Source of the DNA: Streptomyces sp. NBC_00162
GTDB taxonomy: Bacteria; Actinomycetota; Actinomycetes; Streptomycetales; Streptomycetaceae
Assembly (NCBI RefSeq): GCF_024611995.1
Contig: NZ_CP102509.1
Coordinates: 4,650,001-4,714,000 of the forward strand
Length of the DNA: 64,000 nt
Reading direction: 5' to 3'
A program made the position numbers and the translations under genes. The first letter of the stretch is position 1. Each line of letters opens with the position of its first letter. This document shows, one piece after another, positions 1 to 64,000 of the stretch. The notes beneath the pieces are model-generated. The model ran no database searches. It saw only the letters and a list, made by a program, of their open reading frames with translations, and was not told where the DNA came from.

Positions 1-401
1 CGGTCGAGGCCGAGCGCGTCGAGGGCCTCGTCCATCCACTGGGCGGCGCGCTCGGGCTGCCACATGGGCTCGCGGTGGACGCTGCGGTTGGCGTCGCCGG
101 GGGTGTCGAGGGCGTAGACGGGGCGGTCGAGGCTGAGCCCGGGGGTGTTGGGGTACCACATGGCCGAGCTGTAGCCAGCGCCGTGGATCAGGACGATTGG
201 GGTCCGGGACTCGGCAGCGGGGTCCGAGGGCCCGTACCGGTAGACGTGGGTGGTGCCGAAGCTCGTCTCGACGTCCGTCTCGGAGCGGACGGGTGCCCCC
301 ATCGCGTAGAGCACGTCCTCGGCGGCGAAGTAGCGGTCGCGCAGGGCGTCGTTGACGTAGTGGCCGACATCGCGGCGTACGCGGGCGGTGTTCTCGGGCA
401 C
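1..401 (-). CDS. alpha/beta hydrolase, N-terminal part (cut by window edge)
   Basis: This is the first 133 codons of an alpha/beta-fold hydrolase that runs off the left edge. The GTG start at 401 has AGGAGG seven bases upstream. The visible part carries the oxyanion loop IVLIHGAGYSSAMW and the following strand ALDTPGDANRS, both typical of the fold. The nucleophile elbow and catalytic Asp/His lie beyond the window, so the substrate cannot be inferred. It is divergent from a TetR gene and the shared 127-bp intergenic region holds a repeated operator, so it is the likely target of that repressor. Confidence 0.8.
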   Translation of the reverse strand, partial: MPENTARVRRDVGHYVNDALRDRYFAAEDVLYAMGAPVRSETDVETSFGTTHVYRYGPSDPAAESRTPIVLIHGAGYSSAMWYPNTPGLSLDRPVYALDTPGDANRSVHREPMWQPERAAQWMDEALDALGLD

Positions 402-431
402 GGCGGCACCTCCTGTGAAGATCCGTTCTTC

Positions 432-471
432 GTGGTACGACTGTACCACCAATGTGGTACATCGGTATCAT
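432..471. promoter_or_regulatory. Putative TetR operator ladder (GTGGTAC half-sites)
   Basis: Four half-sites alternate in orientation with an 11-bp period: GTGGTAC at 432-438, GTACCAC at 443-449, GTGGTAC at 454-460 and a degenerate GTATCAT at 465-471, each separated by 4 bp. The first three form two overlapping perfect inverted repeats that share the middle half-site. The ladder lies between the divergent hydrolase and TetR starts. Assignment to that TetR is inferred from position. Confidence 0.75.
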
Positions 472-528
472 GAAGGGGTTCGGGCAGCAGAGCGCGAACC
501 CCCTATCGACAGGCGGAGACACGGGAAC

Positions 529-1149
529 ATGCCGAAGCGTGTGGATCACGAGGAGCGGCGCGCCCAGATCGCCGAGGCGCTCATCCAGGTCGCGGGGCGG
601 CGCGGACTGCATGCCGTCGGCATGCGGGACGTGGCCGCGGAAGCCGGCGTGTCGCTCCGGCTCGTGCAGTACTACTTCGAGACCAAGGAGAAGCTGCTCT
701 TCTACGGCCTTCGGCACCTGACCGACCGCTTCACGGCGAGGGTGGGCGCCCGCTTGGCCGCCGTCGGCCCGGACCCTGGGCCGCGCGCCACGGTGGAGGC
801 GCTGCTGTTGGCCTCGCTGCCGACCGACGAGGAGAGCCGTACCTTCCACCTGCTGTACAGCTCCTACGCGATCCTGTCCGTGACCGACGGGGCGCTGGCC
901 GCTCAGCCCTTCATCGACAACCCCGACGCCGCGGAGAACGCCCTGACCGGACTCCTCGAGCAGGCGCAGGAGGTCGGCCTGGCCGACGCGGACGCCGACG
1001 CGCGCACGGAGGCGATCAGCCTGCTCGCCATGGCGGCGGCCATGGGCACCAGCATCCTCGTGGGCCAGCGGAGTCCGGAGTCGGCGATCGCGGTGCTCCG
1101 CCACCACCTGGACCGGATCTTCGCGACTGCCGACACGTCCGAGAGGTGA
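529..1149 (+). CDS. TetR/AcrR family transcriptional regulator
   Basis: A 206-residue DNA-binding repressor. The N-terminal helix-turn-helix spans about residues 20-58, with MRDVAAEAGVSLRLVQYYF as recognition segment and the family-typical F-x-x-K-E-x-L continuation. The rest is helical and ligand-binding, with no recognisable effector class. I chose ATG 529 because the protein then starts as TetR proteins usually do; the open frame extends back to 388 but would run through the operator. A weak GGAG lies about 11 bases upstream. It probably represses itself and the divergent hydrolase through the ladder at 432-471. Confidence 0.9.
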   Translation: MPKRVDHEERRAQIAEALIQVAGRRGLHAVGMRDVAAEAGVSLRLVQYYFETKEKLLFYGLRHLTDRFTARVGARLAAVGPDPGPRATVEALLLASLPTDEESRTFHLLYSSYAILSVTDGALAAQPFIDNPDAAENALTGLLEQAQEVGLADADADARTEAISLLAMAAAMGTSILVGQRSPESAIAVLRHHLDRIFATADTSER

Positions 1150-1260
1150 GCGGGATCGAACTGACGTGTCGCGAAGTACTCGCCCGCGGACCCTGGGGTG
1201 TCGATCTGGGCGGGCCCGACGGACGTGGAGTCGGGCGGGGTGTCGAATCGGGGATGAGGG

Positions 1261-1506
1261 GAGCGGCTCGCACAGGACGGGCCCGAGGGTCTCGTCTTCG
1301 TGGGGGAGAAAGGCGCACCCCTGCGAGGTACGTCCTTCGGCCGCAAGTGGCGCAAGGCCCGCGATGCGGTCGGCGTGCCGAACGGGTTCCGCTTCAAACG
1401 ACCTGCGCCACACCGGAAGCACCCTCGCCGCCGATACCGGTGCCAAGCTGAAGGACCTCATGGTCCGCGCGGGCCAGTCCTCGGAACCCCCTCCTGCGTA
1501 CAGGGC
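1261..1506 (+). pseudogene. Remnant of a tyrosine site-specific integrase (frameshifted C-terminal part)
   Basis: The translation reads ERLAQDGPEGLVFVGEKG, then SFGRKWRKARDAVGVP and GFRF in one frame. After one extra base near 1397 it continues in the next frame as NDLRHTGSTLAADTGAKLKDLM and R-A-G-Q-S-S. This is the catalytic R-H-x-x-R region of actinobacterial phage/ICE integrases, normally FYDLRHTGNTLAA with a downstream GHSS and a catalytic Tyr. The N terminus is missing, the frame is broken, and the sequence degenerates before the Tyr motif. It is probably a scar of an old integrated element. No att repeats or tRNA target are seen beside it. Confidence 0.75.
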
Positions 1507-1673
1507 TGCCTCACCCGGGTCGTTCGTCTGGAGAGGGTCCCATCGGAGCAGACTCACAGGACCGGTGTGACTGGCGGGGCATTGTTGGGTGTGCCGAGCT
1601 GGTTCCCTCGGTCAGGCGGGGGCAGGCTAAGAAGTGCACCGGCCGGGCTGTGATCGTGCGAAGGGACCTGAGG

Positions 1674-2030
1674 ATGATCCAGGCAGCGGACATTCGCGAG
1701 TGGCGTACCCGTGAGGTGGTCGACTTGGGCGGGCACAGGATCGGCGCGCTGGAGGCCATCTACGTGGACACCAGCACGGACGAGCCGGCCATGGCCACCG
1801 TGCTGGTGGGGCTGCCCACCCGGCACCGGCTGGTCTTCGTTCCGCTCGACGGCGCGATCGTCGGGCCGGGGTACGTCAAGGTCGGCTACGACAAGGCGCT
1901 CGTGAAGAAGGGCCCTTCGATCGGCACGGATGACGTCCTGCCCGCCGAGGAAGAGGCAGCCATCTTCCAGCACTACGGCCTCACCTACCGGCCCGGTGCG
2001 GGCGGCGAGCGGTTGCTCGCCCGCCGCTGA
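1674..2030 (+). CDS. PRC-barrel-like domain protein
   Basis: A 118-residue soluble protein. Residues about 1-75 resemble a PRC-barrel: IREWRTREVVDLGGHRIG, then EAIYVDTSTDEP, VLVGLPTRHRLVFVPLDGA and YVKVGYDK, alternating short strands as in photosynthetic-reaction-centre H / RimM barrels. The tail has an EEEAAIFQHYGL segment common in Streptomyces PRC-barrel proteins. ATG 1674 has AAGGGA eight bases upstream; the upstream GTG at 1650 lacks a ribosome site. Such proteins are often stress-induced in Streptomyces, but the role is unknown. It is followed by two microprotein genes on the same strand. Confidence 0.8.
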   Translation: MIQAADIREWRTREVVDLGGHRIGALEAIYVDTSTDEPAMATVLVGLPTRHRLVFVPLDGAIVGPGYVKVGYDKALVKKGPSIGTDDVLPAEEEAAIFQHYGLTYRPGAGGERLLARR

Positions 2031-2060
2031 GCCACATTCGCCCGAGGAGGTGTCCACGTC

Positions 2061-2228
2061 GTGAAGGTCTTCTTGATCCTGGTCATCGTGGCGATGGTGT
2101 TGGGCATCATCGGCGCTGTCGCCGAAGGCATGCTCTATCTGCTGTTCATCGGCATCCTGGTCTTCGTGGCGGCCCTGGTCTACCTGGGCATGCGCGGGCG
2201 TCGCTCCGGACGCCGCCACATCCGCTGA
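2061..2228 (+). CDS. Small hydrophobic membrane protein
   Basis: A 55-residue protein with a GTG start ten bases after the end of GAGGAGG (2044-2050). It is nearly all hydrophobic: two membrane segments, about residues 3-19 (VFLILVIVAMVLGIIGA) and 24-43, then a basic tail (RGRRSGRRHIR) that should lie in the cytoplasm. It follows the PRC-barrel gene by 30 bp and is probably in the same transcript. The composition resembles hydrophobic microproteins often found near actinobacterial stress genes. No family is recognised with confidence. Confidence 0.7.
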   Translation: MKVFLILVIVAMVLGIIGAVAEGMLYLLFIGILVFVAALVYLGMRGRRSGRRHIR

Positions 2229-2358
2229 GACGGCTGGGTGACCTTCTGCACCAGGCCTGTGCTGCGGGGATAGCGGTGGGTGACCGTTCGGGATGCGCGG
2301 GGGTGGGGGCGCTGTTTCGCTGGTGGCATCCGCTCTCCCCCAGATCCCAGGAGTGATC

Positions 2359-2547
2359 ATGAGCGTTGCAGGCGAGTCCGGCAGCCGTGCCCAGCAGATG
2401 CGTGACCAGGCGGCGAAGCTCGAGCAGGCTGCGGAGCGTGCCACCGACCCGGCGGAGCGTCAGCGGCTGAAGGACAAGGCCCTGCGGCTCTCGGAGCAGA
2501 GCAAGAAGGAGAGCGAGCGGGGCCTCGGGGACGTCGACCCCATGTGA
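2359..2547 (+). CDS. Small charged helical protein (DUF6381-like)
   Basis: A 62-residue soluble protein rich in Gln, Arg, Lys and Glu, predicted to be one long amphipathic helix: RAQQMRDQAAKLEQAAERAT, then DPAERQRLKDKALRLSEQS. I recall a Streptomyces family annotated DUF6381 with the same MSVAGESGxRAQQMR start. ATG 2359 follows AGGAG by five bases. A hairpin terminator lies just downstream. Function is unknown. Confidence 0.65.
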   Translation: MSVAGESGSRAQQMRDQAAKLEQAAERATDPAERQRLKDKALRLSEQSKKESERGLGDVDPM

Positions 2548-2563
2548 CGGCCCTGCGGCATGT

Positions 2564-2623
2564 ACCGGCCGGTGGCTGCCCGCGCGATCCTCTCTGCGTG
2601 AGGGAGGCACCGGCCGGTGTTTT
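2564..2623 (+). terminator. Hairpin terminator after the microprotein gene
   Basis: ACCGGCCGGTG at 2564-2574 pairs with CACCGGCCGGT at 2608-2618, followed by G and TTTT. Each arm contains the palindrome ACCGGCCGGT, so alternative foldings are possible. Confidence 0.6.
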
Positions 2624-2671
2624 GCGTCCAGCACCTCGGCGGGCGGTACTCGTTGCCGTCAGGGCCGGTGG

Positions 2672-2806
2672 TCAGGTGCTGAGCAGGCGGTCGAAGAAGG
2701 GCCGGTACTGGCGCAGGGCCAGGCGCAGGTCCTCGGTGGCGACCTCTGCCCCCAACCGAGGAGGCGAGATCCAGGCGCCCATCAGGGGCGCGCCAGCGGT
2801 GAGCAG
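2672..2806 (-). pseudogene. C-terminal fragment of an unidentified protein
   Basis: On the minus strand a frame with good Streptomyces codon usage reads HQLLTAGAPLMGAWISPPRL then GAEVATEDLRLALRQYRPFF and ends DRLLST with a stop at 2672. No start with a ribosome site is visible and the frame runs into the 5' end of the plus-strand phosphatase gene. It looks like the tail of a gene whose front was removed. The parent family is not recognised. Confidence 0.35.
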
Positions 2807-3625
2807 TTGGTGGAAATGGACCTCGCGGGCACGCTCGCGGCAGCGGAATCCGCCTCTCCCGTCGAGTCACTGGACGTCGTCGCACGGATGGTCAGGGACC
2901 GCCTGAACGCTGCTGCGGTTTCGTCCCTGATCGTCGACTTCACCGGGTCGTCAGTGGTGCGGCTCGGGGCAGCCGACAGCGTCGAGTCCGACGAGCCCCC
3001 CGAGCGCGTCGCTCTGCCCGGCACCTTCTACGCGGACGTGTTGCGCACACAGCGGCTGGCCCTCCAGCGAGAGGGCAACGGTACGGTCAGGGTCGTGGCG
3101 CCCGTCACCAACCGCGGCGACACCTTCGACTACGTCGTCGACCGCGACACCATGCAGCTCTCCGTCACCGATGCCATGGGCCACGACGTGGAAGCCGCGC
3201 TCCTCGCCACCCTCGCAGTGGGCGCCCTCCGCAGGGCCAGGCGTGCCGGCGCCGAGCTCGAAGTGCAGGCCTTGGAGGCCAACCGGGCCGTCATCGACCA
3301 CGGCAGGCGGGGCTTCGTCACCGGGCAGCTGCTGCGCGTCAGCCTGCTCGACGGGACCACTCAGTTCGTCAACGCGGGGCATCCTTGGCCGCTGCTCCCG
3401 AGACAGGAGAGGGTTGAGGACGACCTGCCCTCCCTGATCGTGCGCACGGGCGATCTCCACCCCCGCGAGGCCTCCCGCGCTCTGGTCGCGGAGATTCTTC
3501 ACGCCCACGGCCGCCGTCTCCAGGACGACGCGACGGTCATGTACCTGGACTGGTCCGGTACCCACCAGGTCACACGCAGCGCTGACGCCGGGGCGGACCT
3601 GGCGGAGGCGTCCGCACCCGAATAG
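2807..3625 (+). pseudogene. SpoIIE/RsbU-type PP2C phosphatase with in-frame internal deletions
   Basis: The 272-residue reading frame has three blocks familiar from longer Streptomyces phosphatases: a GAF-like start (LDVVARMVRDRL, SSLIVDFTGSSVVRLGAAD), a PP2C middle (GDTFDYVVDRD, LSVTDAMGHD, LVTGQLLRV-like, FVNAGHPWPL) and an end (LIVRTGDLHPREASRAL, LQDDATVMYLDW). In the relatives I know, about 90 residues (end of GAF plus linker) separate NRGDT from FDYVV, and a metal-binding VLVTDG block precedes the LIxRTxDLHP motif. Both are missing while the frame stays open. The loss of a metal-binding Asp suggests an inactive phosphatase. The start is uncertain: TTG 2807, GTG 2810 and ATG 2816 are possible and none has a good ribosome site. 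Confidence 0.7.
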
Positions 3626-3673
3626 CACTTCTTCGACGACCGAGGCCCGCCGATCCCGACGGGCACGCTCGGT

Positions 3674-4012
3674 TCAGGCCGAGGGCGGCGGCGCGGATGA
3701 TTCGGCGGCGCGGCGGTACTCGGCGTTGATGCGCTGGGCTTCCTCGAGCTGGTCCTCGAGGATGATGATGCGGCAGGCGGCCTCGATGGGGGTGCCCTGG
3801 TCGACGAGTTCCCGGGCGCGGGCCGCGATGCGCAGCTGGTAACGGGAGTAGCGGCGGTGGCCGCCCTCGGAGCGGAGCGGGGTGATCAGGCGGGCTTCTC
3901 CGAGGGCGCGGAGGAAGCCCTGGGTGGTGCCGATCATGTCTGCCGCCCGGCCCATGGTGTAGGCGGGGTAATCGTCGTCGTCGAGACGGCCGAACGAGTC
4001 GTCTGCTGTCAT
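3674..4012 (-). CDS. MerR-like helix-turn-helix regulator
   Basis: A 112-residue protein. The winged helix-turn-helix is at about residues 18-62: YTMGRAADMIGTTQGFLRAL, then ARLITPLRSEGGHRRYSRYQL with the RRYS wing typical of MerR. A helical tail (EAACRIIILEDQLEEAQRIN) probably dimerises it. There is no effector domain or cysteine cluster. ATG 4012 follows GAGAGG. In other Streptomyces I recall this gene near cold-shock and DEAD-box helicase genes, as here. It is preceded by a 938-bp region without a convincing gene and by a 32-bp palindrome just before the start, so it may be controlled at transcript level. Confidence 0.85.
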   Translation of the reverse strand: MTADDSFGRLDDDDYPAYTMGRAADMIGTTQGFLRALGEARLITPLRSEGGHRRYSRYQLRIAARARELVDQGTPIEAACRIIILEDQLEEAQRINAEYRRAAESSAPPPSA

Positions 4013-4038
4013 TGAACCTCTCTCATGGAACGCGTGGA

Positions 4039-4070
4039 GGGGCCCTGGTGCCGTACGGCACCAGGGCCCC
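4039..4070 (-). promoter_or_regulatory. 32-bp perfect palindrome in the merR-like leader
   Basis: The 16-base arm GGGGCCCTGGTGCCGT (4039-4054) is followed directly by its reverse complement. It sits 26 bp upstream of the MerR-like start codon. In RNA it would form a very stable hairpin without a U-run on the gene's strand, so an attenuator, a translational block or an operator are all possible. Confidence 0.6.
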
Positions 4071-4950
4071 GAAGGAACTACTACACCATCTGTCGGCCCT
4101 GATACTGCGCCGACCCTGTGTTTCCGCCGACCCGACCGAGATGCTGCCGGGAGTGCGGGGATCGCGGTTGCTTGACCGGAGACCACCTCACTATCGATGT
4201 CCTGCGGTACCCGGGCTCAGCCTTTCGGCCCGGGCGATCCTGATGGTGCTCGGCTCCTCCGTTCTTCCCTCGGTGATCAACTGCTTACTGCTGGTACTGC
4301 GTACTGCTGGTGGCCTGACCTAGCGCCACCCTTCGGCAGCCAGCCCCGTCGCCCGTCCTGCGTCTTCTCTGGCTTAGAACCCCACTGCCGAACTTCCCGG
4401 TGCGCGCGCCCGCAGCCGACGCCTTCACCGAGGTGCTGCTCACTGACTTCACTGCTGGGTACTGCTCGCGGCGGCCCCTGATCACTGCGGGTCACCCGGT
4501 CCGGTCGTCAGCCCCGTCGCCGTCCTGCAACAACCCTGGCTTCGGAACTCCACCACCGCACCGTCCTGCGAACTGCAACTGCGGTTACTGCTGCCCGGCA
4601 GTTCGTCTCTGCCAGGCCCTGCTGTCTCTCTGGGCTACGAGAGAAACCATAACAACGCCACCGCGCAATGTCTACTCCGGCCGTCATAGATTTTCGTGCC
4701 CGCCGAGGAGAGCTAGACCTTCACGGTCGGCCCAGGATGCGCAGAGCAGCCTGCACAGCAGGTCAGGGGCTCGGGAGGTTCGCAACCGAGCGCGTGGGGT
4801 CCCCCCACGTCTCGTCGATTGGCGTCGTGCTTCGACTGCTCTTCGATCCCTTCTTGGAGACCTGAGTCGGGTTGGGATGCAGTGGGGTGGGGCACAGGGA
4901 TCAGGTAGGCAAGGGCCGGACGTGGACGATGCAGAGACCAGGGTGACCTG
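4071..4950. other. Long non-coding region upstream of merR-like and rsbW-like genes
   Basis: There is no convincing gene in about 880 bp. The region has repeated TACTGC/ACTGCTG units: a cluster at about 4285-4312 and more around 4436-4470 and 4567-4593. Read on the minus strand these are GCAGTA repeats. A relatively AT-rich stretch at about 4643-4675 (AACCATAACAACGCC) could hold the minus-strand promoter, which would give the MerR-like gene a leader of about 600 nt. An open frame at 4668-4865 lacks a ribosome site and is not called. Confidence 0.5.
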
Positions 4951-5343
4951 ATGAACACGATGGCCGAGAGCGTCACAACCGTGCTTTCCGCGGCGGCTGT
5001 TGCAGATGCACGCGATGCCGCGCGAGCCTTCCTCGACCGTCTCCGTCAGCCGGCGATGGCCACAGAAGTCGCAGACACCGTGGTCTTGGTCGTGTCCGAG
5101 CTCGCCACGAACGCCGTGCGCCACGGCGGGGGCACCTGCACCCTGGAACTGACGGCCGACGCGGAGAGCATCGAGGTGGCCGTTCACGACTCCAGCCCGC
5201 ACGCGCCGCGTATGCGCACCCCTGACCTGTACGGCGGTACCGGTGGATTCGGCTGGCCCATGGTTAACCGCCTCGCCCGAGCGACCGCTGTCACCTGTCG
5301 GGCCTCCGGCGGGAAGACGGTGAGTGCTCTTCTCGACCGGTAG
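4951..5343 (+). CDS. RsbW-like anti-sigma factor / ATP-binding protein (HATPase_c_2)
   Basis: A 130-residue GHKL-fold protein. The N box SELATNAVRHG is at residues 49-59, the G1-like segment AVHDSSPHAPRM at about 76-87, and the glycine-rich lid GGTGGFGWPMV at about 95-105. This is the minimal kinase/ATPase fold of Streptomyces anti-sigma factors, which bind SigB-type sigmas or anti-anti-sigma proteins. ATG 4951 has AGGGTGA six bases upstream. No sigma or STAS gene is adjacent, so the partner is unknown. A strong terminator follows. Confidence 0.88.
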   Translation: MNTMAESVTTVLSAAAVADARDAARAFLDRLRQPAMATEVADTVVLVVSELATNAVRHGGGTCTLELTADAESIEVAVHDSSPHAPRMRTPDLYGGTGGFGWPMVNRLARATAVTCRASGGKTVSALLDR

Positions 5344-5362
5344 TCCTCCCGATCGGGTACGC

Positions 5363-5400
5363 AGGAGGGCCCGACCGGCGTGTGCCGGTCGGGCCCTCCT
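5363..5400 (+). terminator. Terminator of the rsbW-like gene
   Basis: A 17-bp perfect stem, AGGAGGGCCCGACCGGC (5363-5379) with its complement at 5384-5400 and loop GTGT. It lies between convergent genes and may act in both directions. Confidence 0.85.
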
Positions 5401-5435
5401 CGCTGTTCGGTGTCGGCTCGCGCCGGTCCTGTCCG

Positions 5436-5747
5436 TCAGACGGTCACCGGGATGCCGAGCATCGCGGAAGCCTGCCGGAGCGGGCTGAGGACGCGCGTGG
5501 GCGCGGCAACCCGGGGGAGGCCGCGGCAGGTGAACCCGAGCTGGGTCATGGCCCGGAGGACTTCACCGGCGCTGAAGTCACGGCGGTCCTGGCGGGTGAT
5601 GACCTGACCGACCTGCTTGACGGGGTAGGTACGGCGGCCGATGGTCACGGACTCGCCCGTGACCTGCTCGGGCTTGACGCCCTTCATCGACTCCAGGACA
5701 CCGCTCTTGGTCAGGTCGAACGGGAAACGGGCGATGACACAGCGCAT
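5436..5747 (-). CDS. Conserved hypothetical protein of the helicase/cold-shock locus
   Basis: A 103-residue soluble protein starting MRCVIARFPFDLTKSGVLES, with VTIGRRTYPVKQVGQVITRQ and the helical segment SAGEVLRAMTQLGFTCRGLP. I remember close relatives in Streptomyces next to DEAD-box helicase genes but no defined function. ATG 5747 follows GAGG with five bases between. It lies 49 bp after the CBS gene on the same strand, consistent with a cold-shock-linked operon helicase-CBS-this gene. Confidence 0.75.
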   Translation of the reverse strand: MRCVIARFPFDLTKSGVLESMKGVKPEQVTGESVTIGRRTYPVKQVGQVITRQDRRDFSAGEVLRAMTQLGFTCRGLPRVAAPTRVLSPLRQASAMLGIPVTV

Positions 5748-5796
5748 GTTGCCTCACAGGAAGAAGAAGGGGACGGTCGTGCTGCGGTGAGGTGGT

Positions 5797-6201
5797 TCAG
5801 CGGGCAAGGGCGAGGACGCCCAGAGCACTGCCCTGGTCATCGACGACGGGCAGGGCATCGAGTCTGCGGTAGCGCATCGCGTGCTCGGCCTCGGCCATCG
5901 TGGTCATGGGAGAGGTGAACGGACCGCGGTCTCCGAGAACATCTCGGAGACGGACCCGGTCCGTGTACGCGGCGCTCTCGCGGATGGCGGCGAGCCGGGC
6001 CAGGGTGACCAGCCCGGTGCACAGGCCGTCCTCGTCGCAGACGAGCAGATGACCCGAGCGAGCACTGGCCATGACGGCCAGGGCCACCTCGACCGTCATG
6101 TCGTCACAGACCTGCGGACCGGCCGCCTCCATCGCGCCGTCCACCGTCCGGCGCACAGGGTTGGAATACGCCGAGCGGGGCTGCATCTGAACCAGCGTCA
6201 A
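5797..6201 (-). CDS. CBS-domain protein
   Basis: A 134-residue protein with two CBS motifs: about residues 28-75 (MTVEVALAVMASARSGHLLV, GLVTLARLAAIRE) and 90-134 (MTTMAEAEHAMRYRRLDALP, LGVLALAR). A tandem pair forms a Bateman module that usually binds adenine nucleotides. I chose TTG 6201 because AGGAGG lies eight bases before it and the protein would start (M)TLVQMQPRSAYS; the open frame extends further but without a ribosome site. An ATG 15 bases downstream is an alternative. It follows the helicase gene by 46 bp and is probably co-transcribed. Confidence 0.82.
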   Translation of the reverse strand: MTLVQMQPRSAYSNPVRRTVDGAMEAAGPQVCDDMTVEVALAVMASARSGHLLVCDEDGLCTGLVTLARLAAIRESAAYTDRVRLRDVLGDRGPFTSPMTTMAEAEHAMRYRRLDALPVVDDQGSALGVLALAR

Positions 6202-6247
6202 AACGTGCCTCCTGCAGAGATGGATCCGTTTCCTGAGCACGTGCTTC

Positions 6248-7762
6248 TCAGGCCGCCGCATCAAAGGCGGACTGCCGCACGCTCACGCGTCGGACTGTCG
6301 AAGCGGGCCGACGCCTGCCACGGGAGGCCGGGCCGCGCTCGGCACGTTCGACGACCGGTGCCGCGATGACGACGGGGATGCCGGAGGGCGTCTGGGCGCC
6401 GGTGATGCGGCTCAGTGCCTCTTCGCCCGAGCGGACCTGGGTGGTCTGCGGGGTGATGCCCGCGGCGGCCATCAGGCGGGTCATGTCGCGCCGCTGGTTG
6501 GGGGTGACCAGGGTGACGACGCTGCCGGACTCGCCGGCGCGGGCGGTGCGGCCGCCGCGGTGGAGGTAGTCCTTGGGGTCGGTCGGCGGGTCGACGTTCA
6601 CGACGAGGTCGAGGTTGTCGACGTGGATGCCGCGCGCCGCGACGTTGGTCGCGACCAGGACGGTGACGTGTCCGGTCTTGAACTGGGCGAGGGTGCGGGT
6701 GCGCTGGGGCTGCGACTTTCCGCCGTGCAGGGCGGCGGCCCGTACACCGCTGCTCAGCAGGTCCTGGGTCAGCCGGTCGACGGCGTGCTTGGTGTCCAGG
6801 AACATGATCACCCGGCCCTCGCGCGCCGCGATCTCCGTCGTCGTGCGGTGCTTGTCGGTGCCGTGCACGTGCAGCACGTGGTGCTCCATCGTGGTGACCG
6901 CGCCGGCCGAGGGGTCGACGGAGTGCACGACGGGGTCGGTCAGGTAGCGACGGACCAGCAGGTCGACGTTGCGGTCCAGGGTGGCGGAGAACAGCATCCG
7001 CTGCCCCTCGGGACGCACCTGGTCGAGCAGGGCGGTGACCTGCGGCATGAAGCCCATGTCGGCCATCTGGTCGGCCTCGTCCAGGACGGTGATGGCGACC
7101 TGGTTCAGCCGGCAGTCACCCCGGTCGATCAGGTCCTTCAGCCGCCCGGGCGTGGCCACGACGACCTCCGTGCCTCCGCGCAGCGCTCCGGCCTGCTTGC
7201 CGATCGACATGCCACCGACGACCGTGGTCAGACGCAGCTTCACGGCGCGGGCGTACGGGGTGAGGGCGTCGGTCACCTGCTGGGCCAGCTCGCGGGTGGG
7301 GACGAGGATGAGGGCCAGCGGCTGGCGGGGCTCGGCGCGCTGCCCGGCGGTGCGAGCCAGCAGGGCGAGGCCGAAGGCCAGGGTCTTGCCGGAGCCGGTG
7401 CGCCCGCGGCCGAGCACGTCACGGCCCGCGAGGGTGTTGGGCAGGGTGGCGCCCTGGATGGGGAAGGGCACGGTCACGCCCTGCGCGCCGAGGGCGGCCA
7501 GCAGCTCGGCCGGCATGTCGAGGTCGGCGAAGGCCTCAACGGCGGGCAGCGCGGGAGTGATGGTCCTCGGCAGGGCGAACTCGCCCTGGACCGCGGCGGA
7601 TCGGCGGCCGTAGCCGCCGGAGCGGCGCGGACCTCCGGAACGGCTCGGGGCCGACGAGCCGAAGCGGCTGCCCCGCTCCGAACCGGCGGCAGCGCCGAAA
7701 GCGGGGCCGCCGGTGCGGCTGCGGGTGCGAGAGGAACGGTCGTTCGTACGTGTGCGGTTCAT
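6248..7762 (-). CDS. DEAD-box RNA helicase
   Basis: A 504-residue ATP-dependent RNA helicase. Visible motifs: Q motif (VTVPFPIQGATLPNTLAG), motif I GRTGSGKT (about residues 120-127), PTRELAQQV, TPGRL, DEAD in VLDEADQMADMGF, SATL, and in domain 2 LVATNVAARGIHVDNLDLVV and HRGGRTARAGESG. The last reads HRGGRTAR where HRIGRTGR is usual. The N terminus (about residues 1-65) is disordered and rich in Arg/Ser/Gly and the C-terminal tail is basic, both typical of RNA-binding extensions. ATG 7762 follows AAGGAAGG. Placed directly downstream of a cold-shock gene, it probably unwinds RNA structures at low temperature. Confidence 0.95.
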   Translation of the reverse strand: MNRTRTNDRSSRTRSRTGGPAFGAAAGSERGSRFGSSAPSRSGGPRRSGGYGRRSAAVQGEFALPRTITPALPAVEAFADLDMPAELLAALGAQGVTVPFPIQGATLPNTLAGRDVLGRGRTGSGKTLAFGLALLARTAGQRAEPRQPLALILVPTRELAQQVTDALTPYARAVKLRLTTVVGGMSIGKQAGALRGGTEVVVATPGRLKDLIDRGDCRLNQVAITVLDEADQMADMGFMPQVTALLDQVRPEGQRMLFSATLDRNVDLLVRRYLTDPVVHSVDPSAGAVTTMEHHVLHVHGTDKHRTTTEIAAREGRVIMFLDTKHAVDRLTQDLLSSGVRAAALHGGKSQPQRTRTLAQFKTGHVTVLVATNVAARGIHVDNLDLVVNVDPPTDPKDYLHRGGRTARAGESGSVVTLVTPNQRRDMTRLMAAAGITPQTTQVRSGEEALSRITGAQTPSGIPVVIAAPVVERAERGPASRGRRRPASTVRRVSVRQSAFDAAA

Positions 7763-8017
7763 TCAGAACCTTCCTTGATGTGGCGCGTATCAAGGAATTC
7801 CCGCAGCAGAAACGCAGCGCAGGGAATCACAAGAACGGGCCGAATGGAATGCGAAAGCGACTCTGGCCTACAGAGATTCTGTACGGGCGCATGCGCTGAG
7901 ATGGGGTGGCGCCATGTGGACGCGAAACCAAGAAAAATCGAGTGGGGTGAAGCGTCGAGGAGGCTGTAACCCTGAATAATCCGTCCCGCAGGTGACACCA
8001 CTGCGGGAACTACGTGC
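7763..8017 (-). other. Helicase leader / csp-helicase intergenic region
   Basis: About 255 bp lie between the csp terminator and the helicase start. A hairpin with arms CCCGCAG (7985-7991) and CTGCGGG (8001-8007) lies at the distal end and AT-richer sequence follows (around 7928-7980). The remaining leader could be about 150-200 nt, as is common for cold-induced helicase mRNAs. No gene is seen. Confidence 0.4.
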
Positions 8018-8055
8018 AGCTGGGGCCCGCACCCCGAAGGATGCGGGCCCCAGCT
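8018..8055 (-). terminator. Terminator of the csp gene
   Basis: A 14-bp perfect stem (AGCTGGGGCCCGCA at 8018-8031 with its complement at 8042-8055), 18 bp downstream of the csp stop codon. Confidence 0.85.
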
Positions 8056-8073
8056 ACGAAATGCGCGTCAGCG

Positions 8074-8277
8074 TCAGGCGAGAACGATGTTCTCGGCCGT
8101 CGGGCCCTTCTGGCCCTGCGCGATGTCGAAGGTGACCTTCTGGCCTTCCTGCAGCTCGCGGAAGCCCTGGGCGGCGATGTTCGAGAAGTGGGCGAAGACG
8201 TCGTCGCCGCCACCGTCCTGCTCGATGAAGCCGAAACCCTTAGCCGCGTTGAACCACTTCACGGTGCCAGATGCCAT
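8074..8277 (-). CDS. Cold shock protein (CspA family)
   Basis: A 67-residue single cold-shock domain, the standard length. RNP1 is KGFGFIEQ (residues 13-20) and RNP2 is DVFAHFSNI (about 26-34), after the canonical [16 protein letters not shown] start. It is an RNA chaperone that binds single-stranded RNA/DNA. ATG 8277 follows AAGGAG with eight bases between. A strong terminator separates it from the helicase gene, so the two are probably separate transcripts with some read-through. Confidence 0.97.
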
Positions 8278-8600
8278 GTCATATCTCCTTTGGGGCAGTA
8301 CACCAGCATCCGCACTGTACGGACACCGTGTCGCCGCGATGATGCCCCGCCGGAAAATGACCCGGAAATATGAAGCACTCGAATGTGGCGCGGAGGCCGA
8401 CTGGAGCGCTTGAAGTTTTTGGGTACCAAAACTGCAACCGAGATCGACAGTAGCACGCTGCAGCGGTTTGTGTGCGTTAAATATCTCCATCGTGTGCGCG
8501 GCGGAAAAACTCTCCCTGCGGGGTCCATTAAACTCTCTGGCCGCGGGGATAGATATTGATTCCCCCCGAGTGCAGCGTTTCGGGAGCAAGGGCGTCCGCC
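8278..8600 (-). promoter_or_regulatory. Upstream region of csp, with near-palindrome at 8414-8433
   Basis: There is no gene for about 490 bp upstream of csp. An imperfect palindrome, AGTTTTTGGGTACCAAAACT, lies at 8414-8433 about 140 bp before the start codon. AT-rich segments around 8285-8400 could hold the promoter and a structured cold-shock leader. Function is inferred only from position. Confidence 0.35.
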
Positions 8601-8771
8601 AGCTGCGACGTCCAGTCCACGGGGACGTGAGCCTGCGGGGTGGGATCGCAGCGCCCTCTGGAAGGGATCAGCAGCTCGCAGGTGCTCCATGGCGGTCTCG
8701 GGGGCGTCCACGCGCAAGGCGGCGCGACCGGCCCCGCACTCGCTACACGTCTGTTCCGCAGCGCCTGACCG

Positions 8772-8894
8772 TCACTGCGGTCGTTCGCGAAGCCGTTCTC
8801 GCAGGTGGTGGAGAACCTCGGTGTCGGCGACGTCGACCAAGGCTGCCAACAGGATCCGGATACGAACGTCATCGCCATGGTGCACAGCCCGCAC
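8772..8894 (-). CDS. Possible 40-residue small protein
   Basis: The frame reads VRAVHHGDDVRIRILLAALV then DVADTEVLHHLRERLRERPQ and stops. The second half looks like an amphipathic helix with good third-position G+C bias, and the segment DDVRIRILLAALVDVADTE feels like genuine protein. The GTG start at 8894 has no clear ribosome site, so this may instead be the tail of a decayed gene. Confidence 0.3.
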   Translation of the reverse strand: MRAVHHGDDVRIRILLAALVDVADTEVLHHLRERLRERPQ

Positions 8895-8924
8895 GCACCG
8901 TTGGCGGGGAAGGTGGCGTGGGTG

Positions 8925-9095
8925 ATGGCCGAGCTGAAGTTCGAAACCGTCGTGTGCCCGCACTGCGCGGCCTGCCCGGCCACTGGGCAGGCCCGTACCA
9001 TCGCCGCCGACCGGCGCTGGGTGACGGTGACGTGGCATGTCCCTACCTGCCCGCACTACGCCGCCGATCGCGTGTTGGCGGGGAAAGAGGACTAG
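8925..9095 (+). CDS. Small cysteine-containing hypothetical protein
   Basis: A 56-residue product with FETVVCPHCAACPATGQ and, further on, VPTCPHYAADR. The CPHCAACP cluster plus a later CPH resembles a small metal-binding site, but spacing is unlike a standard zinc ribbon. ATG 8925 has GAAGGTGG about nine bases upstream. An in-frame GTG at 8805 would add 40 residues but lacks support. No family is recognised. Confidence 0.4.
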   Translation: MAELKFETVVCPHCAACPATGQARTIAADRRWVTVTWHVPTCPHYAADRVLAGKED

Positions 9096-9327
9096 GTAGT
9101 CCCGCGGCGAGACTGCGCCGACCCTCCGGCCAACCGCCCCTTTGGGAAAGCGAATTCGCGCGGCAGCGGCCGTGGAGTGACGCAGGTCCTCGAGAATGCG
9201 TTCTTGCGATCCGAGATCGGCGGGGCCCGTGTGGTGCAAGTGGTGCGCGAAAGGCCCTCCGGGCAGGGCATTTCCGCCAGTTGGGGCACGCAGAAGGCAC
9301 GGCAGAGTCTGAGAGGTCTGGACAACG

Positions 9328-9360
9328 AAGAAGGCCCAGGTCGCTGACCTGGGCCTTCTT
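9328..9360 (-). terminator. Terminator of tRNA-Gly
   Basis: A 15-bp perfect stem, AAGAAGGCCCAGGTC (9328-9342) with its complement at 9346-9360 and a 3-base loop. It starts five bases after the 3' end of the minus-strand tRNA. Confidence 0.85.
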
Positions 9361-9365
9361 TAAAG

Positions 9366-9436
9366 AGCGGATGACGGGAATCGAACCCGCGCTATAAGCT
9401 TGGGAAGCTCATGTTCTACCATTAAACTACATCCGC
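9366..9436 (-). tRNA. tRNA-Gly (anticodon CCC)
   Basis: Reading the minus strand: acceptor stem GCGGATG / CATCCGC, D-arm GTTTAATGGTAGAAC, anticodon stem TGAGC / GCTTA with loop TTCCCAA (anticodon CCC), T-arm GCGGG-TTCGATT-CCCGT, discriminator U. It is 71 nt with no encoded CCA. It decodes GGG. No integrase or direct repeat is seen at its 3' end. Confidence 0.95.
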
Positions 9437-9660
9437 ATAGCGTTCCAGTTGCCTGGAGCGGTATCTTCGCCCACTCTACCCCATGATCGACCCCCGGTGA
9501 ATCTGCCGTGGGGTCGTTGTCGTGTGTGGTGTGCACGGAGGCGTGTGGGCGCGGGAGTTGGGGCGTACCGTGTGGGTTCGGAGCGGCGGCTGGAGTGGGT
9601 CCCGATCATCCCCTAATGTGGCGATTCGTCGCAGTACAGCTCGTTGGGGAAAGGGACTCG

Positions 9661-9828
9661 ATGGAGCACACCGTCGTCCGTTGTGCCGAAGGGCACGTTT
9701 TCAGTACCGCCTCCTTCCCGCTGCAGCACCTCGGTGCCGGCCGGATCGGGCCGGGGCGGTTGCTGCGGTGTCCGCGGTGCGCGCGGTTGAGGCATGCCGT
9801 GCCCGTGGGGGCAGCGGTCAAGCGATAG
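9661..9828 (+). CDS. Small putative zinc-binding protein upstream of dcd
   Basis: A 55-residue protein starting [20 protein letters not shown], then [18 protein letters not shown]-x2-GH and a later CPRC give a treble-clef-like set of ligands, as in small rubredoxin-like or zinc-ribbon proteins. ATG 9661 follows AAAGGGA. Similar short Cys proteins occur before dcd in other Streptomyces as far as I recall. Function is unknown. Confidence 0.7.
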
Positions 9829-9856
9829 CGGACGGGCGCGCGGGCGCCGCTCTCGA

Positions 9857-9893
9857 TTGGGGGTGGCCCGCGCGCTCTGCGTATCCTCGGGAC
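9857..9893 (+). promoter_or_regulatory. Putative leaderless promoter of dcd
   Basis: TTGGGG at 9857-9862 and TATCCT at 9882-9887 are separated by 19 bp. The -10-like box ends 7 bases before the GTG start and there is no ribosome binding site, so transcription may begin at the start codon. Confidence 0.5.
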
Positions 9894-10481
9894 GTGCTTC
9901 TCTCTGACAAAGACATCCGGGCCGAGATCGACAGCGGACGGGTTCGCATCGACCCGTTCGAGGAGTCGATGGTGCAGCCCTCCAGCATCGACGTACGCCT
10001 CGACCGGTTCTTCCGGGTGTTCGAGAACCACCGGTACGCCCACATCGATCCGGCGACCGAGCAGGCGGACCTGACCCGGATGGTCGAGCCGGAGGGTGAC
10101 GAGGCCTTCATCCTGCACCCCGGTGAGTTCGTGCTCGCCTCCACCTACGAGGTCATCTCGCTGCCCGACGACATCGCCTCCAGACTGGAGGGGAAGTCCA
10201 GCCTGGGCCGCCTCGGTCTGGTGACGCATTCGACGGCCGGGTTCATCGACCCCGGGTTCTCGGGCCACGTGACCCTGGAGCTGTCGAACCTCGCCACGCT
10301 GCCGATCAAGCTCTGGCCGGGCATGAAGATCGGGCAGCTGTGCATGTTCCGGCTCAGCTCGCCCGCGGAGTTCCCGTACGGCAGTGAGCGGTACGGGTCC
10401 AGGTACCAGGGGCAGCGCGGGCCGACCGCCTCGCGCTCCTTCCAGAACTTCCACCGCACCCAGGTGAGGCACGAGGCATGA
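9894..10481 (+). CDS. dcd: dCTP deaminase
   Basis: A 195-residue enzyme that deaminates dCTP to dUTP for thymidylate synthesis. Family landmarks are [39 protein letters not shown], the catalytic segment [20 protein letters not shown] (with [10 protein letters not shown] next) and [15 protein letters not shown] near the end. Length is close to the usual 191 in Streptomyces, with four extra residues (RHEA) at the end. The GTG start has no ribosome site. The gene overlaps the next by four bases (ATGA), implying translational coupling. Confidence 0.97.
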
Positions 10482-10981
10482 GCGACGACGCGGTGCGCGA
10501 GAATCTTGACTACGCGGGGTTCGGGCGGGCGGTGCGCCAGCTCGCGCAGACGATCGCCGACGACGGCTACGAGCCCGACATCATCCTGAGCATCGCCCGG
10601 GGCGGGGTGTTCGTCGCCGGCGGCCTGGCGTACGCGCTCGACTGCAAGAACATCCACCTCGTGAACGTGGAGTTCTACACCGGCGTCGGCACCACGCTGG
10701 AGATGCCGGTCATGCTGGCGCCCGTACCCGAGGCGATCGACTTCACCGATAAGAAGGTGCTGATCGCCGACGACGTCGCCGACACCGGCAAGACGCTCAA
10801 GCTGGTCCACGACTTCTGCCTGGGCCACGTGGCCGAGGTGCGGTCCGCCGTCATCTACGAGAAGTCCCACTCGCTCGTGAAGTGCGAGTACGTGTGGAAG
10901 AAGACCGACGAGTGGATCAACTTCCCCTGGTCGGTCGAGCCGCCCGTCGTGAAGCGTGAGGGCCAGGTCCTCGACGCCTAG
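10478..10981 (+). CDS. Phosphoribosyltransferase (xanthine/hypoxanthine type)
   Basis: A 167-residue type I phosphoribosyltransferase. The PRPP loop is [15 protein letters not shown] (about residues 90-104) and the pyrophosphate loop is [15 protein letters not shown] (about 37-51). The fold and length match xanthine/guanine or hypoxanthine salvage enzymes; the exact base cannot be fixed. It is coupled to dcd by an ATGA overlap, giving a two-gene nucleotide-metabolism operon that ends at a strong bidirectional terminator. Confidence 0.9.
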
Positions 10982-11015
10982 TCCGGCTGGTCCGGCCAGT
11001 CCGGCACAAGACGAA

Positions 11016-11054
11016 AAAGGGCCCGCCGCGCATCCGTTGCGCGGCGGGCCCTTT
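11016..11054. terminator. Bidirectional terminator between convergent genes
   Basis: A 16-bp perfect stem AAAGGGCCCGCCGCGC (11016-11031) with its complement at 11039-11054. It is flanked by A-run and T-run on the two sides, so it suits both the phosphoribosyltransferase and the opposing Yip1-like gene. Confidence 0.9.
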
Positions 11055-11065
11055 CGCGTGGGTCG

Positions 11066-11980
11066 CTAGATCGTGCCCAGCTTGATGATCGAGAGCAGCG
11101 CGATCAGCTGGATCGCGGACGCGCCCAGCGCCTTCGGCCACGGCAGGTCGTGGGACTTGCTGATCAACGAGGTGAACAGGGCGCCCGCCGCCACCCAGGT
11201 GGCCCAGCCCAGGACCTGGACCAGTCCGTTGTCGCCGCCCAGGAACACGGCGAAGATCAGGCGCGGGGCGTCCGTCAGCGACATGACCAGCATGGACAGG
11301 CCCACGGTGGGCTGCCAGGAGCCGTCGCCGCCCAGCTGGCGGGCCAGCGTGTGGGTGACCGCGCCCAGGAGCAGCCCGCAGATGACGAAGGCCGCGCCCG
11401 CCGAGAGGACGATCGGCACGGCCTTGGACAGGGTCGCGTTGATCACGTCCTTGCGGGCGTCGTCGAGGCCGAAGACCGCGAGGAGCCCGTAGAGGAAGGT
11501 CACGGTCAGCGCCGGCCCCCAGACGGCGTAGTCGCGCATCTGGAGGAAGGTCTGGCCCGGCCGCATCACGATGCCGCGGAGGAGTTCCTTCCACGGCAGC
11601 CGCGGGCCGGCCGGGGCGGCCGCGGCCGCGCCCGCCTGGTACGTCGCGCCCTGGCCGTACGGGTCCTCACCGACGGCGAAGACCTGGGTGTGCCCCGGGT
11701 TGTCGTTGGTGTAGCCGCCGTGACCACCGTGACCGCCCTGGCCTCCGTGACCGTACGGGGCCTGCGGCGGCTGCTGCTGGCCGTACGGGTCGAAGTACTC
11801 GGGCTCGCCGTGCCCCCCGGCGCCCGGCTGCGGCCACTGCTGCTGCGGTGGCGAGCCTGCGGGAGGGTAGGGCTGCTGGCCGTACGGAGGCGGTTGCTGC
11901 TGTCCGTACGGCTGCTGCTGCGGGGGTTGTTGCGGGGTGCGGTTGTTGTCCCGGCCGCGTCCGATCCTGAATCCAGCCAC
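11066..11980 (-). CDS. Yip1-domain membrane protein with Pro/Gln-rich N terminus
   Basis: A 304-residue protein. Residues about 10-130 are low complexity, with repeated PQQQPYGQQQ and GGHGGHGG and PYG units, and should be disordered in the cytoplasm. From about residue 137, LPWKELLRGIVMRPGQTFLQ starts a Yip1-like domain with about five membrane segments (for example VPIVLSAGAAFVICGLLLGA and AIQLIALLSIIKLG). The GTG start at 11980 has only a weak ribosome site. Function in bacteria is not established. It is divergent from the secreted protein gene at 12248. Confidence 0.8.
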   Translation of the reverse strand: MAGFRIGRGRDNNRTPQQPPQQQPYGQQQPPPYGQQPYPPAGSPPQQQWPQPGAGGHGEPEYFDPYGQQQPPQAPYGHGGQGGHGGHGGYTNDNPGHTQVFAVGEDPYGQGATYQAGAAAAAPAGPRLPWKELLRGIVMRPGQTFLQMRDYAVWGPALTVTFLYGLLAVFGLDDARKDVINATLSKAVPIVLSAGAAFVICGLLLGAVTHTLARQLGGDGSWQPTVGLSMLVMSLTDAPRLIFAVFLGGDNGLVQVLGWATWVAAGALFTSLISKSHDLPWPKALGASAIQLIALLSIIKLGTI

Positions 11981-12183
11981 GTGATCGAAAGTACCTGGTC
12001 CTGCCGGGCCCCGTGGACGGGCGGCTGGAACAGGGGGCCTTTGCGGCTGACCTGTGACATCCCCTAGGGGACGGTGGGGTGTCCGGTTTACGCGGCTGCG
12101 CCACATTCTGCGGGTCTTCGTTACGTTCCCGACGGAATACCCACATATCCGGCCCGTAGCTTCGTGTCTGTCGACGCCACGCA

Positions 12184-12237
<54 letters not shown>

Positions 12238-12247
12238 AGCAGCCATC

Positions 12248-13261
12248 ATGCGCAGCACCCGCCGCACCACCCTCCGTACCGCCGCCGTCGTCGCCGGCAC
12301 GGCCGCCGTCCTGGCCCTTCCGGTCGGATCCGCCTTCGCGGACTCCCCGGCCGTCCCGGAGCCGGAGGTGCTGCCCGGCATCGAGCAGCCGCAGGTCGAC
12401 CCGTCCGTAGAGCCGTCCGTGGAGCCGTCCGTCCAGCCCTCCGCGGACCCGTCCGTTCCGCCGGTGAAGCCCACCACCCCGCCGGTCAAGCCGACCGCCG
12501 GCGTCCGGGCGTACGTCACCACCGTGAAGCTGGCGGACGGCTCGACGGCCAAGGTCTACAAGATCGGCGACAACCACTTCGAGGCGGACATCTTCGCCGG
12601 CTCCACGAAGCTGGACACGCTGGTCAGCAAGGGCGGCGCAGCCGCGTACGGCCAGAACAACGGCCTGCACGTCGTGCTCCAGCCGAACGGCACGGTGACC
12701 TCCTGGATTGACGGCGGGCAGCAGCCGAAGCCCGTGGAGAAGCCCAAGCCGCAGGTCAAGCCCGAGGTCAAGAAGGAGAGTTCGGTGCGGATCACCATGC
12801 CCGACGGCCGCATCGCCAAGCTGGTCGACGGTCCGAACGGCAAGCGCGCCGACATCTCGATGCGGAACGGGAACTCCCTCGGCACCATCGACCTGAAGCA
12901 CCCGAGCACGCAGAACGACGGCTGGACCTACAAGCTCGTCCAGGAAGGCAAGCGCGTGAAGTTCGTCGTCATCGACGGCAAGGGCGGCGGGAACAGCTGG
13001 GTGTACGACTTCGACGGCAAGCTGATCGAGCAGTACACCGTGCAGAAGGACGCGAAGAACGACGTGAAGAAGGACGCCAAGAAGGACGAGGCCAAGCCCG
13101 CCGTCGGGAAGGTCGTTCCGAAGGGCGGCGTGAAGGCCGGCGCGGAGGGGGTCACCCCGCCGAATGGCGACACCCCGAAGCTGCTCGCCGCCGGCGGCGG
13201 GATGGCCGCGGCGGGTGCGGCCGGTCTCGGCTTCGCGATGCTGCGCCGCCGGTCCTCCTGA
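12248..13261 (+). CDS. Secreted, membrane-anchored surface protein
   Basis: A 337-residue exported protein. A signal peptide occupies residues 1-31 (MRSTRRTTLRTAAVVAGTAA, cleavage after AFA). Then comes a Pro/Ser/Val repeat segment (DPSVEPSVEPSVQPSADPSV, PPVKPTTPPVKP) likely to span the wall. Two related modules follow (VKLADGSTAKVYKIGDNHFE and ITMPDGRIAKLVDGPNGKRA), each about 75 residues. Next is a Lys/Asp-rich linker and a C-terminal GDTPKLLAAGGG plus hydrophobic stretch and RRRSS. The tail looks like a cell-wall anchor but lacks a clear LPxTG/LAxTG. ATG 12248 is chosen because the signal peptide starts there. Confidence 0.85.
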   Translation: MRSTRRTTLRTAAVVAGTAAVLALPVGSAFADSPAVPEPEVLPGIEQPQVDPSVEPSVEPSVQPSADPSVPPVKPTTPPVKPTAGVRAYVTTVKLADGSTAKVYKIGDNHFEADIFAGSTKLDTLVSKGGAAAYGQNNGLHVVLQPNGTVTSWIDGGQQPKPVEKPKPQVKPEVKKESSVRITMPDGRIAKLVDGPNGKRADISMRNGNSLGTIDLKHPSTQNDGWTYKLVQEGKRVKFVVIDGKGGGNSWVYDFDGKLIEQYTVQKDAKNDVKKDAKKDEAKPAVGKVVPKGGVKAGAEGVTPPNGDTPKLLAAGGGMAAAGAAGLGFAMLRRRSS

Positions 13262-13266
13262 CACGA

Positions 13267-13306
13267 CGGAACGGCCGGTCCCCCGAGTTGGGGACCGGCC
13301 GTTCCG
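13267..13306. terminator. Bidirectional terminator (surface protein / Fe-S reductase)
   Basis: A 17-bp perfect stem CGGAACGGCCGGTCCCC (13267-13283) with its complement at 13290-13306 and loop CGAGTT, placed between convergent genes. Confidence 0.9.
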
Positions 13307-13328
13307 TGTCTGCGGGGTCAGCCGGGGA

Positions 13329-15644
13329 CTACTTGGCGTCCTCGGTCTTCGCCTCGGTCTCAGCCTCGGCCTCGGTCTTGGCCTCAGCCTTCGGCTCGGG
13401 GTCAGGCTCCGGCTCCGGCTCGGCCTCCACCGGCTCCGGCGTCTTCACCGAGTCCAGCAGCAGCTGCGCCACGTCCACGACCTGGACGTGCTCCTTCGCC
13501 TGGCCGTCGTTCTTCTTGCCGTTGACCGAGTCGGTCAGCATGACCAGGCAGAACGGGCAGGCGGTGGAGACGATGTCGGGGTTCAGGGACAGGGCCTCGT
13601 CGACGCGCTCGTTGTTGATGCGCTTGCCGATCCGCTCCTCCATCCACATCCGCGCGCCACCGGCGCCACAGCAGAAGCCCCGCTCCTTGTGGCGGTGCAT
13701 CTCCTGCTGGCGCAGGCCCGGCACGGCCGACATGATCTCGCGCGGCGGCGTGTAGACCTTGTTGTGCCGGCCCAGGTAGCACGGGTCGTGGTACGTGATC
13801 AGGCCGTCCACCGGCGTGACCGGCGTCAGCCGGCCCTCGTCGATCAGGTGCTGGAGCAGCTGCGTGTGGTGGATGACCTCGTACTCGCCGCCCAGCTGCG
13901 GGTACTCGTTCGCGATGGTGTTGAAGCAGTGCGGGCAGGTCGAGACGATCCGCTTCGCCGACTTCGGCTTCCGGGTCGACGGATCTTCATCGTCTTCACC
14001 GAACGCCATGTTCAGCATGGCCACGTTCTCCTGGCCCAGCTGCTGGAACAGCGGCTCGTTGCCCAGGCGGCGCGGCGAGTCACCGGTGCACTTCTCGTCG
14101 CCGCCCATGATCGCGAACTTGACGCCCGCGATGTTCAGCAGCTCCGCGAAGGCCTTGGTCGTCTTCTTGGCCCGGTCCTCGAGCGCGCCCGCGCAGCCGA
14201 CCCAGTACAGGTAGTCGAACTCCGAGAGGTCCTCCGCGTCCTTCCCGATGATCGGGACTTCGAAGTCGACCTCCTTGGTCCACTCGACGCGCTGCTTCTT
14301 GGCCAGGCCCCAGGGGTTGCCCTTCTTCTCCAGGTTCTTGAGCATCGTGCCGGCCTCCGAGGGGAAGGCGGACTCGATCATCACCTGGTAGCGGCGCATG
14401 TCGACGATGTGGTCGATGTGCTCGATGTCGACCGGGCACTGCTCCACGCACGCACCGCAGGTCGTGCAGGACCACAGCACGTCCGGGTCGATGACGCCGT
14501 TCTCCTCGGCCGTCCCGATCAGCGGGCGCTCGGCCTCCGCCAGAGCGGCCGCCGGGACGTCCTTCAGCTGTTCCGCAGTCGCCTTCTCGTTGCCCTCCAT
14601 GTCCTTGCCGCCACCGGCCAGCAGGTACGGGGCCTTGGCGTGCGCGTGGTCGCGCAGGGACATGATCAGGAGCTTCGGGGACAGCGGCTTGCCGGTGTTC
14701 CAGGCCGGGCACTGCGACTGGCAGCGACCGCACTCCGTACACGTGGAGAAGTCGAGGATGCCCTTCCAGGAGAACTGCTCGACCTGGGAGACGCCGAAGA
14801 CGTCGTCCTCGCCCGGGTCCTCGAAGTCGATCTCCTTGCCGCCGCTGGTCATCGGCTGGAGGGCGCCCAGCGCGACCGCGCCGTCGGCGTTCCGCTTGAA
14901 CCAGATGTTCGGGAAGCCGAGGAAGCGGTGCCAGGCGACACCCATGTTGGTGTTGAGCGAGACGACGATCATCCAGATCAGCGAGGTGCCGATCTTGATC
15001 ATCGCGGTGAAGTAGATGGCGTTCTGCAGGGCGCCGAGCGAGAGGCCCTTGAAGGCCAGGACCAGCGGGTACGACACGAAGTACGCCGGCTCGTACGAGT
15101 CCACGTGGTGGATCGCGCCCTCGAGGCCGCGCAGGCACAGGATCGCGAGGCCGATGGTGAGGATGATGTATTCGACGAAGTAGGCCTGCCAGGCCTTCGA
15201 GCCGGTGAAGCGCGACTTGCGGCCGGCCCGGGAGGGAAGGCTGAGCAGCCGGATGACCATCAGGACGACGATGCCCACGACCGTCATCAGGCCGATGAAC
15301 TCGATGTACATCTCGAACGGCAGGAAGCCGCCGATGATCGGCAGCGTCCAGTCGGCCTGGAAGAGCTGGCCGTACGCCTGCGCCAGCGTGGGCGGCAGGG
15401 TGAGGAAGCCGATCGCGACGAACCAGTGCGCGAAGCCGACGATGCCCCAGCGGTTCATGCGGCTGTGCCCGAGGAACTCCCGGACGAGGGTGAGGGTTCG
15501 GGCCTTCGGGTCGTCCGTCCGGCTGCCTGCCGGGACGGGCTGGCCGAGCTTCACGAACCGGTAGATCTGCGCCACGGCTCGGGCGAGCAGCGCGACGCCG
15601 ACCACGGTCAGGACCAGCGACACGATGATCGCGGCGAGTTGCAT
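13329..15644 (-). CDS. Membrane iron-sulfur reductase (heterodisulfide reductase-like, CCG domains)
   Basis: A 771-residue protein. The N-terminal 270 residues hold about six membrane segments, similar to a respiratory gamma/cytochrome subunit. Two [4Fe-4S] motifs follow, CTECGRCQSQCP (about 320) and CTTCGACVEQCP (about 410). Two cysteine-rich CCG domains follow, with CPHCFNTIANEYP and FCCGAGGARMW. The last 50 residues are an acidic Glu/Pro/Lys repeat tail (EAEPEPEPDPEPKAEAKTEA). It probably passes electrons from a soluble donor to the quinone pool, as in FadF-type proteins; the donor is not in this window. ATG 15644. An interleaved inverted repeat sits just upstream. Confidence 0.9.
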   Translation of the reverse strand: MQLAAIIVSLVLTVVGVALLARAVAQIYRFVKLGQPVPAGSRTDDPKARTLTLVREFLGHSRMNRWGIVGFAHWFVAIGFLTLPPTLAQAYGQLFQADWTLPIIGGFLPFEMYIEFIGLMTVVGIVVLMVIRLLSLPSRAGRKSRFTGSKAWQAYFVEYIILTIGLAILCLRGLEGAIHHVDSYEPAYFVSYPLVLAFKGLSLGALQNAIYFTAMIKIGTSLIWMIVVSLNTNMGVAWHRFLGFPNIWFKRNADGAVALGALQPMTSGGKEIDFEDPGEDDVFGVSQVEQFSWKGILDFSTCTECGRCQSQCPAWNTGKPLSPKLLIMSLRDHAHAKAPYLLAGGGKDMEGNEKATAEQLKDVPAAALAEAERPLIGTAEENGVIDPDVLWSCTTCGACVEQCPVDIEHIDHIVDMRRYQVMIESAFPSEAGTMLKNLEKKGNPWGLAKKQRVEWTKEVDFEVPIIGKDAEDLSEFDYLYWVGCAGALEDRAKKTTKAFAELLNIAGVKFAIMGGDEKCTGDSPRRLGNEPLFQQLGQENVAMLNMAFGEDDEDPSTRKPKSAKRIVSTCPHCFNTIANEYPQLGGEYEVIHHTQLLQHLIDEGRLTPVTPVDGLITYHDPCYLGRHNKVYTPPREIMSAVPGLRQQEMHRHKERGFCCGAGGARMWMEERIGKRINNERVDEALSLNPDIVSTACPFCLVMLTDSVNGKKNDGQAKEHVQVVDVAQLLLDSVKTPEPVEAEPEPEPDPEPKAEAKTEAEAETEAKTEDAK

Positions 15645-15665
15645 GGGAGGGCTCCTCGGGCGGCA

Positions 15666-15683
15666 TTACTAAGCGGTAACTTA
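15666..15683 (-). promoter_or_regulatory. Interleaved inverted repeats before the Fe-S reductase
   Basis: TTAC (15666-15669) with GTAA (15676-15679), and TAAG (15670-15673) with CTTA (15680-15683), overlap within 18 bp, just upstream of the start. This resembles a TetR-type (fatty-acid related) operator in actinobacteria, TTACTnAGCGGTAA, from memory. Confidence 0.45.
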
Positions 15684-15753
15684 TGTAGTCAAGGCTTGAG
15701 GTTACCCATTCCCGACGCCGCAATGTAGCCGAGCGTGCGGTGATCTGTGTCGC

Positions 15754-16281
15754 TCAGGCATGCCTGTGTCGACAGGCCGCCCGCGGTGTCTGCGCCAGGA
15801 TCGCCAGGTCCATCCCCAGCCAGTGGTTCTCCACATAGTGCCGGTCGAGCAGTGCCATCTCCTCCCAGGGTAGGTCGGAGCGCGCGCTGACCTGCCACAA
15901 CCCGGTCATTCCGGGCCGTACGAAGAGCCGCTCGGGGCGGTCCGTGCGGGGCTCCGGGCGCGGCCCGACCAGGGACATCTCCCCGCGGAGCACGTTGAGC
16001 AGCCGGGGCGCCCCGTCCAGTGCGCACCACTCCAGGGCCGCGCCGAGGCGGCCCGCGCCCTCCGTGCGGAGTCCCCAGGTCCGGAACGGCCGTCCGCCGA
16101 GGCCGGCCGCCGGTTCCCGTACGAGGGCCCGCCCGCCCTGGGTCGCGTACAGCAGCCCCGTCGCCACTGCGAGGGGGACGGCGAGCGCGATGAGCAGGAT
16201 CACCGCTCCGGCGAGGTCCAGCACCCGCTTGGCCGAAGGCCTGGCCGGCCGTAGGACGGGGAGGCTGAGCAGGAGAGGCAT
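15754..16281 (-). CDS. Bacterial sugar transferase (short)
   Basis: A 175-residue monotopic phosphoglycosyl transferase catalytic domain that puts a sugar-1-phosphate on undecaprenyl phosphate. Landmarks are the KRVLDLAGAVILLIALAVPL membrane re-entrant helix, PRLLNVLRGEMSLVGPRPEP and FVRPGMTGLWQVSARSDLPW. It lacks the N-terminal multi-membrane region of WbaP/WcaJ. No glycan cluster surrounds it; it is upstream of the Fe-S reductase on the same strand (109 bp gap). ATG 16281 is used; the ribosome site is not obvious. Confidence 0.85.
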   Translation of the reverse strand: MPLLLSLPVLRPARPSAKRVLDLAGAVILLIALAVPLAVATGLLYATQGGRALVREPAAGLGGRPFRTWGLRTEGAGRLGAALEWCALDGAPRLLNVLRGEMSLVGPRPEPRTDRPERLFVRPGMTGLWQVSARSDLPWEEMALLDRHYVENHWLGMDLAILAQTPRAACRHRHA

Positions 16282-16397
16282 GTCAGCACGGTGCCGTACG
16301 CCTCAGCCGGTCCCCGGGTGCCGCGCGGCGGCGGTTACCCGTTCGGGCGCGGGGTTCGGGGTGGAGCCCCGGGTAGTTGCGCGTAAGGGGGGCCTAA

Positions 16398-18328
<1,931 letters not shown>

Positions 18329-18329
<1 letters not shown>

Positions 18330-18979
18330 TGTCGGAGGAGACCCCGGGCTTTGACGAGAAGCCCGAAGTCCCCGTCGACGGCACGCCCGACGAGCCGAAG
18401 GCCGCCGACTCCGCCACGGAGGAGGCGGCGGCCCCGGCCGGGGACGCAGCACAGGATGTAGCGCTGCTCGCGCAGCTGGACCAGGCCCGTACGGCGCTCG
18501 GTGAGCGCACCGCGGACCTCCAGCGGCTCCAGGCGGAGTACCAGAACTACCGCCGCCGGGTGGAGCGGGACCGGATCGCCGTCAAGGAGATCGCGGTCGC
18601 GTCCCTCCTGACGGAACTCCTCCCGACCCTGGACGACATCGGCCGGGCGCGGGAGCATGGCGAGCTGGTCGGCGGCTTCAAGTCGGTGGCCGAATCGCTG
18701 GAGACCGCCGCGGCCAAGATGGGTCTGCAGCAGTTCGGCAAGGAGGGCGAGCCCTTCGACCCGACGATCCACGAGGCCCTGATGCACTCGTACGCGCCGG
18801 ACATCACGGAGGACACCTGCGTGGCGATCCTTCAGCCGGGGTACCGGATCGGCGAGCGTACGATCCGCCCCGCGCGGGTCGCGGTGGCCGAGCCCCAGCC
18901 GGGCGCGGCCCCCAAGTCCGAGTCGGCCGAGGCCGACACGCCGTCGGACAAGGACACGGATGCCCCCGACAAGGGCTGA
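18329..18979 (+). CDS. grpE: Nucleotide exchange factor GrpE
   Basis: A 216-residue homodimer that releases ADP from DnaK. The start codon overlaps the dnaK stop (TGATG), so translation is coupled. Residues 1-45 are acidic and disordered. A long helix follows (LDQARTALGERTADLQRLQA, EYQNYRRRVERDRI), and the C-terminal wing ends with IHEALMHSYAPDITEDTCVA and RPARVAVAEPQ. The 55-residue tail after the wing is disordered. Length is normal for Streptomyces. Confidence 0.98.
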
Positions 18980-19018
18980 TGTTGAACAAGTAGAGGCACG
19001 AGAGGAGGGACACCGGGG

Positions 19019-20200
19019 ATGAGCACCAAGGACTTCGTCGAGAAGGACTACTACAAGGTCCTCGGTGTCCCGAAGGACGCCACCGAGGCCGAGATCAAGA
19101 AGGCGTACCGGAAGCTCGCGCGCGAGTTCCACCCGGACGCCAACAAGGGCGACGCCTCGGCCGAGGCGCGCTTCAAGGAGATCTCCGAGGCGAACGACAT
19201 CCTCGGTGACGCGAAGAAGCGCAAGGAGTACGACGAGGCGCGCGCCCTGTTCGGCAACGGCGGCTTCCGCCCCGGGCCGGGCGGGGCCGGCGGCTCGTTC
19301 AACTTCGACCTCGGCGACCTGTTCGGCGGACAGCAGCCGGCCGGCGCGGGCGGCGGCTTCGGCGGCGGCCTGGGCGATGTCTTCGGCGGCCTGTTCAACC
19401 GCGGCGCCGGCGCCGGTACGGGAACCCGTACCCAGCCGCGCCGCGGCCAGGACATCGAGTCGGAGGTCACCCTCTCCTTCACGGAGGCGGTGGACGGGGC
19501 CACGGTTCCGCTCCGGATGTCCTCGCAGGCCCCCTGCAAGGCCTGTTCGGGCACCGGCGACAAGAACGGCACGCCCCGGGTGTGCCCGACCTGCGTCGGT
19601 ACCGGCCAGGTATCGCGGGGCAGCGGCGGCGGGTTCTCGCTGACCGACCCCTGCGCGGACTGCAAGGGCCGCGGCCTGATCGCGGAGACCCCCTGCGACG
19701 TCTGCAAGGGCAGCGGGCGCGCCCGCAGCTCGCGCACCATGCAGGTCCGGATCCCGGCGGGCGTCTTCGACGGCCAGCGGATCCGGCTGCGCGGCAAGGG
19801 TGCGCCGGGCGAGCGCGGCGGTCCCGGCGGTGACCTGTACGTCGTCGTGCACGTCGACTCCCACCCGGTGTTCGGCCGCAAGGACGACAACCTGACGGTG
19901 ACCGTCCCGGTGACCTTCGCCGAGGCGGCGCTGGGCGCCGACATCAAGGTCCCGACCCTGAACGGCCCCTCGGTGACGCTGAAGCTGCCGCCGGGCACCC
20001 CCAACGGCCGTACCATGCGGGCCCGCGGCAAGGGAGCGGTCCGCAAGGACGGCACCCGCGGCGACCTGCTGGTGACGGTGGAGGTCGAAGTTCCGACCGA
20101 GCTGTCGGACAAGGCCCGCGAGGCGCTGGAGATGTACCGCGAGGCGACGGAGTCGCAGGACCCGCGCACCGCGCTGTTCGAGTCCGCGAAGGGAGCATGA
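19019..20200 (+). CDS. dnaJ: Co-chaperone DnaJ (DnaJ1 type)
   Basis: A 393-residue Hsp40. The J domain (about residues 9-74) contains HPD in REFHPDANKGD. A Gly/Phe-rich region follows (about 78-140). The zinc-binding domain carries four repeats, CKACSGTG, CPTCVGTG, CADCKGRG and CDVCKGSG. Then comes the substrate-binding beta domain (MQVRIPAGVFDGQRIRLRGK). It stimulates DnaK ATPase. ATG 19019 follows GAGGAGGG with about 10 bases between. The hspR start is 1 base after its stop. Confidence 0.98.
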   Translation: MSTKDFVEKDYYKVLGVPKDATEAEIKKAYRKLAREFHPDANKGDASAEARFKEISEANDILGDAKKRKEYDEARALFGNGGFRPGPGGAGGSFNFDLGDLFGGQQPAGAGGGFGGGLGDVFGGLFNRGAGAGTGTRTQPRRGQDIESEVTLSFTEAVDGATVPLRMSSQAPCKACSGTGDKNGTPRVCPTCVGTGQVSRGSGGGFSLTDPCADCKGRGLIAETPCDVCKGSGRARSSRTMQVRIPAGVFDGQRIRLRGKGAPGERGGPGGDLYVVVHVDSHPVFGRKDDNLTVTVPVTFAEAALGADIKVPTLNGPSVTLKLPPGTPNGRTMRARGKGAVRKDGTRGDLLVTVEVEVPTELSDKAREALEMYREATESQDPRTALFESAKGA

Positions 20201-20201
20201 C

Positions 20202-20666
20202 ATGGACGGCCGCCGACGACAGTCCTCCCGATTGGGTGGGGGCTACCAGCTCACCGATGAGACCCCGGTCTACGTGATCTCGGTGGCCGCCCAGCTCTCG
20301 GGCCTGCATCCGCAGACCCTCCGCCAGTACGACCGTCTCGGCCTGGTCTCCCCGGACCGTACGGCCGGTCGCGGCCGGCGCTACTCGGCCCGTGACATCG
20401 AGCTGCTCCGCACGGTGCAGGCGCTGTCCCAGGACGAGGGCATCAACCTGGCGGGCATCAAGCGGATCATCGAGCTGGAGAACCAGGTCGCCGCGCTCCA
20501 GCAGCGCGTGGCCGAGCTCTCCGCGGCTGTCGACGGCGCGGCCGTGGCCATGCAGCAGCGCGAGGCCCAGGTGCACGCGTCCTACCGGCGCGACCTGGTC
20601 CCGTACCAGCCTCCGCAGCCGGGCAACGCCCTGGTGGTGTGGCGGCCCAAGCGGCCGATGGACTGA
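20202..20666 (+). CDS. hspR: Heat-shock repressor HspR (MerR family)
   Basis: A 154-residue repressor of the dnaK operon and clpB. The MerR-type winged helix-turn-helix is at about residues 24-75: YVISVAAQLSGLHPQTLRQY, DRLGLVSPDR and GRRYSARDIELLRTVQ. A coiled-coil segment follows (IIELENQVAALQQRVAELSA). The gene starts 1 base after dnaJ, so it is coupled. Three HAIR operators in this window (two before dnaK, one before clpB) are its predicted targets, making an autoregulated loop in which DnaK feeds back. Confidence 0.98.
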   Translation: MDGRRRQSSRLGGGYQLTDETPVYVISVAAQLSGLHPQTLRQYDRLGLVSPDRTAGRGRRYSARDIELLRTVQALSQDEGINLAGIKRIIELENQVAALQQRVAELSAAVDGAAVAMQQREAQVHASYRRDLVPYQPPQPGNALVVWRPKRPMD

Positions 20667-20685
20667 CGTCCGCCCACAGCGTGCA

Positions 20686-20721
20686 GGAAGGCCCCGCCCG
20701 GCTCACCGGGCGGGGCCTTCC
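20686..20721 (+). terminator. Terminator of the dnaK operon
   Basis: A 16-bp perfect stem, GGAAGGCCCCGCCCGG (20686-20701) with its complement at 20706-20721 and loop CTCA. It is between convergent hspR and the LuxR-like gene. Confidence 0.9.
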
Positions 20722-20722
20722 G

Positions 20723-20760
20723 CGTTCCCGTTCGCGTTCGCGTTCCCGTTTTCCCGTTCC
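20723..20760. repeat. CGTTCS hexamer array
   Basis: Six CGTTCC/CGTTCG units in tandem, with one carrying two extra T bases (CGTTTTCC). It lies directly after the dnaK operon terminator and ends 9 bp before the LuxR-like stop codon. Confidence 0.7.
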
Positions 20761-20769
20761 CGCGAGCGG

Positions 20770-21777
20770 TCAGGGCCGGGGCTCCCGGGCGGGGCCCGAG
20801 ACCTGGCCCAGGATGCCCGACTGGGCTATGAGGAAGCCGAGTTGGGCGCGGCTGCCGCTGCCCAGGGCGGTGGCCAGCTTGGCGATGTGCGCGCGGCAGG
20901 TCCGTACGTTCATGCCCAGGCGGCGCGCGATGGCCTCGTCCACGTGCCCCTCGACGAGGAGTTGCGCGATGGAGCGCTGAACGCCCGAGATTCCCGAGGG
21001 CGTCGGATCGTACCGGATCTCCTCCAGCAGCGGCGTGGCACGGCGCCAGAGCTGCTCGAACACCTTGATGAGGTATTCGACGAGACCGGGGTGGCGCAGT
21101 TCGAGGGCGACGCTGCGGTCATCGCTGGCGGGGATGAAGGCGACGGTGCGGTCGAAGACGATGAGGCGCTCGATGAGTTCCTCGAGGGTGCGGATCTCCA
21201 CCTTGCCCGCGGATATCCGCTCGACGTAGGCGAGCGTTCCCTGGCTGTGCCGGGCGGTGTGCTGGTAGAGGGTGCGGATGCTGACCCCGCGGTCGGTCAG
21301 CGGCTGGTCGCGCTCCAGGGCCTGCGTGAGGGCGTCTATGGGGCGGGCTCCGCCGGGCTGGACGGTGAGCATCTCCGTGTGGCATTCGGCGGTTGCCAGG
21401 TTCAGTGCCGCGTTGATGCGGTCGAACCCCTCGAGCACGGTGATCGCGTGCGTGGGCGCGGGAGTCAGCGCGCTGATGGCCATGAATGGCTCAAACGCTT
21501 CCGCCAGCTCGATGGACGTCCTGCGGCGTTGCAGGATCTCCCGCTCGATAGGGTGCAGCCGCTGGGTGAGTGCGACGGTGGGGGGAACCGGGCGCAGCCA
21601 GTTCGCGTCATCTGGATCCGGGTGCAGCAGCGCGAATTCCAGCAGGCAGGGAGTGTATTCGACCTCCGCGCGGGCGATGCGCCCCGAGCTGAGCGCAGTG
21701 GCGTAGAGCTCGGCGCCGAGAGCGCACAGTTCCGTCACTGGGTGGGGATGTGTCTGTTCCGCACCATTTTTCGGCAT
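20770..21777 (-). CDS. LuxR-type helix-turn-helix regulator with TrmB-like sensor region
   Basis: A 335-residue regulator. The C-terminal LuxR helix-turn-helix is at about residues 268-330, with RSIAQLLVEGHVDEAIARRL and GMNVRTCRAHIAKLATALGS. The front part (ILQRRRTSIELAEAFEPFMA, AECHTEMLTVQPGGARPIDA, GVSIRTLYQHTARHSQGTLA) looks like the phospholipase-D-like sensor found in Streptomyces LuxR proteins that lack a receiver domain. ATG 21777 has GGGGG eight bases upstream; GTG 21786 is an alternative. It is divergent from the DSGWT peptide gene and is its likely regulator. Confidence 0.85.
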   Translation of the reverse strand: MPKNGAEQTHPHPVTELCALGAELYATALSSGRIARAEVEYTPCLLEFALLHPDPDDANWLRPVPPTVALTQRLHPIEREILQRRRTSIELAEAFEPFMAISALTPAPTHAITVLEGFDRINAALNLATAECHTEMLTVQPGGARPIDALTQALERDQPLTDRGVSIRTLYQHTARHSQGTLAYVERISAGKVEIRTLEELIERLIVFDRTVAFIPASDDRSVALELRHPGLVEYLIKVFEQLWRRATPLLEEIRYDPTPSGISGVQRSIAQLLVEGHVDEAIARRLGMNVRTCRAHIAKLATALGSGSRAQLGFLIAQSGILGQVSGPAREPRP

Positions 21778-21797
21778 ATCTCCCACCCCCAGGGTCT

Positions 21798-21834
21798 TGC
21801 ATCTACAGGAACATGATGCACCGCCACGGTGGCG
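21798..21834. promoter_or_regulatory. Candidate operators between luxR-like and DSGWT peptide genes
   Basis: TGCATC (21798-21803) and GATGCA (21815-21820) form an inverted repeat with an 11-bp spacer. The palindrome CGCCAC-G-GTGGCG follows at 21822-21834. Both lie in the 111-bp divergent promoter region. Binding by the LuxR-like protein is inferred. Confidence 0.45.
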
Positions 21835-21888
21835 TCGGCGTGGCTCGATAAGTCATCGTCTGTCATGCGGGGGAGAGGAATCCATCCA

Positions 21889-22107
21889 GTGAGGACGAAG
21901 TCGACGATGTACAAGAGATTGCTTCGCTCGGTGGTTGCCGTTGCTCTCTCCACGGTTGTGGCTTACGGGGTGGCCGGCGGCAACACAGCCACGTTGGCGG
22001 GGATATCGGACGATAGCGGCTGGACCAGTGCTCCGGTGGACAGCGGGTGGACGCTCGGCCCTCTGGACAGTGGGTGGACCAACCTGCCGGAGAAGGTCGT
22101 CGCATGA
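21889..22107 (+). CDS. Exported peptide with three perfect DSGWTxxPx repeats
   Basis: A 72-residue precursor. VRTKSTMYKRLLRS is basic, then VVAVALSTVVAYGVAGG is a hydrophobic export segment. After NTATLAGISD come three 9-residue units, DSGWTSAPV, DSGWTLGPL and DSGWTNLPE (DNA 22012-22092), then KVVA. There is no Cys, so it is not a lanthipeptide. The repeat design resembles multi-core peptide precursors or a small cell-surface repeat protein. GTG 21889 has GAGAGG about ten bases upstream; ATG 21907 would give 66 residues. The stop overlaps the next start (ATGA), so it is coupled to the Rieske-like gene. Confidence 0.85.
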   Translation: MRTKSTMYKRLLRSVVAVALSTVVAYGVAGGNTATLAGISDDSGWTSAPVDSGWTLGPLDSGWTNLPEKVVA

Positions 22108-22418
22108 CCCCCGACGACCGCGGCTTCCGCCGCGAAATGGCCTCCGCTTACCGGTCGGGGTGGCAGTTCATCGACCTGGCCACGGCAATCCCGTACCCCG
22201 GGGATTCGCTGATGGTCACCCTGTTCGGTCAACCGATCGTCGTCGTGCGCGAGGAGGACGAGGACGTACGTGCCTACCGGTGCCTGCGCCGCCCGCGGGG
22301 CGCGCCGCAGCCCGTCCGCTGCGAGGTGCGCTACGGAATGGTCTTCGTCAATCTTGATCAGCGCGATCACCAGCTCTTCGAACCCGACATCACCACCGCC
22401 ACCCCCCGCAGTGCCTGA
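22104..22418 (+). CDS. Rieske-like protein without cluster ligands
   Basis: A 104-residue soluble protein coupled to the peptide gene by a 4-bp overlap. SGWQFIDLATAIPYPGDSLM, VTLFGQPIVVVREEDEDVRA and YRC match the front of Rieske oxygenase domains (W..., pGD, g.PivvvR..dg.vrAy.nvC). The sequence after it reads LRRPRGAPQPVRC where CPHRGA and C-x2-H are expected, so both histidines are missing. It then continues with YGMVFVNLDQ, as oxygenases do after the Rieske domain. It probably cannot hold a [2Fe-2S] cluster. The role is unknown; it may bind or escort the peptide. Confidence 0.75.
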   Translation: MTPDDRGFRREMASAYRSGWQFIDLATAIPYPGDSLMVTLFGQPIVVVREEDEDVRAYRCLRRPRGAPQPVRCEVRYGMVFVNLDQRDHQLFEPDITTATPRSA

Positions 22419-22461
22419 AGCGATTCCCCCGTCGTTGCAGATCGCTCAGGCGCTTCCCCCA

Positions 22462-22505
22462 CACAACGGCGCCATCGTGGACCTGACCACGATGGCGCCG
22501 TTGTG
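22462..22505 (+). terminator. Terminator of the DSGWT/Rieske-like operon
   Basis: A 19-bp perfect stem, CACAACGGCGCCATCGTGG (22462-22480) with its complement at 22487-22505 and a 6-base loop. It closes a two-gene transcript. Confidence 0.92.
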
Positions 22506-22575
22506 ATGTCCGCGTCCAGTAGTTGAACCGGACAAGATGTGGAGGGGCAGACCGGCCGCCGGCCTGGTCCCGGGC

Positions 22576-22980
22576 TCAGGCCCGGCCCATGGCCCGGTCC
22601 AGCGTGATCTCCATGACCACCCGGTCGGGATTGGGTGAGGGCGTCCGCCCGTAGCGCTCCGCGTAGCGCGCCACCGCGTCGGCGACCGACGCCTCGTCCG
22701 TACGGATCACCGCGCGCCCCTCGAGGGTGGCCCAGCGGCGTCCTTCCATCTGGCAGACCGCGACCCGGGCCGCGCCCGGCTGCGCCGCCAGGATGTTGCG
22801 GATCTTCTTGCTGTGCTTGTTGCTGATCACCCGGGCCAGACCGGCCTCCGGGTCGTACGTCACGCCCACCGGCACCACGTGGGGCGTCCCGTCCGGGCGC
22901 GGCGTGGTCAGCGTGCAGACGTGCCGCTCCCGCCAGAAGGCGAGGTACTCGGGCGTCGGGTTGAGTACGTCATGGGACAT
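22576..22980 (-). CDS. PPOX-class F420/flavin-dependent protein (FDOR-B like)
   Basis: A 134-residue split-barrel protein of the pyridoxamine-5'-phosphate-oxidase fold: YLAFWRERHVCTLTTPRPDG, TPHVVPVGVTYDPEAGLARV and ARVAVCQMEGRRWATLEGRA. In actinobacteria this subgroup (TIGR03618-like) usually uses coenzyme F420 and reduces unsaturated substrates; the exact substrate is unknown. ATG 22980 is the first good start. It is divergent from clpB and 128 bp away, so it may share its promoter region including the HAIR operator. Confidence 0.85.
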   Translation of the reverse strand: MSHDVLNPTPEYLAFWRERHVCTLTTPRPDGTPHVVPVGVTYDPEAGLARVISNKHSKKIRNILAAQPGAARVAVCQMEGRRWATLEGRAVIRTDEASVADAVARYAERYGRTPSPNPDRVVMEITLDRAMGRA

Positions 22981-23028
22981 GGCCCGAAGGGTACGGGGCC
23001 CGGGCGCGTCGGGGGTACCGCGGCCTGC

Positions 23029-23049
23029 CTTGAGTGGAATAGACTCAAC
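23029..23049 (+). promoter_or_regulatory. HAIR (HspR) operator of clpB
   Basis: CTTGAGT (23029-23035), 7-bp spacer, then ACTCAAC (23043-23049), one mismatch from the consensus CTTGAGT-N7-ACTCAAG. It lies 59 bp before the clpB start. Confidence 0.9.
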
Positions 23050-23108
23050 TTTGCGTAGGTTGTTTATGTCATAGTTCTGTCCAGCCTCCGGAGAGGAGCA
23101 CATCACCC

Positions 23109-25694
23109 GTGGATGCCGAGCTGACCAACAAGAGCCGGGATGCGCTGAACGCGGCCACCAGCCGGGCCGTCAAGGACGGCCACGCGGACCTGACCCCCGC
23201 GCACCTGCTGCTGGCGCTCCTCGCCGGCGAGGACAACGAGAACATCACCGACCTCCTCGCGGCCTCCGACGCCGACCAGGCCGCCGTACGGGCCGGCGCG
23301 GAGCGGCTGCTCGCCGCCCTGCCCAGCGTCACCGGGTCCACGGTCGCGCCCCCGCAGCCCACCCGCGACCTGCTCGCCGTACTCGCCGAGGCCGACGCCC
23401 AGGCGGGCAAGCTCGGCGACGACTACCTCTCCACCGAACACCTGCTCATCGCCCTCGCCGCCAAGGGCGGCGCGGCCGGTGAGCTCCTTTCCGCACAGGG
23501 CGCGAGCGCGAAGAAGCTGCTGGACGCCTTCCAGAACGCACGAGGAGGGCGGCGGGTGACCACCCCCGACCCCGAGGGTCAGTACAAGGCGCTGGAGAAG
23601 TTCGGCACCGATTTCACGGCGGCAGCCCGTGAGGGCAAGCTCGATCCGGTCATCGGCCGGGACCACGAGATCCGGCGCGTGGTGCAGGTGCTCTCGCGGC
23701 GTACGAAGAACAATCCGGTGCTCATCGGCGAGCCGGGCGTCGGCAAGACGGCCGTGGTCGAGGGCCTGGCCCAGCGCATCATCAAGGGCGATGTCCCGGA
23801 GTCGCTGAAGAACAAGCGGCTCGTCTCCCTCGACCTGGGCGCCATGGTCGCGGGCGCGAAGTACCGGGGTGAGTTCGAGGAGCGGCTGAAGACCGTCCTG
23901 GCGGAGATCAAGTCGAGCGACGGCCAGATCATCACCTTCATCGACGAGCTGCACACGGTCGTCGGCGCGGGCGCTGGCGGCGACTCCGCCATGGACGCGG
24001 GCAACATGCTCAAGCCCATGCTGGCGCGCGGTGAGCTGCGGATGGTCGGCGCGACGACGCTGGACGAGTACCGCGAGCGCATCGAGAAGGACCCGGCGCT
24101 GGAGCGGCGTTTCCAGCAGGTGCTGGTCGCCGAGCCGTCCGTCGAGGACACCATCGCGATCCTGCGCGGGCTCAAGGGCCGCTACGAGGCCCACCACAAG
24201 GTGCAGATCAACGACAGTGCGCTGGTCGCCGCCGCGACCCTCTCCGATCGGTACATCACCTCCCGCTTCCTCCCGGACAAGGCGATCGACCTCGTCGACG
24301 AGGCCGCGTCCCGGCTGCGCATGGAGATCGACTCCTCCCCCCTGGAGATCGACGAGCTCCAGCGTGCGGTGGACCGGCTGCGGATGGAGGAGCTGGCGCT
24401 GAAGAACGAGTCCGACCCGGCCTCGCTGGAGCGCTTGGAGAAGATCCGCAAGGATCTCGCGGACAAGGAGGAGGAGCTGCGCGGCCTGACCGCCCGCTGG
24501 GAGAAGGAGAAGCAGTCCCTCAACCGGGTCGGTGAGCTCAAGGAGCGCCTGGACGACCTGCGCGGCCAGGCGGAGCGCGCGCAGCGCGACGGGGACTTCG
24601 ACACCGCCTCAAAGCTGCTCTACGGGGAGATCCCGACCGTGGAGCGCGAGCTGGCCGAGGCCACCGAGGCCGAGGCGGAGGTCTCGAAGGACACGATGGT
24701 CAAGGACGAGGTCGGCCCCGACGACATCGCCGACGTGGTGGGTGCCTGGACCGGCATCCCGGCCGGCCGCCTCCTGGAGGGGGAGACGCAGAAGCTGCTG
24801 CGCATGGAGGACGGGCTGGGCCGCCGTCTGATCGGCCAGGGCGAGGCGGTGCGGGCCGTGTCGGACGCGGTACGCCGCACCCGGGCCGGCATCGCGGACC
24901 CGGACCGGCCGACCGGCTCGTTCCTGTTCCTGGGCCCGACGGGCGTCGGCAAGACGGAGCTGGCCAAGGCCCTGGCGGACTTCCTCTTCGACGACGAGCG
25001 GGCCATGATCCGCATCGACATGTCGGAGTACGGCGAGAAGCACTCCGTGGCCCGCCTGGTCGGCGCGCCGCCCGGCTACGTCGGCTACGAGGAGGGCGGC
25101 CAGCTGACCGAGGCCGTCCGGCGCCGCCCGTACAGCGTGGTGCTGCTGGACGAGGTGGAGAAGGCCCATCCCGAGGTCTTCGACATCCTGCTCCAGGTCC
25201 TGGACGACGGCCGTCTCACGGACGGCCAGGGCCGCACGGTGGACTTCCGCAACACGATCCTGGTGCTCACCTCGAACCTGGGCAGTCAGTTCCTGATGGA
25301 TCCGGTCACGCCCGCGGAGCAGAAGAAGCAGCAGGTCCTGGACGTGGTCCGGGCGAGCTTCAAGCCGGAGTTCCTCAACCGCCTGGACGACCTGGTGGTC
25401 TTCTCCGCGCTGTCCGGGCCCGAGCTGGGCCGCATCGCGGAGCTCCAGATCGACCGCCTCGCCAAGCGGCTGGCCGACCGGCGCCTGACCCTGGAGGTCA
25501 CGCCGGAGGCGCTGGCCTGGCTGGCGGACAAGGGCAACGACCCGGCGTACGGCGCGCGGCCCCTGCGCCGGCTGATCCAGACGGCGATCGGCGACCGCCT
25601 CGCGAAGGAGATCCTCTCCGGCGAGGTCAGGGACGGCGACACCGTACGGGTCGACGTGGCGGGCGAAGACCTGCTGGTCGGCAAGGCGCTGTGA
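23109..25694 (+). CDS. clpB: ATP-dependent chaperone ClpB
   Basis: An 861-residue AAA+ disaggregase that extracts proteins from aggregates for DnaK. An N domain with two repeats (about 1-150) precedes NBD1 with Walker A GEPGVGKT (about 207-214) and Walker [17 protein letters not shown] middle coiled coil (about 410-525, [20 protein letters not shown]) follows, then NBD2 with GPTGVGKTE (about 609) and the C-terminal arginine-finger region. GTG 23109 follows GGAGAGGAG. The HAIR upstream places it in the HspR regulon with the dnaK operon 2.4 kb away. Confidence 0.98.
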
Positions 25695-25709
25695 CCTCCT
25701 GAGCCGCCA

Positions 25710-25755
25710 CCCGTGTCCGCCCGGAGCGGATCGTGCGTCCGGGGGTGGACACGGG
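25710..25755 (+). terminator. Possible clpB terminator
   Basis: CCCGTGTCC (25710-25718) pairs with GGACACGGG (25747-25755) across a 28-base loop that itself can pair partly. It lies 16 bp after the clpB stop. Confidence 0.55.
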
Positions 25756-25804
25756 GTAGGCGGGATGGGGGAGGATGCAGGTATCCGCACGAAGGGAAAA
25801 CACG

Positions 25805-26353
25805 GTGAGCATCGACCCGGCCTCGATTCCGAACTTCGGAGGGCAGCAGCCCGATCCGCAGGCCACAGGACCGGCGGGCCCCGTCGTCCCCGACCAGGAT
25901 CTGGTCAAGCAGCTGCTGGAGCAGATGGAGCTCAAGTACGTCGTCGACGACGAGGGTGACCTCGCGGCGCCGTGGGAGGAGTTCCGCACGTACTTCATGT
26001 TCCGCGGCGAGGACGAGCAGCAGGTCTTCTCGGTGCGGACCTTCTACGACCGTCCGCACAAGATCGAGGAGAAGCCGCAGCTTCTCGAGTCGATCGACGA
26101 CTGGAACCGCCGCACCCTGTGGCCGAAGGTCTACAGCCACACCCACGACGACGGCTCGGTCCGTCTGATCGGTGAGGCGCAGATGCTGATCGGCACCGGC
26201 GTCAGCCTGGAGCACTTCGTGTCCTCCACGGTCAGCTGGGTCCGCGCCTCCATCGAGTTCGACAAGTGGCTCGTCGAGCAGTTCGGCCTGGAGAAGGAGA
26301 TCGACTCCTCCGCCGAGGGCGACGACGACGGCGACAGCGACGGCAACAACTAG
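25805..26353 (+). CDS. YbjN domain-containing protein
   Basis: A 182-residue soluble protein. A Pro/Gly/Gln-rich start (about 1-35) precedes a YbjN domain: LVKQLLEQMELKYVVDDEGD, TYFMFRGEDEQQVFSVRTFY and DDWNRRTLWPKVYSHTHDDG, then SLEHFVSSTVSWVRASIEFD. The fold resembles the secretion chaperone-like (type III chaperone) family and its bacterial role is not fixed. An acidic Asp/Gly tail ends it. GTG 25805 follows GAAGGGAA. It meets the membrane protein gene tail to tail with 9 bp between. Confidence 0.85.
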   Translation: MSIDPASIPNFGGQQPDPQATGPAGPVVPDQDLVKQLLEQMELKYVVDDEGDLAAPWEEFRTYFMFRGEDEQQVFSVRTFYDRPHKIEEKPQLLESIDDWNRRTLWPKVYSHTHDDGSVRLIGEAQMLIGTGVSLEHFVSSTVSWVRASIEFDKWLVEQFGLEKEIDSSAEGDDDGDSDGNN

Positions 26354-26362
26354 AAGCAGGTT

Positions 26363-27553
26363 CTAGAGCGGTACGCGGGCCACGAGCAGCAGATACAGCC
26401 CGTAGCCGTAACTGAGCCCGGCCAGCGCCGCGGTCACCACGACCGCGGTGCGGGGCCGGGCTCTGGCCATGACGGCCGCCACCGGCAGCAGCAGCGGGAA
26501 GGCCGGGAGCAGGAACCGCGGCTTCGACTCGAAGAACCCGGCCCCGCCGTACGCGATCACCAGCAGTATCGCCGTGTACGCGAGCAGCGGCAGCGGGGTC
26601 CGGTCCAGCACCAGCAGCATCGCCAGCAGCCCGGCGGCGGCCAGCAGGACCACGGTCACGGTGGTCGCCAGCGGTACGTGCCCGCCGGTCAGCACCCGCT
26701 CCGCGGAGCGCAGCGCACCGGCCCCGAAGTCGAAGCGGGATCCCCAGCGCCGCTGCACGGTGAAGTACCCGCCGAGCGGATCGCGCACCCGCACCCCGAC
26801 GGCCAGGACGTACGTCGCCCAGCCCGCGGGGGCCAGCAGCCCTGCCACCCACACCTCGGGCGCGCGGGACCGGCGGCTCAGGATCTCGTGCAGGGCCATC
26901 ACCGAGACGGCGGCGGCGACCGCGAGCCCGGTCGGCCGGGTCAGCCCGGCGAGCACGGCGAGGCCGGCCGCCCAGAGCCAGCGGCCGCGCATCAGGGCGT
27001 AGAGCGCCCAGGCGGCGAGCGCGGCCAGCAGCGCCTCGGTGTAGGCCAGGCTCAGCACCACCGCGTGCGGCAGCGCCGCCCACAGCCCCACGAGCAGCAG
27101 CCCGGCTCGCGGCCCGATCACCCACTCGCCGATCCGGTAGACACCGACGGCGGCGACGGCGGCGCAGATCCAGGCGACGAGGATCCCGGCCGGGATCAGC
27201 CCGCCGGGCAGCACGGCGCCGACCAGCCTTATCAGCGTCGGGTAGAGCGGGAAGAAGGCGTAGTCGCTCTGGATGAAGCCGGTGCCGGTGACGGGGTCGG
27301 CCCACATCTGGGTGCGCCCGTAGCCGTTGGCGGCGATCCCGAGGTACCAGACGGAGTCCCAGGACTTGCCGAGCACCCGGAGCGGGTCCTTGCCCGCCCA
27401 CCAGGATCCGAGGGTGAGGACCAGTACCCCGGCGCCGCGTACGGCGGCGAACACCCCGAGCGCGATGACCGTCGCCGGCGCGGCCGACCGCACCGCCTTG
27501 ACGGCACGCATCTCCAGCGGCGACGCGGACACCGAGACTCTGCCCGTAGCCAT
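26363..27553 (-). CDS. Membrane glycosyltransferase of the PIG-V / mannosyltransferase type
   Basis: A 396-residue integral membrane protein with about ten hydrophobic segments. WDSVWYLGIAANGYGRTQMW (about 64-83) is the family's D-x-x-W-Y-x-x-I-A-x-x-G-Y motif, and YAFFPLYPTLIRLVGAVLPG and AYTEALLAALAAWALYALMR are also characteristic. These polyprenol-dependent enzymes transfer mannose or similar sugars outside the membrane. Acceptor unknown. ATG 27553 follows AGGAAAG. Nothing else in the neighbourhood points to a glycan pathway. Confidence 0.82.
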   Translation of the reverse strand: MATGRVSVSASPLEMRAVKAVRSAAPATVIALGVFAAVRGAGVLVLTLGSWWAGKDPLRVLGKSWDSVWYLGIAANGYGRTQMWADPVTGTGFIQSDYAFFPLYPTLIRLVGAVLPGGLIPAGILVAWICAAVAAVGVYRIGEWVIGPRAGLLLVGLWAALPHAVVLSLAYTEALLAALAAWALYALMRGRWLWAAGLAVLAGLTRPTGLAVAAAVSVMALHEILSRRSRAPEVWVAGLLAPAGWATYVLAVGVRVRDPLGGYFTVQRRWGSRFDFGAGALRSAERVLTGGHVPLATTVTVVLLAAAGLLAMLLVLDRTPLPLLAYTAILLVIAYGGAGFFESKPRFLLPAFPLLLPVAAVMARARPRTAVVVTAALAGLSYGYGLYLLLVARVPL

Positions 27554-27691
27554 GTATCCCGACTTTCCTGCTCTTCGTGAGTACGCTCATCCGACGATGA
27601 GAGCCGCGGGCACGTTCAAGGCCGTCAGCTTCACACCGGCCTCGGTCACCCCGCAACCACACTTGGTAAACAGCGAGGGTCCAGACGTCCA

Positions 27692-27717
27692 AGGTCCTGT
27701 CCGGGCGGACAGGACCT
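27692..27717. terminator. Terminator downstream of the aminotransferase
   Basis: An 11-bp perfect stem, AGGTCCTGTCC (27692-27702) and GGACAGGACCT (27707-27717), with loop GGGC. A second related hairpin (27720-27748) overlaps the aminotransferase stop. Confidence 0.75.
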
Positions 27718-27743
27718 CCTAGGTCCTGTTGCCCGGACAGGGC

Positions 27744-28925
<1,182 letters not shown>

Positions 28926-29064
28926 GGGCGCCATCCTGGGGGCAACCTCTGGACTTGCTCAAGTGTGCTTTGGGCCGCGTGGCCTGCGGGCATCCCCCCT
29001 TCACACGGGACGCGGGGATCCCGTCCCCCGGGAAGACCGGGGCGTGAGAGAGGGGGCGGGCCTC

Positions 29065-29298
29065 GTGTTCGTCTTCATTGTGATCGGGCTTCTCTTCGTT
29101 GCGTTCGTCGTGACCATGGCGATCCGTTCGGCCGGCTCCGGCTCCGGCTCCGGTCGCGGCTCCGGCAGCAGCACGAGCAGCAGCTGGTGGGCCGGCGGGG
29201 GCGACTCCTCGTCGGGTTCTTGTTCGAGTGGATCGTCCTCGTCCTGCGGCGGATCTTCGTCCTCCTGCGGCGGTGGCGGGGGATGCGGTTCCAGCTGA
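29065..29298 (+). CDS. Small membrane protein with Ser/Gly/Cys-rich tail
   Basis: A 77-residue protein. Residues 2-20 (FVFIVIGLLFVAFVVTMAIR) form one membrane segment. The rest is low complexity, SAGSGSGSGRGSGSSTSSSW, WAGGGDSSSGSCSSGSSSSC and GGSSSSCGGGGGCGSS, with five cysteines. GTG 29065 follows GAGGGGG; GTG 29044 is an alternative. This tail resembles TIGR04222-type Gly/Cys tails. A hairpin terminator follows. Function is unknown. Confidence 0.6.
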   Translation: MFVFIVIGLLFVAFVVTMAIRSAGSGSGSGRGSGSSTSSSWWAGGGDSSSGSCSSGSSSSCGGSSSSCGGGGGCGSS

Positions 29299-29327
29299 CA
29301 CGGGGCAGCTGGCACCGCGTGGATGAA

Positions 29328-29359
29328 GGCGCCCGGCGGTCTGATTTCCGCCGGGCGCC
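29328..29359 (+). terminator. Terminator after the Ser/Gly/Cys protein
   Basis: A 12-bp perfect stem, GGCGCCCGGCGG (29328-29339) with its complement at 29348-29359, followed by C and TCTCC. Confidence 0.8.
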
Positions 29360-29619
29360 CTCTCCTTGGCGCATGCATCACGACGCGCGGGGCACATGTT
29401 GTTGAACACGTGAACTGTGGAGCCCCCGGGGGGATGTAAACCCCGTCAAGTTGGGTAAAAACGCTGTGAGTGCCGTGCCTTTCATGATTCCCTCGGTTGA
29501 GTAGACCAGTCCTCGGACCTCCCTGGACTTCCTGTGGACCCGTGCCGGTGTCCCCCCACCCGTTGACTACCGCTGGCGGGCCCCGGCCCATCTCCCTCGC
29601 GCGTTTGCGGAGCCGACTC

Positions 29620-30168
29620 ATGCTCACGACCCTCCAGACCACCTATACCGACACGCGTGCCGCCGATCTCGCCTGGGCCCTGGGTCGGGAGCGGCTGCCC
29701 GCCCTGGCCGTACTGAACCTCCAACTGTCCGGTGCGAAGGTGGAGTTGCGCCTGCTCGGGGCCTCTCATCAGGTGCTCCTGGAGGAGGGTGAGGTGCTCT
29801 GCTCGGAGACGGTCGCCTGCATGCCCGGCAGCAGTACGCCGCTGCCGCTCGGCGTGGCCAAGCGGGTGGGCGACTGGGAGTACGAGTTCGCCGCCCGGGT
29901 CGAGACCCTCTCCCGCGGTTCCTTCGCGGGGCGGGCGCAGGAGCTGCTCGCGCTGGTCGCCGACCACCCGAACGGACTAGCGGGCACCTTCCCGGGCAGT
30001 CCGCACGCGTTCACCGCCATGCTGGCGCAGCATTACGAGGGCCAGATGCGCTGGCGTACCTGGCACGCGTACCCGCAGGAGGGCCAGCTGGTGGCCACCA
30101 GGACCCGGGTCGGCGTACGGATGGGCGCCGCTTCCGCGGCCCCCGTCGAGTCGCCCGCGCTGCTCTAG
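29620..30168 (+). CDS. DUF2617 family protein
   Basis: A 182-residue protein with the DUF2617 pattern: TYTDTRAADLAWALGRERLP, LAVLNLQLSGAKVELRLLGA, LLEEGEVLCSETVACMPG and MRWRTWHAYPQEGQLVATRT. In actinobacteria this gene typically precedes a spermidine synthase-like gene, as here (133 bp gap). ATG 29620 follows CGGAG. Function is unknown. Confidence 0.85.
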   Translation: MLTTLQTTYTDTRAADLAWALGRERLPALAVLNLQLSGAKVELRLLGASHQVLLEEGEVLCSETVACMPGSSTPLPLGVAKRVGDWEYEFAARVETLSRGSFAGRAQELLALVADHPNGLAGTFPGSPHAFTAMLAQHYEGQMRWRTWHAYPQEGQLVATRTRVGVRMGAASAAPVESPALL

Positions 30169-30288
30169 CGCGCGCCAGGGGCCGCGTTCCTCCGGGGGCG
30201 CGGGCATTGCCACGTGGTTACGCCAACTGGCCGGATCAGTACGCCACTTGCACCCATGTGGGTGACCGGATGCGGGTGGGCGGTGACG

Positions 30289-30301
30289 TACGGTTCGCTG
30301 C
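30289..30301 (+). promoter_or_regulatory. Leaderless-type -10 box (TACGGT) of the spermidine synthase-like gene
   Basis: TACGGT at 30289-30294 followed by 7 bases and ATG, with no ribosome binding site. Confidence 0.55.
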
Positions 30302-31945
30302 ATGATCGACCGTTCCGTCCCGCGCCGGGTACTCCCGGCTCCGGAGCCTCGGGGCGCGGCGGCCGTCCCGGCCGCCCTGCCCGTACGGCCCCGGACCGGC
30401 CGACTCCTCGTCCTGGCCACCGTGTTCGTCTGCGCCGCCTGCGGGCTCGTATACGAACTGGAGCTGCTCGCCCTGGGCACCTACCTCATCGGCGATTCCG
30501 TCACCCAGGCGTCGGTCGTGCTGTCCGTCATGGTCTTCGCCATGGGCGTCGGCTCCCTGCTCGCCAAACGGCTGAGGCACCGGCCGGCCTTCGGCTTCTG
30601 CGCCATCGAGGCCGGGCTCGCGCTGCTCGGCGGGCTCTCGGCCGTGGCGCTGTACGCGAGCTTCGCCTGGCTGGGTGAATCCCGCCCGGCCCTCGTCGCC
30701 TTCTCCTTCGCCATCGGCGTCCTCATCGGCGCCGAGATCCCGCTCCTGATGGCCCTCATCCAGCGCATCCGCAGACAGGACGCGGGCGGGGCCGTCGCCG
30801 ACCTGTTCGCCGCCGACTACGTGGGCGCCCTGGTCGGCGGCCTCGCCTTCCCGTTCCTGCTGCTGCCGGTGCTCGGCCAGCTCACCGGAGCCATGCTCAC
30901 CGGCACGGTCAACGCGGTCGTCGGCGGCGGGCTCGTGCTCTGGCTGTTCCGCCGCGACCTGAGCCGGCGTGCCCGCTGGACGCTGGTCGCCGCCAACGTG
31001 ACCGTGCTGTCCGTACTCGCCTGCGCGACCGTCCTGGCCGACGACTTCGAGCGGGTCGCCCGCGGCGCCGTCTACGGCGCGGAGGTGCGGGTCGCCGTCC
31101 AGACCGGGGTGCAGGAACTGGTGCTCACCGGGCCCCCGACCGGCTCCCCCCGCTCGCTCGACCTGTACCTCGACGGGCGGCTGCGGGTCAGCGGCTACGA
31201 CGAGTACCGCTACCACGAGGCCCTCGTCCACCCCGCCATGACCGGCCCGCACACCCGGGTCCTGGTCCTCGGCGGCGGAGACGGGCTCGCCGCCCGCGAG
31301 GTGCTGCGCTACCGCGACGTCGCCTCCGTCACCGTCGTCGAACTCGACCCCGGCGTGGTCCGGCTCGCCCGCACCGATCCGATGCTCTCCGCGCTCAACG
31401 CCGGCGTGTACGAGGACCCGCGCCTCGGGGTCGTCACGCAGGACGCGTTCCGCTGGCTGCGCGGAGCGGCCGCCCGGGACCGGTTCGACGTGATCGTCTC
31501 CGACCTCCCCGACCCGGGCATCACCCCCAGCACGAAGCTGTACTCGCAGGAGTTCTACGGGCTGGCCGCGCGGGCCCTGCGGCCCGGGGGCCGGATCGCC
31601 GTGCACGCCGGACCGCTGGCCACGCGCCCGCGCACCTACTGGACCGTGGAGTCCACCCTGCGGGCGGCCGGTCTGCAGACCTCCCCCTACAGCGCGGGCG
31701 GCCGCCTCTCGGGCTTCGCCGCCGGACCCGACCGCTCCCCCCTGCGCGGCAGCGACGCGCCCCCGCAGGACTGGGGCTTCGTACTGGCCTCCCGCGAGCA
31801 GGCGCCCCCGCTGCGGGTGGACCGTGACACGCCGGGGCTGCGCTCGCTGTCGACCCGCTCGCTCCAGGACGCCGCGCGCGACGCCGAGCGCACCCGGATG
31901 CCGGGACTTCCGCCGTCGACCCTGCCGCACCCGCGGTATTCGTGA
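30302..31945 (+). CDS. Membrane-bound spermidine synthase-like aminopropyltransferase
   Basis: A 547-residue protein. Seven or eight membrane segments in residues about 33-245 ([40 protein letters not shown]) precede a Rossmann domain of spermidine-synthase type: [70 protein letters not shown], and [20 protein letters not shown]. It should use decarboxylated S-adenosylmethionine. Many actinobacterial members have this fused membrane part, and their product is not settled. Likely leaderless from TACGGT. Confidence 0.9.
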
Positions 31946-31965
31946 CCCGGTGCGGCTCTCGTCGG

Positions 31966-31978
31966 TAGGCTCGACCGC
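31966..31978 (+). promoter_or_regulatory. Leaderless-type -10 box (TAGGCT) of the SRPBCC gene
   Basis: TAGGCT at 31966-31971, then CGACCGC and ATG. The same 7-base spacer occurs before the aldose epimerase. Confidence 0.55.
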
Positions 31979-32818
31979 ATGGAGCATCAGGTGTTCGTTC
32001 CGGTACCGGCAGACAGCCTCCGCGCCGTGCTGCGCGACCCCGTCCGGGTGGCCCGGTGTGTGCCGGGGCTCCAGCAGGACGCCGACACCGAGTCCGGACC
32101 CCTCTCCGGTCGGCTGAAGATCCGGGTCGGCGGGAACACCGTGACCTACCGGGGCGCGCTGTCCGTCACCGAGCGGGACCCGGACCACTTCGCCGTCGCC
32201 GGCGAGGGCACGGAGGTCCGGGGCAGCGGGACCGTGAAGCTCGCCCTCGCGCTGCGGCTCACCCCGGAGGGGGACCACCGGACCCGGCTCGACTTCACGG
32301 CCGGGGCCACCGCCGACGGGCGCGCCGCCGGATTCACCGCCGGTGCCACCGCCACCGCCGTGCAGCGGCTGCTGGAGCGGGCCGCCGAACAGCTCGCCGA
32401 GGCGGCCCGGGGCGAGGCCGCCGGCCCCGAGGTGAACGATCCGGTGGCCGACGCCGAGGAGGCCGAGGGCGACGGGTCCGCCGGGTCCGACGACGATGCC
32501 ACCGAGGTCACCGCCTCCGTGTTCGAGGCCGAGGTGCCGCCGCCGTCCCTGGACCCCTTCCTGGCCGGCGGGTTCGAGGAACTCGACGACCTCGGTGATC
32601 TCCCGCGGCCCCCGGCCGAGGCCGCCCACGCCCGCCGCACCATGATCGGCCGCAGCGCGGAGGAGGTGGACCACGCGCCCCCGCGCGGCCGGTACGCCCC
32701 CGTCCCCGCGCCCGCCGCCACCACGGCCGGCGACAACCTGCGCTGGCTCGCCCCCGCCGCCGCCCTCGCCCTGGCCTCGGCGGTCGTCATCGGCCGCGCC
32801 CTGCGCCGCCGCCGCTGA
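31979..32818 (+). CDS. SRPBCC (CoxG-like) domain protein with membrane tail
   Basis: A 279-residue protein. Residues about 1-135 form a CoxG/SRPBCC ligand-binding fold (EHQVFVPVPADSLRAVLRDP, VRVARCVPGLQQDADTESGP, LSGRLKIRVGGNTVTYRGAL). An acidic disordered linker of about 100 residues leads to one C-terminal membrane segment (LRWLAPAAALALASAVVIGR) and a basic end. Carbon-monoxide-dehydrogenase subunit G is anchored this way. No Cox genes are nearby. It starts 33 bp after the spermidine synthase-like gene and has its own leaderless promoter. Confidence 0.8.
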   Translation: MEHQVFVPVPADSLRAVLRDPVRVARCVPGLQQDADTESGPLSGRLKIRVGGNTVTYRGALSVTERDPDHFAVAGEGTEVRGSGTVKLALALRLTPEGDHRTRLDFTAGATADGRAAGFTAGATATAVQRLLERAAEQLAEAARGEAAGPEVNDPVADAEEAEGDGSAGSDDDATEVTASVFEAEVPPPSLDPFLAGGFEELDDLGDLPRPPAEAAHARRTMIGRSAEEVDHAPPRGRYAPVPAPAATTAGDNLRWLAPAAALALASAVVIGRALRRRR

Positions 32819-32830
32819 GCCCAGTCCCAT

Positions 32831-32843
32831 TACGCTCGACCGC
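32831..32843 (+). promoter_or_regulatory. Leaderless-type -10 box (TACGCT) of the aldose epimerase
   Basis: TACGCT at 32831-32836, then CGACCGC and ATG at 32844, without a ribosome binding site. Confidence 0.55.
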
Positions 32844-33629
32844 ATGAGTACGCAACTGAGCGCCGGCGGCGCCGAGCTGACCATCGACCAGGAGAACGGC
32901 TGCCGGATCAGCAGTCTGCGTGTCGACGGGATCGAGCTGCTGCGCCAGGGCCCGCACTTCGGGGCCTTCCCGATGGTCCCCTGGTGCGGCCGGACCGCGG
33001 AGGGGCGGTTCCGTGACGGTGGGGTCGTCCACCAGCTCCCGCTCAACCACCCCCCGCACGCCATCCACGGCCTCGGCCGCGACACCGCCTGGCGCCGGGG
33101 CCGGCTCACGGACACCGAGGCGGCGTTCTTCTTCGACCTCGCCGACCCGTGGCCGTGGCCCGGCCGGGTCACGCAGACCTTCGAGCTGACCGCCGACGGG
33201 CTGACGCTCGGCATGGGCGTCGAGACGTACGGCGACTCCTTCCCGGCCCAGGCCGGCTGGCACCCCTGGTTCCGCCGCAACCTCGGCACCGGCGAGGACG
33301 TACGGCTCGACTTCGAGGCCGAGTGGCAGGAGGAGCGCGGCGACGACCACCTCCCCACCGGCCACCGCACCGCCCCGAAGCCCGGCCCCTGGGACGACTG
33401 CTTCGGCATGCCGAACGGCGTCGACGTCACCCTCACGTGGCCCGGCGCGCTGGAGCTCAAGGTCACCAGCCGTGACGAATGGGTGGTCGTCTACGACGAG
33501 GAGGCCGAGGCCGTCTGCGTCGAACCGCAGTCCGGCCCGCCGAACGGGCTGAACACCCGCCCGCGCCTGGTCACCCCCGTCGACCCGCTGGAGATCTCCA
33601 CCACGTGGACCTGGCGGCGGCTCTCGTAG
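32844..33629 (+). CDS. Aldose 1-epimerase family protein
   Basis: A 261-residue galactose-mutarotase-like protein. Landmarks: GAFPMVPWCGRTAEGRFRDG, LNHPPHAIHGLGRDTAWRRG with the catalytic-type His, QAGWHPWFRRNL and CVEPQSGPPNGLN with the general-base Glu region. It interconverts alpha and beta anomers of aldoses; substrate unknown. It ends 21 bp before pyrE and has its own likely leaderless promoter. Confidence 0.9.
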   Translation: MSTQLSAGGAELTIDQENGCRISSLRVDGIELLRQGPHFGAFPMVPWCGRTAEGRFRDGGVVHQLPLNHPPHAIHGLGRDTAWRRGRLTDTEAAFFFDLADPWPWPGRVTQTFELTADGLTLGMGVETYGDSFPAQAGWHPWFRRNLGTGEDVRLDFEAEWQEERGDDHLPTGHRTAPKPGPWDDCFGMPNGVDVTLTWPGALELKVTSRDEWVVVYDEEAEAVCVEPQSGPPNGLNTRPRLVTPVDPLEISTTWTWRRLS

Positions 33630-33637
33630 AGCCGAAT

Positions 33638-33650
33638 TAAGCTCATGGGC
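33638..33650 (+). promoter_or_regulatory. Leaderless-type -10 box (TAAGCT) of pyrE
   Basis: TAAGCT at 33638-33643 ends eight bases before ATG 33651 and supports that ATG over the in-frame ATG at 33645. Confidence 0.5.
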
Positions 33651-34190
33651 ATGAGTGACGTACGCGATGCGCTTCTGCAGCAGATCAAGGACAAGGCCGT
33701 CGTGCACGGCAAGGTGATCCTCTCCTCCGGCCGGGAGGCCGACTACTACATCGACCTCCGCCGGATCACCCTCGACGGCGAGGCGGCCCCGCTGGTCGGG
33801 CAGGTCATGCTCGACCTCACCGCCGACCTCGACTTCGACTGCGTCGGCGGTCTGACCCTGGGCGCCGACCCGGTCGCGACCTCGATGCTGCACGCCTCCG
33901 CCGCGCGCGGTCAGCGCCTGGACGCCTTCGTCGTCCGCAAGGCGCAGAAGGCCCACGGCATGCAGCGCCGCATCGAGGGCACCGACGTGAAGGGCAAGCG
34001 CTGCCTGGTCGTCGAGGACACCTCCACCACCGGCGGGTCCCCGCTGACCGCCGTCGAGGCGGTCCGTGAGGCCGGCGGCGAGGTCGTGGCCGTCGCCACG
34101 ATCGTCGACCGCGGTGCGGCCGGTGCCATCGCCGAGGCGGGGCTCCCGTACCTCACCGGCTACCGCCTCGAGGACCTCGGCCTCTCCTAG
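33651..34190 (+). CDS. pyrE: Orotate phosphoribosyltransferase
   Basis: A 179-residue enzyme that makes orotidine 5'-phosphate from orotate and PRPP in pyrimidine synthesis. Signatures: GKVILSSGREADYYIDLRRI, GGLTLGADPVATSMLHASA, FVVRKAQKAHGMQRRIEG and the PRPP loop CLVVEDTSTTGGSPLTAVEA. ATG 33651 is preferred over 33645 because of the -10 box spacing. Downstream lies a 34-bp palindrome containing parS which can also act as its terminator. Confidence 0.97.
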   Translation: MSDVRDALLQQIKDKAVVHGKVILSSGREADYYIDLRRITLDGEAAPLVGQVMLDLTADLDFDCVGGLTLGADPVATSMLHASAARGQRLDAFVVRKAQKAHGMQRRIEGTDVKGKRCLVVEDTSTTGGSPLTAVEAVREAGGEVVAVATIVDRGAAGAIAEAGLPYLTGYRLEDLGLS

Positions 34191-34261
34191 GCACAGCTCC
34201 ACAACTCGGGGCGAAGGTCCTGAGAACTCCCTGATCAGGCCCTGACCTGCTCCTTTTCGGG

Positions 34262-34295
34262 CCGCCGGGATGTTTCACGTGAAACATCCCGGCGG
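34262..34295. promoter_or_regulatory. parS site inside a 34-bp perfect palindrome (pyrE-fba)
   Basis: TGTTTCACGTGAAACA at 34271-34286 is identical to the consensus parS bound by ParB. Nine more bases on each side (CCGCCGGGA / TCCCGGCGG) extend it to a 34-bp perfect palindrome that would form a terminator-like hairpin after pyrE. In Streptomyces parS sites cluster around oriC. Confidence 0.9.
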
Positions 34296-34427
34296 GTTCC
34301 GGCCGCAGTGGCCGACGGCCGGGGTGGAGTGTCGCGCGGAGTCTGGAAAGATAGGCGCGACGATGACGTCGCCCCCAGGTCAGGGCCCGCAATAAGCACA
34401 CTCCCCGCACATCCAAGGAGCGGACAG

Positions 34428-35459
34428 ATGCCCATCGCAACCCCCGAGGTCTACAACGAGATGCTCGACCGGGCGAAGGCAGGCAAGTTCGCCTACCCGG
34501 CCATCAACGTGACCTCCTCCCAGACCCTGCACGCTGCGCTGCGCGGCTTCGCGGAGGCCGAGAGCGACGGCATCATCCAGATCTCCACCGGTGGTGCGGA
34601 GTTCCTGGGTGGCCAGCACAACAAGGACATGGTCACCGGCGCGGTCGCCCTGGCCGAGTTCGCGCACATCGTCGCGGCGAAGTACGACATCACGGTCGCG
34701 CTGCACACGGACCACTGCCCCAAGGACAAGCTGGACGGCTACGTACGTCCGCTCCTGGAGGTCTCCGCCGAGCGCGTGGCCCGCGGTCTGAACCCGCTCT
34801 TCCAGTCGCACATGTGGGACGGCTCCGCCGAGACCCTGGCCGACAACCTGGCCATCGGCCAGGAGCTGCTCGCCAAGGCCGCCGCCGCGAAGATCATCCT
34901 CGAGGTCGAGATCACCCCGACCGGCGGCGAGGAGGACGGCGTCAGCCACGAGATCAACGACGAGCTGTACACCACCGTCGACGACGCGATCCGCACCGCC
35001 GAGGCCCTGGGCCTGGGCGAGAAGGGCCGCTACCTGCTGGCCGCCTCCTTCGGCAACGTCCACGGCGTCTACAAGCCGGGCAACGTGGTCCTGCGTCCCG
35101 AGCTCCTCAAGGACCTCCAGGCGGGCGTCGCCGAGAAGTTCGGCCAGGCTGCCGGAAACCAGCCGTTCGACTTCGTCTTCCACGGCGGCTCGGGCTCCTC
35201 GGCCGAGGAGATCGCCACCGCGCTGGAGAACGGCGTCGTGAAGATGAACCTCGACACCGACACCCAGTACGCCTTCACCCGCCCCGTCGTGGACCACATG
35301 TTCACCAACTACGCGGGTGTGCTGAAGGTCGACGGCGAGGTCGGCACCAAGTCCAAGTACGACCCCCGCACCTGGGGCAAGGCCGCCGAGGCTGGCATGG
35401 CCGCGCGCGTCACCGAGGCCTGCGCGAACCTGCGTTCCACGGGCACCAAGCTGAAGTAG
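34428..35459 (+). CDS. fba: Class II fructose-bisphosphate aldolase
   Basis: A 343-residue zinc-dependent aldolase that cleaves fructose 1,6-bisphosphate in glycolysis and works in reverse in gluconeogenesis. Family marks: YPAINVTSSQTLHAALRGFA, VALHTDHCPKDKLDGYVRPL with zinc ligand His and DH pair, ILEVEITPTGGEEDGVSHEI, ASFGNVHGVYKPGNVVLRPE with zinc ligands, FVFHGGSGSS and VVKMNLDTDTQYAFTRPV. ATG 34428 follows AAGGAG with eight bases between. A long hairpin terminator follows. Confidence 0.98.
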   Translation: MPIATPEVYNEMLDRAKAGKFAYPAINVTSSQTLHAALRGFAEAESDGIIQISTGGAEFLGGQHNKDMVTGAVALAEFAHIVAAKYDITVALHTDHCPKDKLDGYVRPLLEVSAERVARGLNPLFQSHMWDGSAETLADNLAIGQELLAKAAAAKIILEVEITPTGGEEDGVSHEINDELYTTVDDAIRTAEALGLGEKGRYLLAASFGNVHGVYKPGNVVLRPELLKDLQAGVAEKFGQAAGNQPFDFVFHGGSGSSAEEIATALENGVVKMNLDTDTQYAFTRPVVDHMFTNYAGVLKVDGEVGTKSKYDPRTWGKAAEAGMAARVTEACANLRSTGTKLK

Positions 35460-35505
35460 GCGCCCGCGCGCTTACGTTCGCGCGGTGACGTTCACGCGCG
35501 TTCCT

Positions 35506-35553
35506 CCGAAGGGCCCGTCCCGCCGTCCCACGACGGCGGGACGGGCCCTTCGG
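35506..35553 (+). terminator. Terminator of fba
   Basis: A 22-bp perfect stem (arms at 35506-35527 and 35532-35553) with loop CCAC. The first arm begins CCGAAGGGCCCGTCCC. It is one of the longest stems in the window. Confidence 0.92.
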
Positions 35554-35600
35554 CCGTCGCCCTCCGGCAGTCGCGCCCCGCGATACCCCAGACTGGGGGC

Positions 35601-36014
35601 ATGTCCATTCACCAGAACCTGCTCGGGGGCCCCGCCCCCACCCACCTCCCCGACGAGCCCGGCCGTGAGGCCCTGGCGTCCGGTACCCCCGCCGTCGAGG
35701 TGGCGGCCGCGCACCCCACCTCCTCGCTCGCCTGGGCGACCCTCGCCGACGAGGCCTTCGCCGCCGGCCGGACGGTCGAGTCGTACGCGTACGCCCGTAC
35801 GGGCTACCACCGCGGCCTCGACGCCCTGCGCCGCGCCGGCTGGAAGGGCCACGGCCCCGTGCCGTGGGAGCACGAGCCGAACCGCGGCTTCCTCCGCGCC
35901 CTGAACGCCCTGGCCCGCGCCGCCGAGGCGATCGGCGAGAAGGAGGAGTACGAGCGCTGCTCGACCTTCCTGCGCGACTCCTCGCAGACGGCGGCGGACG
36001 CGCTGCAGGCCTGA
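35601..36014 (+). CDS. DUF3151 domain-containing protein
   Basis: A 137-residue actinobacterial protein matching DUF3151 from memory: NLLGGPAPTHLPDEPGREAL, HPTSSLAWATLADEAFAAGR, SYAYARTGYHRGLDALRRAG and RGFLRALNALARAAEAIGEK. It is a TPR-like helical protein of unknown role, often next to fba in actinobacteria. CAGACT a few bases upstream and lack of a clear ribosome site suggest another leaderless start. A hairpin terminator follows. Confidence 0.88.
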   Translation: MSIHQNLLGGPAPTHLPDEPGREALASGTPAVEVAAAHPTSSLAWATLADEAFAAGRTVESYAYARTGYHRGLDALRRAGWKGHGPVPWEHEPNRGFLRALNALARAAEAIGEKEEYERCSTFLRDSSQTAADALQA

Positions 36015-36024
36015 GGCCCGCCCG

Positions 36025-36054
36025 GCGGGGAGTGTGACCTGCCACACTCCCCGC
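36025..36054 (+). terminator. Terminator of the DUF3151 gene
   Basis: A 12-bp perfect stem, GCGGGGAGTGTG (36025-36036) with its complement at 36043-36054 and a six-base loop. Confidence 0.85.
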
Positions 36055-36078
36055 TAGAGCCCCGGCGCGACGGCGTCC

Positions 36079-36084
36079 TATGAT
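36079..36084 (+). promoter_or_regulatory. Possible -10 box of the kynurenine operon
   Basis: TATGAT lies about 80 bp before the tryptophan dioxygenase start codon and just after the DUF3151 terminator. No clear -35 box is recognised. Confidence 0.4.
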
Positions 36085-36163
36085 GCGAGCAGGGGACCGG
36101 GGCTCCACTTGCCTCACGGAAGGAGCGGACCGCTACCCGGAAGCACGTGTCGAGGAGACAGCG

Positions 36164-37009
36164 ATGTCGAACACCCTTGATGCCTCCGGAGCCGGTTCGG
36201 ACACCCCGAACCTCGACTTCGATGGCACGACCCCCTACGAGGACTACGTCCAGGCGGACGTCCTCACCCACCTCCAGCACCTCCGCTCGGACGACCCGGG
36301 CGAGATGGTCTTCCTGGTCACGACCCAGGTCATGGAGCTGTGGTTCACGGTCATAGTCCACGAGTGGGAAACCGCCGCAAAGGCTCTGCGCGAGGACCGC
36401 CTCCCGGTCGCGATGGACGCGCTGAAACGATCCCTCCGCGAACTCGAGGCCCTCAACGCCTCCTGGCGCCCGCTCGCCCAGCTCACTCCGGGCCAGTTCA
36501 ACGCCTATCGCGCCGCGCTGGGCGAGGGCTCCGGTTTCCAGTCGGCGATGTACCGCCGGATGGAGTTCCTGCTCGGCGAGAAGTCCGCCTCCATGCTGGT
36601 CCCGCACCGCGGCGCCCCGCGCGTCCACGCGGAGCTGGAGAAGGCCCTGCACGAGCCCAGCCTCTACGACGAGGTCCTGCGCCTGCTGGCCCGCCGCGGC
36701 CTCCCGGTCCCGGCCGCGGTCCTGAACCGCGACCTCTCGCAGCGCTACGAGCCTTCGGCCGAGGTCGAGGCCGTCTGGACGGCCCTGTACGCCGCCCCGG
36801 ACGAGCACCCGGACCTGCACCGCCTCGGCGAGGTCCTCACGGACGTCGCCGAACTGGTCTGGCGCTGGCGCAACGACCACCTGGTGGCGACCCGCCGCGC
36901 GATGGGCGCGAAGACGGGCACGGGCGGCTCGGCGGGCGTGACCTGGCTGGAGAAGCGCGCCACGAAGAACGTCTTCCCGGAGCTCTGGACGGCTCGCAGC
37001 CATGTCTGA
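36164..37009 (+). CDS. kynA: Tryptophan 2,3-dioxygenase
   Basis: A 281-residue heme dioxygenase that opens the indole ring of tryptophan to N-formylkynurenine. Signatures: TTPYEDYVQADVLTHLQHLR, EMVFLVTTQVMELWFTVIVH, PGQFNAYRAALGEGSGFQS, MYRRMEFLLGEK and WRWRNDHLVATRRAMGAKTG, the last two carrying conserved residues around the heme site. ATG 36164 follows GAGGAGA. It overlaps the kynureninase start by 8 bp, so the two are coupled. With the next two genes it forms a Trp-to-anthranilate route. Confidence 0.96.
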   Translation: MSNTLDASGAGSDTPNLDFDGTTPYEDYVQADVLTHLQHLRSDDPGEMVFLVTTQVMELWFTVIVHEWETAAKALREDRLPVAMDALKRSLRELEALNASWRPLAQLTPGQFNAYRAALGEGSGFQSAMYRRMEFLLGEKSASMLVPHRGAPRVHAELEKALHEPSLYDEVLRLLARRGLPVPAAVLNRDLSQRYEPSAEVEAVWTALYAAPDEHPDLHRLGEVLTDVAELVWRWRNDHLVATRRAMGAKTGTGGSAGVTWLEKRATKNVFPELWTARSHV

Positions 37010-38207
37010 GCCGATGCGGACACCTGATCTCCAGGCCCGCGCCACGGCCCTGGACACCGCCGACGAGCTGGCCAAGCTCCGCGACCGGTTCACCCTCCCC
37101 GAGGGTGTCGTCTACCTGGACGGGAACAGCCTCGGCGCGCTCCCGGCCGCCGTCGCGCAGACCACCGCCGACGTCGTCCAGCGCCAGTGGGGCGAGCTCC
37201 TCATCCGTTCCTGGGACGAGAGCAACTGGTGGACCGCCCCCGAGCGGATCGGCGACAAGCTCGCCCCGCTCATCGGCGCGGCCCCCGGCCAGGTGGTCGT
37301 CGGCGACTCCACCAGCGTCAACCTGTTCAAGGCCCTGGTCGGCGCAGCCCGCCTGGCCGAGCCGGGCCGGACCCAGATGCTGGTCGACGCCGCCACCTTC
37401 CCCACCGACGGCTACATCGCCGCGTCGGCGGCCAGGATGACCGGCCTCGAGGTGGTCCCGGTGGACCCGTCCGCCGCCGCGCAGGCGATCGGCGAGGACA
37501 CCGCCGTGGTCCTGCTCAACCACGTCGACTACCGCTCCGGCCGGCTCCACGACCTTCCGGCGTTGACGGCGGCCGCCCGCGCCGCCGGCGCGGTCACGGT
37601 CTGGGACCTGTGCCACTCCGCCGGCGCCCTCCCCGTCGGCCTCGACGCGCACGCCGTCGACCTCGCGGTCGGCTGCACGTACAAGTACCTCAACGGCGGC
37701 CCCGGCGCCCCGGCGTACCTCTACATCGCCGACCGCCACCAGGCCGCCTTCGACTCCCCGCTCCCCGGGTGGAACGGCCACGCCGATCCCTTCGCCATGA
37801 CGCCGGACTTCACCCCGGCCGACGGCGCGCGGCGCGGCCGTGTCGGCACCCCGGACATCCTGTCCATGCTGGCCCTGGAGGCGGCGCTCGACGTCTGGGA
37901 CGGCGTGTCCGTCGAGGCCGTGCGCGCCAAGTCCCTCGCCCTGACCGACTTCTTCCTCGAATGCGTGGCGGCGTACGTCCCGCAGGGCCGGGTCGAGTCG
38001 GTCACCCCGGCCGAGCACGCGCACCGCGGCAGCCAGGTCTCGCTGCGCACCGAGAACGCCCGTGAGGTCATGGGCGAGCTCATCGCGCGCGGCGTCATCG
38101 GGGACTTCCGGGCCCCCGACGTCCTGCGCTTCGGCTTCACCCCGCTCTACGTCGGATTCGCCGACGCGGAGCGTGCGGCCCGGACACTGGGTCACATTTT
38201 CGGGTGA
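37002..38207 (+). CDS. kynU: Kynureninase
   Basis: A 401-residue PLP enzyme that cleaves kynurenine to anthranilate and alanine. Family features: FTLPEGVVYLDGNSLGALPA, GELLIRSWDESNWWTAPERI, VVVGDSTSVNLFKALVGAAR, WDLCHSAGALPVGLDAHAVD, AVGCTYKYLNGGPGAPAYLY with the PLP lysine, and RGRVGTPDILSMLALEAALD. It overlaps kynA by 8 bp, so translation is coupled. The product anthranilate could feed secondary metabolism or the TCA cycle; no further catabolic gene is in the window. Confidence 0.97.
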   Translation: MSEPMRTPDLQARATALDTADELAKLRDRFTLPEGVVYLDGNSLGALPAAVAQTTADVVQRQWGELLIRSWDESNWWTAPERIGDKLAPLIGAAPGQVVVGDSTSVNLFKALVGAARLAEPGRTQMLVDAATFPTDGYIAASAARMTGLEVVPVDPSAAAQAIGEDTAVVLLNHVDYRSGRLHDLPALTAAARAAGAVTVWDLCHSAGALPVGLDAHAVDLAVGCTYKYLNGGPGAPAYLYIADRHQAAFDSPLPGWNGHADPFAMTPDFTPADGARRGRVGTPDILSMLALEAALDVWDGVSVEAVRAKSLALTDFFLECVAAYVPQGRVESVTPAEHAHRGSQVSLRTENAREVMGELIARGVIGDFRAPDVLRFGFTPLYVGFADAERAARTLGHIFG

Positions 38208-38378
38208 CCCCGTAGCGAAACGTCACATCACCGGGCGGGCGGGGCTACGGCTCCGCCCGCTCCGGCACATCCCGGGCCCGGCACGGAATGGCTCGTTCCA
38301 GACTGATACGGTCCCGCTCTGCCGGACCACCGGAACATCTGTCCCCGCTGTCCCACGCGTTACCGAGAGGTTGAGCCG

Positions 38379-39257
38379 ATGACGGACCCCGCCGCAGTGG
38401 AACGGGACGCCGCCGAGGCTGCCTCGGCCTTCTCCCATCCGGCGGTCGCGCCGGACGCGACCGCCGCGTACGGGGAACACCCCGACCAGGTCGTCGACTT
38501 CTACGCCCCGCGCGGCGCGGGCAAGGGCCCGGTTCCGCTGGTCGCCCTGCTGCACGGCGGCGCGTGGCGGGCCCCGTACGACCGTCAGCACGTGACCCCG
38601 TTCGCCGACTTCCTGGCCCGGCAGGGTTTCGCGGTCGCCAACGTCGAGTACCGGCGCGGCCGTTCCCTGCCGCAGCAGGGGGCGGAGGGCCCGGTCGCGG
38701 GGCGCTGGCCGGAGACCTTCGACGACGTAGCCGCCGCGCTGGACGCCCTCCCGGGCCTCGCCGCGGCCGCCCTGCCGCAGGCCGACGTCCGCCGCCTGGT
38801 CCTCACCGGCCACTCGGCCGGCGGCCACCTCGCGCTGTGGGGCGCGGCCCGGCACGTGCTGCCGTACGACTCCCCGTGGCGGCTGCCTTCCCCGCCGCTG
38901 CTGCGCGGCGTGGTGGCGCTGGCCCCGATCGCGGACTTCGCGGTGGCGGAGGAACTGGGCGTGTGCGGTGGCGCGAGCGCGCAGCTGCTGGGCGGCCCGG
39001 AGCACTTCGCGCCCCGGCTGCCGTTCGCCGACCCGGCGTCCCTGCTCCCGACGGGCATCGCGACTGCGGTGGTACAGGGCCGCGAGGACATCGTGGTCCC
39101 GCCCGCGGTGGCGGAGTCGTACGTGGCGGCCGCGGCGAAGGCGGGGGAGATGGTGGGCCTGACCCTGCTGGACGGGGTCGGTCACTTTCCGCTGATCGAC
39201 CCGGCGGCGGACGCGTGCGCGGTGGTGGCCGAGGAGATCTCGCAGCTGGCCTGGTAG
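38379..39257 (+). CDS. Alpha/beta hydrolase, probable N-formylkynurenine formamidase
   Basis: A 292-residue hydrolase of the hormone-sensitive-lipase/kynurenine formamidase type. HGGAW (oxyanion) is at about residue 54-58, GHSAGGH (nucleophile) at about 146-152, and GREDIVVPP and GVGHFPLID supply the likely Asp and His. The location 171 bp after kynU and the fold both fit the missing middle step, N-formylkynurenine to kynurenine. A zinc-dependent formamidase is not visible. Start ATG 38379. Confidence 0.8.
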   Translation: MTDPAAVERDAAEAASAFSHPAVAPDATAAYGEHPDQVVDFYAPRGAGKGPVPLVALLHGGAWRAPYDRQHVTPFADFLARQGFAVANVEYRRGRSLPQQGAEGPVAGRWPETFDDVAAALDALPGLAAAALPQADVRRLVLTGHSAGGHLALWGAARHVLPYDSPWRLPSPPLLRGVVALAPIADFAVAEELGVCGGASAQLLGGPEHFAPRLPFADPASLLPTGIATAVVQGREDIVVPPAVAESYVAAAAKAGEMVGLTLLDGVGHFPLIDPAADACAVVAEEISQLAW

Positions 39258-39435
39258 GGCCCGGCCACGCGGAGCGGTACGGACCGGGCCGACCGATAAT
39301 CGGTTCAGGTCGGGACAGAGCCGGGCCAATTCCCTCGCCCGGCCCGATCCCCCGGTGATCCCACCCCCGCTGCTATGTAGGCTGTGCGCGAGCTCCACGC
39401 TGAGCGCGTTCAAAAGCTAAAAAACGGGGGGTTCG

Positions 39436-41016
39436 GTGCGCAATCGCCGACTCGCAATGTCCGCTGCCGCCGTCGTGGCGGCAAGCATCGGTTTCATACC
39501 CGGCGCGGCTCAGGCCGCTGATCCGGTCAAGCCCGCCGCGCAGGCGGCGGGAGCACCCGCCGCCGACCCGGCAGAGGGTGCCGCGGCAGGGTTCGGGACC
39601 TTCACCAGCACCGCCACCGGCAGCAGTGCGCAGCTGAGTGTCTTTCTGAGCGCCCGGATGTCGTCGGCGTACGGCTTCGAGCTGACGACCTCGCTCAACA
39701 GGGGTACCCCGCCGCTGGACACCACCATCGACTGGGGTGACGGGACCACGGAGACGATCGTCGCCTCCGGTTCTTCGGAGACGCGGACCAAGCACACCTA
39801 CAAGCAGCTCGGCGAGTACACGATCAAGGCCACTGCCGTCGATCCGGTACTCGGGACGCAGGGCACCACGGAGGTCCGGGTCAAGACCCTGGGCTCGGAG
39901 TTCACCCCGTACGGCCCCACCCGACTGCTGGACACCCGCAGCGGCACGGGCGCCGTCAAGGGCAAGGCCGAGGCGTACTCCTCGACCCGGCTGAAGGTCG
40001 CGGGGAACGGCGGCATCCCCACCGGGGTCACCGCCGTCGCCCTCAACGTGACCGCCACCAACACCACCAGCGGCGGGCACGTCAGCGTCTTCGCCTCCGG
40101 TACCACGCGGCCGACCGCGTCGAACATCAACTTCGAAGCCGGGCAGACCGTCCCGAACCTGGTGATCGCGAAGGTCGGCGCAGACGGCTACGTCGAGCTG
40201 TACAACGGCGGCTGGGAGCCGGTCGATCTGATCGCGGACGTCACCGGCTACTTCGTCCAGAACGAAGCCGGCGGGTACGCCCCGCAGGCTCCGGCCCGGG
40301 TCGTCGACACCCGCTACGGGACCGGCACGCAGCGCGGTCCGCTCGCCGGCCAGGGGTCCTTCACCGTCAAGGTGGCCGAACCGGGCGCCACCGCCGTCGC
40401 GCTGAACGTGACGGTCACCAACCCGCAGGAGGCCGGTCACCTGACCGTCCACCCGGCCGGGCAGGCGGCGCCGACCACGTCCAACGTGAACTTCACCGCC
40501 GGGCAGACGGTCGCCAACTCGGTGATCGTGCCGGTCGGCAAGGATGGCGAGATCACCGTCCGCAACGGCGCCTGGGCCCCGTCCGACGTCATCGTGGAGC
40601 TGGTCGGCACGTACAGCACCGCGAGCAACGGTGCCTACGTGGCGGTCACGCCCGTCCGGCAGATCGACACGCGCGAGAGCTGGTCCAAGGGGCCGTGGCC
40701 CACGCGCGGGTACCTCTGGCAGGCCTTCTCGCTGGAGCAGGAGGCCTGGGTGCTGAACACCACGGTCACCAACACGCACGGCGCGGGCTTCCTCTCGGTC
40801 GCACCGGACCCCAACGCCAGCATCGACTACTACGACAAGACCGCCGTCACCCCGGAGCGTCCGGTGTCCTCCACCCTGAACTGGACGGCGGGCAAGACCG
40901 TTGCCAACCTGGTTCAGGCGAGCGCCGGTGACAACGGCATCGTCGACTTCTGGAACCAGGGCTGGGACCGCGCCGACCTGGTCGTCGACATCTTCGGCTA
41001 CTACGACAACTCATAG
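39436..41016 (+). CDS. Secreted PKD + RLLDTR-repeat protein, copy 1 of 4
   Basis: A 526-residue exported protein of unknown role. The signal peptide is VRNRRLAMSAAAVVAASIGF then IPGAAQA (cut after AQA). A PKD-like domain (about 85-150; TIDWGDGTTET, HTYKQLGEYTIKATAVD) precedes three repeats of about 120 residues that begin PTRLLDTR (about 161), PARVVDTR (about 288) and PVRQIDTR (about 407) and end ADVTGYF, ELVGTY and VDIFGYY. Such repeats are common in actinobacterial surface proteins and amidases. GTG 39436 follows a GGGGGG ribosome site. Confidence 0.9.
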   Translation: MRNRRLAMSAAAVVAASIGFIPGAAQAADPVKPAAQAAGAPAADPAEGAAAGFGTFTSTATGSSAQLSVFLSARMSSAYGFELTTSLNRGTPPLDTTIDWGDGTTETIVASGSSETRTKHTYKQLGEYTIKATAVDPVLGTQGTTEVRVKTLGSEFTPYGPTRLLDTRSGTGAVKGKAEAYSSTRLKVAGNGGIPTGVTAVALNVTATNTTSGGHVSVFASGTTRPTASNINFEAGQTVPNLVIAKVGADGYVELYNGGWEPVDLIADVTGYFVQNEAGGYAPQAPARVVDTRYGTGTQRGPLAGQGSFTVKVAEPGATAVALNVTVTNPQEAGHLTVHPAGQAAPTTSNVNFTAGQTVANSVIVPVGKDGEITVRNGAWAPSDVIVELVGTYSTASNGAYVAVTPVRQIDTRESWSKGPWPTRGYLWQAFSLEQEAWVLNTTVTNTHGAGFLSVAPDPNASIDYYDKTAVTPERPVSSTLNWTAGKTVANLVQASAGDNGIVDFWNQGWDRADLVVDIFGYYDNS

Positions 41017-41032
41017 CCGAGCAGTGCTTTGA

Positions 41033-41088
41033 GGCGTCCCGGGACCGGCCCACCGGCCCATCGGCCCGTCGGCCGTTCCCGGGACGCC
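41033..41088 (+). terminator. Terminator between repeat-protein copies 1 and 2
   Basis: An 18-bp stem with one mismatch (GGCGTCCCGGGA at 41033-41044 with TCCCGGGACGCC at 41077-41088, continuing inward) and a 20-base loop. Confidence 0.7.
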
Positions 41089-41130
41089 GTATCCCTCAAT
41101 CCGCACGCACGTGAAAAGAAATGGGGTTCG

Positions 41131-42813
41131 GTGCGCAACCGCCGACTCGTCATGTCCGCTGCCGCCATCGTCGCGGCCGGCATCGGTTTCATACCCGCCA
41201 CGGCCCAGGCCGCCGATCCGGTCAAGCCGGCCACGCACGGTGTGGCCGCCTCCGGCGTCGACCTGGACAAGGCCGCGGCGTCGAGCTTCAAGAAGTTCAG
41301 CAGCCCTGCCGACCGCTCGGTCCGCAAGAGCCTGCCGGGGGCCCAGAACAAGGCCGCCGCCACCGCCCAGGCCGAGGGTGCCGTCGCCGGCAACCCGGAC
41401 CTGGCGATGGTCCTGAACGCCGGCAGCGACACCGCGCACGGTCTCGCCCTGTCCACCGAGATCATCAGCGCACCCGCGTCGCTCAGCATCACCATCGAGT
41501 GGGGCGACGGCAAGAAGGACACGACCACCGCCGGTGGGTCCACCACGCTGGAGAACCGGCACACGTACGCGGAGCTCGGCGAGTACACCGTCAAGGTCAT
41601 CGTGACGGACACCGCGAACCAGGTCGAGGTCGTCAACACGCTCCCGATCCAGACCGCGGGCTCGGACTTCACCCCGTACGGGCCGACCCGTCTCCTGGAC
41701 ACCCGTAGCGGCATCGGTGCCACCAAGGGCAAGGTCCCCGCGCGCGGCACGGCCCGCCTGAAGGTCGGCGGCAACGGCGGCATCCCGAACGGCGTCACCG
41801 CCGTCGTCCTCAACGTGACCGTCACCAACGCCACCCAGGCCGGTCACGTCACCGTCTTCGGCTCGGGCCACGACCAGCCGACCACCTCGAACGTCAACTT
41901 CGAGGCCGGTCAGACCGTCCCGAACCTGGTCATCGTGCCGGTCGGCAAGGACGGCTACGTCGAGCTGTTCAACGGCGGCTGGGAGTCGATCGACCTGCTC
42001 GCCGACGTCACCGGCTACTTCACCCGGTCCGCGTCCAGCGGCTACACGTCGATGACGCCGGCCCGCTTCGTCGACTCCCGTACGGGCCTCGGCACGGCCA
42101 AGGGCCAGGTCGCCGGCCAGGCGGTCTTCAGCACGCAGATCAGCGGCCTGCAGGGGGTGCCCCAGGGCGTCAGCGCCGTGGCGCTGAACGTGACGGTCAC
42201 GAACCCGAAGGAGACCGGTCACCTGACCGTCTTCCCGAGCGGTCAGTCGGCGCCGTCCACGTCCAGCCTGAACTTCACCGCCGGCCAGACCATCGCCAAC
42301 TCGGTGATCGTGCCGGTCGGCGCTGACGGGAAGATCAGCCTCCGCAACGGCGCCTGGGCCGGGGCCGACGTCATCGTCGACGTCGTCGGCTACTACAGCC
42401 TGGCGAGCAACGGCTCCTACATGCCGCTGGAGCCGGGCCGGATGCTCGACACCCGTGACCCCGAGAGCCCGATCTACGGGGCGCTGCCGGCCCGCCAGTA
42501 CTACGCCCTGGAGATCTCCGGCGACGAGCCCGGCATCGCCGGCTACGTGCTGAACACCACGGTCACCAACACCCAGGGCGCCGGCTTCCTCTCGGTTGCC
42601 CCGGACGTGAACCGGATCGACGACTACAACAACGGCACCGCGGTCCCGGTCGCGCGGCCCGGAGCCTCGACCCTCAACTGGACGGCGGGCAAGACCGTCC
42701 CGAACCTGGTCCAGGCGAGCGCCGGCTCCGTCGGCGTCGTCGACTTCTGGAACCAGGGCTGGGAGCCCACGGACCTGATCGTCGACATCTTCGGCTACTA
42801 CGAGACCAAGTAG
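41131..42813 (+). CDS. Secreted PKD + RLLDTR-repeat protein, copy 2 of 4
   Basis: A 560-residue paralog of copy 1. It has the same VRNRRLVMSAAAIVAAGIGF signal peptide (AQA cut), an extra linker (SSFKKFSSPADRSVRKSLPG), a PKD-like domain (ITIEWGDGKKDTTTAGGSTT, HTYAELGEYTVKV) and three RLLDTR-type repeats starting GPTRLLDTRSGIGATKG, PARFVDSRTGLG and PGRMLDTRDPE. Each repeat carries the ALNVTVTN, GQTVPNLVIVPVG and NGGWESIDLLADVTGYF-like blocks. The last ends WNQGWEPTDLIVDIFGYY. A terminator precedes it, so it may have its own promoter. Confidence 0.88.
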   Translation: MRNRRLVMSAAAIVAAGIGFIPATAQAADPVKPATHGVAASGVDLDKAAASSFKKFSSPADRSVRKSLPGAQNKAAATAQAEGAVAGNPDLAMVLNAGSDTAHGLALSTEIISAPASLSITIEWGDGKKDTTTAGGSTTLENRHTYAELGEYTVKVIVTDTANQVEVVNTLPIQTAGSDFTPYGPTRLLDTRSGIGATKGKVPARGTARLKVGGNGGIPNGVTAVVLNVTVTNATQAGHVTVFGSGHDQPTTSNVNFEAGQTVPNLVIVPVGKDGYVELFNGGWESIDLLADVTGYFTRSASSGYTSMTPARFVDSRTGLGTAKGQVAGQAVFSTQISGLQGVPQGVSAVALNVTVTNPKETGHLTVFPSGQSAPSTSSLNFTAGQTIANSVIVPVGADGKISLRNGAWAGADVIVDVVGYYSLASNGSYMPLEPGRMLDTRDPESPIYGALPARQYYALEISGDEPGIAGYVLNTTVTNTQGAGFLSVAPDVNRIDDYNNGTAVPVARPGASTLNWTAGKTVPNLVQASAGSVGVVDFWNQGWEPTDLIVDIFGYYETK

Positions 42814-42823
42814 CTGCACGCAC

Positions 42824-42866
42824 CAGCGCCCCGGGACCGGCCGTCGAGGCCGGACCCGGGGCGCTG
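42824..42866 (+). terminator. Terminator after repeat-protein copy 2
   Basis: CAGCGCCCCGGG at 42824-42835 pairs with CCCGGGGCGCTG at 42855-42866, and inside it CCGGCC pairs with GGCCGG, with a small mismatch. Confidence 0.8.
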
Positions 42867-42914
42867 TTCTACCTCCGACACACATACGCACCTGAACAGA
42901 AAAATGGGGGGCCG

Positions 42915-44564
42915 GTGCGCAATCGCCGACTCGTAGTTTCCGCTGCCCTCGTGGCGGCGGGTATCGGTCTGATCCCGGGCATGGCCCAGGCAGCAGGTCC
43001 GGTGGCACCCGCAGGGCACGGCGTGGCCGCGTCCGCAGGGACTCTGGGCAAGGCCGGGGTGCAGGGCAAGGCTGAGCCGGTCCGCAGTGCCGCGGACCGT
43101 ACGGTCGTCACGTCCCAGGCGGACGCGGCGGGCAACCCGGACCTCGCGATCGAGCTGCACGCCTACAACAACTCCGCGCACGAGATCCTGCTGGTCAACA
43201 ACGTCAAGAGCGCGACTGCCGCGCTCGACGTCACCATCGCCTGGGGCGACGGGGCCACGGACACCTACGCCGCGTCCGGTGCCGACGTGCAGAGCAAGAC
43301 CCACATGTACGCCGAGGTCGGCACGTACCCGGTCAAGGTCACGGTGAAGGACACGACGAACAACGTCACGGCCGTGAACGAGGTCAAGTTCGTCACGGCG
43401 GGCAGCGAGTTCACCGCGCACGCGCCCACCCGGCTGCTGGACACCCGCGAGGGCGTCGGCGCGGCGAAGGCCAAGGTCGGTGCGAAGGGCATGGTGGCCC
43501 TGAAGGTGGGCGGCAGCGCCAAGATCCCCGCCGACGTCGCCGCCGTGGCCCTCAACGTCACCGTCACCAACGCCACGGACGCGGGCCACATCGCGGTCCA
43601 GCCCGGCAAGGACTACCTCCCGCCCAAGACGTCCAACCTCAACTACGTCGCGGGCCAGACCGTCCCGAACATGGTGATCGTGCCGGTCGTCGACGGCTAC
43701 GTACACATGGTCAACGGCGGCTGGGCGCCGGTCGATCTGATCGCTGACGTCACCGGCTACTTCACCCACTCCGCGGCCGACGGCTACGCCCCGCTGACCC
43801 CGGTCCGCGCCGTCGACACCCGCCAGGGCCTGGGCACGGCCAAGGGCCAGGTCGCCGGATACGGCACGTTCGGCGTCGAGATCGCGGGGCGCAACGGCGT
43901 CCCGAAGGGTGCCACCGCCGTGGCGCTGAACCTGACGGCCACCAATCCGCAGGAGGCCGGTCACCTGACCGCCTACCCCAGCGGGCAGACGGCGCCGTCC
44001 ACGTCCAGCGTGAACTTCTCGGCCGGCCAGACGGTCGCCAACTCGGTGATCGTGCCGGTCGGCGCTGACGGGAAGATCGCCATCCGCAACGGCAGTTGGA
44101 AGCCCGCGGACGTGGTGATCGACGTCGTCGGTTACTACAGCCCCGACAGCGCTGCCGCCTTCCGGCCGGCGGACGAGCCGTTCCGGTTCATCGACACCCG
44201 CCAGGACGCCTGGTACCGCACCGCCGGGCCGGTGCCGGCGCGTGAGTACCTCCTCCTGCCGCTCATGGGCGATTCGGCCGAGCCCGTCACGGCCTGGGTG
44301 CTGAACGCCACGGTCACCAACACGCGCGGTGCGGGCCACCTGTCGGTCGCCCCGGACCCGAACACGTGGACCGACTACCAGAAGGGCCTCCAGGTCAGGC
44401 CGGAGCGGCCGGGCTCCTCCTCGCTGAACTGGACGGCGGGTGCGACCGTCCCGAACCTGGTCCAGACGTCCGGGGGCAAGGGAGACGTCATCGACTTCTG
44501 GAACCAGGGCTGGGAGCCGGTCGACGTGATCGTCGACTGCCTCGGCTACTACGACACCAAGTAG
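42915..44564 (+). CDS. Secreted PKD + RLLDTR-repeat protein, copy 3 of 4
   Basis: A 549-residue paralog with the VRNRRLVVSAALVAAGIGLI signal (GMAQAAG cut region). A PKD-like part (AWGDGATDTYAASGAD, HMYAEVGTYPVKVTVKD) is followed by three repeats (APTRLLDTREGVGAAKAKVG, PVRAVDTRQGLG, PFRFIDTRQDAW). Compared with copies 1 and 2 it has HAPTRL instead of PYGPTRL, and its third repeat reads VIDFWNQGWEPVDVIVDCLG. It is separated from copy 4 by only 48 bp without a terminator, so the two are probably co-transcribed. Confidence 0.88.
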   Translation: MRNRRLVVSAALVAAGIGLIPGMAQAAGPVAPAGHGVAASAGTLGKAGVQGKAEPVRSAADRTVVTSQADAAGNPDLAIELHAYNNSAHEILLVNNVKSATAALDVTIAWGDGATDTYAASGADVQSKTHMYAEVGTYPVKVTVKDTTNNVTAVNEVKFVTAGSEFTAHAPTRLLDTREGVGAAKAKVGAKGMVALKVGGSAKIPADVAAVALNVTVTNATDAGHIAVQPGKDYLPPKTSNLNYVAGQTVPNMVIVPVVDGYVHMVNGGWAPVDLIADVTGYFTHSAADGYAPLTPVRAVDTRQGLGTAKGQVAGYGTFGVEIAGRNGVPKGATAVALNLTATNPQEAGHLTAYPSGQTAPSTSSVNFSAGQTVANSVIVPVGADGKIAIRNGSWKPADVVIDVVGYYSPDSAAAFRPADEPFRFIDTRQDAWYRTAGPVPAREYLLLPLMGDSAEPVTAWVLNATVTNTRGAGHLSVAPDPNTWTDYQKGLQVRPERPGSSSLNWTAGATVPNLVQTSGGKGDVIDFWNQGWEPVDVIVDCLGYYDTK

Positions 44565-44612
44565 AACCAGCTTCCGAACCTGATCGAGCATCGACAGAAA
44601 CATGGGGGACCG

Positions 44613-46322
44613 GTGCGCAATCGCCGACTCGTAGTCTCCGCCGCCCTCGTGGCGGCGGGTTTCGGCCTGATCCCGGGCACCGCCCAGGCGACGGGTCCCG
44701 CTCCGGCGGGTCCCGCGCCCGCGGGCCACGGGAAGGCCGCTCCGGGCGTGGACCTGGACAAGGCCCGGGCTGCCGCCGCCCTGACCTTCGCGAGCCCTGC
44801 CGACCGTACGGTCCGTACGCTCCGTACGGCGCCGTCGGGCGGCCAGAACAAGGCCGTCGGGGCTGGGGCGGAGGCAGGGGCGCAGGCTCAGGCACAGGCC
44901 GCCGAAGGAAATCCGGGCCTCGCCGTCGCGCTGGCCGGATCGAGCCAGACCGCGCACGGACTCGACCTGGAGTCGACCGTCACGAGCGCCGACGCCTCGC
45001 TCGACATCAGCATCGCCTGGGGCGACGGGACCGCGGACCGGGTCACCGCCTCCGGCTCGACCGTGCTGACCAACAGCCACAGCTACGCCGAGGTCGGCAC
45101 CTACACCGTCACGGTGTCCGTGTGGGACGCGACGAACAAGGTCTCGGCCGTGAACAAGACCGAGATCGTCACGGCGGGCTCCGACTTCACGCCCCACGCC
45201 CCCACCCGGCTGCTGGACACCCGGGACGGGACCGGCGCGGCGAAGGCCAAGGTCGGGCCGTACGGAATGACCGCCTTGAAGATCGGCGGCGTTGGCAAGA
45301 TCCCGGCCGGCGTCACCGCCGTGGCGATCAACGTCACGGTCACCAACGCCACCTCCGCCGGGTACGTCGCGGTCCAGCCAGGCAAGGACTTCTTCCCGCC
45401 CACCACGTCGAACGTGAACTACGTGGCCGGCCAGACCGTCCCCAACCTGGTGATCGTGCCGGTCCACGAGGGCTATGTGCACCTGGTCAACAGCGGTGCC
45501 GGATCGGTCGACCTGATCGCGGACGTCACCGGCTACTTCGGCCGGACGGAGTCCAGCGGCTACACCTCGCTGGCTCCGGTCCGTTTCGCCGACACGCGTG
45601 AGGGCCTCGGCACGATCAAGGGCCAGGTCCCCGGCTACGGCACGTTCGGACTGGACATCGCCGACCGCCGGGGCGTTCCGAAGGGCGCCACCGCGGTGGC
45701 CCTGAACATGACCGTCACCAACCCGAGGGACGCCGGGCACCTGACCGCCTTCCCGAGCGGGCAGGCGGCGCCGTCGACGTCCAGCGTGAACTTCTCGGCC
45801 GGTCAGACGGTCGCCAACTCGGTGATCGTGCCGATCGGGTCCGACGGCAGGATCAGCATCCGCAACGGCGGCTGGGCCCCGACCGACGTGGTGGTCGACG
45901 TCGTCGGCTACTACAGCCCCGACAGCAAGGCGGCCTTCATGCCGCTCGTCCCGAACCGGCTCCTCGACACCCGCAGCTGGGCCTACGGTCCGCTGCCGGC
46001 CCGCGGCTACGTTCCCCTGCCGATCTTCACCGGTTACCCCGGTATCGAGGGCTACGTGCTGAACGCCACGGTCACCACGACCCGCGGAGACGGCTTCCTG
46101 TCGGTCTCGCCGGACCCGAACACCTGGGACCTGTACGAGAACGGCACCGCGGGCTGGCCCGAGCGGCCCGTCTCGTCCACGCTCAACTGGACGGCGGGCT
46201 CGACCGTCCCGAACCTCGCCCAGGCGAGCGCGGGCAAGGGCAGCGTCATCGATTTCTGGAACCAGGGCTGGGACGACATCGACCTCGTCGTCGACATGTT
46301 CGGCTTCTACGAGAAGAACTGA
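44613..46322 (+). CDS. Secreted PKD + RLLDTR-repeat protein, copy 4 of 4
   Basis: A 569-residue paralog closest to copy 3: VRNRRLVVSAALVAAGFGLI signal, a Pro/Ala/Gly linker with Ala/Gln repeats (GAGAEAGAQAQAQAAEGNPG), PKD-like domain (IAWGDGTADRVTASGSTVLT, HSYAEVGTYTVTVSVWD) and three repeats (APTRLLDTRDGTGAAKAKVG, PVRFADTREGLG, PNRLLDTRSWAY). It ends VIDFWNQGWDDIDLVVDMFG. A bidirectional terminator separates it from convergent purA. Confidence 0.88.
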   Translation: MRNRRLVVSAALVAAGFGLIPGTAQATGPAPAGPAPAGHGKAAPGVDLDKARAAAALTFASPADRTVRTLRTAPSGGQNKAVGAGAEAGAQAQAQAAEGNPGLAVALAGSSQTAHGLDLESTVTSADASLDISIAWGDGTADRVTASGSTVLTNSHSYAEVGTYTVTVSVWDATNKVSAVNKTEIVTAGSDFTPHAPTRLLDTRDGTGAAKAKVGPYGMTALKIGGVGKIPAGVTAVAINVTVTNATSAGYVAVQPGKDFFPPTTSNVNYVAGQTVPNLVIVPVHEGYVHLVNSGAGSVDLIADVTGYFGRTESSGYTSLAPVRFADTREGLGTIKGQVPGYGTFGLDIADRRGVPKGATAVALNMTVTNPRDAGHLTAFPSGQAAPSTSSVNFSAGQTVANSVIVPIGSDGRISIRNGGWAPTDVVVDVVGYYSPDSKAAFMPLVPNRLLDTRSWAYGPLPARGYVPLPIFTGYPGIEGYVLNATVTTTRGDGFLSVSPDPNTWDLYENGTAGWPERPVSSTLNWTAGSTVPNLAQASAGKGSVIDFWNQGWDDIDLVVDMFGFYEKN

Positions 46323-46340
46323 TCCACCGGCGGACACGGG

Positions 46341-46378
46341 GATGGGGCGGCGGGCGCGGGTGCGCCTGCCGCCCCATC
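46341..46378. terminator. Bidirectional terminator between repeat-protein copy 4 and purA
   Basis: GATGGGGCGGC (46341-46351) pairs with GCCGCCCCATC (46368-46378). Inside the loop GGCGC and GCGCC (46353-46366) can form a second short stem. Confidence 0.85.
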
Positions 46379-46390
46379 GGGGGGTACTGC

Positions 46391-47674
46391 TTAGAGGAAC
46401 GAGTTGATCTCGATCGTCTCGGTGCGGCCCGGGCCGACGCCGATCGCGGAGATCGGGGCGCCCGACATCTCCTCGAGGGCCTTGACGTACGCCTGGGCGT
46501 TCGCCGGAAGGTCCTCGAAGGTCTTCGCCTTGGTGATGTCCTCCGACCAGCCGGGGAGGTATTCGTAGATCGGCTTCGCGTGGTGGAAGTCCGTCTGCGA
46601 GTACGGGAGCTCCTCGACGCGCTTGCCGTCGATCTCGTACGCGACGCACACCGGGATCTGCTCCCAGCCGGTCAGCACGTCCAGCTTGGTCAGGAAGAAG
46701 TCGGTCAGACCGTTCACGCGGGTGGCGTAGCGCGCGATCGGCGCGTCGAACCAGCCGCAGCGGCGGTCACGGCCGGTGGTCACGCCGCGCTCGCCGCCGA
46801 TGCGGCGCAGGTCCTCGCCGTCCTGGTCGAACAGCTCGGTCGGGAACGGGCCGGCGCCGACGCGGGTCGTGTACGCCTTCAGGATGCCGATCACGCGGCT
46901 GATCTTCGTCGGGCCGACACCCGTACCGGTGCAGGCGCCGCCCGCGGTCGGGTTCGAGGAGGTGACGAAGGGGTACGTGCCGTGGTCGACGTCGAGCAGG
47001 GTGCCCTGGCCGCCCTCGAAGAGCACGACCTTGTCCTGGTCCAGCGCGTTGTTGAGGATCAGGGTGGTGTCGGCGACGTAGCCCTTGATCTGGTCCGCGT
47101 ACTGGAGCATCTCCTCTACGATCGCGCCGGCCTCGATCGCGCGGCGGTTGTAGAGCTTCGCGAGGAGCTGGTTCTTGCCCTCGAGGGCCGCTTCGACCTT
47201 CTGGGTGAGGATCGACTCGTCGTAGAGGTCCTGGACGCGGATGCCGATGCGGTTGATCTTGTCCGCGTAGGTCGGACCGATGCCGCGGCCGGTCGTACCG
47301 ATCTTGCGCTTGCCGAGGAAGCGCTCGCCGACCTTGTCGAGGGTGACGTTGTACGGCGTGATCAGATGCGCGTTGCCGCTGATGAGCAGCTTGGAGGTGT
47401 CGATGCCGCGCTCGTTCAGGCCGCGCAGCTCGGAGAGCAGGACGGCCGGGTCGACGACGACACCGTTACCGATGACCGGGGTGCATCCGGGGGAGAGGAT
47501 GCCGGAAGGGAGAAGGTGCAGTGCGTACTTCTGGTCGCCTACGACAACCGTGTGGCCGGCGTTGTTGCCACCCTGGTAGCGCACTACATAGTCAACGGAT
47601 CCACCGAGCAGGTCGGTGGCCTTTCCCTTGCCCTCGTCACCCCACTGAGCTCCGAGCAGCACAAGAGCGGGCAC
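46391..47674 (-). CDS. purA: Adenylosuccinate synthetase
   Basis: A 427-residue enzyme that makes adenylosuccinate from IMP and aspartate with GTP, the first committed AMP step. Signatures: [100 protein letters not shown] and [23 protein letters not shown] 47674 follows AAGAGGTG. It is divergent from the diacylglycerol-kinase-like gene. Confidence 0.99.
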
Positions 47675-47837
47675 AGGCGTACACCTCTTCCGGATGGGGC
47701 ATGTCCAAGGTCAGGGGGCGTACGACGATGTACACCGCAGGCTGAGCCGTCGGACCGGTACCCCGGAATAGACGAAGGCCCTGGCGCAATAGCGCAAGGG
47801 CCTCTTGCACAAAGATGCTACCCGAGGAAGGACCGAG

Positions 47838-48695
47838 GTGTCGGCTCCAGAGCCCACCATGAGCCACGCGGGCGCGCCGGTAGGCGGCCTGCTCGTGCTC
47901 GTCGACCCGGTCGCCCGCCGTCTTGACGGCGAGTCCGTGCGGATCGCGAAGGATGTTTTGTCAGCGGGCGCGGCAGCGAAAATCTGCCTCCCGGACTCGC
48001 AGGAGGAATTTGCGCGGGCGCTAGCCCGCCGGGGTCAACGGCGGCTGGTGATCGTGGGCGACGACCGGGCTCTGGTGCGCGCCGTGGGGCTGCTGCACCG
48101 GGAACGGGGGCTGGCGGAGGGGCCCCTTTCGCTGGTCCCGGTGGGTCCCGCGGGGTCGCTGGGGCTGGCCGGGGCGCTCGGCGTGCCGCTGTCCGCCGTC
48201 GCCGCGGCGCGGGCGGTGCTGGAGGGGTCGGTACGGATGTGCGACCTGCTGGTGGACGACAGCGACGGGGTGGTCCTGCAGTCGCTGCGGATCCCGCCGC
48301 TGCGGGCGGCGGCGGCAGCCAGGCCTCCGGCCGGGCCCTCGGTGTGGAGCGCGTACCGCTCCCTGGTGCGGACGCTGGTCCGACCGGTGGCCGGACCGGG
48401 CGTTGACGCGGCCCGCCTGCGGCTGCGGGTGGAGGCGGACGGGGTGGTGCTGGCGGATGTGGACCGGCCGGTGGAGGAGGTCTCGGTGACCACCGGGGAG
48501 GATGGCGGCCTCGCGGAGGTCGTCGTCCGTACGGGTGGCGGCGGCGCCGGTTCGGAGGTGTCGGCGCGCGCGAAGACGGTCTCGGTGTCGGGCACGGACT
48601 TCCGCTACCGGGCCGACGCGGCGATGACCGGGCCGGTCCGGCGCCGCACCTGGACCCTGCACCCTTCGGCGTGGGCGCTCACCGTTCCCCGGTGA
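47838..48695 (+). CDS. Diacylglycerol kinase-like catalytic domain protein
   Basis: A 285-residue protein. VGGLLVLVDPVARRLDGESV then AAAKICLPDSQEEFARALAR and LVIVGDDRALVRAVGLLH resemble the nucleotide-binding half of the DAGK/sphingosine kinase fold, with VPVGPAGSLGLAGALGVP where GTGNDFAR is normal. That glycine-rich loop is changed (GPAGSLGLAG), so kinase activity is doubtful. The second half is a beta-rich lipid-kinase-like domain (WSAYRSLVRTLVRPVAGPGV). GTG 47838 follows GAAGGA. It is probably a non-canonical member. Confidence 0.75.
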   Translation: MSAPEPTMSHAGAPVGGLLVLVDPVARRLDGESVRIAKDVLSAGAAAKICLPDSQEEFARALARRGQRRLVIVGDDRALVRAVGLLHRERGLAEGPLSLVPVGPAGSLGLAGALGVPLSAVAAARAVLEGSVRMCDLLVDDSDGVVLQSLRIPPLRAAAAARPPAGPSVWSAYRSLVRTLVRPVAGPGVDAARLRLRVEADGVVLADVDRPVEEVSVTTGEDGGLAEVVVRTGGGGAGSEVSARAKTVSVSGTDFRYRADAAMTGPVRRRTWTLHPSAWALTVPR

Positions 48696-48727
48696 GGCCC
48701 CAGTGAGGCTCCAGTGAGGCCCCAGTG
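48694..48727. repeat. 11-bp tandem repeat after the DAGK-like stop
   Basis: GAGGCCCCAGT, GAGGCTCCAGT and GAGGCCCCAGT in tandem, then a diverged GAGGGCGCCGGT. It begins in the stop codon region of the previous gene. Confidence 0.7.
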
Positions 48728-48803
48728 AGGGCGCCGGTGAGCCGGGCGGGCCCTGCGGGACCGGCCCGGCCCGCCGGGCCGGGCGGGTGAGCCCTGCCCG
48801 GCC

Positions 48804-49301
48804 TCAGCCCAGGTTCAGGGTCTTGCGGTAGTCCCGCCAGCGGTCCATCAGACCCAGCAGCTCGCTCTGCATGAACTCGAAGAACGCCGCCGTCTCGGCG
48901 ATGCGCGCCCCGGCCGGGGAGTCGGCGCCCAGGCCTGCGGCGCCCTCGCGCAGGGTCTTCTCCCACAGGGTCACCATCTGGTCCTTCCGCGTGAAGGTCT
49001 CGTACCAGAGCTCGTTGTGCAGGACGTACCGGTCCCGCCGGGAGCCTGGTTCGCGTTCGCGGCTGACCATGTTGACCTGGGTCAGGTAGGACACGGCCCC
49101 CGACACCGCCGCCGGGCTGATCTGGAGCGCCTCGCCGAGCTCCGCCGAGGTCATCGCGCCCTGGTCGCTCGCCAGCAGCCGCGCGAAGACCCGCGCGGCC
49201 ATCCGCTGCATCCCCGCCTCGGTCAGCTGCGCGGCGAACCGCTCCACGAAGCGGGAGACCGCCTCTTCGTTCCGTACTGCCGGTGCCGCCGGTACTGCCA
49301 T
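48804..49301 (-). CDS. GbsR/MarR-type transcriptional regulator
   Basis: A 165-residue winged helix-turn-helix regulator. The DNA-binding part is at about residues 45-100: MTSAELGEALQISPAAVSGA, VSYLTQVNMVSREREPGSRR and DRYVLHNELWYETFTRKDQM. This is the GbsR-like class that often controls adjacent ABC exporters. ATG 49301 has AAGGTGG eight bases upstream; a GTG at 49313 is too close to that site. It is divergent from the ABC operon, with an inverted repeat between them. Confidence 0.9.
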   Translation of the reverse strand: MAVPAAPAVRNEEAVSRFVERFAAQLTEAGMQRMAARVFARLLASDQGAMTSAELGEALQISPAAVSGAVSYLTQVNMVSREREPGSRRDRYVLHNELWYETFTRKDQMVTLWEKTLREGAAGLGADSPAGARIAETAAFFEFMQSELLGLMDRWRDYRKTLNLG

Positions 49302-49340
49302 GTCGTCCGCCACCTTCCAAACTTTATACGATTCCCTAAC

Positions 49341-49356
49341 TTCACAAGTTTGTGAA
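49341..49356. promoter_or_regulatory. Inverted repeat in the gbsR-like/ABC promoter
   Basis: TTCACAA-GT-TTGTGAA, a perfect 7+2+7 inverted repeat, 20 bp before the ATPase start and 39 bp before the regulator start. It is the probable operator of the GbsR-like protein. Confidence 0.75.
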
Positions 49357-49376
49357 AATAGCGTACGTTCAGAAAC

Positions 49377-50291
49377 ATGACGAAGGCAATCAGCGTCGCC
49401 GGACTCCACAAGGCGTTCGGCCGCACCCGCGCACTGGACGGACTCGACCTCTCCGTCGCCACCGGCGAGGTCCACGGCTTCCTCGGCCCCAACGGCGCCG
49501 GGAAGTCCACGACCATCCGGGTCCTGCTGGGCCTGCTGCGCGCCGACTCCGGCACCGCCGAACTCCTCGGCGGTGACCCCTGGGCCGACGCCGTGGCCCT
49601 GCACCGCCGCGTCGCCTACGTGCCCGGCGATGTCACCCTGTGGCGCAACCTCTCCGGCGGCGAGGTCATCGACCTCTACGGGCGGCTGCGCGGAGGCCTC
49701 GACCGGGCCCGGCGCGCCGAGCTGACCGACCGGTTCGAGCTGGACCCGACCAAGAAGGGGCGTACGTACTCCAAGGGCAACCGGCAGAAGGTCGCCCTCG
49801 TCGCCGCCTTCGCCTCCGACGTCGATCTGCTCATCCTCGACGAGCCCACCTCCGGCCTCGACCCGCTGATGGAGGAGGTCTTCCAGGCCTGCGTCGCCGA
49901 GGCCCGCGCCGCCGGGCGCACCATCCTGCTCAGCTCGCACATCCTCAGCGAGGTCGAGACCCTCTGCGACCGGGTCAGCATCATCCGCAAGGGCCGCACC
50001 GTCGAGACGGGCACGCTCGCCGACCTCCGCCACCTCACCCGTACGGCGATCAGCGCCGAGCTCGCCGGTCCGCCGAACGGCATCGCGCACCTGCCGGGCG
50101 TGTACGACGTGCAGGTGCAGGGCCTGAAGGTCAGCCTCCAGGCCGACACCGACAAGCTGGACGCCGTCCTGCGCTCCCTGACCGCATCGGGTGTGCGGTC
50201 GCTGACCTCGACCCCGCCCACCCTCGAAGAACTGTTCCTGCGCCACTACACCGAGGACTCCGCACGCACCGACGGGGCGAACGAACGATGA
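49377..50291 (+). CDS. ABC transporter ATP-binding protein (drug/ABC-2 exporter type)
   Basis: A 304-residue ATPase. Walker [10 protein letters not shown] (about 37-45), Q/switch region [20 protein letters not shown], a signature [15 protein letters not shown] where LSGGQ is normal, Walker [13 protein letters not shown] and the H-loop [12 protein letters not shown]. The C-terminal part is typical of DrrA-like exporters. The changed signature (SKGNRQK) is found in this exporter subfamily. It overlaps the permease by 4 bp. Predicted to power export of a drug or lipid. Confidence 0.94.
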
Positions 50292-51862
50292 AGAACCAAC
50301 TGGCGGGCACCGGCGCGCTGCTGCGCCTCGCCCTGCGCCGCGACCGCGTGATGATGCCGGTCTGGGTCCTGGTCACCGCCCTGCTGGTGGTGAGCATGCC
50401 GGGCTCGCTGGGGAGCGTGTACGGCACCGCCGCCGAACGCGCGCAGGCCGCCGCCTCGATGAACGCCAACAGCTCGATGCGCGCCCTGTACGGGCCGGTC
50501 TTCGGCGACTCGATCGGCGGGCTGACGGCCTGGCGGATCGGCGTCTACGGTGCGGTGCTCGCGGCGGTGATGAGCCTGATCGTCGTCGTCCGGCACACCC
50601 GGGAGGAGGAGGAGACGGGCCGTCAGGAGATGGTCTCCGCCGCGATGGTGGGGCGGCGCGCGCCGCTGACCGCCGCCCTGCTCGCCGCCCTCGTGGCCAA
50701 CGTGTGCGCCGCCCTGCTCATCGCGGGCGGACTCGCGGGGCAGGGCGCGCCGGGGGCCCTGGCCCTCGCGCTGGCCATCGCCGGTACCGGCATGCTCTTC
50801 GCCGGCATGGCGGCCATCGCGGCCCAGCTGACCGAGACGGCCCGGGCGGCCAAGGGGATCACGGCCGCCGTGCTCGGCGCCGCCTTCGTCCTGAAGGCGG
50901 CGGGCGACGCCGGTACGGCCGACGGGACTTCGGCGCTGACCTGGGCCTCGCCGCTCGGCTGGGTGGAGAACGTACGGGCCTTCGCCGTCGAGCGGTGGTG
51001 GGTGCTGGTGCTGCTCGCCGCCGCCGTGGTGGTGCAGGCGGGTGTGGGGTACCTGCTCGCCGAACGGCGTGACGTGGGGCTGAGCTTCCTGCCGCCCCGG
51101 CCGGGCCCGGCCGAGGGGCGGCTGGGTACGGCGGGCGCGCTGGCCTGGCGTTTGCAGCGCGGCAGCCTGATCGGCTGGGGCCTTGGATTCCTGGTCGCCG
51201 GTGTCGTGTTCGGCGGTATGGCCGACGGCGCCGCCGACGTGGTCGGAGGCAATGAGAAGACCCGCGAGATCATCGAGCGGATGGGCGGGCAGGGCGGGCT
51301 CACGGACGCCTTCCTCGCGACGATGGCCGGGATGTTCGGCCTGGTGGCGGCCCTGTACATCGTCTCGGCGGTGCTGCGCCTGAGCGGCGAGGAGTCGGGG
51401 CAGCGCGCCGAACCGCTGCTCGCGAACGCGGTCGGCCGGCTGCGCTGGGCGGGCGGTCACCTGGCCGTGGCCTTCGGCGGGTCGGCGCTGATCCTGCTGC
51501 TGGCGGGGCTCGGCCTGGGCATCGGGCACGGGCAGGATGCGGGGGCGGCCGTAGGTGCCACGCTCGCCCAGCTCCCGGCGGTGTGGGTGATCGGGGCGCT
51601 GGCCGCCCTGCTGTACGGCGCGGTCCCCCAGTACGCGGTGGCCGCCTGGGCGGTGGCCGGGACCGCGCTGGTGCTGGGCTGGATCGGCCCGGCGCTGAAC
51701 CTTCCGGGGGCGGTCCTGGACCTCTCGCCCTTCGCCCACCTGCCGAAGCTGCCGGGCGCGCAGGCCCTGACCTGGGCCCCGCTGCTGACGCTGACCGGCC
51801 TCGCCGCGGCCTTCACGGCAGCCGGCCTGGCCGCCCTCCGCCGCCGGGACCTGGCCGCCTAG
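50288..51862 (+). CDS. ABC-2 type permease (two-domain)
   Basis: A 524-residue membrane protein with about twelve segments, apparently two fused permease halves, each beginning with a family-like short cytoplasmic helix ([20 protein letters not shown] and [20 protein letters not shown]). The large external segments contain charged residues ([32 protein letters not shown]). It pairs with the ATPase by an ATGA overlap. This arrangement resembles Streptomyces exporters controlled by GbsR/MarR proteins. Substrate unknown. Confidence 0.92.
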
Positions 51863-51887
51863 GCCTCGCCCGCGTAAGACGCCCCGC

Positions 51888-53096
51888 CTAAAACTCGACG
51901 AGCAAGCGCTCCAGTCCCCGGATGACGTACCCGTCCCGCCACTGCGGCTCCTCGACGAGTCTCAGGGGCGGGACTCCGGCTGCCAGCAGCGCCCCGAAGG
52001 AGGCCTCCAGCTCCCGGCGCGCCAGCGGCGCACCCAGGCAGTAGTGGATCCCGGCCCCGAAGGCCAGGTGCGGATTGTCGGCCCGTACGAGGTCCAGTTC
52101 GTCGGGATCGGCGAATCGCGCGGGATCCCGGTTCGCGGACCCGAAGAGCAGCGCGACCTCGGCTCCGCGGGCGATCTCGGTGTCCCCGATCCGGATGTCG
52201 TCGAGGACCCAGCGCTCGAACATCTGGAGGGGCGTGTCGTAGCGCATGAGTTCATCCACAGCTGTGGACAACTTTTCGGGATGCGGATCCGTGCGCAGGG
52301 CGGCGAGCTGCCCGGGATTGCGGAACAGCGCCCACCAGCCGTTGACGGTGGTGTTGACGGTGGCCTCGTGCCCGGCGTTCAGCAGGAGCACACAGGTGGA
52401 GATCATCTCCTGCTCGCTGAGCCTCCCGTCCTCATCGTGAGCGGAGATCAACCCGGAGATCAAATCCTCGCCGGGGCGTGCGCGCCGTTCGGCGATCAGC
52501 CCGCGCAGGTACGCACTGAACTCGACGCTCGCCCGCACCGCACGCCGCGCCGTCTCCTCGTCCGGCCGGAGCTCGAACATCCCGCAGATGTCCGCCGACC
52601 AGGGCCGCAGCAGCCCCCGGTCCGCCTCCGGCACGCCCAGCAGCTCCGCGATCACCGCCACGGGCAGCGGCTCGGCAACCACGGTGAGCAGATCCCCGCC
52701 CCCGTCCGCGAGCAGCTGCCCCACCAGCTCCCCGGCCATCCGCTGTACGGCGGGCACCAGCCGCTCCACCGTCCGCGGGGTGAAGGCCTTCGCGACCAGC
52801 CTGCGCACCCGCGCGTGCGCGGGATCCTCGAGGTCCAACAGGCCGTTCCCGTTGAGCACGTGAAAGGCCTCGTGCTCCGCCGGCGGGGCCTCGCGCCCGA
52901 ACTCCTCGTGCGAGAACCGGTGCAGATAGGTCCTCCCCAGCCGCCGGTCCCGCAGCAGCGCACTCACATCGGCGTAGTGAGGCACCAGCCACTGCCCGGT
53001 GGCCTCGCACCACACCGCCCGCCCCTGCTCCCGCAACTCCCGGTACGCCGGATACGGATCGGCGACGAACGCGGCATCCCACGGATCAAAGCCCAT
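51888..53096 (-). CDS. Cytochrome P450
   Basis: A 402-residue soluble bacterial P450. The I-helix oxygen-binding motif is LLLNAGHEATVNT (about residues 240-252), the ExxR is in AVDELMRYDTPLQMFERWVL (about 280-300) and the heme-cysteine loop is LAFGAGIHYCLGAPLARREL (about 343-362, Cys ligand). It starts MGFDPWDAAFVADPYPAYRE, as many actinobacterial P450s. No ferredoxin or reductase is adjacent. It sits upstream of a two-component system on the same strand. The substrate is unknown. A pair of DnaA-box-like sequences lies within it (52252-52271). Confidence 0.95.
   Translation of the reverse strand: MGFDPWDAAFVADPYPAYRELREQGRAVWCEATGQWLVPHYADVSALLRDRRLGRTYLHRFSHEEFGREAPPAEHEAFHVLNGNGLLDLEDPAHARVRRLVAKAFTPRTVERLVPAVQRMAGELVGQLLADGGGDLLTVVAEPLPVAVIAELLGVPEADRGLLRPWSADICGMFELRPDEETARRAVRASVEFSAYLRGLIAERRARPGEDLISGLISAHDEDGRLSEQEMISTCVLLLNAGHEATVNTTVNGWWALFRNPGQLAALRTDPHPEKLSTAVDELMRYDTPLQMFERWVLDDIRIGDTEIARGAEVALLFGSANRDPARFADPDELDLVRADNPHLAFGAGIHYCLGAPLARRELEASFGALLAAGVPPLRLVEEPQWRDGYVIRGLERLLVEF
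52252..52271. other. Pair of DnaA-box-like sequences inside the P450 gene
   Basis: TGTGGACAA (52263-52271) is the exact complement of the Streptomyces DnaA-box consensus TTGTCCACA. TCATCCACA (52252-52260) is one mismatch from TTATCCACA, in the opposite orientation, two bases away. It may be chance, as it lies in coding sequence. Confidence 0.45.
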
Positions 53097-53105
53097 TCCC
53101 GCAGC

Positions 53106-53765
53106 CTACGACGGAGTCACCAGCCGGGTCTCGTAGGCGAACACCGCCGCCTGGGTGCGGTCCCGCAGGCCCAGCTTCACCAGGATCCGGCTCACGTGGG
53201 TCTTGATCGTGGACTCCGCGACGATCAGCCGGCCGGCTATCTCCCCGTTGGACAGACCCTGCGCGATCAGCACCAGCACTTCCTTCTCCCGTTCCGTCAA
53301 CTCGCCCACCCCCGCCGGATCCGCGACCCTCGGGGTCTCGGCGAGCTTCGAGAACTCCGCGATGAGCCGCTTGGTCACCGACGGTGCCAGCAGCGCCTCC
53401 CCGGCAGCCACCACCCTTACGCCGTCGGCCAGCTGACGGGCCGACGCGTCCTTGAGCAGGAACCCGGAGGCCCCGGCCCGCAGCGCCTGGTACACGTACT
53501 CGTCGAGGTCGAAGGTCGTCAGGACCAGCACCTTCGCGTCCGTGTCGGCCGCCACGATCTCCCGCGTCGCCTCCAGCCCGTTCATCTGCGGCATCCGGAT
53601 GTCCATCAGCACCACATCCGGACGGAGCGCCGCCACCTGCGCGATGGCCTCACGGCCGTCGACGGCCTCGCCGACGACCTCGATGCCCTCCATCGCGTTC
53701 AGCAGGACGGAGAACCCCTCCCGCACCATCATCTGGTCGTCGACGATCAGCACCCTGATCGTCAT
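53106..53765 (-). CDS. NarL-family response regulator, system 1
   Basis: A 219-residue regulator. The receiver (about 1-120) has IRVLIVDDQMMVREGFSVLL, DVVLMDIRMPQMNGLEATRE with the phospho-accepting Asp (VVLMDIRMP), VLVLTTFDLDEYVYQALRAG and FLLKDA. The LuxR output domain ends it (LTEREKEVLVLIAQGLSNGE, ESTIKTHVSRILVKLGLRDR). The ATG start overlaps the kinase stop by 4 bp, so they are coupled. It is a close paralog of the regulator at 55225-55896. Confidence 0.97.
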   Translation of the reverse strand: MTIRVLIVDDQMMVREGFSVLLNAMEGIEVVGEAVDGREAIAQVAALRPDVVLMDIRMPQMNGLEATREIVAADTDAKVLVLTTFDLDEYVYQALRAGASGFLLKDASARQLADGVRVVAAGEALLAPSVTKRLIAEFSKLAETPRVADPAGVGELTEREKEVLVLIAQGLSNGEIAGRLIVAESTIKTHVSRILVKLGLRDRTQAAVFAYETRLVTPS

Positions 53766-55141
53766 GCCGCCCCCGTCTCCTTCTGCGACGGGGACCCGGA
53801 CCCGCCCCCGGAGCCCGATTCCGCCACCGGCTCAGTACGGTTGCGCACCGGTATGAACACCGCCACCTCGTACCCGCCCGCCGCCGTGCCGCCGGCCGTC
53901 ATCTCCCCCTCCAGCATGGCCACACGCTCCCGCATCCCGGTGATCCCGTGCCCGGCCCCCGGCGAGGGCCGCACGTCCCCGGTCGCCGCCCCGTTGACCA
54001 CGCGTATCCCCAGGCCGCCCAGCACGTACGAGACCTCTACCGCGGCGGTCGCCCCCGGCGCGTGCCGCAGCGTGTTGCTCAGGGCCTCCTGGATGATCCG
54101 GTACGCCGACAGCTCCACACCCTGCGGCAGCTCCCGCACCGCGCCCGTGACCGTCTTCTCCACACTCAGCCCGGCCTCCCGCACATTGGCCAGCAGCCCG
54201 TCCAGCGAGGCCAGCGTCGGCTGCGGGGCGTCCGGAGCCTCGTAGTCCGCGGAGCGCACCACGCCCAGCACCCGCCGCAGTTCCGTCAGGGCCGCCACCG
54301 CGTTCTCCCGGATGGTGACGAACGCAGCCTCCAGCTCCGGCGGCGGGTTCTTCACCCGGTACGGCGCGGCCTCCGCCTGGATGGCCACCACCGACATGTG
54401 GTGCGCCACCACGTCGTGCAGCTCCCGCGCGATCGTGGTCCGCTCCTCCAGCAGGGTCCGCTTGTCCCGCTCGACGGCCGTGACCTCCTGCTGCGCGCTC
54501 ACCTCCGCCTTGGCGGAGCGGCGTATCTGGACGCTGCTCGCGATCGCCAGCGCGAAGGCCGAGGTCACCGCCATCTGCGGCAGGCCGGTCCCGTACCCGT
54601 TGCCGAGCAGCACCGACATAGTGAAGCCGAGCGCGAGGGTGAGCGTCCACATCCAGGCCGCGACCCGCGGACCGGTCCGCAGGGTGACGAGGACCATGAC
54701 CACGAGGTAGGAGAGGAAAGAGCCCGGGCTCCAGGGCCAGTCCGGGCCTCCACCGACCACGGCGAGCACCAACGTCATCGCCACGGCCGCCCACCATGCG
54801 GCCACCGGCCGCACCAGCGTCATGAGGACCGGGACCGCGGCTATGAGCCCCATGGCGAACCTGCCGGCTTCGCCGATGTAGGGCGAGTGCGTGGTGCTCG
54901 TGAACACCAGGACGAAGAACGCCAGCGCCCCCACCGCTGCATACTGCCTCCACGGCGCGTGCCGGCGTATCACCTCGGGAAGCCTCCGCACGAAGCGCCC
55001 GGGCGTCTCCACCAGCGGCAGAGGCCGGTAGGCGAAGGCATCGGTGAAGAGGTCCTGGCGCAGGGTCTCGATCACCCCCGATGCCAGTCGGATTTCAGGC
55101 GTCCGGGCTGTTCCCCCGGTGGTCGTCTCGGTCATACGCAC
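53762..55141 (-). CDS. Histidine kinase (HisKA_3 type), system 1
   Basis: A 459-residue sensor. About five membrane segments (about 65-185) give a compact N-terminal sensor without a large extracellular domain. The HisKA_3 motif is LEERTTIARELHDVVAHHMS with the phosphorylated His, and the ATPase part ends with VELSAYRIIQEALSNTLRHA and GAGHGITGMRERVAMLEGEM. The tail is disordered (ESGSGGGSGSPSQKETGAA). Start ATG 55141; 55135 is possible. It is coupled to the regulator downstream. Confidence 0.95.
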   Translation of the reverse strand: MRMTETTTGGTARTPEIRLASGVIETLRQDLFTDAFAYRPLPLVETPGRFVRRLPEVIRRHAPWRQYAAVGALAFFVLVFTSTTHSPYIGEAGRFAMGLIAAVPVLMTLVRPVAAWWAAVAMTLVLAVVGGGPDWPWSPGSFLSYLVVMVLVTLRTGPRVAAWMWTLTLALGFTMSVLLGNGYGTGLPQMAVTSAFALAIASSVQIRRSAKAEVSAQQEVTAVERDKRTLLEERTTIARELHDVVAHHMSVVAIQAEAAPYRVKNPPPELEAAFVTIRENAVAALTELRRVLGVVRSADYEAPDAPQPTLASLDGLLANVREAGLSVEKTVTGAVRELPQGVELSAYRIIQEALSNTLRHAPGATAAVEVSYVLGGLGIRVVNGAATGDVRPSPGAGHGITGMRERVAMLEGEMTAGGTAAGGYEVAVFIPVRNRTEPVAESGSGGGSGSPSQKETGAA

Positions 55142-55224
55142 AACCGTAGGTCCGTGCCACCCTGGTCCGCGTCGCCACCGAAGGGGATTTCCCCAGGTCC
55201 CTCTCAGGTACTACACGGGTGACA

Positions 55225-55896
55225 TCAGTAGCCCGTCGGACGGACCAGCCCCGTCTCGTACGCGAACACCGCCGCCTGGGTCCGGTCCCGCAGGCCCAGC
55301 TTCACCAGGATCCGGCCCACATGGGTCTTCACCGTCTGCTCCGCCACGGTCAGGTGCGCCGCGATCTCCGCATTCGACAGGCCCTGGGCCACGAGCGACA
55401 GGACCTCGGTCTCCCGCTCGGTCAGCTCGTCGATCCGCGCCCGCGACGGCGCGCGCGGCGCCCCCAGCCGGGAGAACTCCGTGATCAGCCGCTTCGTGAT
55501 GTTCGGCGAGAGCAGCGCCTCGCCGGCCGCCACCACCCGCACCGCCTCCGCGAGCTGGTCGGCCGAGGCGTCCTTGAGCAGGAACCCGGAGGCCCCGGCC
55601 CGCAGCGCCTCATACACGTACTCGTCGAGGTCGAAGGTGGTCAGCACCAGCACCTTCACGGTGGCGTCGGCGGCGCCCGTGATGACGGACGTGGCCTCGA
55701 TGCCGCCCATCCCCGGCATGCGGATGTCCATCAGCACCACGTCCGGTCCCAGCTCACCGACCTTGGCCACGGCATCGGCCCCGTCGACGGCCTGGCCGAC
55801 CACCTCGATGTCGGGCTGGGCGTTGAGAAGCACGGTGAAGCCCTGCCGGACCATCATCTGGTCGTCGGCGATCATCACCTTGATCGGGGTGCTCAT
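55225..55896 (-). CDS. NarL-family response regulator, system 2
   Basis: A 223-residue paralog of system 1: IKVMIADDQMMVRQGFTVLL, DVVLMDIRMPGMGGIEATSV with the phospho-acceptor Asp, and the LuxR domain RIDELTERETEVLSLVAQGL, QTVKTHVGRILVKLGLRDRT. Long stretches are identical with the system 1 regulator at DNA level in the final 120 bases. The ATG overlaps the kinase stop by 4 bp. It is last in the hydrolase-acyltransferase-kinase-regulator operon. Confidence 0.97.
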   Translation of the reverse strand: MSTPIKVMIADDQMMVRQGFTVLLNAQPDIEVVGQAVDGADAVAKVGELGPDVVLMDIRMPGMGGIEATSVITGAADATVKVLVLTTFDLDEYVYEALRAGASGFLLKDASADQLAEAVRVVAAGEALLSPNITKRLITEFSRLGAPRAPSRARIDELTERETEVLSLVAQGLSNAEIAAHLTVAEQTVKTHVGRILVKLGLRDRTQAAVFAYETGLVRPTGY

Positions 55897-57245
55897 GAAT
55901 CCCTCGTCGTCTCGGGTGCGGAGCCGCCGGGCACGTCCTGCGGATCCATCGGAAGTACGGCGGTCACCTCATACCCGCCGCTGGGCAGCGGACCGGCGGC
56001 CAGTTCGCCCCCCAGCATGCCTGCCCGCTCCCGCATCCCCAGCAGCCCGTGCCCCGCACCCTGCGAAGGCGGGGCCTGCCGGCTCGGCGCGGTGTTGGCG
56101 ATGCACAGGTGCAGGTCGCGCGGCCCGTACGCGATGCCGACCTCCACGCGTGAACCGGGCGCATGGCGCAGGCAGTTGCTCAGCGCCTCCTGCACGATCC
56201 GGTACGCGGTGAGCTCGACGCCGGGCGTCAACGGCCGGCGTATGCCCGCGATCTCGGTGGTGACGTTCAGACCGGCCCCGCGCACGTTGTCCACGAGGCC
56301 GTCCAACTCGGCGAGGGTGGGCTGGGGTTGGTGGGGGTTCGCCGGATCGTCGGGGTTCTCGGATCGCAGCACTCCCAGGACGCGGCGCAGCTCGGTCAGG
56401 GCCTCCAGCGCGTTCTCCCGGATGCCCGCGAGGTTCTCCTTGAGCTCCTCCGACGGGTTCTCCACCAGGTGCGGGGCGACCTGCGCCTGGATGGAGATCA
56501 CCGACATGTGGTGCGCGACGACGTCGTGCAGTTCGCGGGCGATGCGGCTGCGCTCCTCCAGCAGGGTCCGCCGGGCCCGCTCCTCCTCGGTGAGGGACTC
56601 CTGCTCGACGAGCTTGCCGCGGGCCAGGCGCGTCGCGCGGAGCGCGTAGCCGAGGACGCCGACGAAGCCGAAGAGGAGGGCCATGCCCGCGATCAGCGTC
56701 TGACTGTTCGGTGGCCTGAAGGCCGTTTCGGCCAGCCCGGAGTAGAGGATCGAGACGCCGACGACCGCGATCGTCACCCGGGGCGGCACCCGCAGGGCCA
56801 CCAGGAGGATCAGCGGTGCGAACGTGAAGGCCCCGGCGGGTGTCCACGGCCAGGACTGGCCCTGACCGACGTGGCCGTAGATCGTCCACGCGACGAGGGC
56901 GGCGGTGACGAGGCCGAGCCACCAGCCGGCGAGGGGCCGGAACATCCCGAGCACGATGGAGGCACCGGTCAGGAGCGCCATCGCGACGACCGGGCCACCC
57001 GTGACCCCGTAGTGGTCCTCGAGCTGTTGGACCGTGAGGGCGCATGACACCACGGCCCCGTAGACGACGAGCACATGCGGCAGCCAGGCCAGCCAGCGCG
57101 GCCGCGACATGCGGGGAAGCGGGTCCCACTCCAGGGTGAGCAGCTCCCGGGCCAGGCCGCGCAGCGCGGGACGCCCGCTACGGCTTTTGAGGGCGTCGGG
57201 TACCGGGGACTCGCTCGGCTTCGTCACGGGCTCCAGCCTAGGCAT
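55893..57245 (-). CDS. Histidine kinase (HisKA_3 type), system 2
   Basis: A 450-residue membrane kinase paralogous to system 1. About five membrane segments (about 48-205: LAWLPHVLVVYGAVVSCALT) lead to LLEERSRIARELHDVVAHHM with the phospho-His, and VELTAYRIVQEALSNCLRHA, GAGHGLLGMRERAGMLGGEL in the ATPase. ATG 57245 overlaps the acyltransferase stop by 8 bp, so it is coupled to it. The signal sensed may be linked with the cell envelope since its operon partners are membrane or exported enzymes. Confidence 0.95.
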   Translation of the reverse strand: MPRLEPVTKPSESPVPDALKSRSGRPALRGLARELLTLEWDPLPRMSRPRWLAWLPHVLVVYGAVVSCALTVQQLEDHYGVTGGPVVAMALLTGASIVLGMFRPLAGWWLGLVTAALVAWTIYGHVGQGQSWPWTPAGAFTFAPLILLVALRVPPRVTIAVVGVSILYSGLAETAFRPPNSQTLIAGMALLFGFVGVLGYALRATRLARGKLVEQESLTEEERARRTLLEERSRIARELHDVVAHHMSVISIQAQVAPHLVENPSEELKENLAGIRENALEALTELRRVLGVLRSENPDDPANPHQPQPTLAELDGLVDNVRGAGLNVTTEIAGIRRPLTPGVELTAYRIVQEALSNCLRHAPGSRVEVGIAYGPRDLHLCIANTAPSRQAPPSQGAGHGLLGMRERAGMLGGELAAGPLPSGGYEVTAVLPMDPQDVPGGSAPETTRDS

Positions 57246-58443
57246 GGGTGATTTCCTTGACGGGGGCCGTCCCCTGGTGGTGGGAGCCGGTGACGACGCG
57301 GGTGCTGCTGGTCCCCGGCTTCGGGCGCCCGCCCCGCTCGTACGTACGGAACGCGGCCCAACACACCGTCAGGGCAGCGGCGAACACCGGCAGCCACAGC
57401 AGTCGGGCCGGTATCCACAGCAGGGAGTCGGGCACGGTGTGCAGCCCGGGCAGGTCCGCCGGAGCTAGCAGCCCGAGGGCGGTGACGGCCATCATGGCGG
57501 TCTGGTGCCAGAGGAAGATCGTCATGGCGGAGAGGTTCACCAGAGCCACCTTCGCCCAGGCTCCCGGCCGCCGCATGGCCCGGGCCAGCGGCTCGCGCAC
57601 CAGCAGGGCCAGCCCGCACTGGGCCAGGCCGAAGGCGACCGCGGCGAGCGTCGGCGGGTTCAGGTTCGATACGGCGGCCCCGGGGACACCGACCATCGAG
57701 GCCGGGTAGCCGCCCCACAGGATCAGCGCGGCCGTGGCCACGGTGCCCGCGGCGAGCAGCAGGAGCGCGGTCCGGCGCCGGGCGAACGCGCCCCGGGACC
57801 AGGCGGCGCCCAGGGTGTAGGGGACGAGCCAGCCGGCGGCCACGTTGACCCAGCCGGTCCACTCGGGCCCGCCGAGCCCGAAGCGCCACAGGTCGACCCC
57901 GGCCACCACGGCCAGCGGCCACAGCGGATGGAGCCGGGCCACGAGCGGGGTCGCCGCGGTCAGCGCGGCGAACACCAGCAGGAACCACAGCGGCGACAGC
58001 ACCAGCTTGACCAGCGTCTGGACGGTGGTGACTTCCACTCCGCCGATCAGCATCCCGCCCGCCGCGACCGTCCACAGGGTGAGCACGGCGGCGACCGGGC
58101 GGAACAGCCGCCCCAGCCGCCCGGCGACCCAGGTGCGGTACGAATCCCCGCGCTCCCGCGCCGAGGCGTAGCCCCGGGCGGCGACATGGCCGCCGACGAG
58201 GAAGAAGACGGCCAGTGTCTGGAACACCCAGGAGACCGGGGCCAGCCAGCTCGTGTACGCCAGCGGACTGGTGTTGCTCAGCCCGCCGTTGGCGGTGGTC
58301 AGGGCGGTGACCAGCCAGTGGCCCAGGACCACGCCGAGGATCGCGAAGGCCCTTAGCGCGTCCACGGTGCGGTCGCGGTCGGCCGGGGTGGCCGCGTCGA
58401 TGCCCTTGGCCAGGACGGACCAGCGGGTGCGGAGCTCACGCAT
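57238..58443 (-). CDS. Acyltransferase 3 family membrane protein
   Basis: A 401-residue integral membrane protein with about ten segments. The family start is RDRTVDALRAFAILGVVLGHWL (about 21-42), where the His of the G-H-W motif is the usual catalytic residue, followed by FQTLAVFFLVGGHVAARGYA. Such enzymes transfer acyl groups to sugars or lipids at the cell envelope. ATG 58443 follows GGAGG with six bases between. It overlaps the upstream hydrolase and downstream kinase by 8 bp each. Confidence 0.92.
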   Translation of the reverse strand: MRELRTRWSVLAKGIDAATPADRDRTVDALRAFAILGVVLGHWLVTALTTANGGLSNTSPLAYTSWLAPVSWVFQTLAVFFLVGGHVAARGYASARERGDSYRTWVAGRLGRLFRPVAAVLTLWTVAAGGMLIGGVEVTTVQTLVKLVLSPLWFLLVFAALTAATPLVARLHPLWPLAVVAGVDLWRFGLGGPEWTGWVNVAAGWLVPYTLGAAWSRGAFARRRTALLLLAAGTVATAALILWGGYPASMVGVPGAAVSNLNPPTLAAVAFGLAQCGLALLVREPLARAMRRPGAWAKVALVNLSAMTIFLWHQTAMMAVTALGLLAPADLPGLHTVPDSLLWIPARLLWLPVFAAALTVCWAAFRTYERGGRPKPGTSSTRVVTGSHHQGTAPVKEITHA

Positions 58444-59455
58444 GGGAAGCCTCCGAGGCGGTGGTGGTGGCGGTGTCGGCGGTCGCGGTGCCGAGGACGA
58501 TGGCGGCCAGGCTGTCCAGGGACTCGGTGCCGGGCTTGAGGTAGTCGCTGTGCCCGGCGGCGCCGGCGGCGAAGGCCCGTGCTCCGAAGGCGGGGTCGAC
58601 GGGGTCGGTGCCGAAGCCGATCGCGCCGAGCCGGGCGTGCGGGACGTTGCCGATCCAGTCGTCGCTGCCCCGCCCGGCCCAGACCCGGGCCCCCGTCGGG
58701 AGGTCCCGGGCGGCATCGGCCCCGGTGCCCGGGCTGCCGAACAGGACCATGTCGGCGACCGCGGGCCCGGTCCCCGTACGGGCGCAGACCACCGAGCCGT
58801 AGGAGTGGCACAGGAGGGAGAGGCGGGCGCCGGGACCCGACACGTCCCCCAACCGGTCGAGGAAGGGCCCCAGTTCGGCGGCGGCCTCGTCGGCGCGAGC
58901 GGCGGTCAGGACGGTCGTGCTGACCGTGCCGGGGGTGTCGTACCCCAGCCAGGCGACCACGGCGGAGCGCGGATGCTCGGCCTGGAGGCGCTGCTGAAGG
59001 GAGACGGCCCCGGCACGGAACCTTTGGTAGGTGTCGAGCGTCGTGTCGGACCCGGGCACCAGGACGGTGACCCGGTCGGCGGTTTCCAGATCGCCGAACA
59101 CCTCGACGGCCCGGCCCCGCCCGCGGCCGTCGAAGGCGAGGAACTGCGCCGTACCGGCCGCCTCCATGGCGCCCAGCTTCGCGGCCCGCCCGGTGCGTCC
59201 GGCGTCCGTGGCCAAACGGGCCGCTTCGGCGAGGTTGGCACGGTTGGCCGTGTACCGGTCGCGGGGCGCGGCGTCCTCGGCGAACGCCACGGGTATGGGC
59301 GCGGGGACGTCGGGAGAGGCGGCTGCGGACACCGGCAGCACGACGGCCGCCGCGACCAGCGCTGCCAGCAGGGTGCGGCGCAGCCGGCCGGTCGACCCGC
59401 CGCCGTGCGCCGTCGCAGTGGCCCTCTTGGTGCTCGTCGCCGTCCCCGCCGCCAT
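58436..59455 (-). CDS. Exported or membrane-anchored alpha/beta hydrolase (DUF1023 type)
   Basis: A 339-residue hydrolase. A basic start and hydrophobic stretch (LRRTLLAALVAAAVVLPVSA) form an export signal or anchor. The DUF1023-like region includes QFLAFDGRGRGRAVEVFGDL, RVTVLVPGSDTTLDTYQRFR and the nucleophile elbow LLCHSYGSVV (about residue 214-220), then SDYLKPGTESLDSLAA. It is first in a four-gene overlapping operon with the acyltransferase and system 2. ATG 59455 follows GGAAGAG. Substrate unknown. Confidence 0.9.
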   Translation of the reverse strand: MAAGTATSTKRATATAHGGGSTGRLRRTLLAALVAAAVVLPVSAAASPDVPAPIPVAFAEDAAPRDRYTANRANLAEAARLATDAGRTGRAAKLGAMEAAGTAQFLAFDGRGRGRAVEVFGDLETADRVTVLVPGSDTTLDTYQRFRAGAVSLQQRLQAEHPRSAVVAWLGYDTPGTVSTTVLTAARADEAAAELGPFLDRLGDVSGPGARLSLLCHSYGSVVCARTGTGPAVADMVLFGSPGTGADAARDLPTGARVWAGRGSDDWIGNVPHARLGAIGFGTDPVDPAFGARAFAAGAAGHSDYLKPGTESLDSLAAIVLGTATADTATTTASEASHA

Positions 59456-59632
59456 GGTCTCTTCCTTCGGTCAGGAAGAGCCGTCAGCGCCCTTCTCTGC
59501 ATCCGAAGTTAGAAATCGCGACCCCTCGTCGGCGTCCCGCTCCAGAGCCGTGTTCCTGCGTAGCTCTCAGGTATGACAGGGGTTACCTGAGAGTCAGGTC
59601 CGAGGCTGAAGTCCCTGGTGAGAGTGGTCGGT

Positions 59633-59644
59633 TAGGGTCGATGG
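59633..59644 (+). promoter_or_regulatory. Leaderless-type -10 box (TAGGGT) of the HIT gene
   Basis: TAGGGT at 59633-59638, six bases, then ATG 59645; no ribosome binding site. Confidence 0.5.
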
Positions 59645-60175
59645 ATGACCGCAACCGACTGGCGTCACGACCGCATAGGCAGTGCTCACCGGGGGCAGAA
59701 CCCGACCGTCCTGCGCCGCCTCGACGCGGGCTTCGCCGTGATCGGGGACCGGCAGTTCCTGCCCGGGTACTCCGTCCTGCTGACCGACGATCCCGCCGTG
59801 ACCCGGCTCTCCGACCTGCCCCGGGCGCGCAGGACCGCCTACCTCACCGACATGGAACGGCTCGCCGAGGCCGTAGAACGGGCCTGCCGCCGCCTCGATC
59901 CCGCGTTCCGCCGCGTGAACATCGAGATCCTGGGCAACACCGACCCGTACCTCCACGCCCACATCTGGCCCCGCTACGACTGGGAGCCCGCCGACCGCGT
60001 CCGGCTGCCCGTCTGGTTGTACGGGGAGGAGTACTGGCGGGACGGACGGTACGAGCTGAGCCACCGCCACGACGGTCTGCGGGCCGCCATCGGGGAGGAG
60101 CTGGACGCCCTCGGAGCCCAGTCCCTCGGAGCCCAGTCCCTCGGAGCTCAGTCCGCCGCCAACGGTTCTACGTAG
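59645..60175 (+). CDS. HIT-like nucleotide-binding protein with a repeat tail
   Basis: A 176-residue protein. NIEILGNTDPYLHAHIWPRY (about 98-117) contains the H-x-H-x-x-P version of the HIT motif, preceded by FLPGYSVLLTDDPAVTRLSD. HIT proteins bind and hydrolyse nucleotide esters. The last part reads LGAQSLGAQSLGAQS, three exact 15-bp DNA units (about 60110-60154), which looks like a recent slippage extension. It overlaps a truncated SnoaL-like gene by 28 bp, tail to tail. Confidence 0.88.
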   Translation: MTATDWRHDRIGSAHRGQNPTVLRRLDAGFAVIGDRQFLPGYSVLLTDDPAVTRLSDLPRARRTAYLTDMERLAEAVERACRRLDPAFRRVNIEILGNTDPYLHAHIWPRYDWEPADRVRLPVWLYGEEYWRDGRYELSHRHDGLRAAIGEELDALGAQSLGAQSLGAQSAANGST

Positions 60176-60370
60176 CCCGCCCGCCAGCGGGGTGCCGGGT
60201 CCTGGCCGGGGCTGGTCCAGTACTCCCGCGCTCCGACGATCTCGCCGTCCCGCACCGTCCAGAGGGAGACGGCCCGGTAGAGCACGTGGTCCTGGGGCAT
60301 CTCCGCCTCGGTGACGACGAGGTCCCCGTCCGCGAGTGCCCTGCGGGGCCGGGTGGGGTGCGGCGGTGCC
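60148..60370 (-). pseudogene. C-terminal half of a SnoaL-like / NTF2-like protein
   Basis: The minus-strand frame reads ALADGDLVVTEAEMPQDHVL, YRAVSLWTVRDGEIVGAREY and WTSPGQDPAPRWRAGYVEPL, the second half of a SnoaL/NTF2-like alpha+beta barrel. Its first half should lie at about 60370-60600 but the frame there enters a palindromic repeat and then the tail of the MarR gene. No start or ribosome site. Probably a remnant left by an insertion or deletion at the repeat. Confidence 0.65.
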
Positions 60371-60405
60371 GGGTCGGCTGCGCGGGGGGCAGGCTGCGTC
60401 CGAGG

Positions 60406-60474
60406 CACCTGGGGCTCCGCCCCAGACCCCGCGCCTCAAACTCCCCCAGACTCCGTCCGGGGGGACCCCCAGGC
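60406..60474. repeat. Streptomyces-type palindromic intergenic repeat
   Basis: TGGGGC-TCC-GCCCCA at 60410-60424 followed by GACCCCGCGCCTCAAACT and a second set of C-runs and G-runs (60441-60472, CTCCCCCAGACTCCGTCC). I recognise this element from many Streptomyces genomes (short intergenic repeat). Here it lies between a truncated SnoaL-like gene and marR, and its right half is read as the last codons of marR. Confidence 0.75.
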
Positions 60475-60963
60475 GGGGCCGGTTGGTGGTGCGGGCGGGG
60501 GTGTGGACAGGGTGTCCAGGGCCGCCGTCAGGCGTTCCAGGACGTGGACCGTTTCCGTGAAGGCGGCATCGCCCAGTTCTTCTGCCAGGCGGGTGGCCAG
60601 GGAGGCGTGGCCCGGGGTGATGCGGGCGATCGCCGCGCGGCCCGCATCCGTCGGGCGCAGGAGTTTGGCGCGGCGGTGTGCCGGGTTCGGGACGTACTCC
60701 GCCAGGCCCTCGGCGGCGAGCAGGTCGGCGATGCGCTGGACGCTCTGCCGCGTGATGCCCATGGCCCGGGCGATGCCCGCGACAGGGAGGGGATCCCGGA
60801 GTACGGCTCCGAGCACCTGCCACCAGGCCGCGGTCAGGCCGGCCGGGCGGGCCAGCTCCTCCGACACCGCGAGGAACTGGCCGTTCAGCCGGAACACCCC
60901 GAGCGCGGTCCGGCTCAGCAGGTCCTGCCGGGCCCGGACGGGGAGTTCCTCCGGCTCACGCAT
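60436..60963 (-). CDS. MarR family transcriptional regulator
   Basis: A 175-residue winged helix-turn-helix. LTAAWWQVLGAVLRDPLPVA, GIARAMGITRQSVQRIADLL and AEGLAEYVPNPAHRRAKLLR form the DNA-binding part. The C-terminal end after about residue 158 (TGPAWGSPRTESGGV) is encoded by the palindromic repeat. It starts with an 8-bp overlap with the DJ-1/PfpI gene upstream, so both come from one transcript, and the operator at 61645-61679 suggests autoregulation. Confidence 0.88.
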   Translation of the reverse strand: MREPEELPVRARQDLLSRTALGVFRLNGQFLAVSEELARPAGLTAAWWQVLGAVLRDPLPVAGIARAMGITRQSVQRIADLLAAEGLAEYVPNPAHRRAKLLRPTDAGRAAIARITPGHASLATRLAEELGDAAFTETVHVLERLTAALDTLSTPPPAPPTGPAWGSPRTESGGV

Positions 60964-61585
60964 CGCCCGCCGCCTCCGCCGCCATCAGGACCGGGTACGC
61001 GCTCGCGTCCGAGTCGTGGAACAGCCGGTACCAGGCGTCCAGCACATCCGGCTTGTACACGTCCAGGCGGGCGAAGACCTCGCGGGCGAAGGCCACCGGT
61101 TCCGTCGGCCCCGCCGTGATCAGGTCGCCGTCCGTCACCGCGTCGGCCTCGACGTAGCGCTCGGCGCCCCCGTAGCCCGGCTGCTCGGCCAGGTAGAAGG
61201 AGGCCGCGCTGGTGTGGGCGCGCCCGTCCAGCAGGCCCTCCCGGGCCAGGCCGGCCGTGGCTCCGCAGATCGCCGCGACCGGCACGCCGGCGTCCAGGAA
61301 CTCCCGGGCCTTCGCCGCGAACGGCGCCAGCTCCTCGCTGGTGTCCCACAGCGAGGCGCCGGTGAGGATCAGCAGGGAGGAGTCCTGCGGCCGCAGGTCG
61401 GCCAGGGCCAGGTCGGGCTGGATGCGGACGCCGCCCATGGTGGTGACCGGCCGCTCCGCGGCCGGGCCGACGGTACGGACCCGGTGGCCGCGCTGGGTCA
61501 GGTGCGCGGTGGTGTGACCGGTCTCCCAGTCCGCGTACGTGTCGTAGACCGCGAGGTGGACGGGCTTGCGCGGGGTCTCGTTCAT
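60956..61585 (-). CDS. DJ-1/PfpI family protein (type 1 glutamine amidotransferase-like)
   Basis: A 209-residue protein. AAICGATAGLAREGLLDGRA (about 103-122) carries the nucleophile Cys of the family, with HLAVYDTYADWETGHTTAHL at the start and SAASFYLAEQPGYGG following. Members act as glyoxalases, chaperones or isonitrile hydratases. Coupled to marR downstream; the regulator may sense a small stress molecule. ATG 61585. Confidence 0.92.
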   Translation of the reverse strand: MNETPRKPVHLAVYDTYADWETGHTTAHLTQRGHRVRTVGPAAERPVTTMGGVRIQPDLALADLRPQDSSLLILTGASLWDTSEELAPFAAKAREFLDAGVPVAAICGATAGLAREGLLDGRAHTSAASFYLAEQPGYGGAERYVEADAVTDGDLITAGPTEPVAFAREVFARLDVYKPDVLDAWYRLFHDSDASAYPVLMAAEAAGDA

Positions 61586-61644
61586 CGTGATCGCCTCCGG
61601 CGTTGACGTTCAGGACCTGCTCTGAGCTGCTCTGACCTGTTCTA

Positions 61645-61679
61645 TGACAAGAGACTGTCATGATGACAGGATGCTGTCA
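61645..61679. promoter_or_regulatory. Double MarR-type operator
   Basis: TGACA-N6-TGTCA at 61645-61660 and again at 61664-61679, spaced 19 bp. The inner half-sites also form the palindrome TGTCATGATGACA. It is 60-95 bp before the DJ-1 start and on the other side of it the aminotransferase starts at 61788. Confidence 0.75.
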
Positions 61680-61775
61680 ATGGCTCAGAGAGGCAGGCGC
61701 GTGGCAGACAGACTGCCGAGACCGGCCCCCCACCCCCATACAGTCCGCCGATATCCCTCCCCACCTGCGCACTTC

Positions 61776-61787
61776 TAGCGTGACGCC
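61776..61787 (+). promoter_or_regulatory. Leaderless-type -10 box (TAGCGT) of the class III aminotransferase
   Basis: TAGCGT at 61776-61781, six bases, then ATG 61788; no ribosome binding site. Confidence 0.5.
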
Positions 61788-63149
61788 ATGACCCCTCATG
61801 TCACCTCGCACACCCTCGCCGCAGTGAAGGACGCCGACCGGAAGCATGTCTTCCACTCCTGGTCCGCCCAGGCCCTCATCGACCCGCTCGCCGTGGCCGG
61901 GGCCGAGGGGTCGTACTTCTGGGACTACGACGGCAAGCGCTTCCTCGACTTCTCCTCCCAGCTGGTCAACACCAACATCGGCCACCAGCACCCCAAGGTC
62001 GTCGCCGCCGTCCAGGAGCAGGCGGCCCGGCTCTGCACCCTCGCGCCCGGCTTCGCCGTCGACGTCCGCTCCGAGGCCGCACGCCTCATCGCCGAGCGGA
62101 CCCCCGGCGACCTGGACAAGATCTTCTTCACCAACGGCGGCGCCGAGGCCGTCGAGAACGCCGTCCGCATGGCCCGGCTGCACACCGGCCGGCAGAAGGT
62201 GCTCTCCACCTACCGCTCGTACCACGGCGCCACCGCCGCCGCGATCAACCTCACCGGCGACCCGCGCCGCTGGCCCTCCGACACGGCCGCCGCAGGCGTC
62301 GTGCACTTCTGGGGCCCGTACCTCTACCGCTCCGCCTTCCACGCCACCACCGAGGCCGAGGAGTGCGAGCGGGCCCTCGCCCACCTCGCCGACACCATCG
62401 CCTTCGAGGGGCCGCAGACCATCGCGGCGATCATCCTGGAGAGCGTGCCCGGCACCGCCGGGATCATGACCCCGCCGGCCGGCTACCTCGCGGGCGTACG
62501 CGAGCTCTGCGACCGCCACGGCATCGTCTTCATCCTGGACGAGGTCATGTCGGGCTTCGGCCGCACCGGCAAGTGGTTCGCCGCCGACCACTGGGGCGTC
62601 ACCCCCGACCTGATCACCTTCGCCAAGGGCGTGAACAGCGGTTACGTGCCGCTCGGCGGCGTCGCCATCTCCGCCGCCATCGCCGAGACCTTCGCCACAC
62701 GCCCCTACCCGGGCGGACTCACCTACTCCGGCCACCCCCTGGCCTGCGCCGCCGCCGTCGCCACGATCAACGCGATGGAGGAGGAGGGCATCGTCGAGCA
62801 CGCCGCCCACCTCGGCGCGAACGTGATCGGCCCGGCGCTCGCCGAGATCGCCGAGCGGCACCCCTCCGTCGGGGAGGTCCGCGGGCTGGGCACGTTCTGG
62901 GCCCTGGAACTCGTACGGGACAAGGAGACGCGCGAGCCCCTCGTCCCGTACAACGCCGCCGGTGCGGCCAACACGCCGATGGCCGAATTCGCGGCGGCCT
63001 GCAAGGCGTCCGGGCTGTGGCCCTTCGTCAACATGAACCGCACCCACGTCGTCCCCCCGTGCACCATCACGGAGGCGGAGGCGAAGGAGGGGCTGGCACT
63101 GCTGGACGAGGCACTGACGGTCGCCGACCGCCACACCACGTCCGGATAG
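61788..63149 (+). CDS. Class III aminotransferase (beta-alanine/taurine-pyruvate type)
   Basis: A 453-residue PLP enzyme. Landmarks: VFHSWSAQALIDPLAVAGAE, FFTNGGAEAVENAVRMARLH, YRSYHGATAAAINLTGDPRR, FILDEVMSGFGRTGKWFAAD with the Asp that contacts PLP, and ITFAKGVNSGYVPLGGVAIS with the PLP lysine. Transfers an omega-amino group (beta-alanine, taurine or GABA-like) to a keto acid. The downstream GntR gene is the probable regulator. Confidence 0.94.
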   Translation: MTPHVTSHTLAAVKDADRKHVFHSWSAQALIDPLAVAGAEGSYFWDYDGKRFLDFSSQLVNTNIGHQHPKVVAAVQEQAARLCTLAPGFAVDVRSEAARLIAERTPGDLDKIFFTNGGAEAVENAVRMARLHTGRQKVLSTYRSYHGATAAAINLTGDPRRWPSDTAAAGVVHFWGPYLYRSAFHATTEAEECERALAHLADTIAFEGPQTIAAIILESVPGTAGIMTPPAGYLAGVRELCDRHGIVFILDEVMSGFGRTGKWFAADHWGVTPDLITFAKGVNSGYVPLGGVAISAAIAETFATRPYPGGLTYSGHPLACAAAVATINAMEEEGIVEHAAHLGANVIGPALAEIAERHPSVGEVRGLGTFWALELVRDKETREPLVPYNAAGAANTPMAEFAAACKASGLWPFVNMNRTHVVPPCTITEAEAKEGLALLDEALTVADRHTTSG

Positions 63150-63245
63150 CGGTCGGCACATTCGCATACCGATCTTCAACCGCTCTATTTCGGCCTCGCT
63201 GCCTGGCCTAAGGTGTCCGGAGTTCACCTAAGGAGACGGACCCCT

Positions 63246-63914
63246 ATGCCAGGCAGCGGCGCTGTCACCCGCAACACACTTCGCCAGCAGATCGCGGACG
63301 CGCTGCGTGACGAGGTGCTCGCGGGACGCCTGCCGCCCGGGACCGAGTTCACCGTCAAGCAGATCGCCGAGCAGTACGAGGTCTCCGCGACCCCGGTCCG
63401 CGAGGCACTGGTCGACCTCTCGGCCCAGGGCCTGCTCGAACTGGTCCAGCACCGCGGCTTCCGGGTGCGGATCTTCTCCGTGGACGACTTCCGGGGAATG
63501 ATCGAGGCCCGCTCGCTGGTCGTGGACGGGATCTTCCGCAGGCTCGCCGAGCGCGGCACCGCCATCGGCTCCGGCGAGCTGCTGGTGTCCGTGCGGCGCC
63601 GGGCCGAGGAGGCGCGGCGGGCCGCGCAGAGCGGTTCGCTCGAAGTGCTGATCGGCTACGACCTGCGCTTCTGGCGGGAGCTGAGCGGGCTGGTCGGCAA
63701 CACCTACATCTCCGAGTTCCTGCACCGCATCCGGGTGCAGTGCTGGGTCTTCGCCGTACCCCACCTCCAGCGCGACCCGCAGCGGCTGCGGGCGGCGCTC
63801 TGGGACGGGCACAGCGACCTGGTGGACGCGGTGACCCTCGCCGACGCGGACGCGGTACGGCGCATCGTGCAGGGGTACAACCAGCACGGCCTGGACTGGG
63901 CCGCCGGACTCTAG
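63246..63914 (+). CDS. GntR family transcriptional regulator (FCD type)
   Basis: A 222-residue regulator. The winged helix-turn-helix is at about residues 10-75: VTRNTLRQQIADALRDEVLA, GTEFTVKQIAEQYEVSATPV and REALVDLSAQGLLELVQHRG. The helical FCD ligand domain follows (MIEARSLVVDGIFRRLAERG, FLHRIRVQCWVF, LWDGHSDLVDAVTLADADAV). Metal/carboxylate ligands are usual in this class. ATG 63246 follows AAGGAG with ten bases between. It is 96 bp after the aminotransferase, same strand. Confidence 0.93.
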   Translation: MPGSGAVTRNTLRQQIADALRDEVLAGRLPPGTEFTVKQIAEQYEVSATPVREALVDLSAQGLLELVQHRGFRVRIFSVDDFRGMIEARSLVVDGIFRRLAERGTAIGSGELLVSVRRRAEEARRAAQSGSLEVLIGYDLRFWRELSGLVGNTYISEFLHRIRVQCWVFAVPHLQRDPQRLRAALWDGHSDLVDAVTLADADAVRRIVQGYNQHGLDWAAGL

Positions 63915-64000
63915 CCGTACGGTTCTGCAGTCGTACGGCGTCTGCCGTCGTGTGGCGTCTGCAGTCGTACTGCCGTCGTACGGTTCTGCCGTCGTACAGG
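63914..64000. repeat. GTCGTACGG/TCTGC short-unit repeat at window end
   Basis: Units like CCGTACGGTTCTGC, AGTCGTACGGCGTCTGC, CGTCGTGTGGCGTCTGC, AGTCGTACTGC and CGTCGTACGGTTCTGC follow each other every 11-17 bases, right after the gntR stop, and run to the window edge. It is probably an imperfect tandem repeat; its full length is not visible. Confidence 0.7.

Follow-up and report, generated by a model that had tools for sequence, protein, structure and literature searches.

Here we report that a small gene cassette of Streptomyces, lying between the dnaK-grpE-dnaJ-hspR genes and clpB of the chromosome, is probably a pentapeptide pheromone circuit with a cytosolic receptor, in which related species carry different pherotypes. 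This reading follows from a sharply bounded five-residue unit in the precursor, from the co-variation of that unit with the sensor and N-terminal parts of the adjoining regulator, from the co-occurrence and co-loss of the genes, and from the recurrence of paralogous receptor and peptide pairs. In the proposed circuit the precursor would be exported through its signal-peptide-like start and cut to pentapeptides of the form [D/E]-x-x-W-x, here DSGWT. The pentapeptides would re-enter the cell, perhaps via an oligopeptide permease, and there the LuxR-type receptor in the cytosol would bind them through its PLD-like sensor and may then switch the shared divergent promoter through a conserved dyad. 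The window, meaning the whole stretch of DNA analysed, is 64,000 nucleotides long (chromosome positions 4650001-4714000) and holds the following features.

20770..21786, minus strand: LuxR-type regulator, 338 aa, proposed pheromone receptor (open reading frame; AlphaFold2 model and fold matches; co-varies with the peptide unit)
Parts of the regulator, from the model: TrmB-like N-terminal part; helix 69-107; PLD-like sensor, about 110-255; LuxR helix-turn-helix (HTH), about 256-326
21795..21819, plus strand: imperfect conserved dyad, TCTTG-N6-CAGGA together with ACATGATGC, in the promoter region common to the two divergent genes; putative operator (alignment, dyad scan)
21889..22107, plus strand: precursor peptide, 72 aa; GTG start 21889, alternative ATG 21907, stop 22107
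22012..22026, plus strand: pentapeptide unit 1, DSGWT
22039..22053, plus strand: pentapeptide unit 2, DSGWT
22066..22080, plus strand: pentapeptide unit 3, DSGWT
22104..22418, plus strand: Rieske-like partner without cluster ligands, 104 aa; ATG 22104, stop 22418
22104-22107, plus strand: overlap of the peptide and partner genes, ATGA
22462..22505, plus strand: perfect 19-bp inverted repeat (22462-22480 and 22487-22505, 6-nt loop); possible terminator
22576-22980, minus strand: PPOX-type gene (named by eye)

Open reading frame and repeat analysis agree with the initial annotation on the 72-aa precursor, the ATGA overlap, the Rieske-like partner lacking a cluster, the divergent LuxR-type gene and the 19-bp hairpin, 3′ of which there is no T-run. 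Ahead of clpB an HspR-type operator, TTGAGTGGAATAGACTCAA, occupies 23030-23048 and fits the published operator TTGAGY-N7-ACTCAA (PMC2687793).

The precursor begins with a basic N-region and a hydrophobic core resembling a signal peptide, followed by the three DSGWT units, which in this strain fall in an exact 9-residue register (DSGWTSAPV DSGWTLGPL DSGWTNLPE). The register described in the initial annotation thus holds for this strain, but the constant unit is five residues long, with W-W spacings of 8-29 across 81 loci (the window plus the best 80 of at least 486 partner relatives). Conservation of the repeat takes the form of the pattern [D/E]-x-x-W-x, near-identical within a precursor and variable between species, with variants such as DSGWT, DTGWT, DPGWH, EPSWE and DISWD. 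The pattern [D/E]-x-x-W occurs 1-9 times per precursor in the 81 loci and 10 times in L150. Among the best 80 of at least 486 loci we count 16 four-letter types: DSGW (20), DTGW (13), EPTW (10), EPSW (9), DPGW (8), DISW (5) and ten rarer ones.

The boundaries of the unit are sharp. Within a precursor (up to 411 pairs, 81 loci), positions -3 to 0 around the Trp agree at 0.97-1.00 and +1 at 0.90, and identity drops to 0.31 and 0.20 at the flanking positions -4 and +2. For these two flanks the values between loci of the same set are 0.11 and 0.17, and within the unit identity between loci is only 0.23 at -2 and 0.17 at +1. A Pro at +4 is frequent within and between loci alike (0.56) and might be part of processing. 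The third bases of the unit codons are less alike than the residues (0.67 against 0.92 identical in 2644 codon pairs, with N also admitted at the first place), so that selection, and not recent copying alone, maintains the residues. The precursor ends exactly at W+1 in 12 of 110 locus records, as do several paralogue peptides, and the simplest reading would be that the mature product is a pentapeptide, which for DSGWT would have an [M+H]+ of 565.225. A search with a peptide profile gave matches, most of them weak, in 17 of 61 genomes; those in G002 and at G000:C1:3369092 seem to be chance hits.

To place the cassette among other genomes, contigs were scanned with a partner profile, and the best 80 of at least 486 confirmed relatives were kept, a set that leans to close relatives. 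In all 80 of these loci a [D/E]xxW peptide lies directly upstream of the partner, with a LuxR gene in divergent orientation. The partner was also sought in 394 genomes sampled evenly from the class, and 31 of the 40 Streptomyces among them have the small partner. Another 20 genomes, outside Streptomyces, matched only partially and with low scores, within long frames of 365-646 aa that presumably encode Rieske oxygenases. The 31 Streptomyces supplied 29 further loci, all with the peptide (28 by script and L145 by eye, with N for D). In 30 of the 31, coordinates put a divergent LuxR gene next to the partner; in the remaining one, L283, this gene is split over two frames. The three genes proposed to form a cassette accordingly stand together in 110/110 locus records read (80, the window and 29, with at least one probable duplicate, L163 being L019). 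Loss is shared too: the nine Streptomyces without the partner (9/9) also have neither peptide nor regulator at the locus, yet keep hspR, with clpB outside the stretch read in 3/9. A frame in the partner-less L281, found with N allowed for D, was judged chance. The initial annotation held that peptide homologs without the partner or regulator would make a functional cassette doubtful. The trio is intact at this locus, but elsewhere regulator and DxxW-peptide pairs occur without the partner, which suggests that the dispensable part is the partner and not the peptide.

The suggestion of a signalling peptide draws support from the way in which unit and regulator sensor change together. Co-variation was assessed in the 75 of 81 loci where all five genes were found. 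Motif and sensor distance correlate at r 0.71, with a partial r of 0.60 given the neighbour genes, the Mantel permutation leaving relatedness in. The corresponding partial r given neighbour genes is 0.17 for the LuxR HTH and 0.14 for the partner; given the sensor, the motif correlates at -0.04 with the partner and 0.01 with the neighbour genes. On FastTree trees, where 14 motif types set the minimum possible at 13 changes, the fewest motif changes are 29 on the neighbour-gene tree, 17 on both the sensor and LuxR N-terminal trees and 27 on both the HTH and partner trees, the last two having few variable columns, which can inflate change counts. Coarse motif classes give 14 changes on the neighbour-gene tree, 5 on the sensor, 6 on the N-terminal, and 12 each on the HTH and partner trees. 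Among loci whose neighbour genes are nearly identical (distance <0.05), sensor distance is 0.036 for pairs with the same motif (48 pairs) and 0.191 for pairs with different motifs (28 pairs), and the other neighbour-distance bands run the same way (0.145 v 0.210, 0.158 v 0.232 and 0.209 v 0.360). By clade, the sensor partial r is 0.81 (24 loci) and 0.83 (7 loci), and weak at 0.25 in the largest clade of 33 loci, where the partner is stronger (0.38).

Within the 24-locus clade, a comparison of 13 EPxW with 9 DPxW loci (22 in all) locates the difference along the cassette. The two types differ most in the LuxR sensor, the intergenic region and the peptide leader, whereas the LuxR HTH and the partner are as alike between types as within them. 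Between types, DNA identity is 0.82-0.84 in the HTH, 0.66-0.74 in the rest of LuxR, 0.84-0.91 in the partner and 0.52 in the intergenic and leader region, the last compared with 0.85 and 0.87 within types. In the repeats it is 0.19-0.41 between types, but even loci of one type show variable repeats (0.21-0.66). Within-type LuxR identity is 0.84-0.90 for DP and 0.70-0.84 for EP, the EP pairs lying barely above the between-type range, and for none of these loci does the spacer towards hspR align well. The alignments point to a block that is real but has blurred edges. Taken over all loci, the sequences indicate that the unit tracks the LuxR N-terminal and sensor parts better than it tracks species, the LuxR DNA-binding domain or the partner. 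Such a pattern is expected if the receptor's sensing part and its signal pass down as one unit, to which the partner mostly does not belong.

Co-variation of neighbours may also arise by linkage. TrmB-like sensors are sugar binders, and the regulator could sense another ligand (a sugar or lipid, as TrmB- and PLD-like folds may), the peptide being a regulated extracellular product that merely travels with it. We regard this as rather unlikely: the partner, which adjoins the peptide just as closely on the other side, tracks the motif far less (27 changes; -0.04 given the sensor), DxxW peptides recur beside paralogous receptors, and the constrained unit is a sharp pentapeptide.

In an AlphaFold2 model of the regulator built on 41 relatives (mean pLDDT 79.9, pTM 0.54), fold matches identify the N-terminal part as TrmB-like, residues from about 110 to 255 as a PLD-like domain and those from about 256 to 326 as a LuxR HTH. 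The C-terminal domain of the model matches LuxR-type HTH structures, and Pfam GerE stays below its cut-off on the sequence (19 of 23.5 bits). None of the 41 aligned receptors carries the PLD catalytic motif HxKxxxxD, and the sensor would therefore be PLD-like and non-catalytic, in a predicted order of TrmB-like winged helix, PLD-like sensor and LuxR helix-turn-helix. Most of the 120 listed regulator relatives bear the database name 'helix-turn-helix transcriptional regulator' or 'hypothetical protein'. At some core loci (L172, L175, L177, L178, L186, L188, L200 and L227) two to four receptor paralogues stand in a row, each such locus with a single recognisable peptide gene; some of the receptor copies look truncated.

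The partner resembles Rieske proteins only weakly, with 17.6 bits in Pfam (cut-off 20.3) and an NCBIfam GbcA match of E 7.8e-7 that scores 27.9 bits against a cut-off of 670. Its profile aligns to the first part of Rieske oxygenase alpha subunits (phthalate dioxygenase, positions 5-68, E 9.4e-5), with a trace of a later strand too, and an R-x-P falls on the position of the CxH ligand. In 20 aligned partners, whose ATPRSA tail is invariant and whose LRRPRGAP core is near-constant, no row has the CxH or CxxH of the CxH...CxxH [2Fe-2S] ligands; among 120 listed of 157 relatives CxH occurs in 2, CxxH in none and the ligand pair in none. The database name '(2Fe-2S)-binding protein' given to these relatives is thus doubtful. 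The AlphaFold2 model of the partner is small and beta-rich (pLDDT 76.7). Foldseek returned no match for it at E 0.001 or better; the matches listed, which start at E 3e-3, all belong to Rieske oxygenases or ferredoxins. This genome has one partner gene, and the partner is probably a Streptomyces-specific accessory of this one locus that may tune the circuit.

The tandem cores, the invariant Trp and the overlap of the peptide and partner genes, which recall a multi-core RiPP-like locus as the initial annotation had envisaged, could instead mean that the partner helps to modify repeated Trp cores and that LuxR only regulates; the partner's co-variation with the motif in the clade of 33 loci (partial r 0.38) points the same way. 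We judge this distinctly unlikely. No RiPP maturation enzyme lies between hspR and clpB, the partner holds no cluster (no CxH...CxxH pair in the 120 relatives listed), no partner is known at the paralogous receptor and peptide pairs, and across all loci partner and core no longer co-vary when the sensor is controlled for. It is highly improbable that the peptide is bacteriocin-like with the partner as its immunity protein and LuxR as regulator, a reading to which the hypervariable peptide and the partner's very weak similarity to Imm35 (E 0.09) lend themselves, since an immunity protein should co-vary with the peptide and the highly conserved partner mostly does not, whereas the regulator sensor does.

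The pheromone circuit as proposed would act on the promoter region shared by the LuxR and peptide genes. An alignment of 31 representatives, anchored on the dyad's right half, contains a conserved block, GGGTCCTGAAT-TACAGGAACATGATGC, with a TCCTG/CAGGA dyad. Allowing 0-1 mismatch and a spacer of 5 or 6, the dyad is found in 63/80 core loci (33 exact), in poorer form only in 11, and in 6 there is none. The element has a single match within the window, its 16-bp right half has no other genome match at <2 mismatches, and no second site is evident in this genome. A longer pattern is not enriched genome-wide, with 114 matches at ≤2 mismatches against 150 for a reversed-pattern control. No convincing dyad was seen in the intergenic regions of L101, L103 and L105, paralogue loci of this genome; eight further paralogue loci have loose matches whose position relative to the genes was not placed. 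We infer that the conserved dyad may be the receptor's operator.

Receptors of this family extend well beyond the core locus. They are present in 17/17 Streptomyces at E ≤1e-20 with 1-11 copies each, in 60/60 genomes of the order at 1e-40 and in 7/119 genomes across the phylum at 1e-35, 4 of those outside Streptomyces. At 69 paralogue loci, 18 of 119 signal-peptide-like ORFs carry [D/E]xxW within 12 residues of the C-end, compared with 1/176 in a 400-kb background from elsewhere (p 4.4e-7); with the limit set at 8 residues, the numbers are 12 and 0 (p 1.3e-5). Loci on two id lists (16 core, 16 tandem, some outside the survey) and 2 duplicates were left out before this count; L107, L199 and L205, judged chance, and L180/L181 and L202/L203, judged orthologue pairs, are all counted among the 18. 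An earlier count of 22/149 v 1/66 (p 0.0016), which took in frames inside LuxR genes, is superseded. As further background, the motif occurs in 1/407 signal-peptide-like ORFs of the core-locus flanks, which are mutually homologous, and anywhere in 4/38 other such ORFs of the window, one near the C-end. No near-terminal DxxW signal-peptide-like ORF was found at 51/69 paralogue loci, and the pairing of receptor and DxxW peptide is common (about a quarter of loci), not general.

Units at the paralogues include DDQWG, DERWG, DLGWG, DLAWG, DMGWQ, DLGWQ, DAGWQ and DPGWG, with DNNWP three times and DFVWP twice. The five closest paralogues in this genome comprise two with a peptide (L101, L103), one near-miss (L105, SINWD, with the Asp one residue further off) and two without (L102, L104). 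Outside Streptomyces, 10 stretches and 5 loci gave one clear case, DLTWG at L287 in another family of the order. Orientation is mixed: the peptide gene is convergent with the receptor gene in L180, L181 and L202, on the same strand in L196, and divergent but >800 nt off in L132, L135 and L176.

Peptide quorum sensing is well known in Firmicutes, where the RRNPPP systems (Rap-Phr, PlcR-PapR, NprR-NprX, ComR-ComS) combine a small exported precursor and a short linear peptide with a cytosolic receptor encoded next door; Phr peptides are pentapeptides. Our cassette resembles them in its exported-type precursor beside the receptor, its short linear peptide and the cytosolic receptor, with export, uptake and binding here predicted, and also in the co-variation of receptor and peptide, which is described for ComR/ComS (PMC8605241). 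It differs in its precursor, usually a tandem DxxWx array, in its Streptomycetales host, and in its receptor, which is not a TPR protein: in the AlphaFold2 model TrmB-like, PLD-like and LuxR HTH parts take up most of the chain. Compared with the archaeal regulators TrmB and TrmBL2, the receptor has an extra C-terminal LuxR HTH and a paired peptide gene. In the agr and com pherotype loci of staphylococci and streptococci, signal and sensing part likewise vary together with the effector part shared. Signal and sensing part are polymorphic together here in 75 loci; the EP/DP clade agrees, with blurred edges, and the clade of 33 loci does so weakly. Unlike those loci, the cassette has a one-component cytosolic regulator, without histidine kinase or thiolactone enzyme, and less clean block edges. 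The gamma-butyrolactone signalling of Streptomyces offers a parallel as diffusible signals tied to antibiotic control, but the signal here would be a ribosomal peptide, not a lactone, and the receptor is unrelated.

Somewhat less firmly than for the cassette itself, we lean towards a widespread, unnamed pentapeptide pheromone class in Streptomycetales ([D/E]-x-x-W-x), with TrmB/PLD-like LuxR receptors and pherotypes that are species-specific at the core locus. Each genome would hold several paralogous channels besides, some of them next to secondary-metabolite genes, and the core channel of S. coelicolor (SCO3662-SCO3667 interval) may hold down actinorhodin. Searches of open-licence PMC papers gave no description of this system and no such circuit for Streptomyces. 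If correct, this would provide an addressable signal for antibiotic producers, with pherotypes at the core locus and paralogous channels besides; synthetic peptides could wake or silence gene clusters, and PLD-like domains would join the known kinds of peptide receptor. S. violaceoruber, a close relative of S. coelicolor, has the partner (P0066), and S. venezuelae carries the cassette, with SVEN_3427 as its partner gene. The idea that our unit is the signal imported by BldK in S. coelicolor was dropped for want of evidence. The S. coelicolor genes clpB and hspR are SCO3661 (PMC2687793) and SCO3668 (PMC2631018). A table of LuxR-family regulators includes SCO3665 (327 aa) and SCO3666 (394 aa) and not SCO3664 (PMC3282765), and in a transposon screen SCO3664, termed 'regulator', is among the insertions raising actinorhodin more than 50-fold (PMC6585502). 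In several genomes (e.g. L178) three receptors follow one another and the core one adjoins the peptide, an arrangement that SCO3666-3665-3664 would match; the assignment of SCO3664, made by gene number in the interval, is a lead only.

Several receptor loci have notable surroundings. In this genome L103 (G000:C1:2595959-2596588) has a divergent DVGWN peptide and adjoins a thioesterase-like gene (by eye), possibly part of a secondary-metabolite cluster. On plasmids, 118 records matched the receptor, and 3 of the 6 opened have annotated small proteins ending in DSAWG, DTSWGG and DTSWGG; the other three have a DENW frame without a signal peptide (L299), a DTEW frame about 1.8 kb off (L300) and none (L303). 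On plasmid NZ_CP107895.1 (L298) the receptor and its DSAWG peptide, which lie on the same strand, stand beside genes annotated as 2-ketoarginine methyltransferase and for beta-methylarginine biosynthesis. The plasmid peptides of L301 and L302 have a Cys near their DTSWGG end and perhaps form a subclass of their own.
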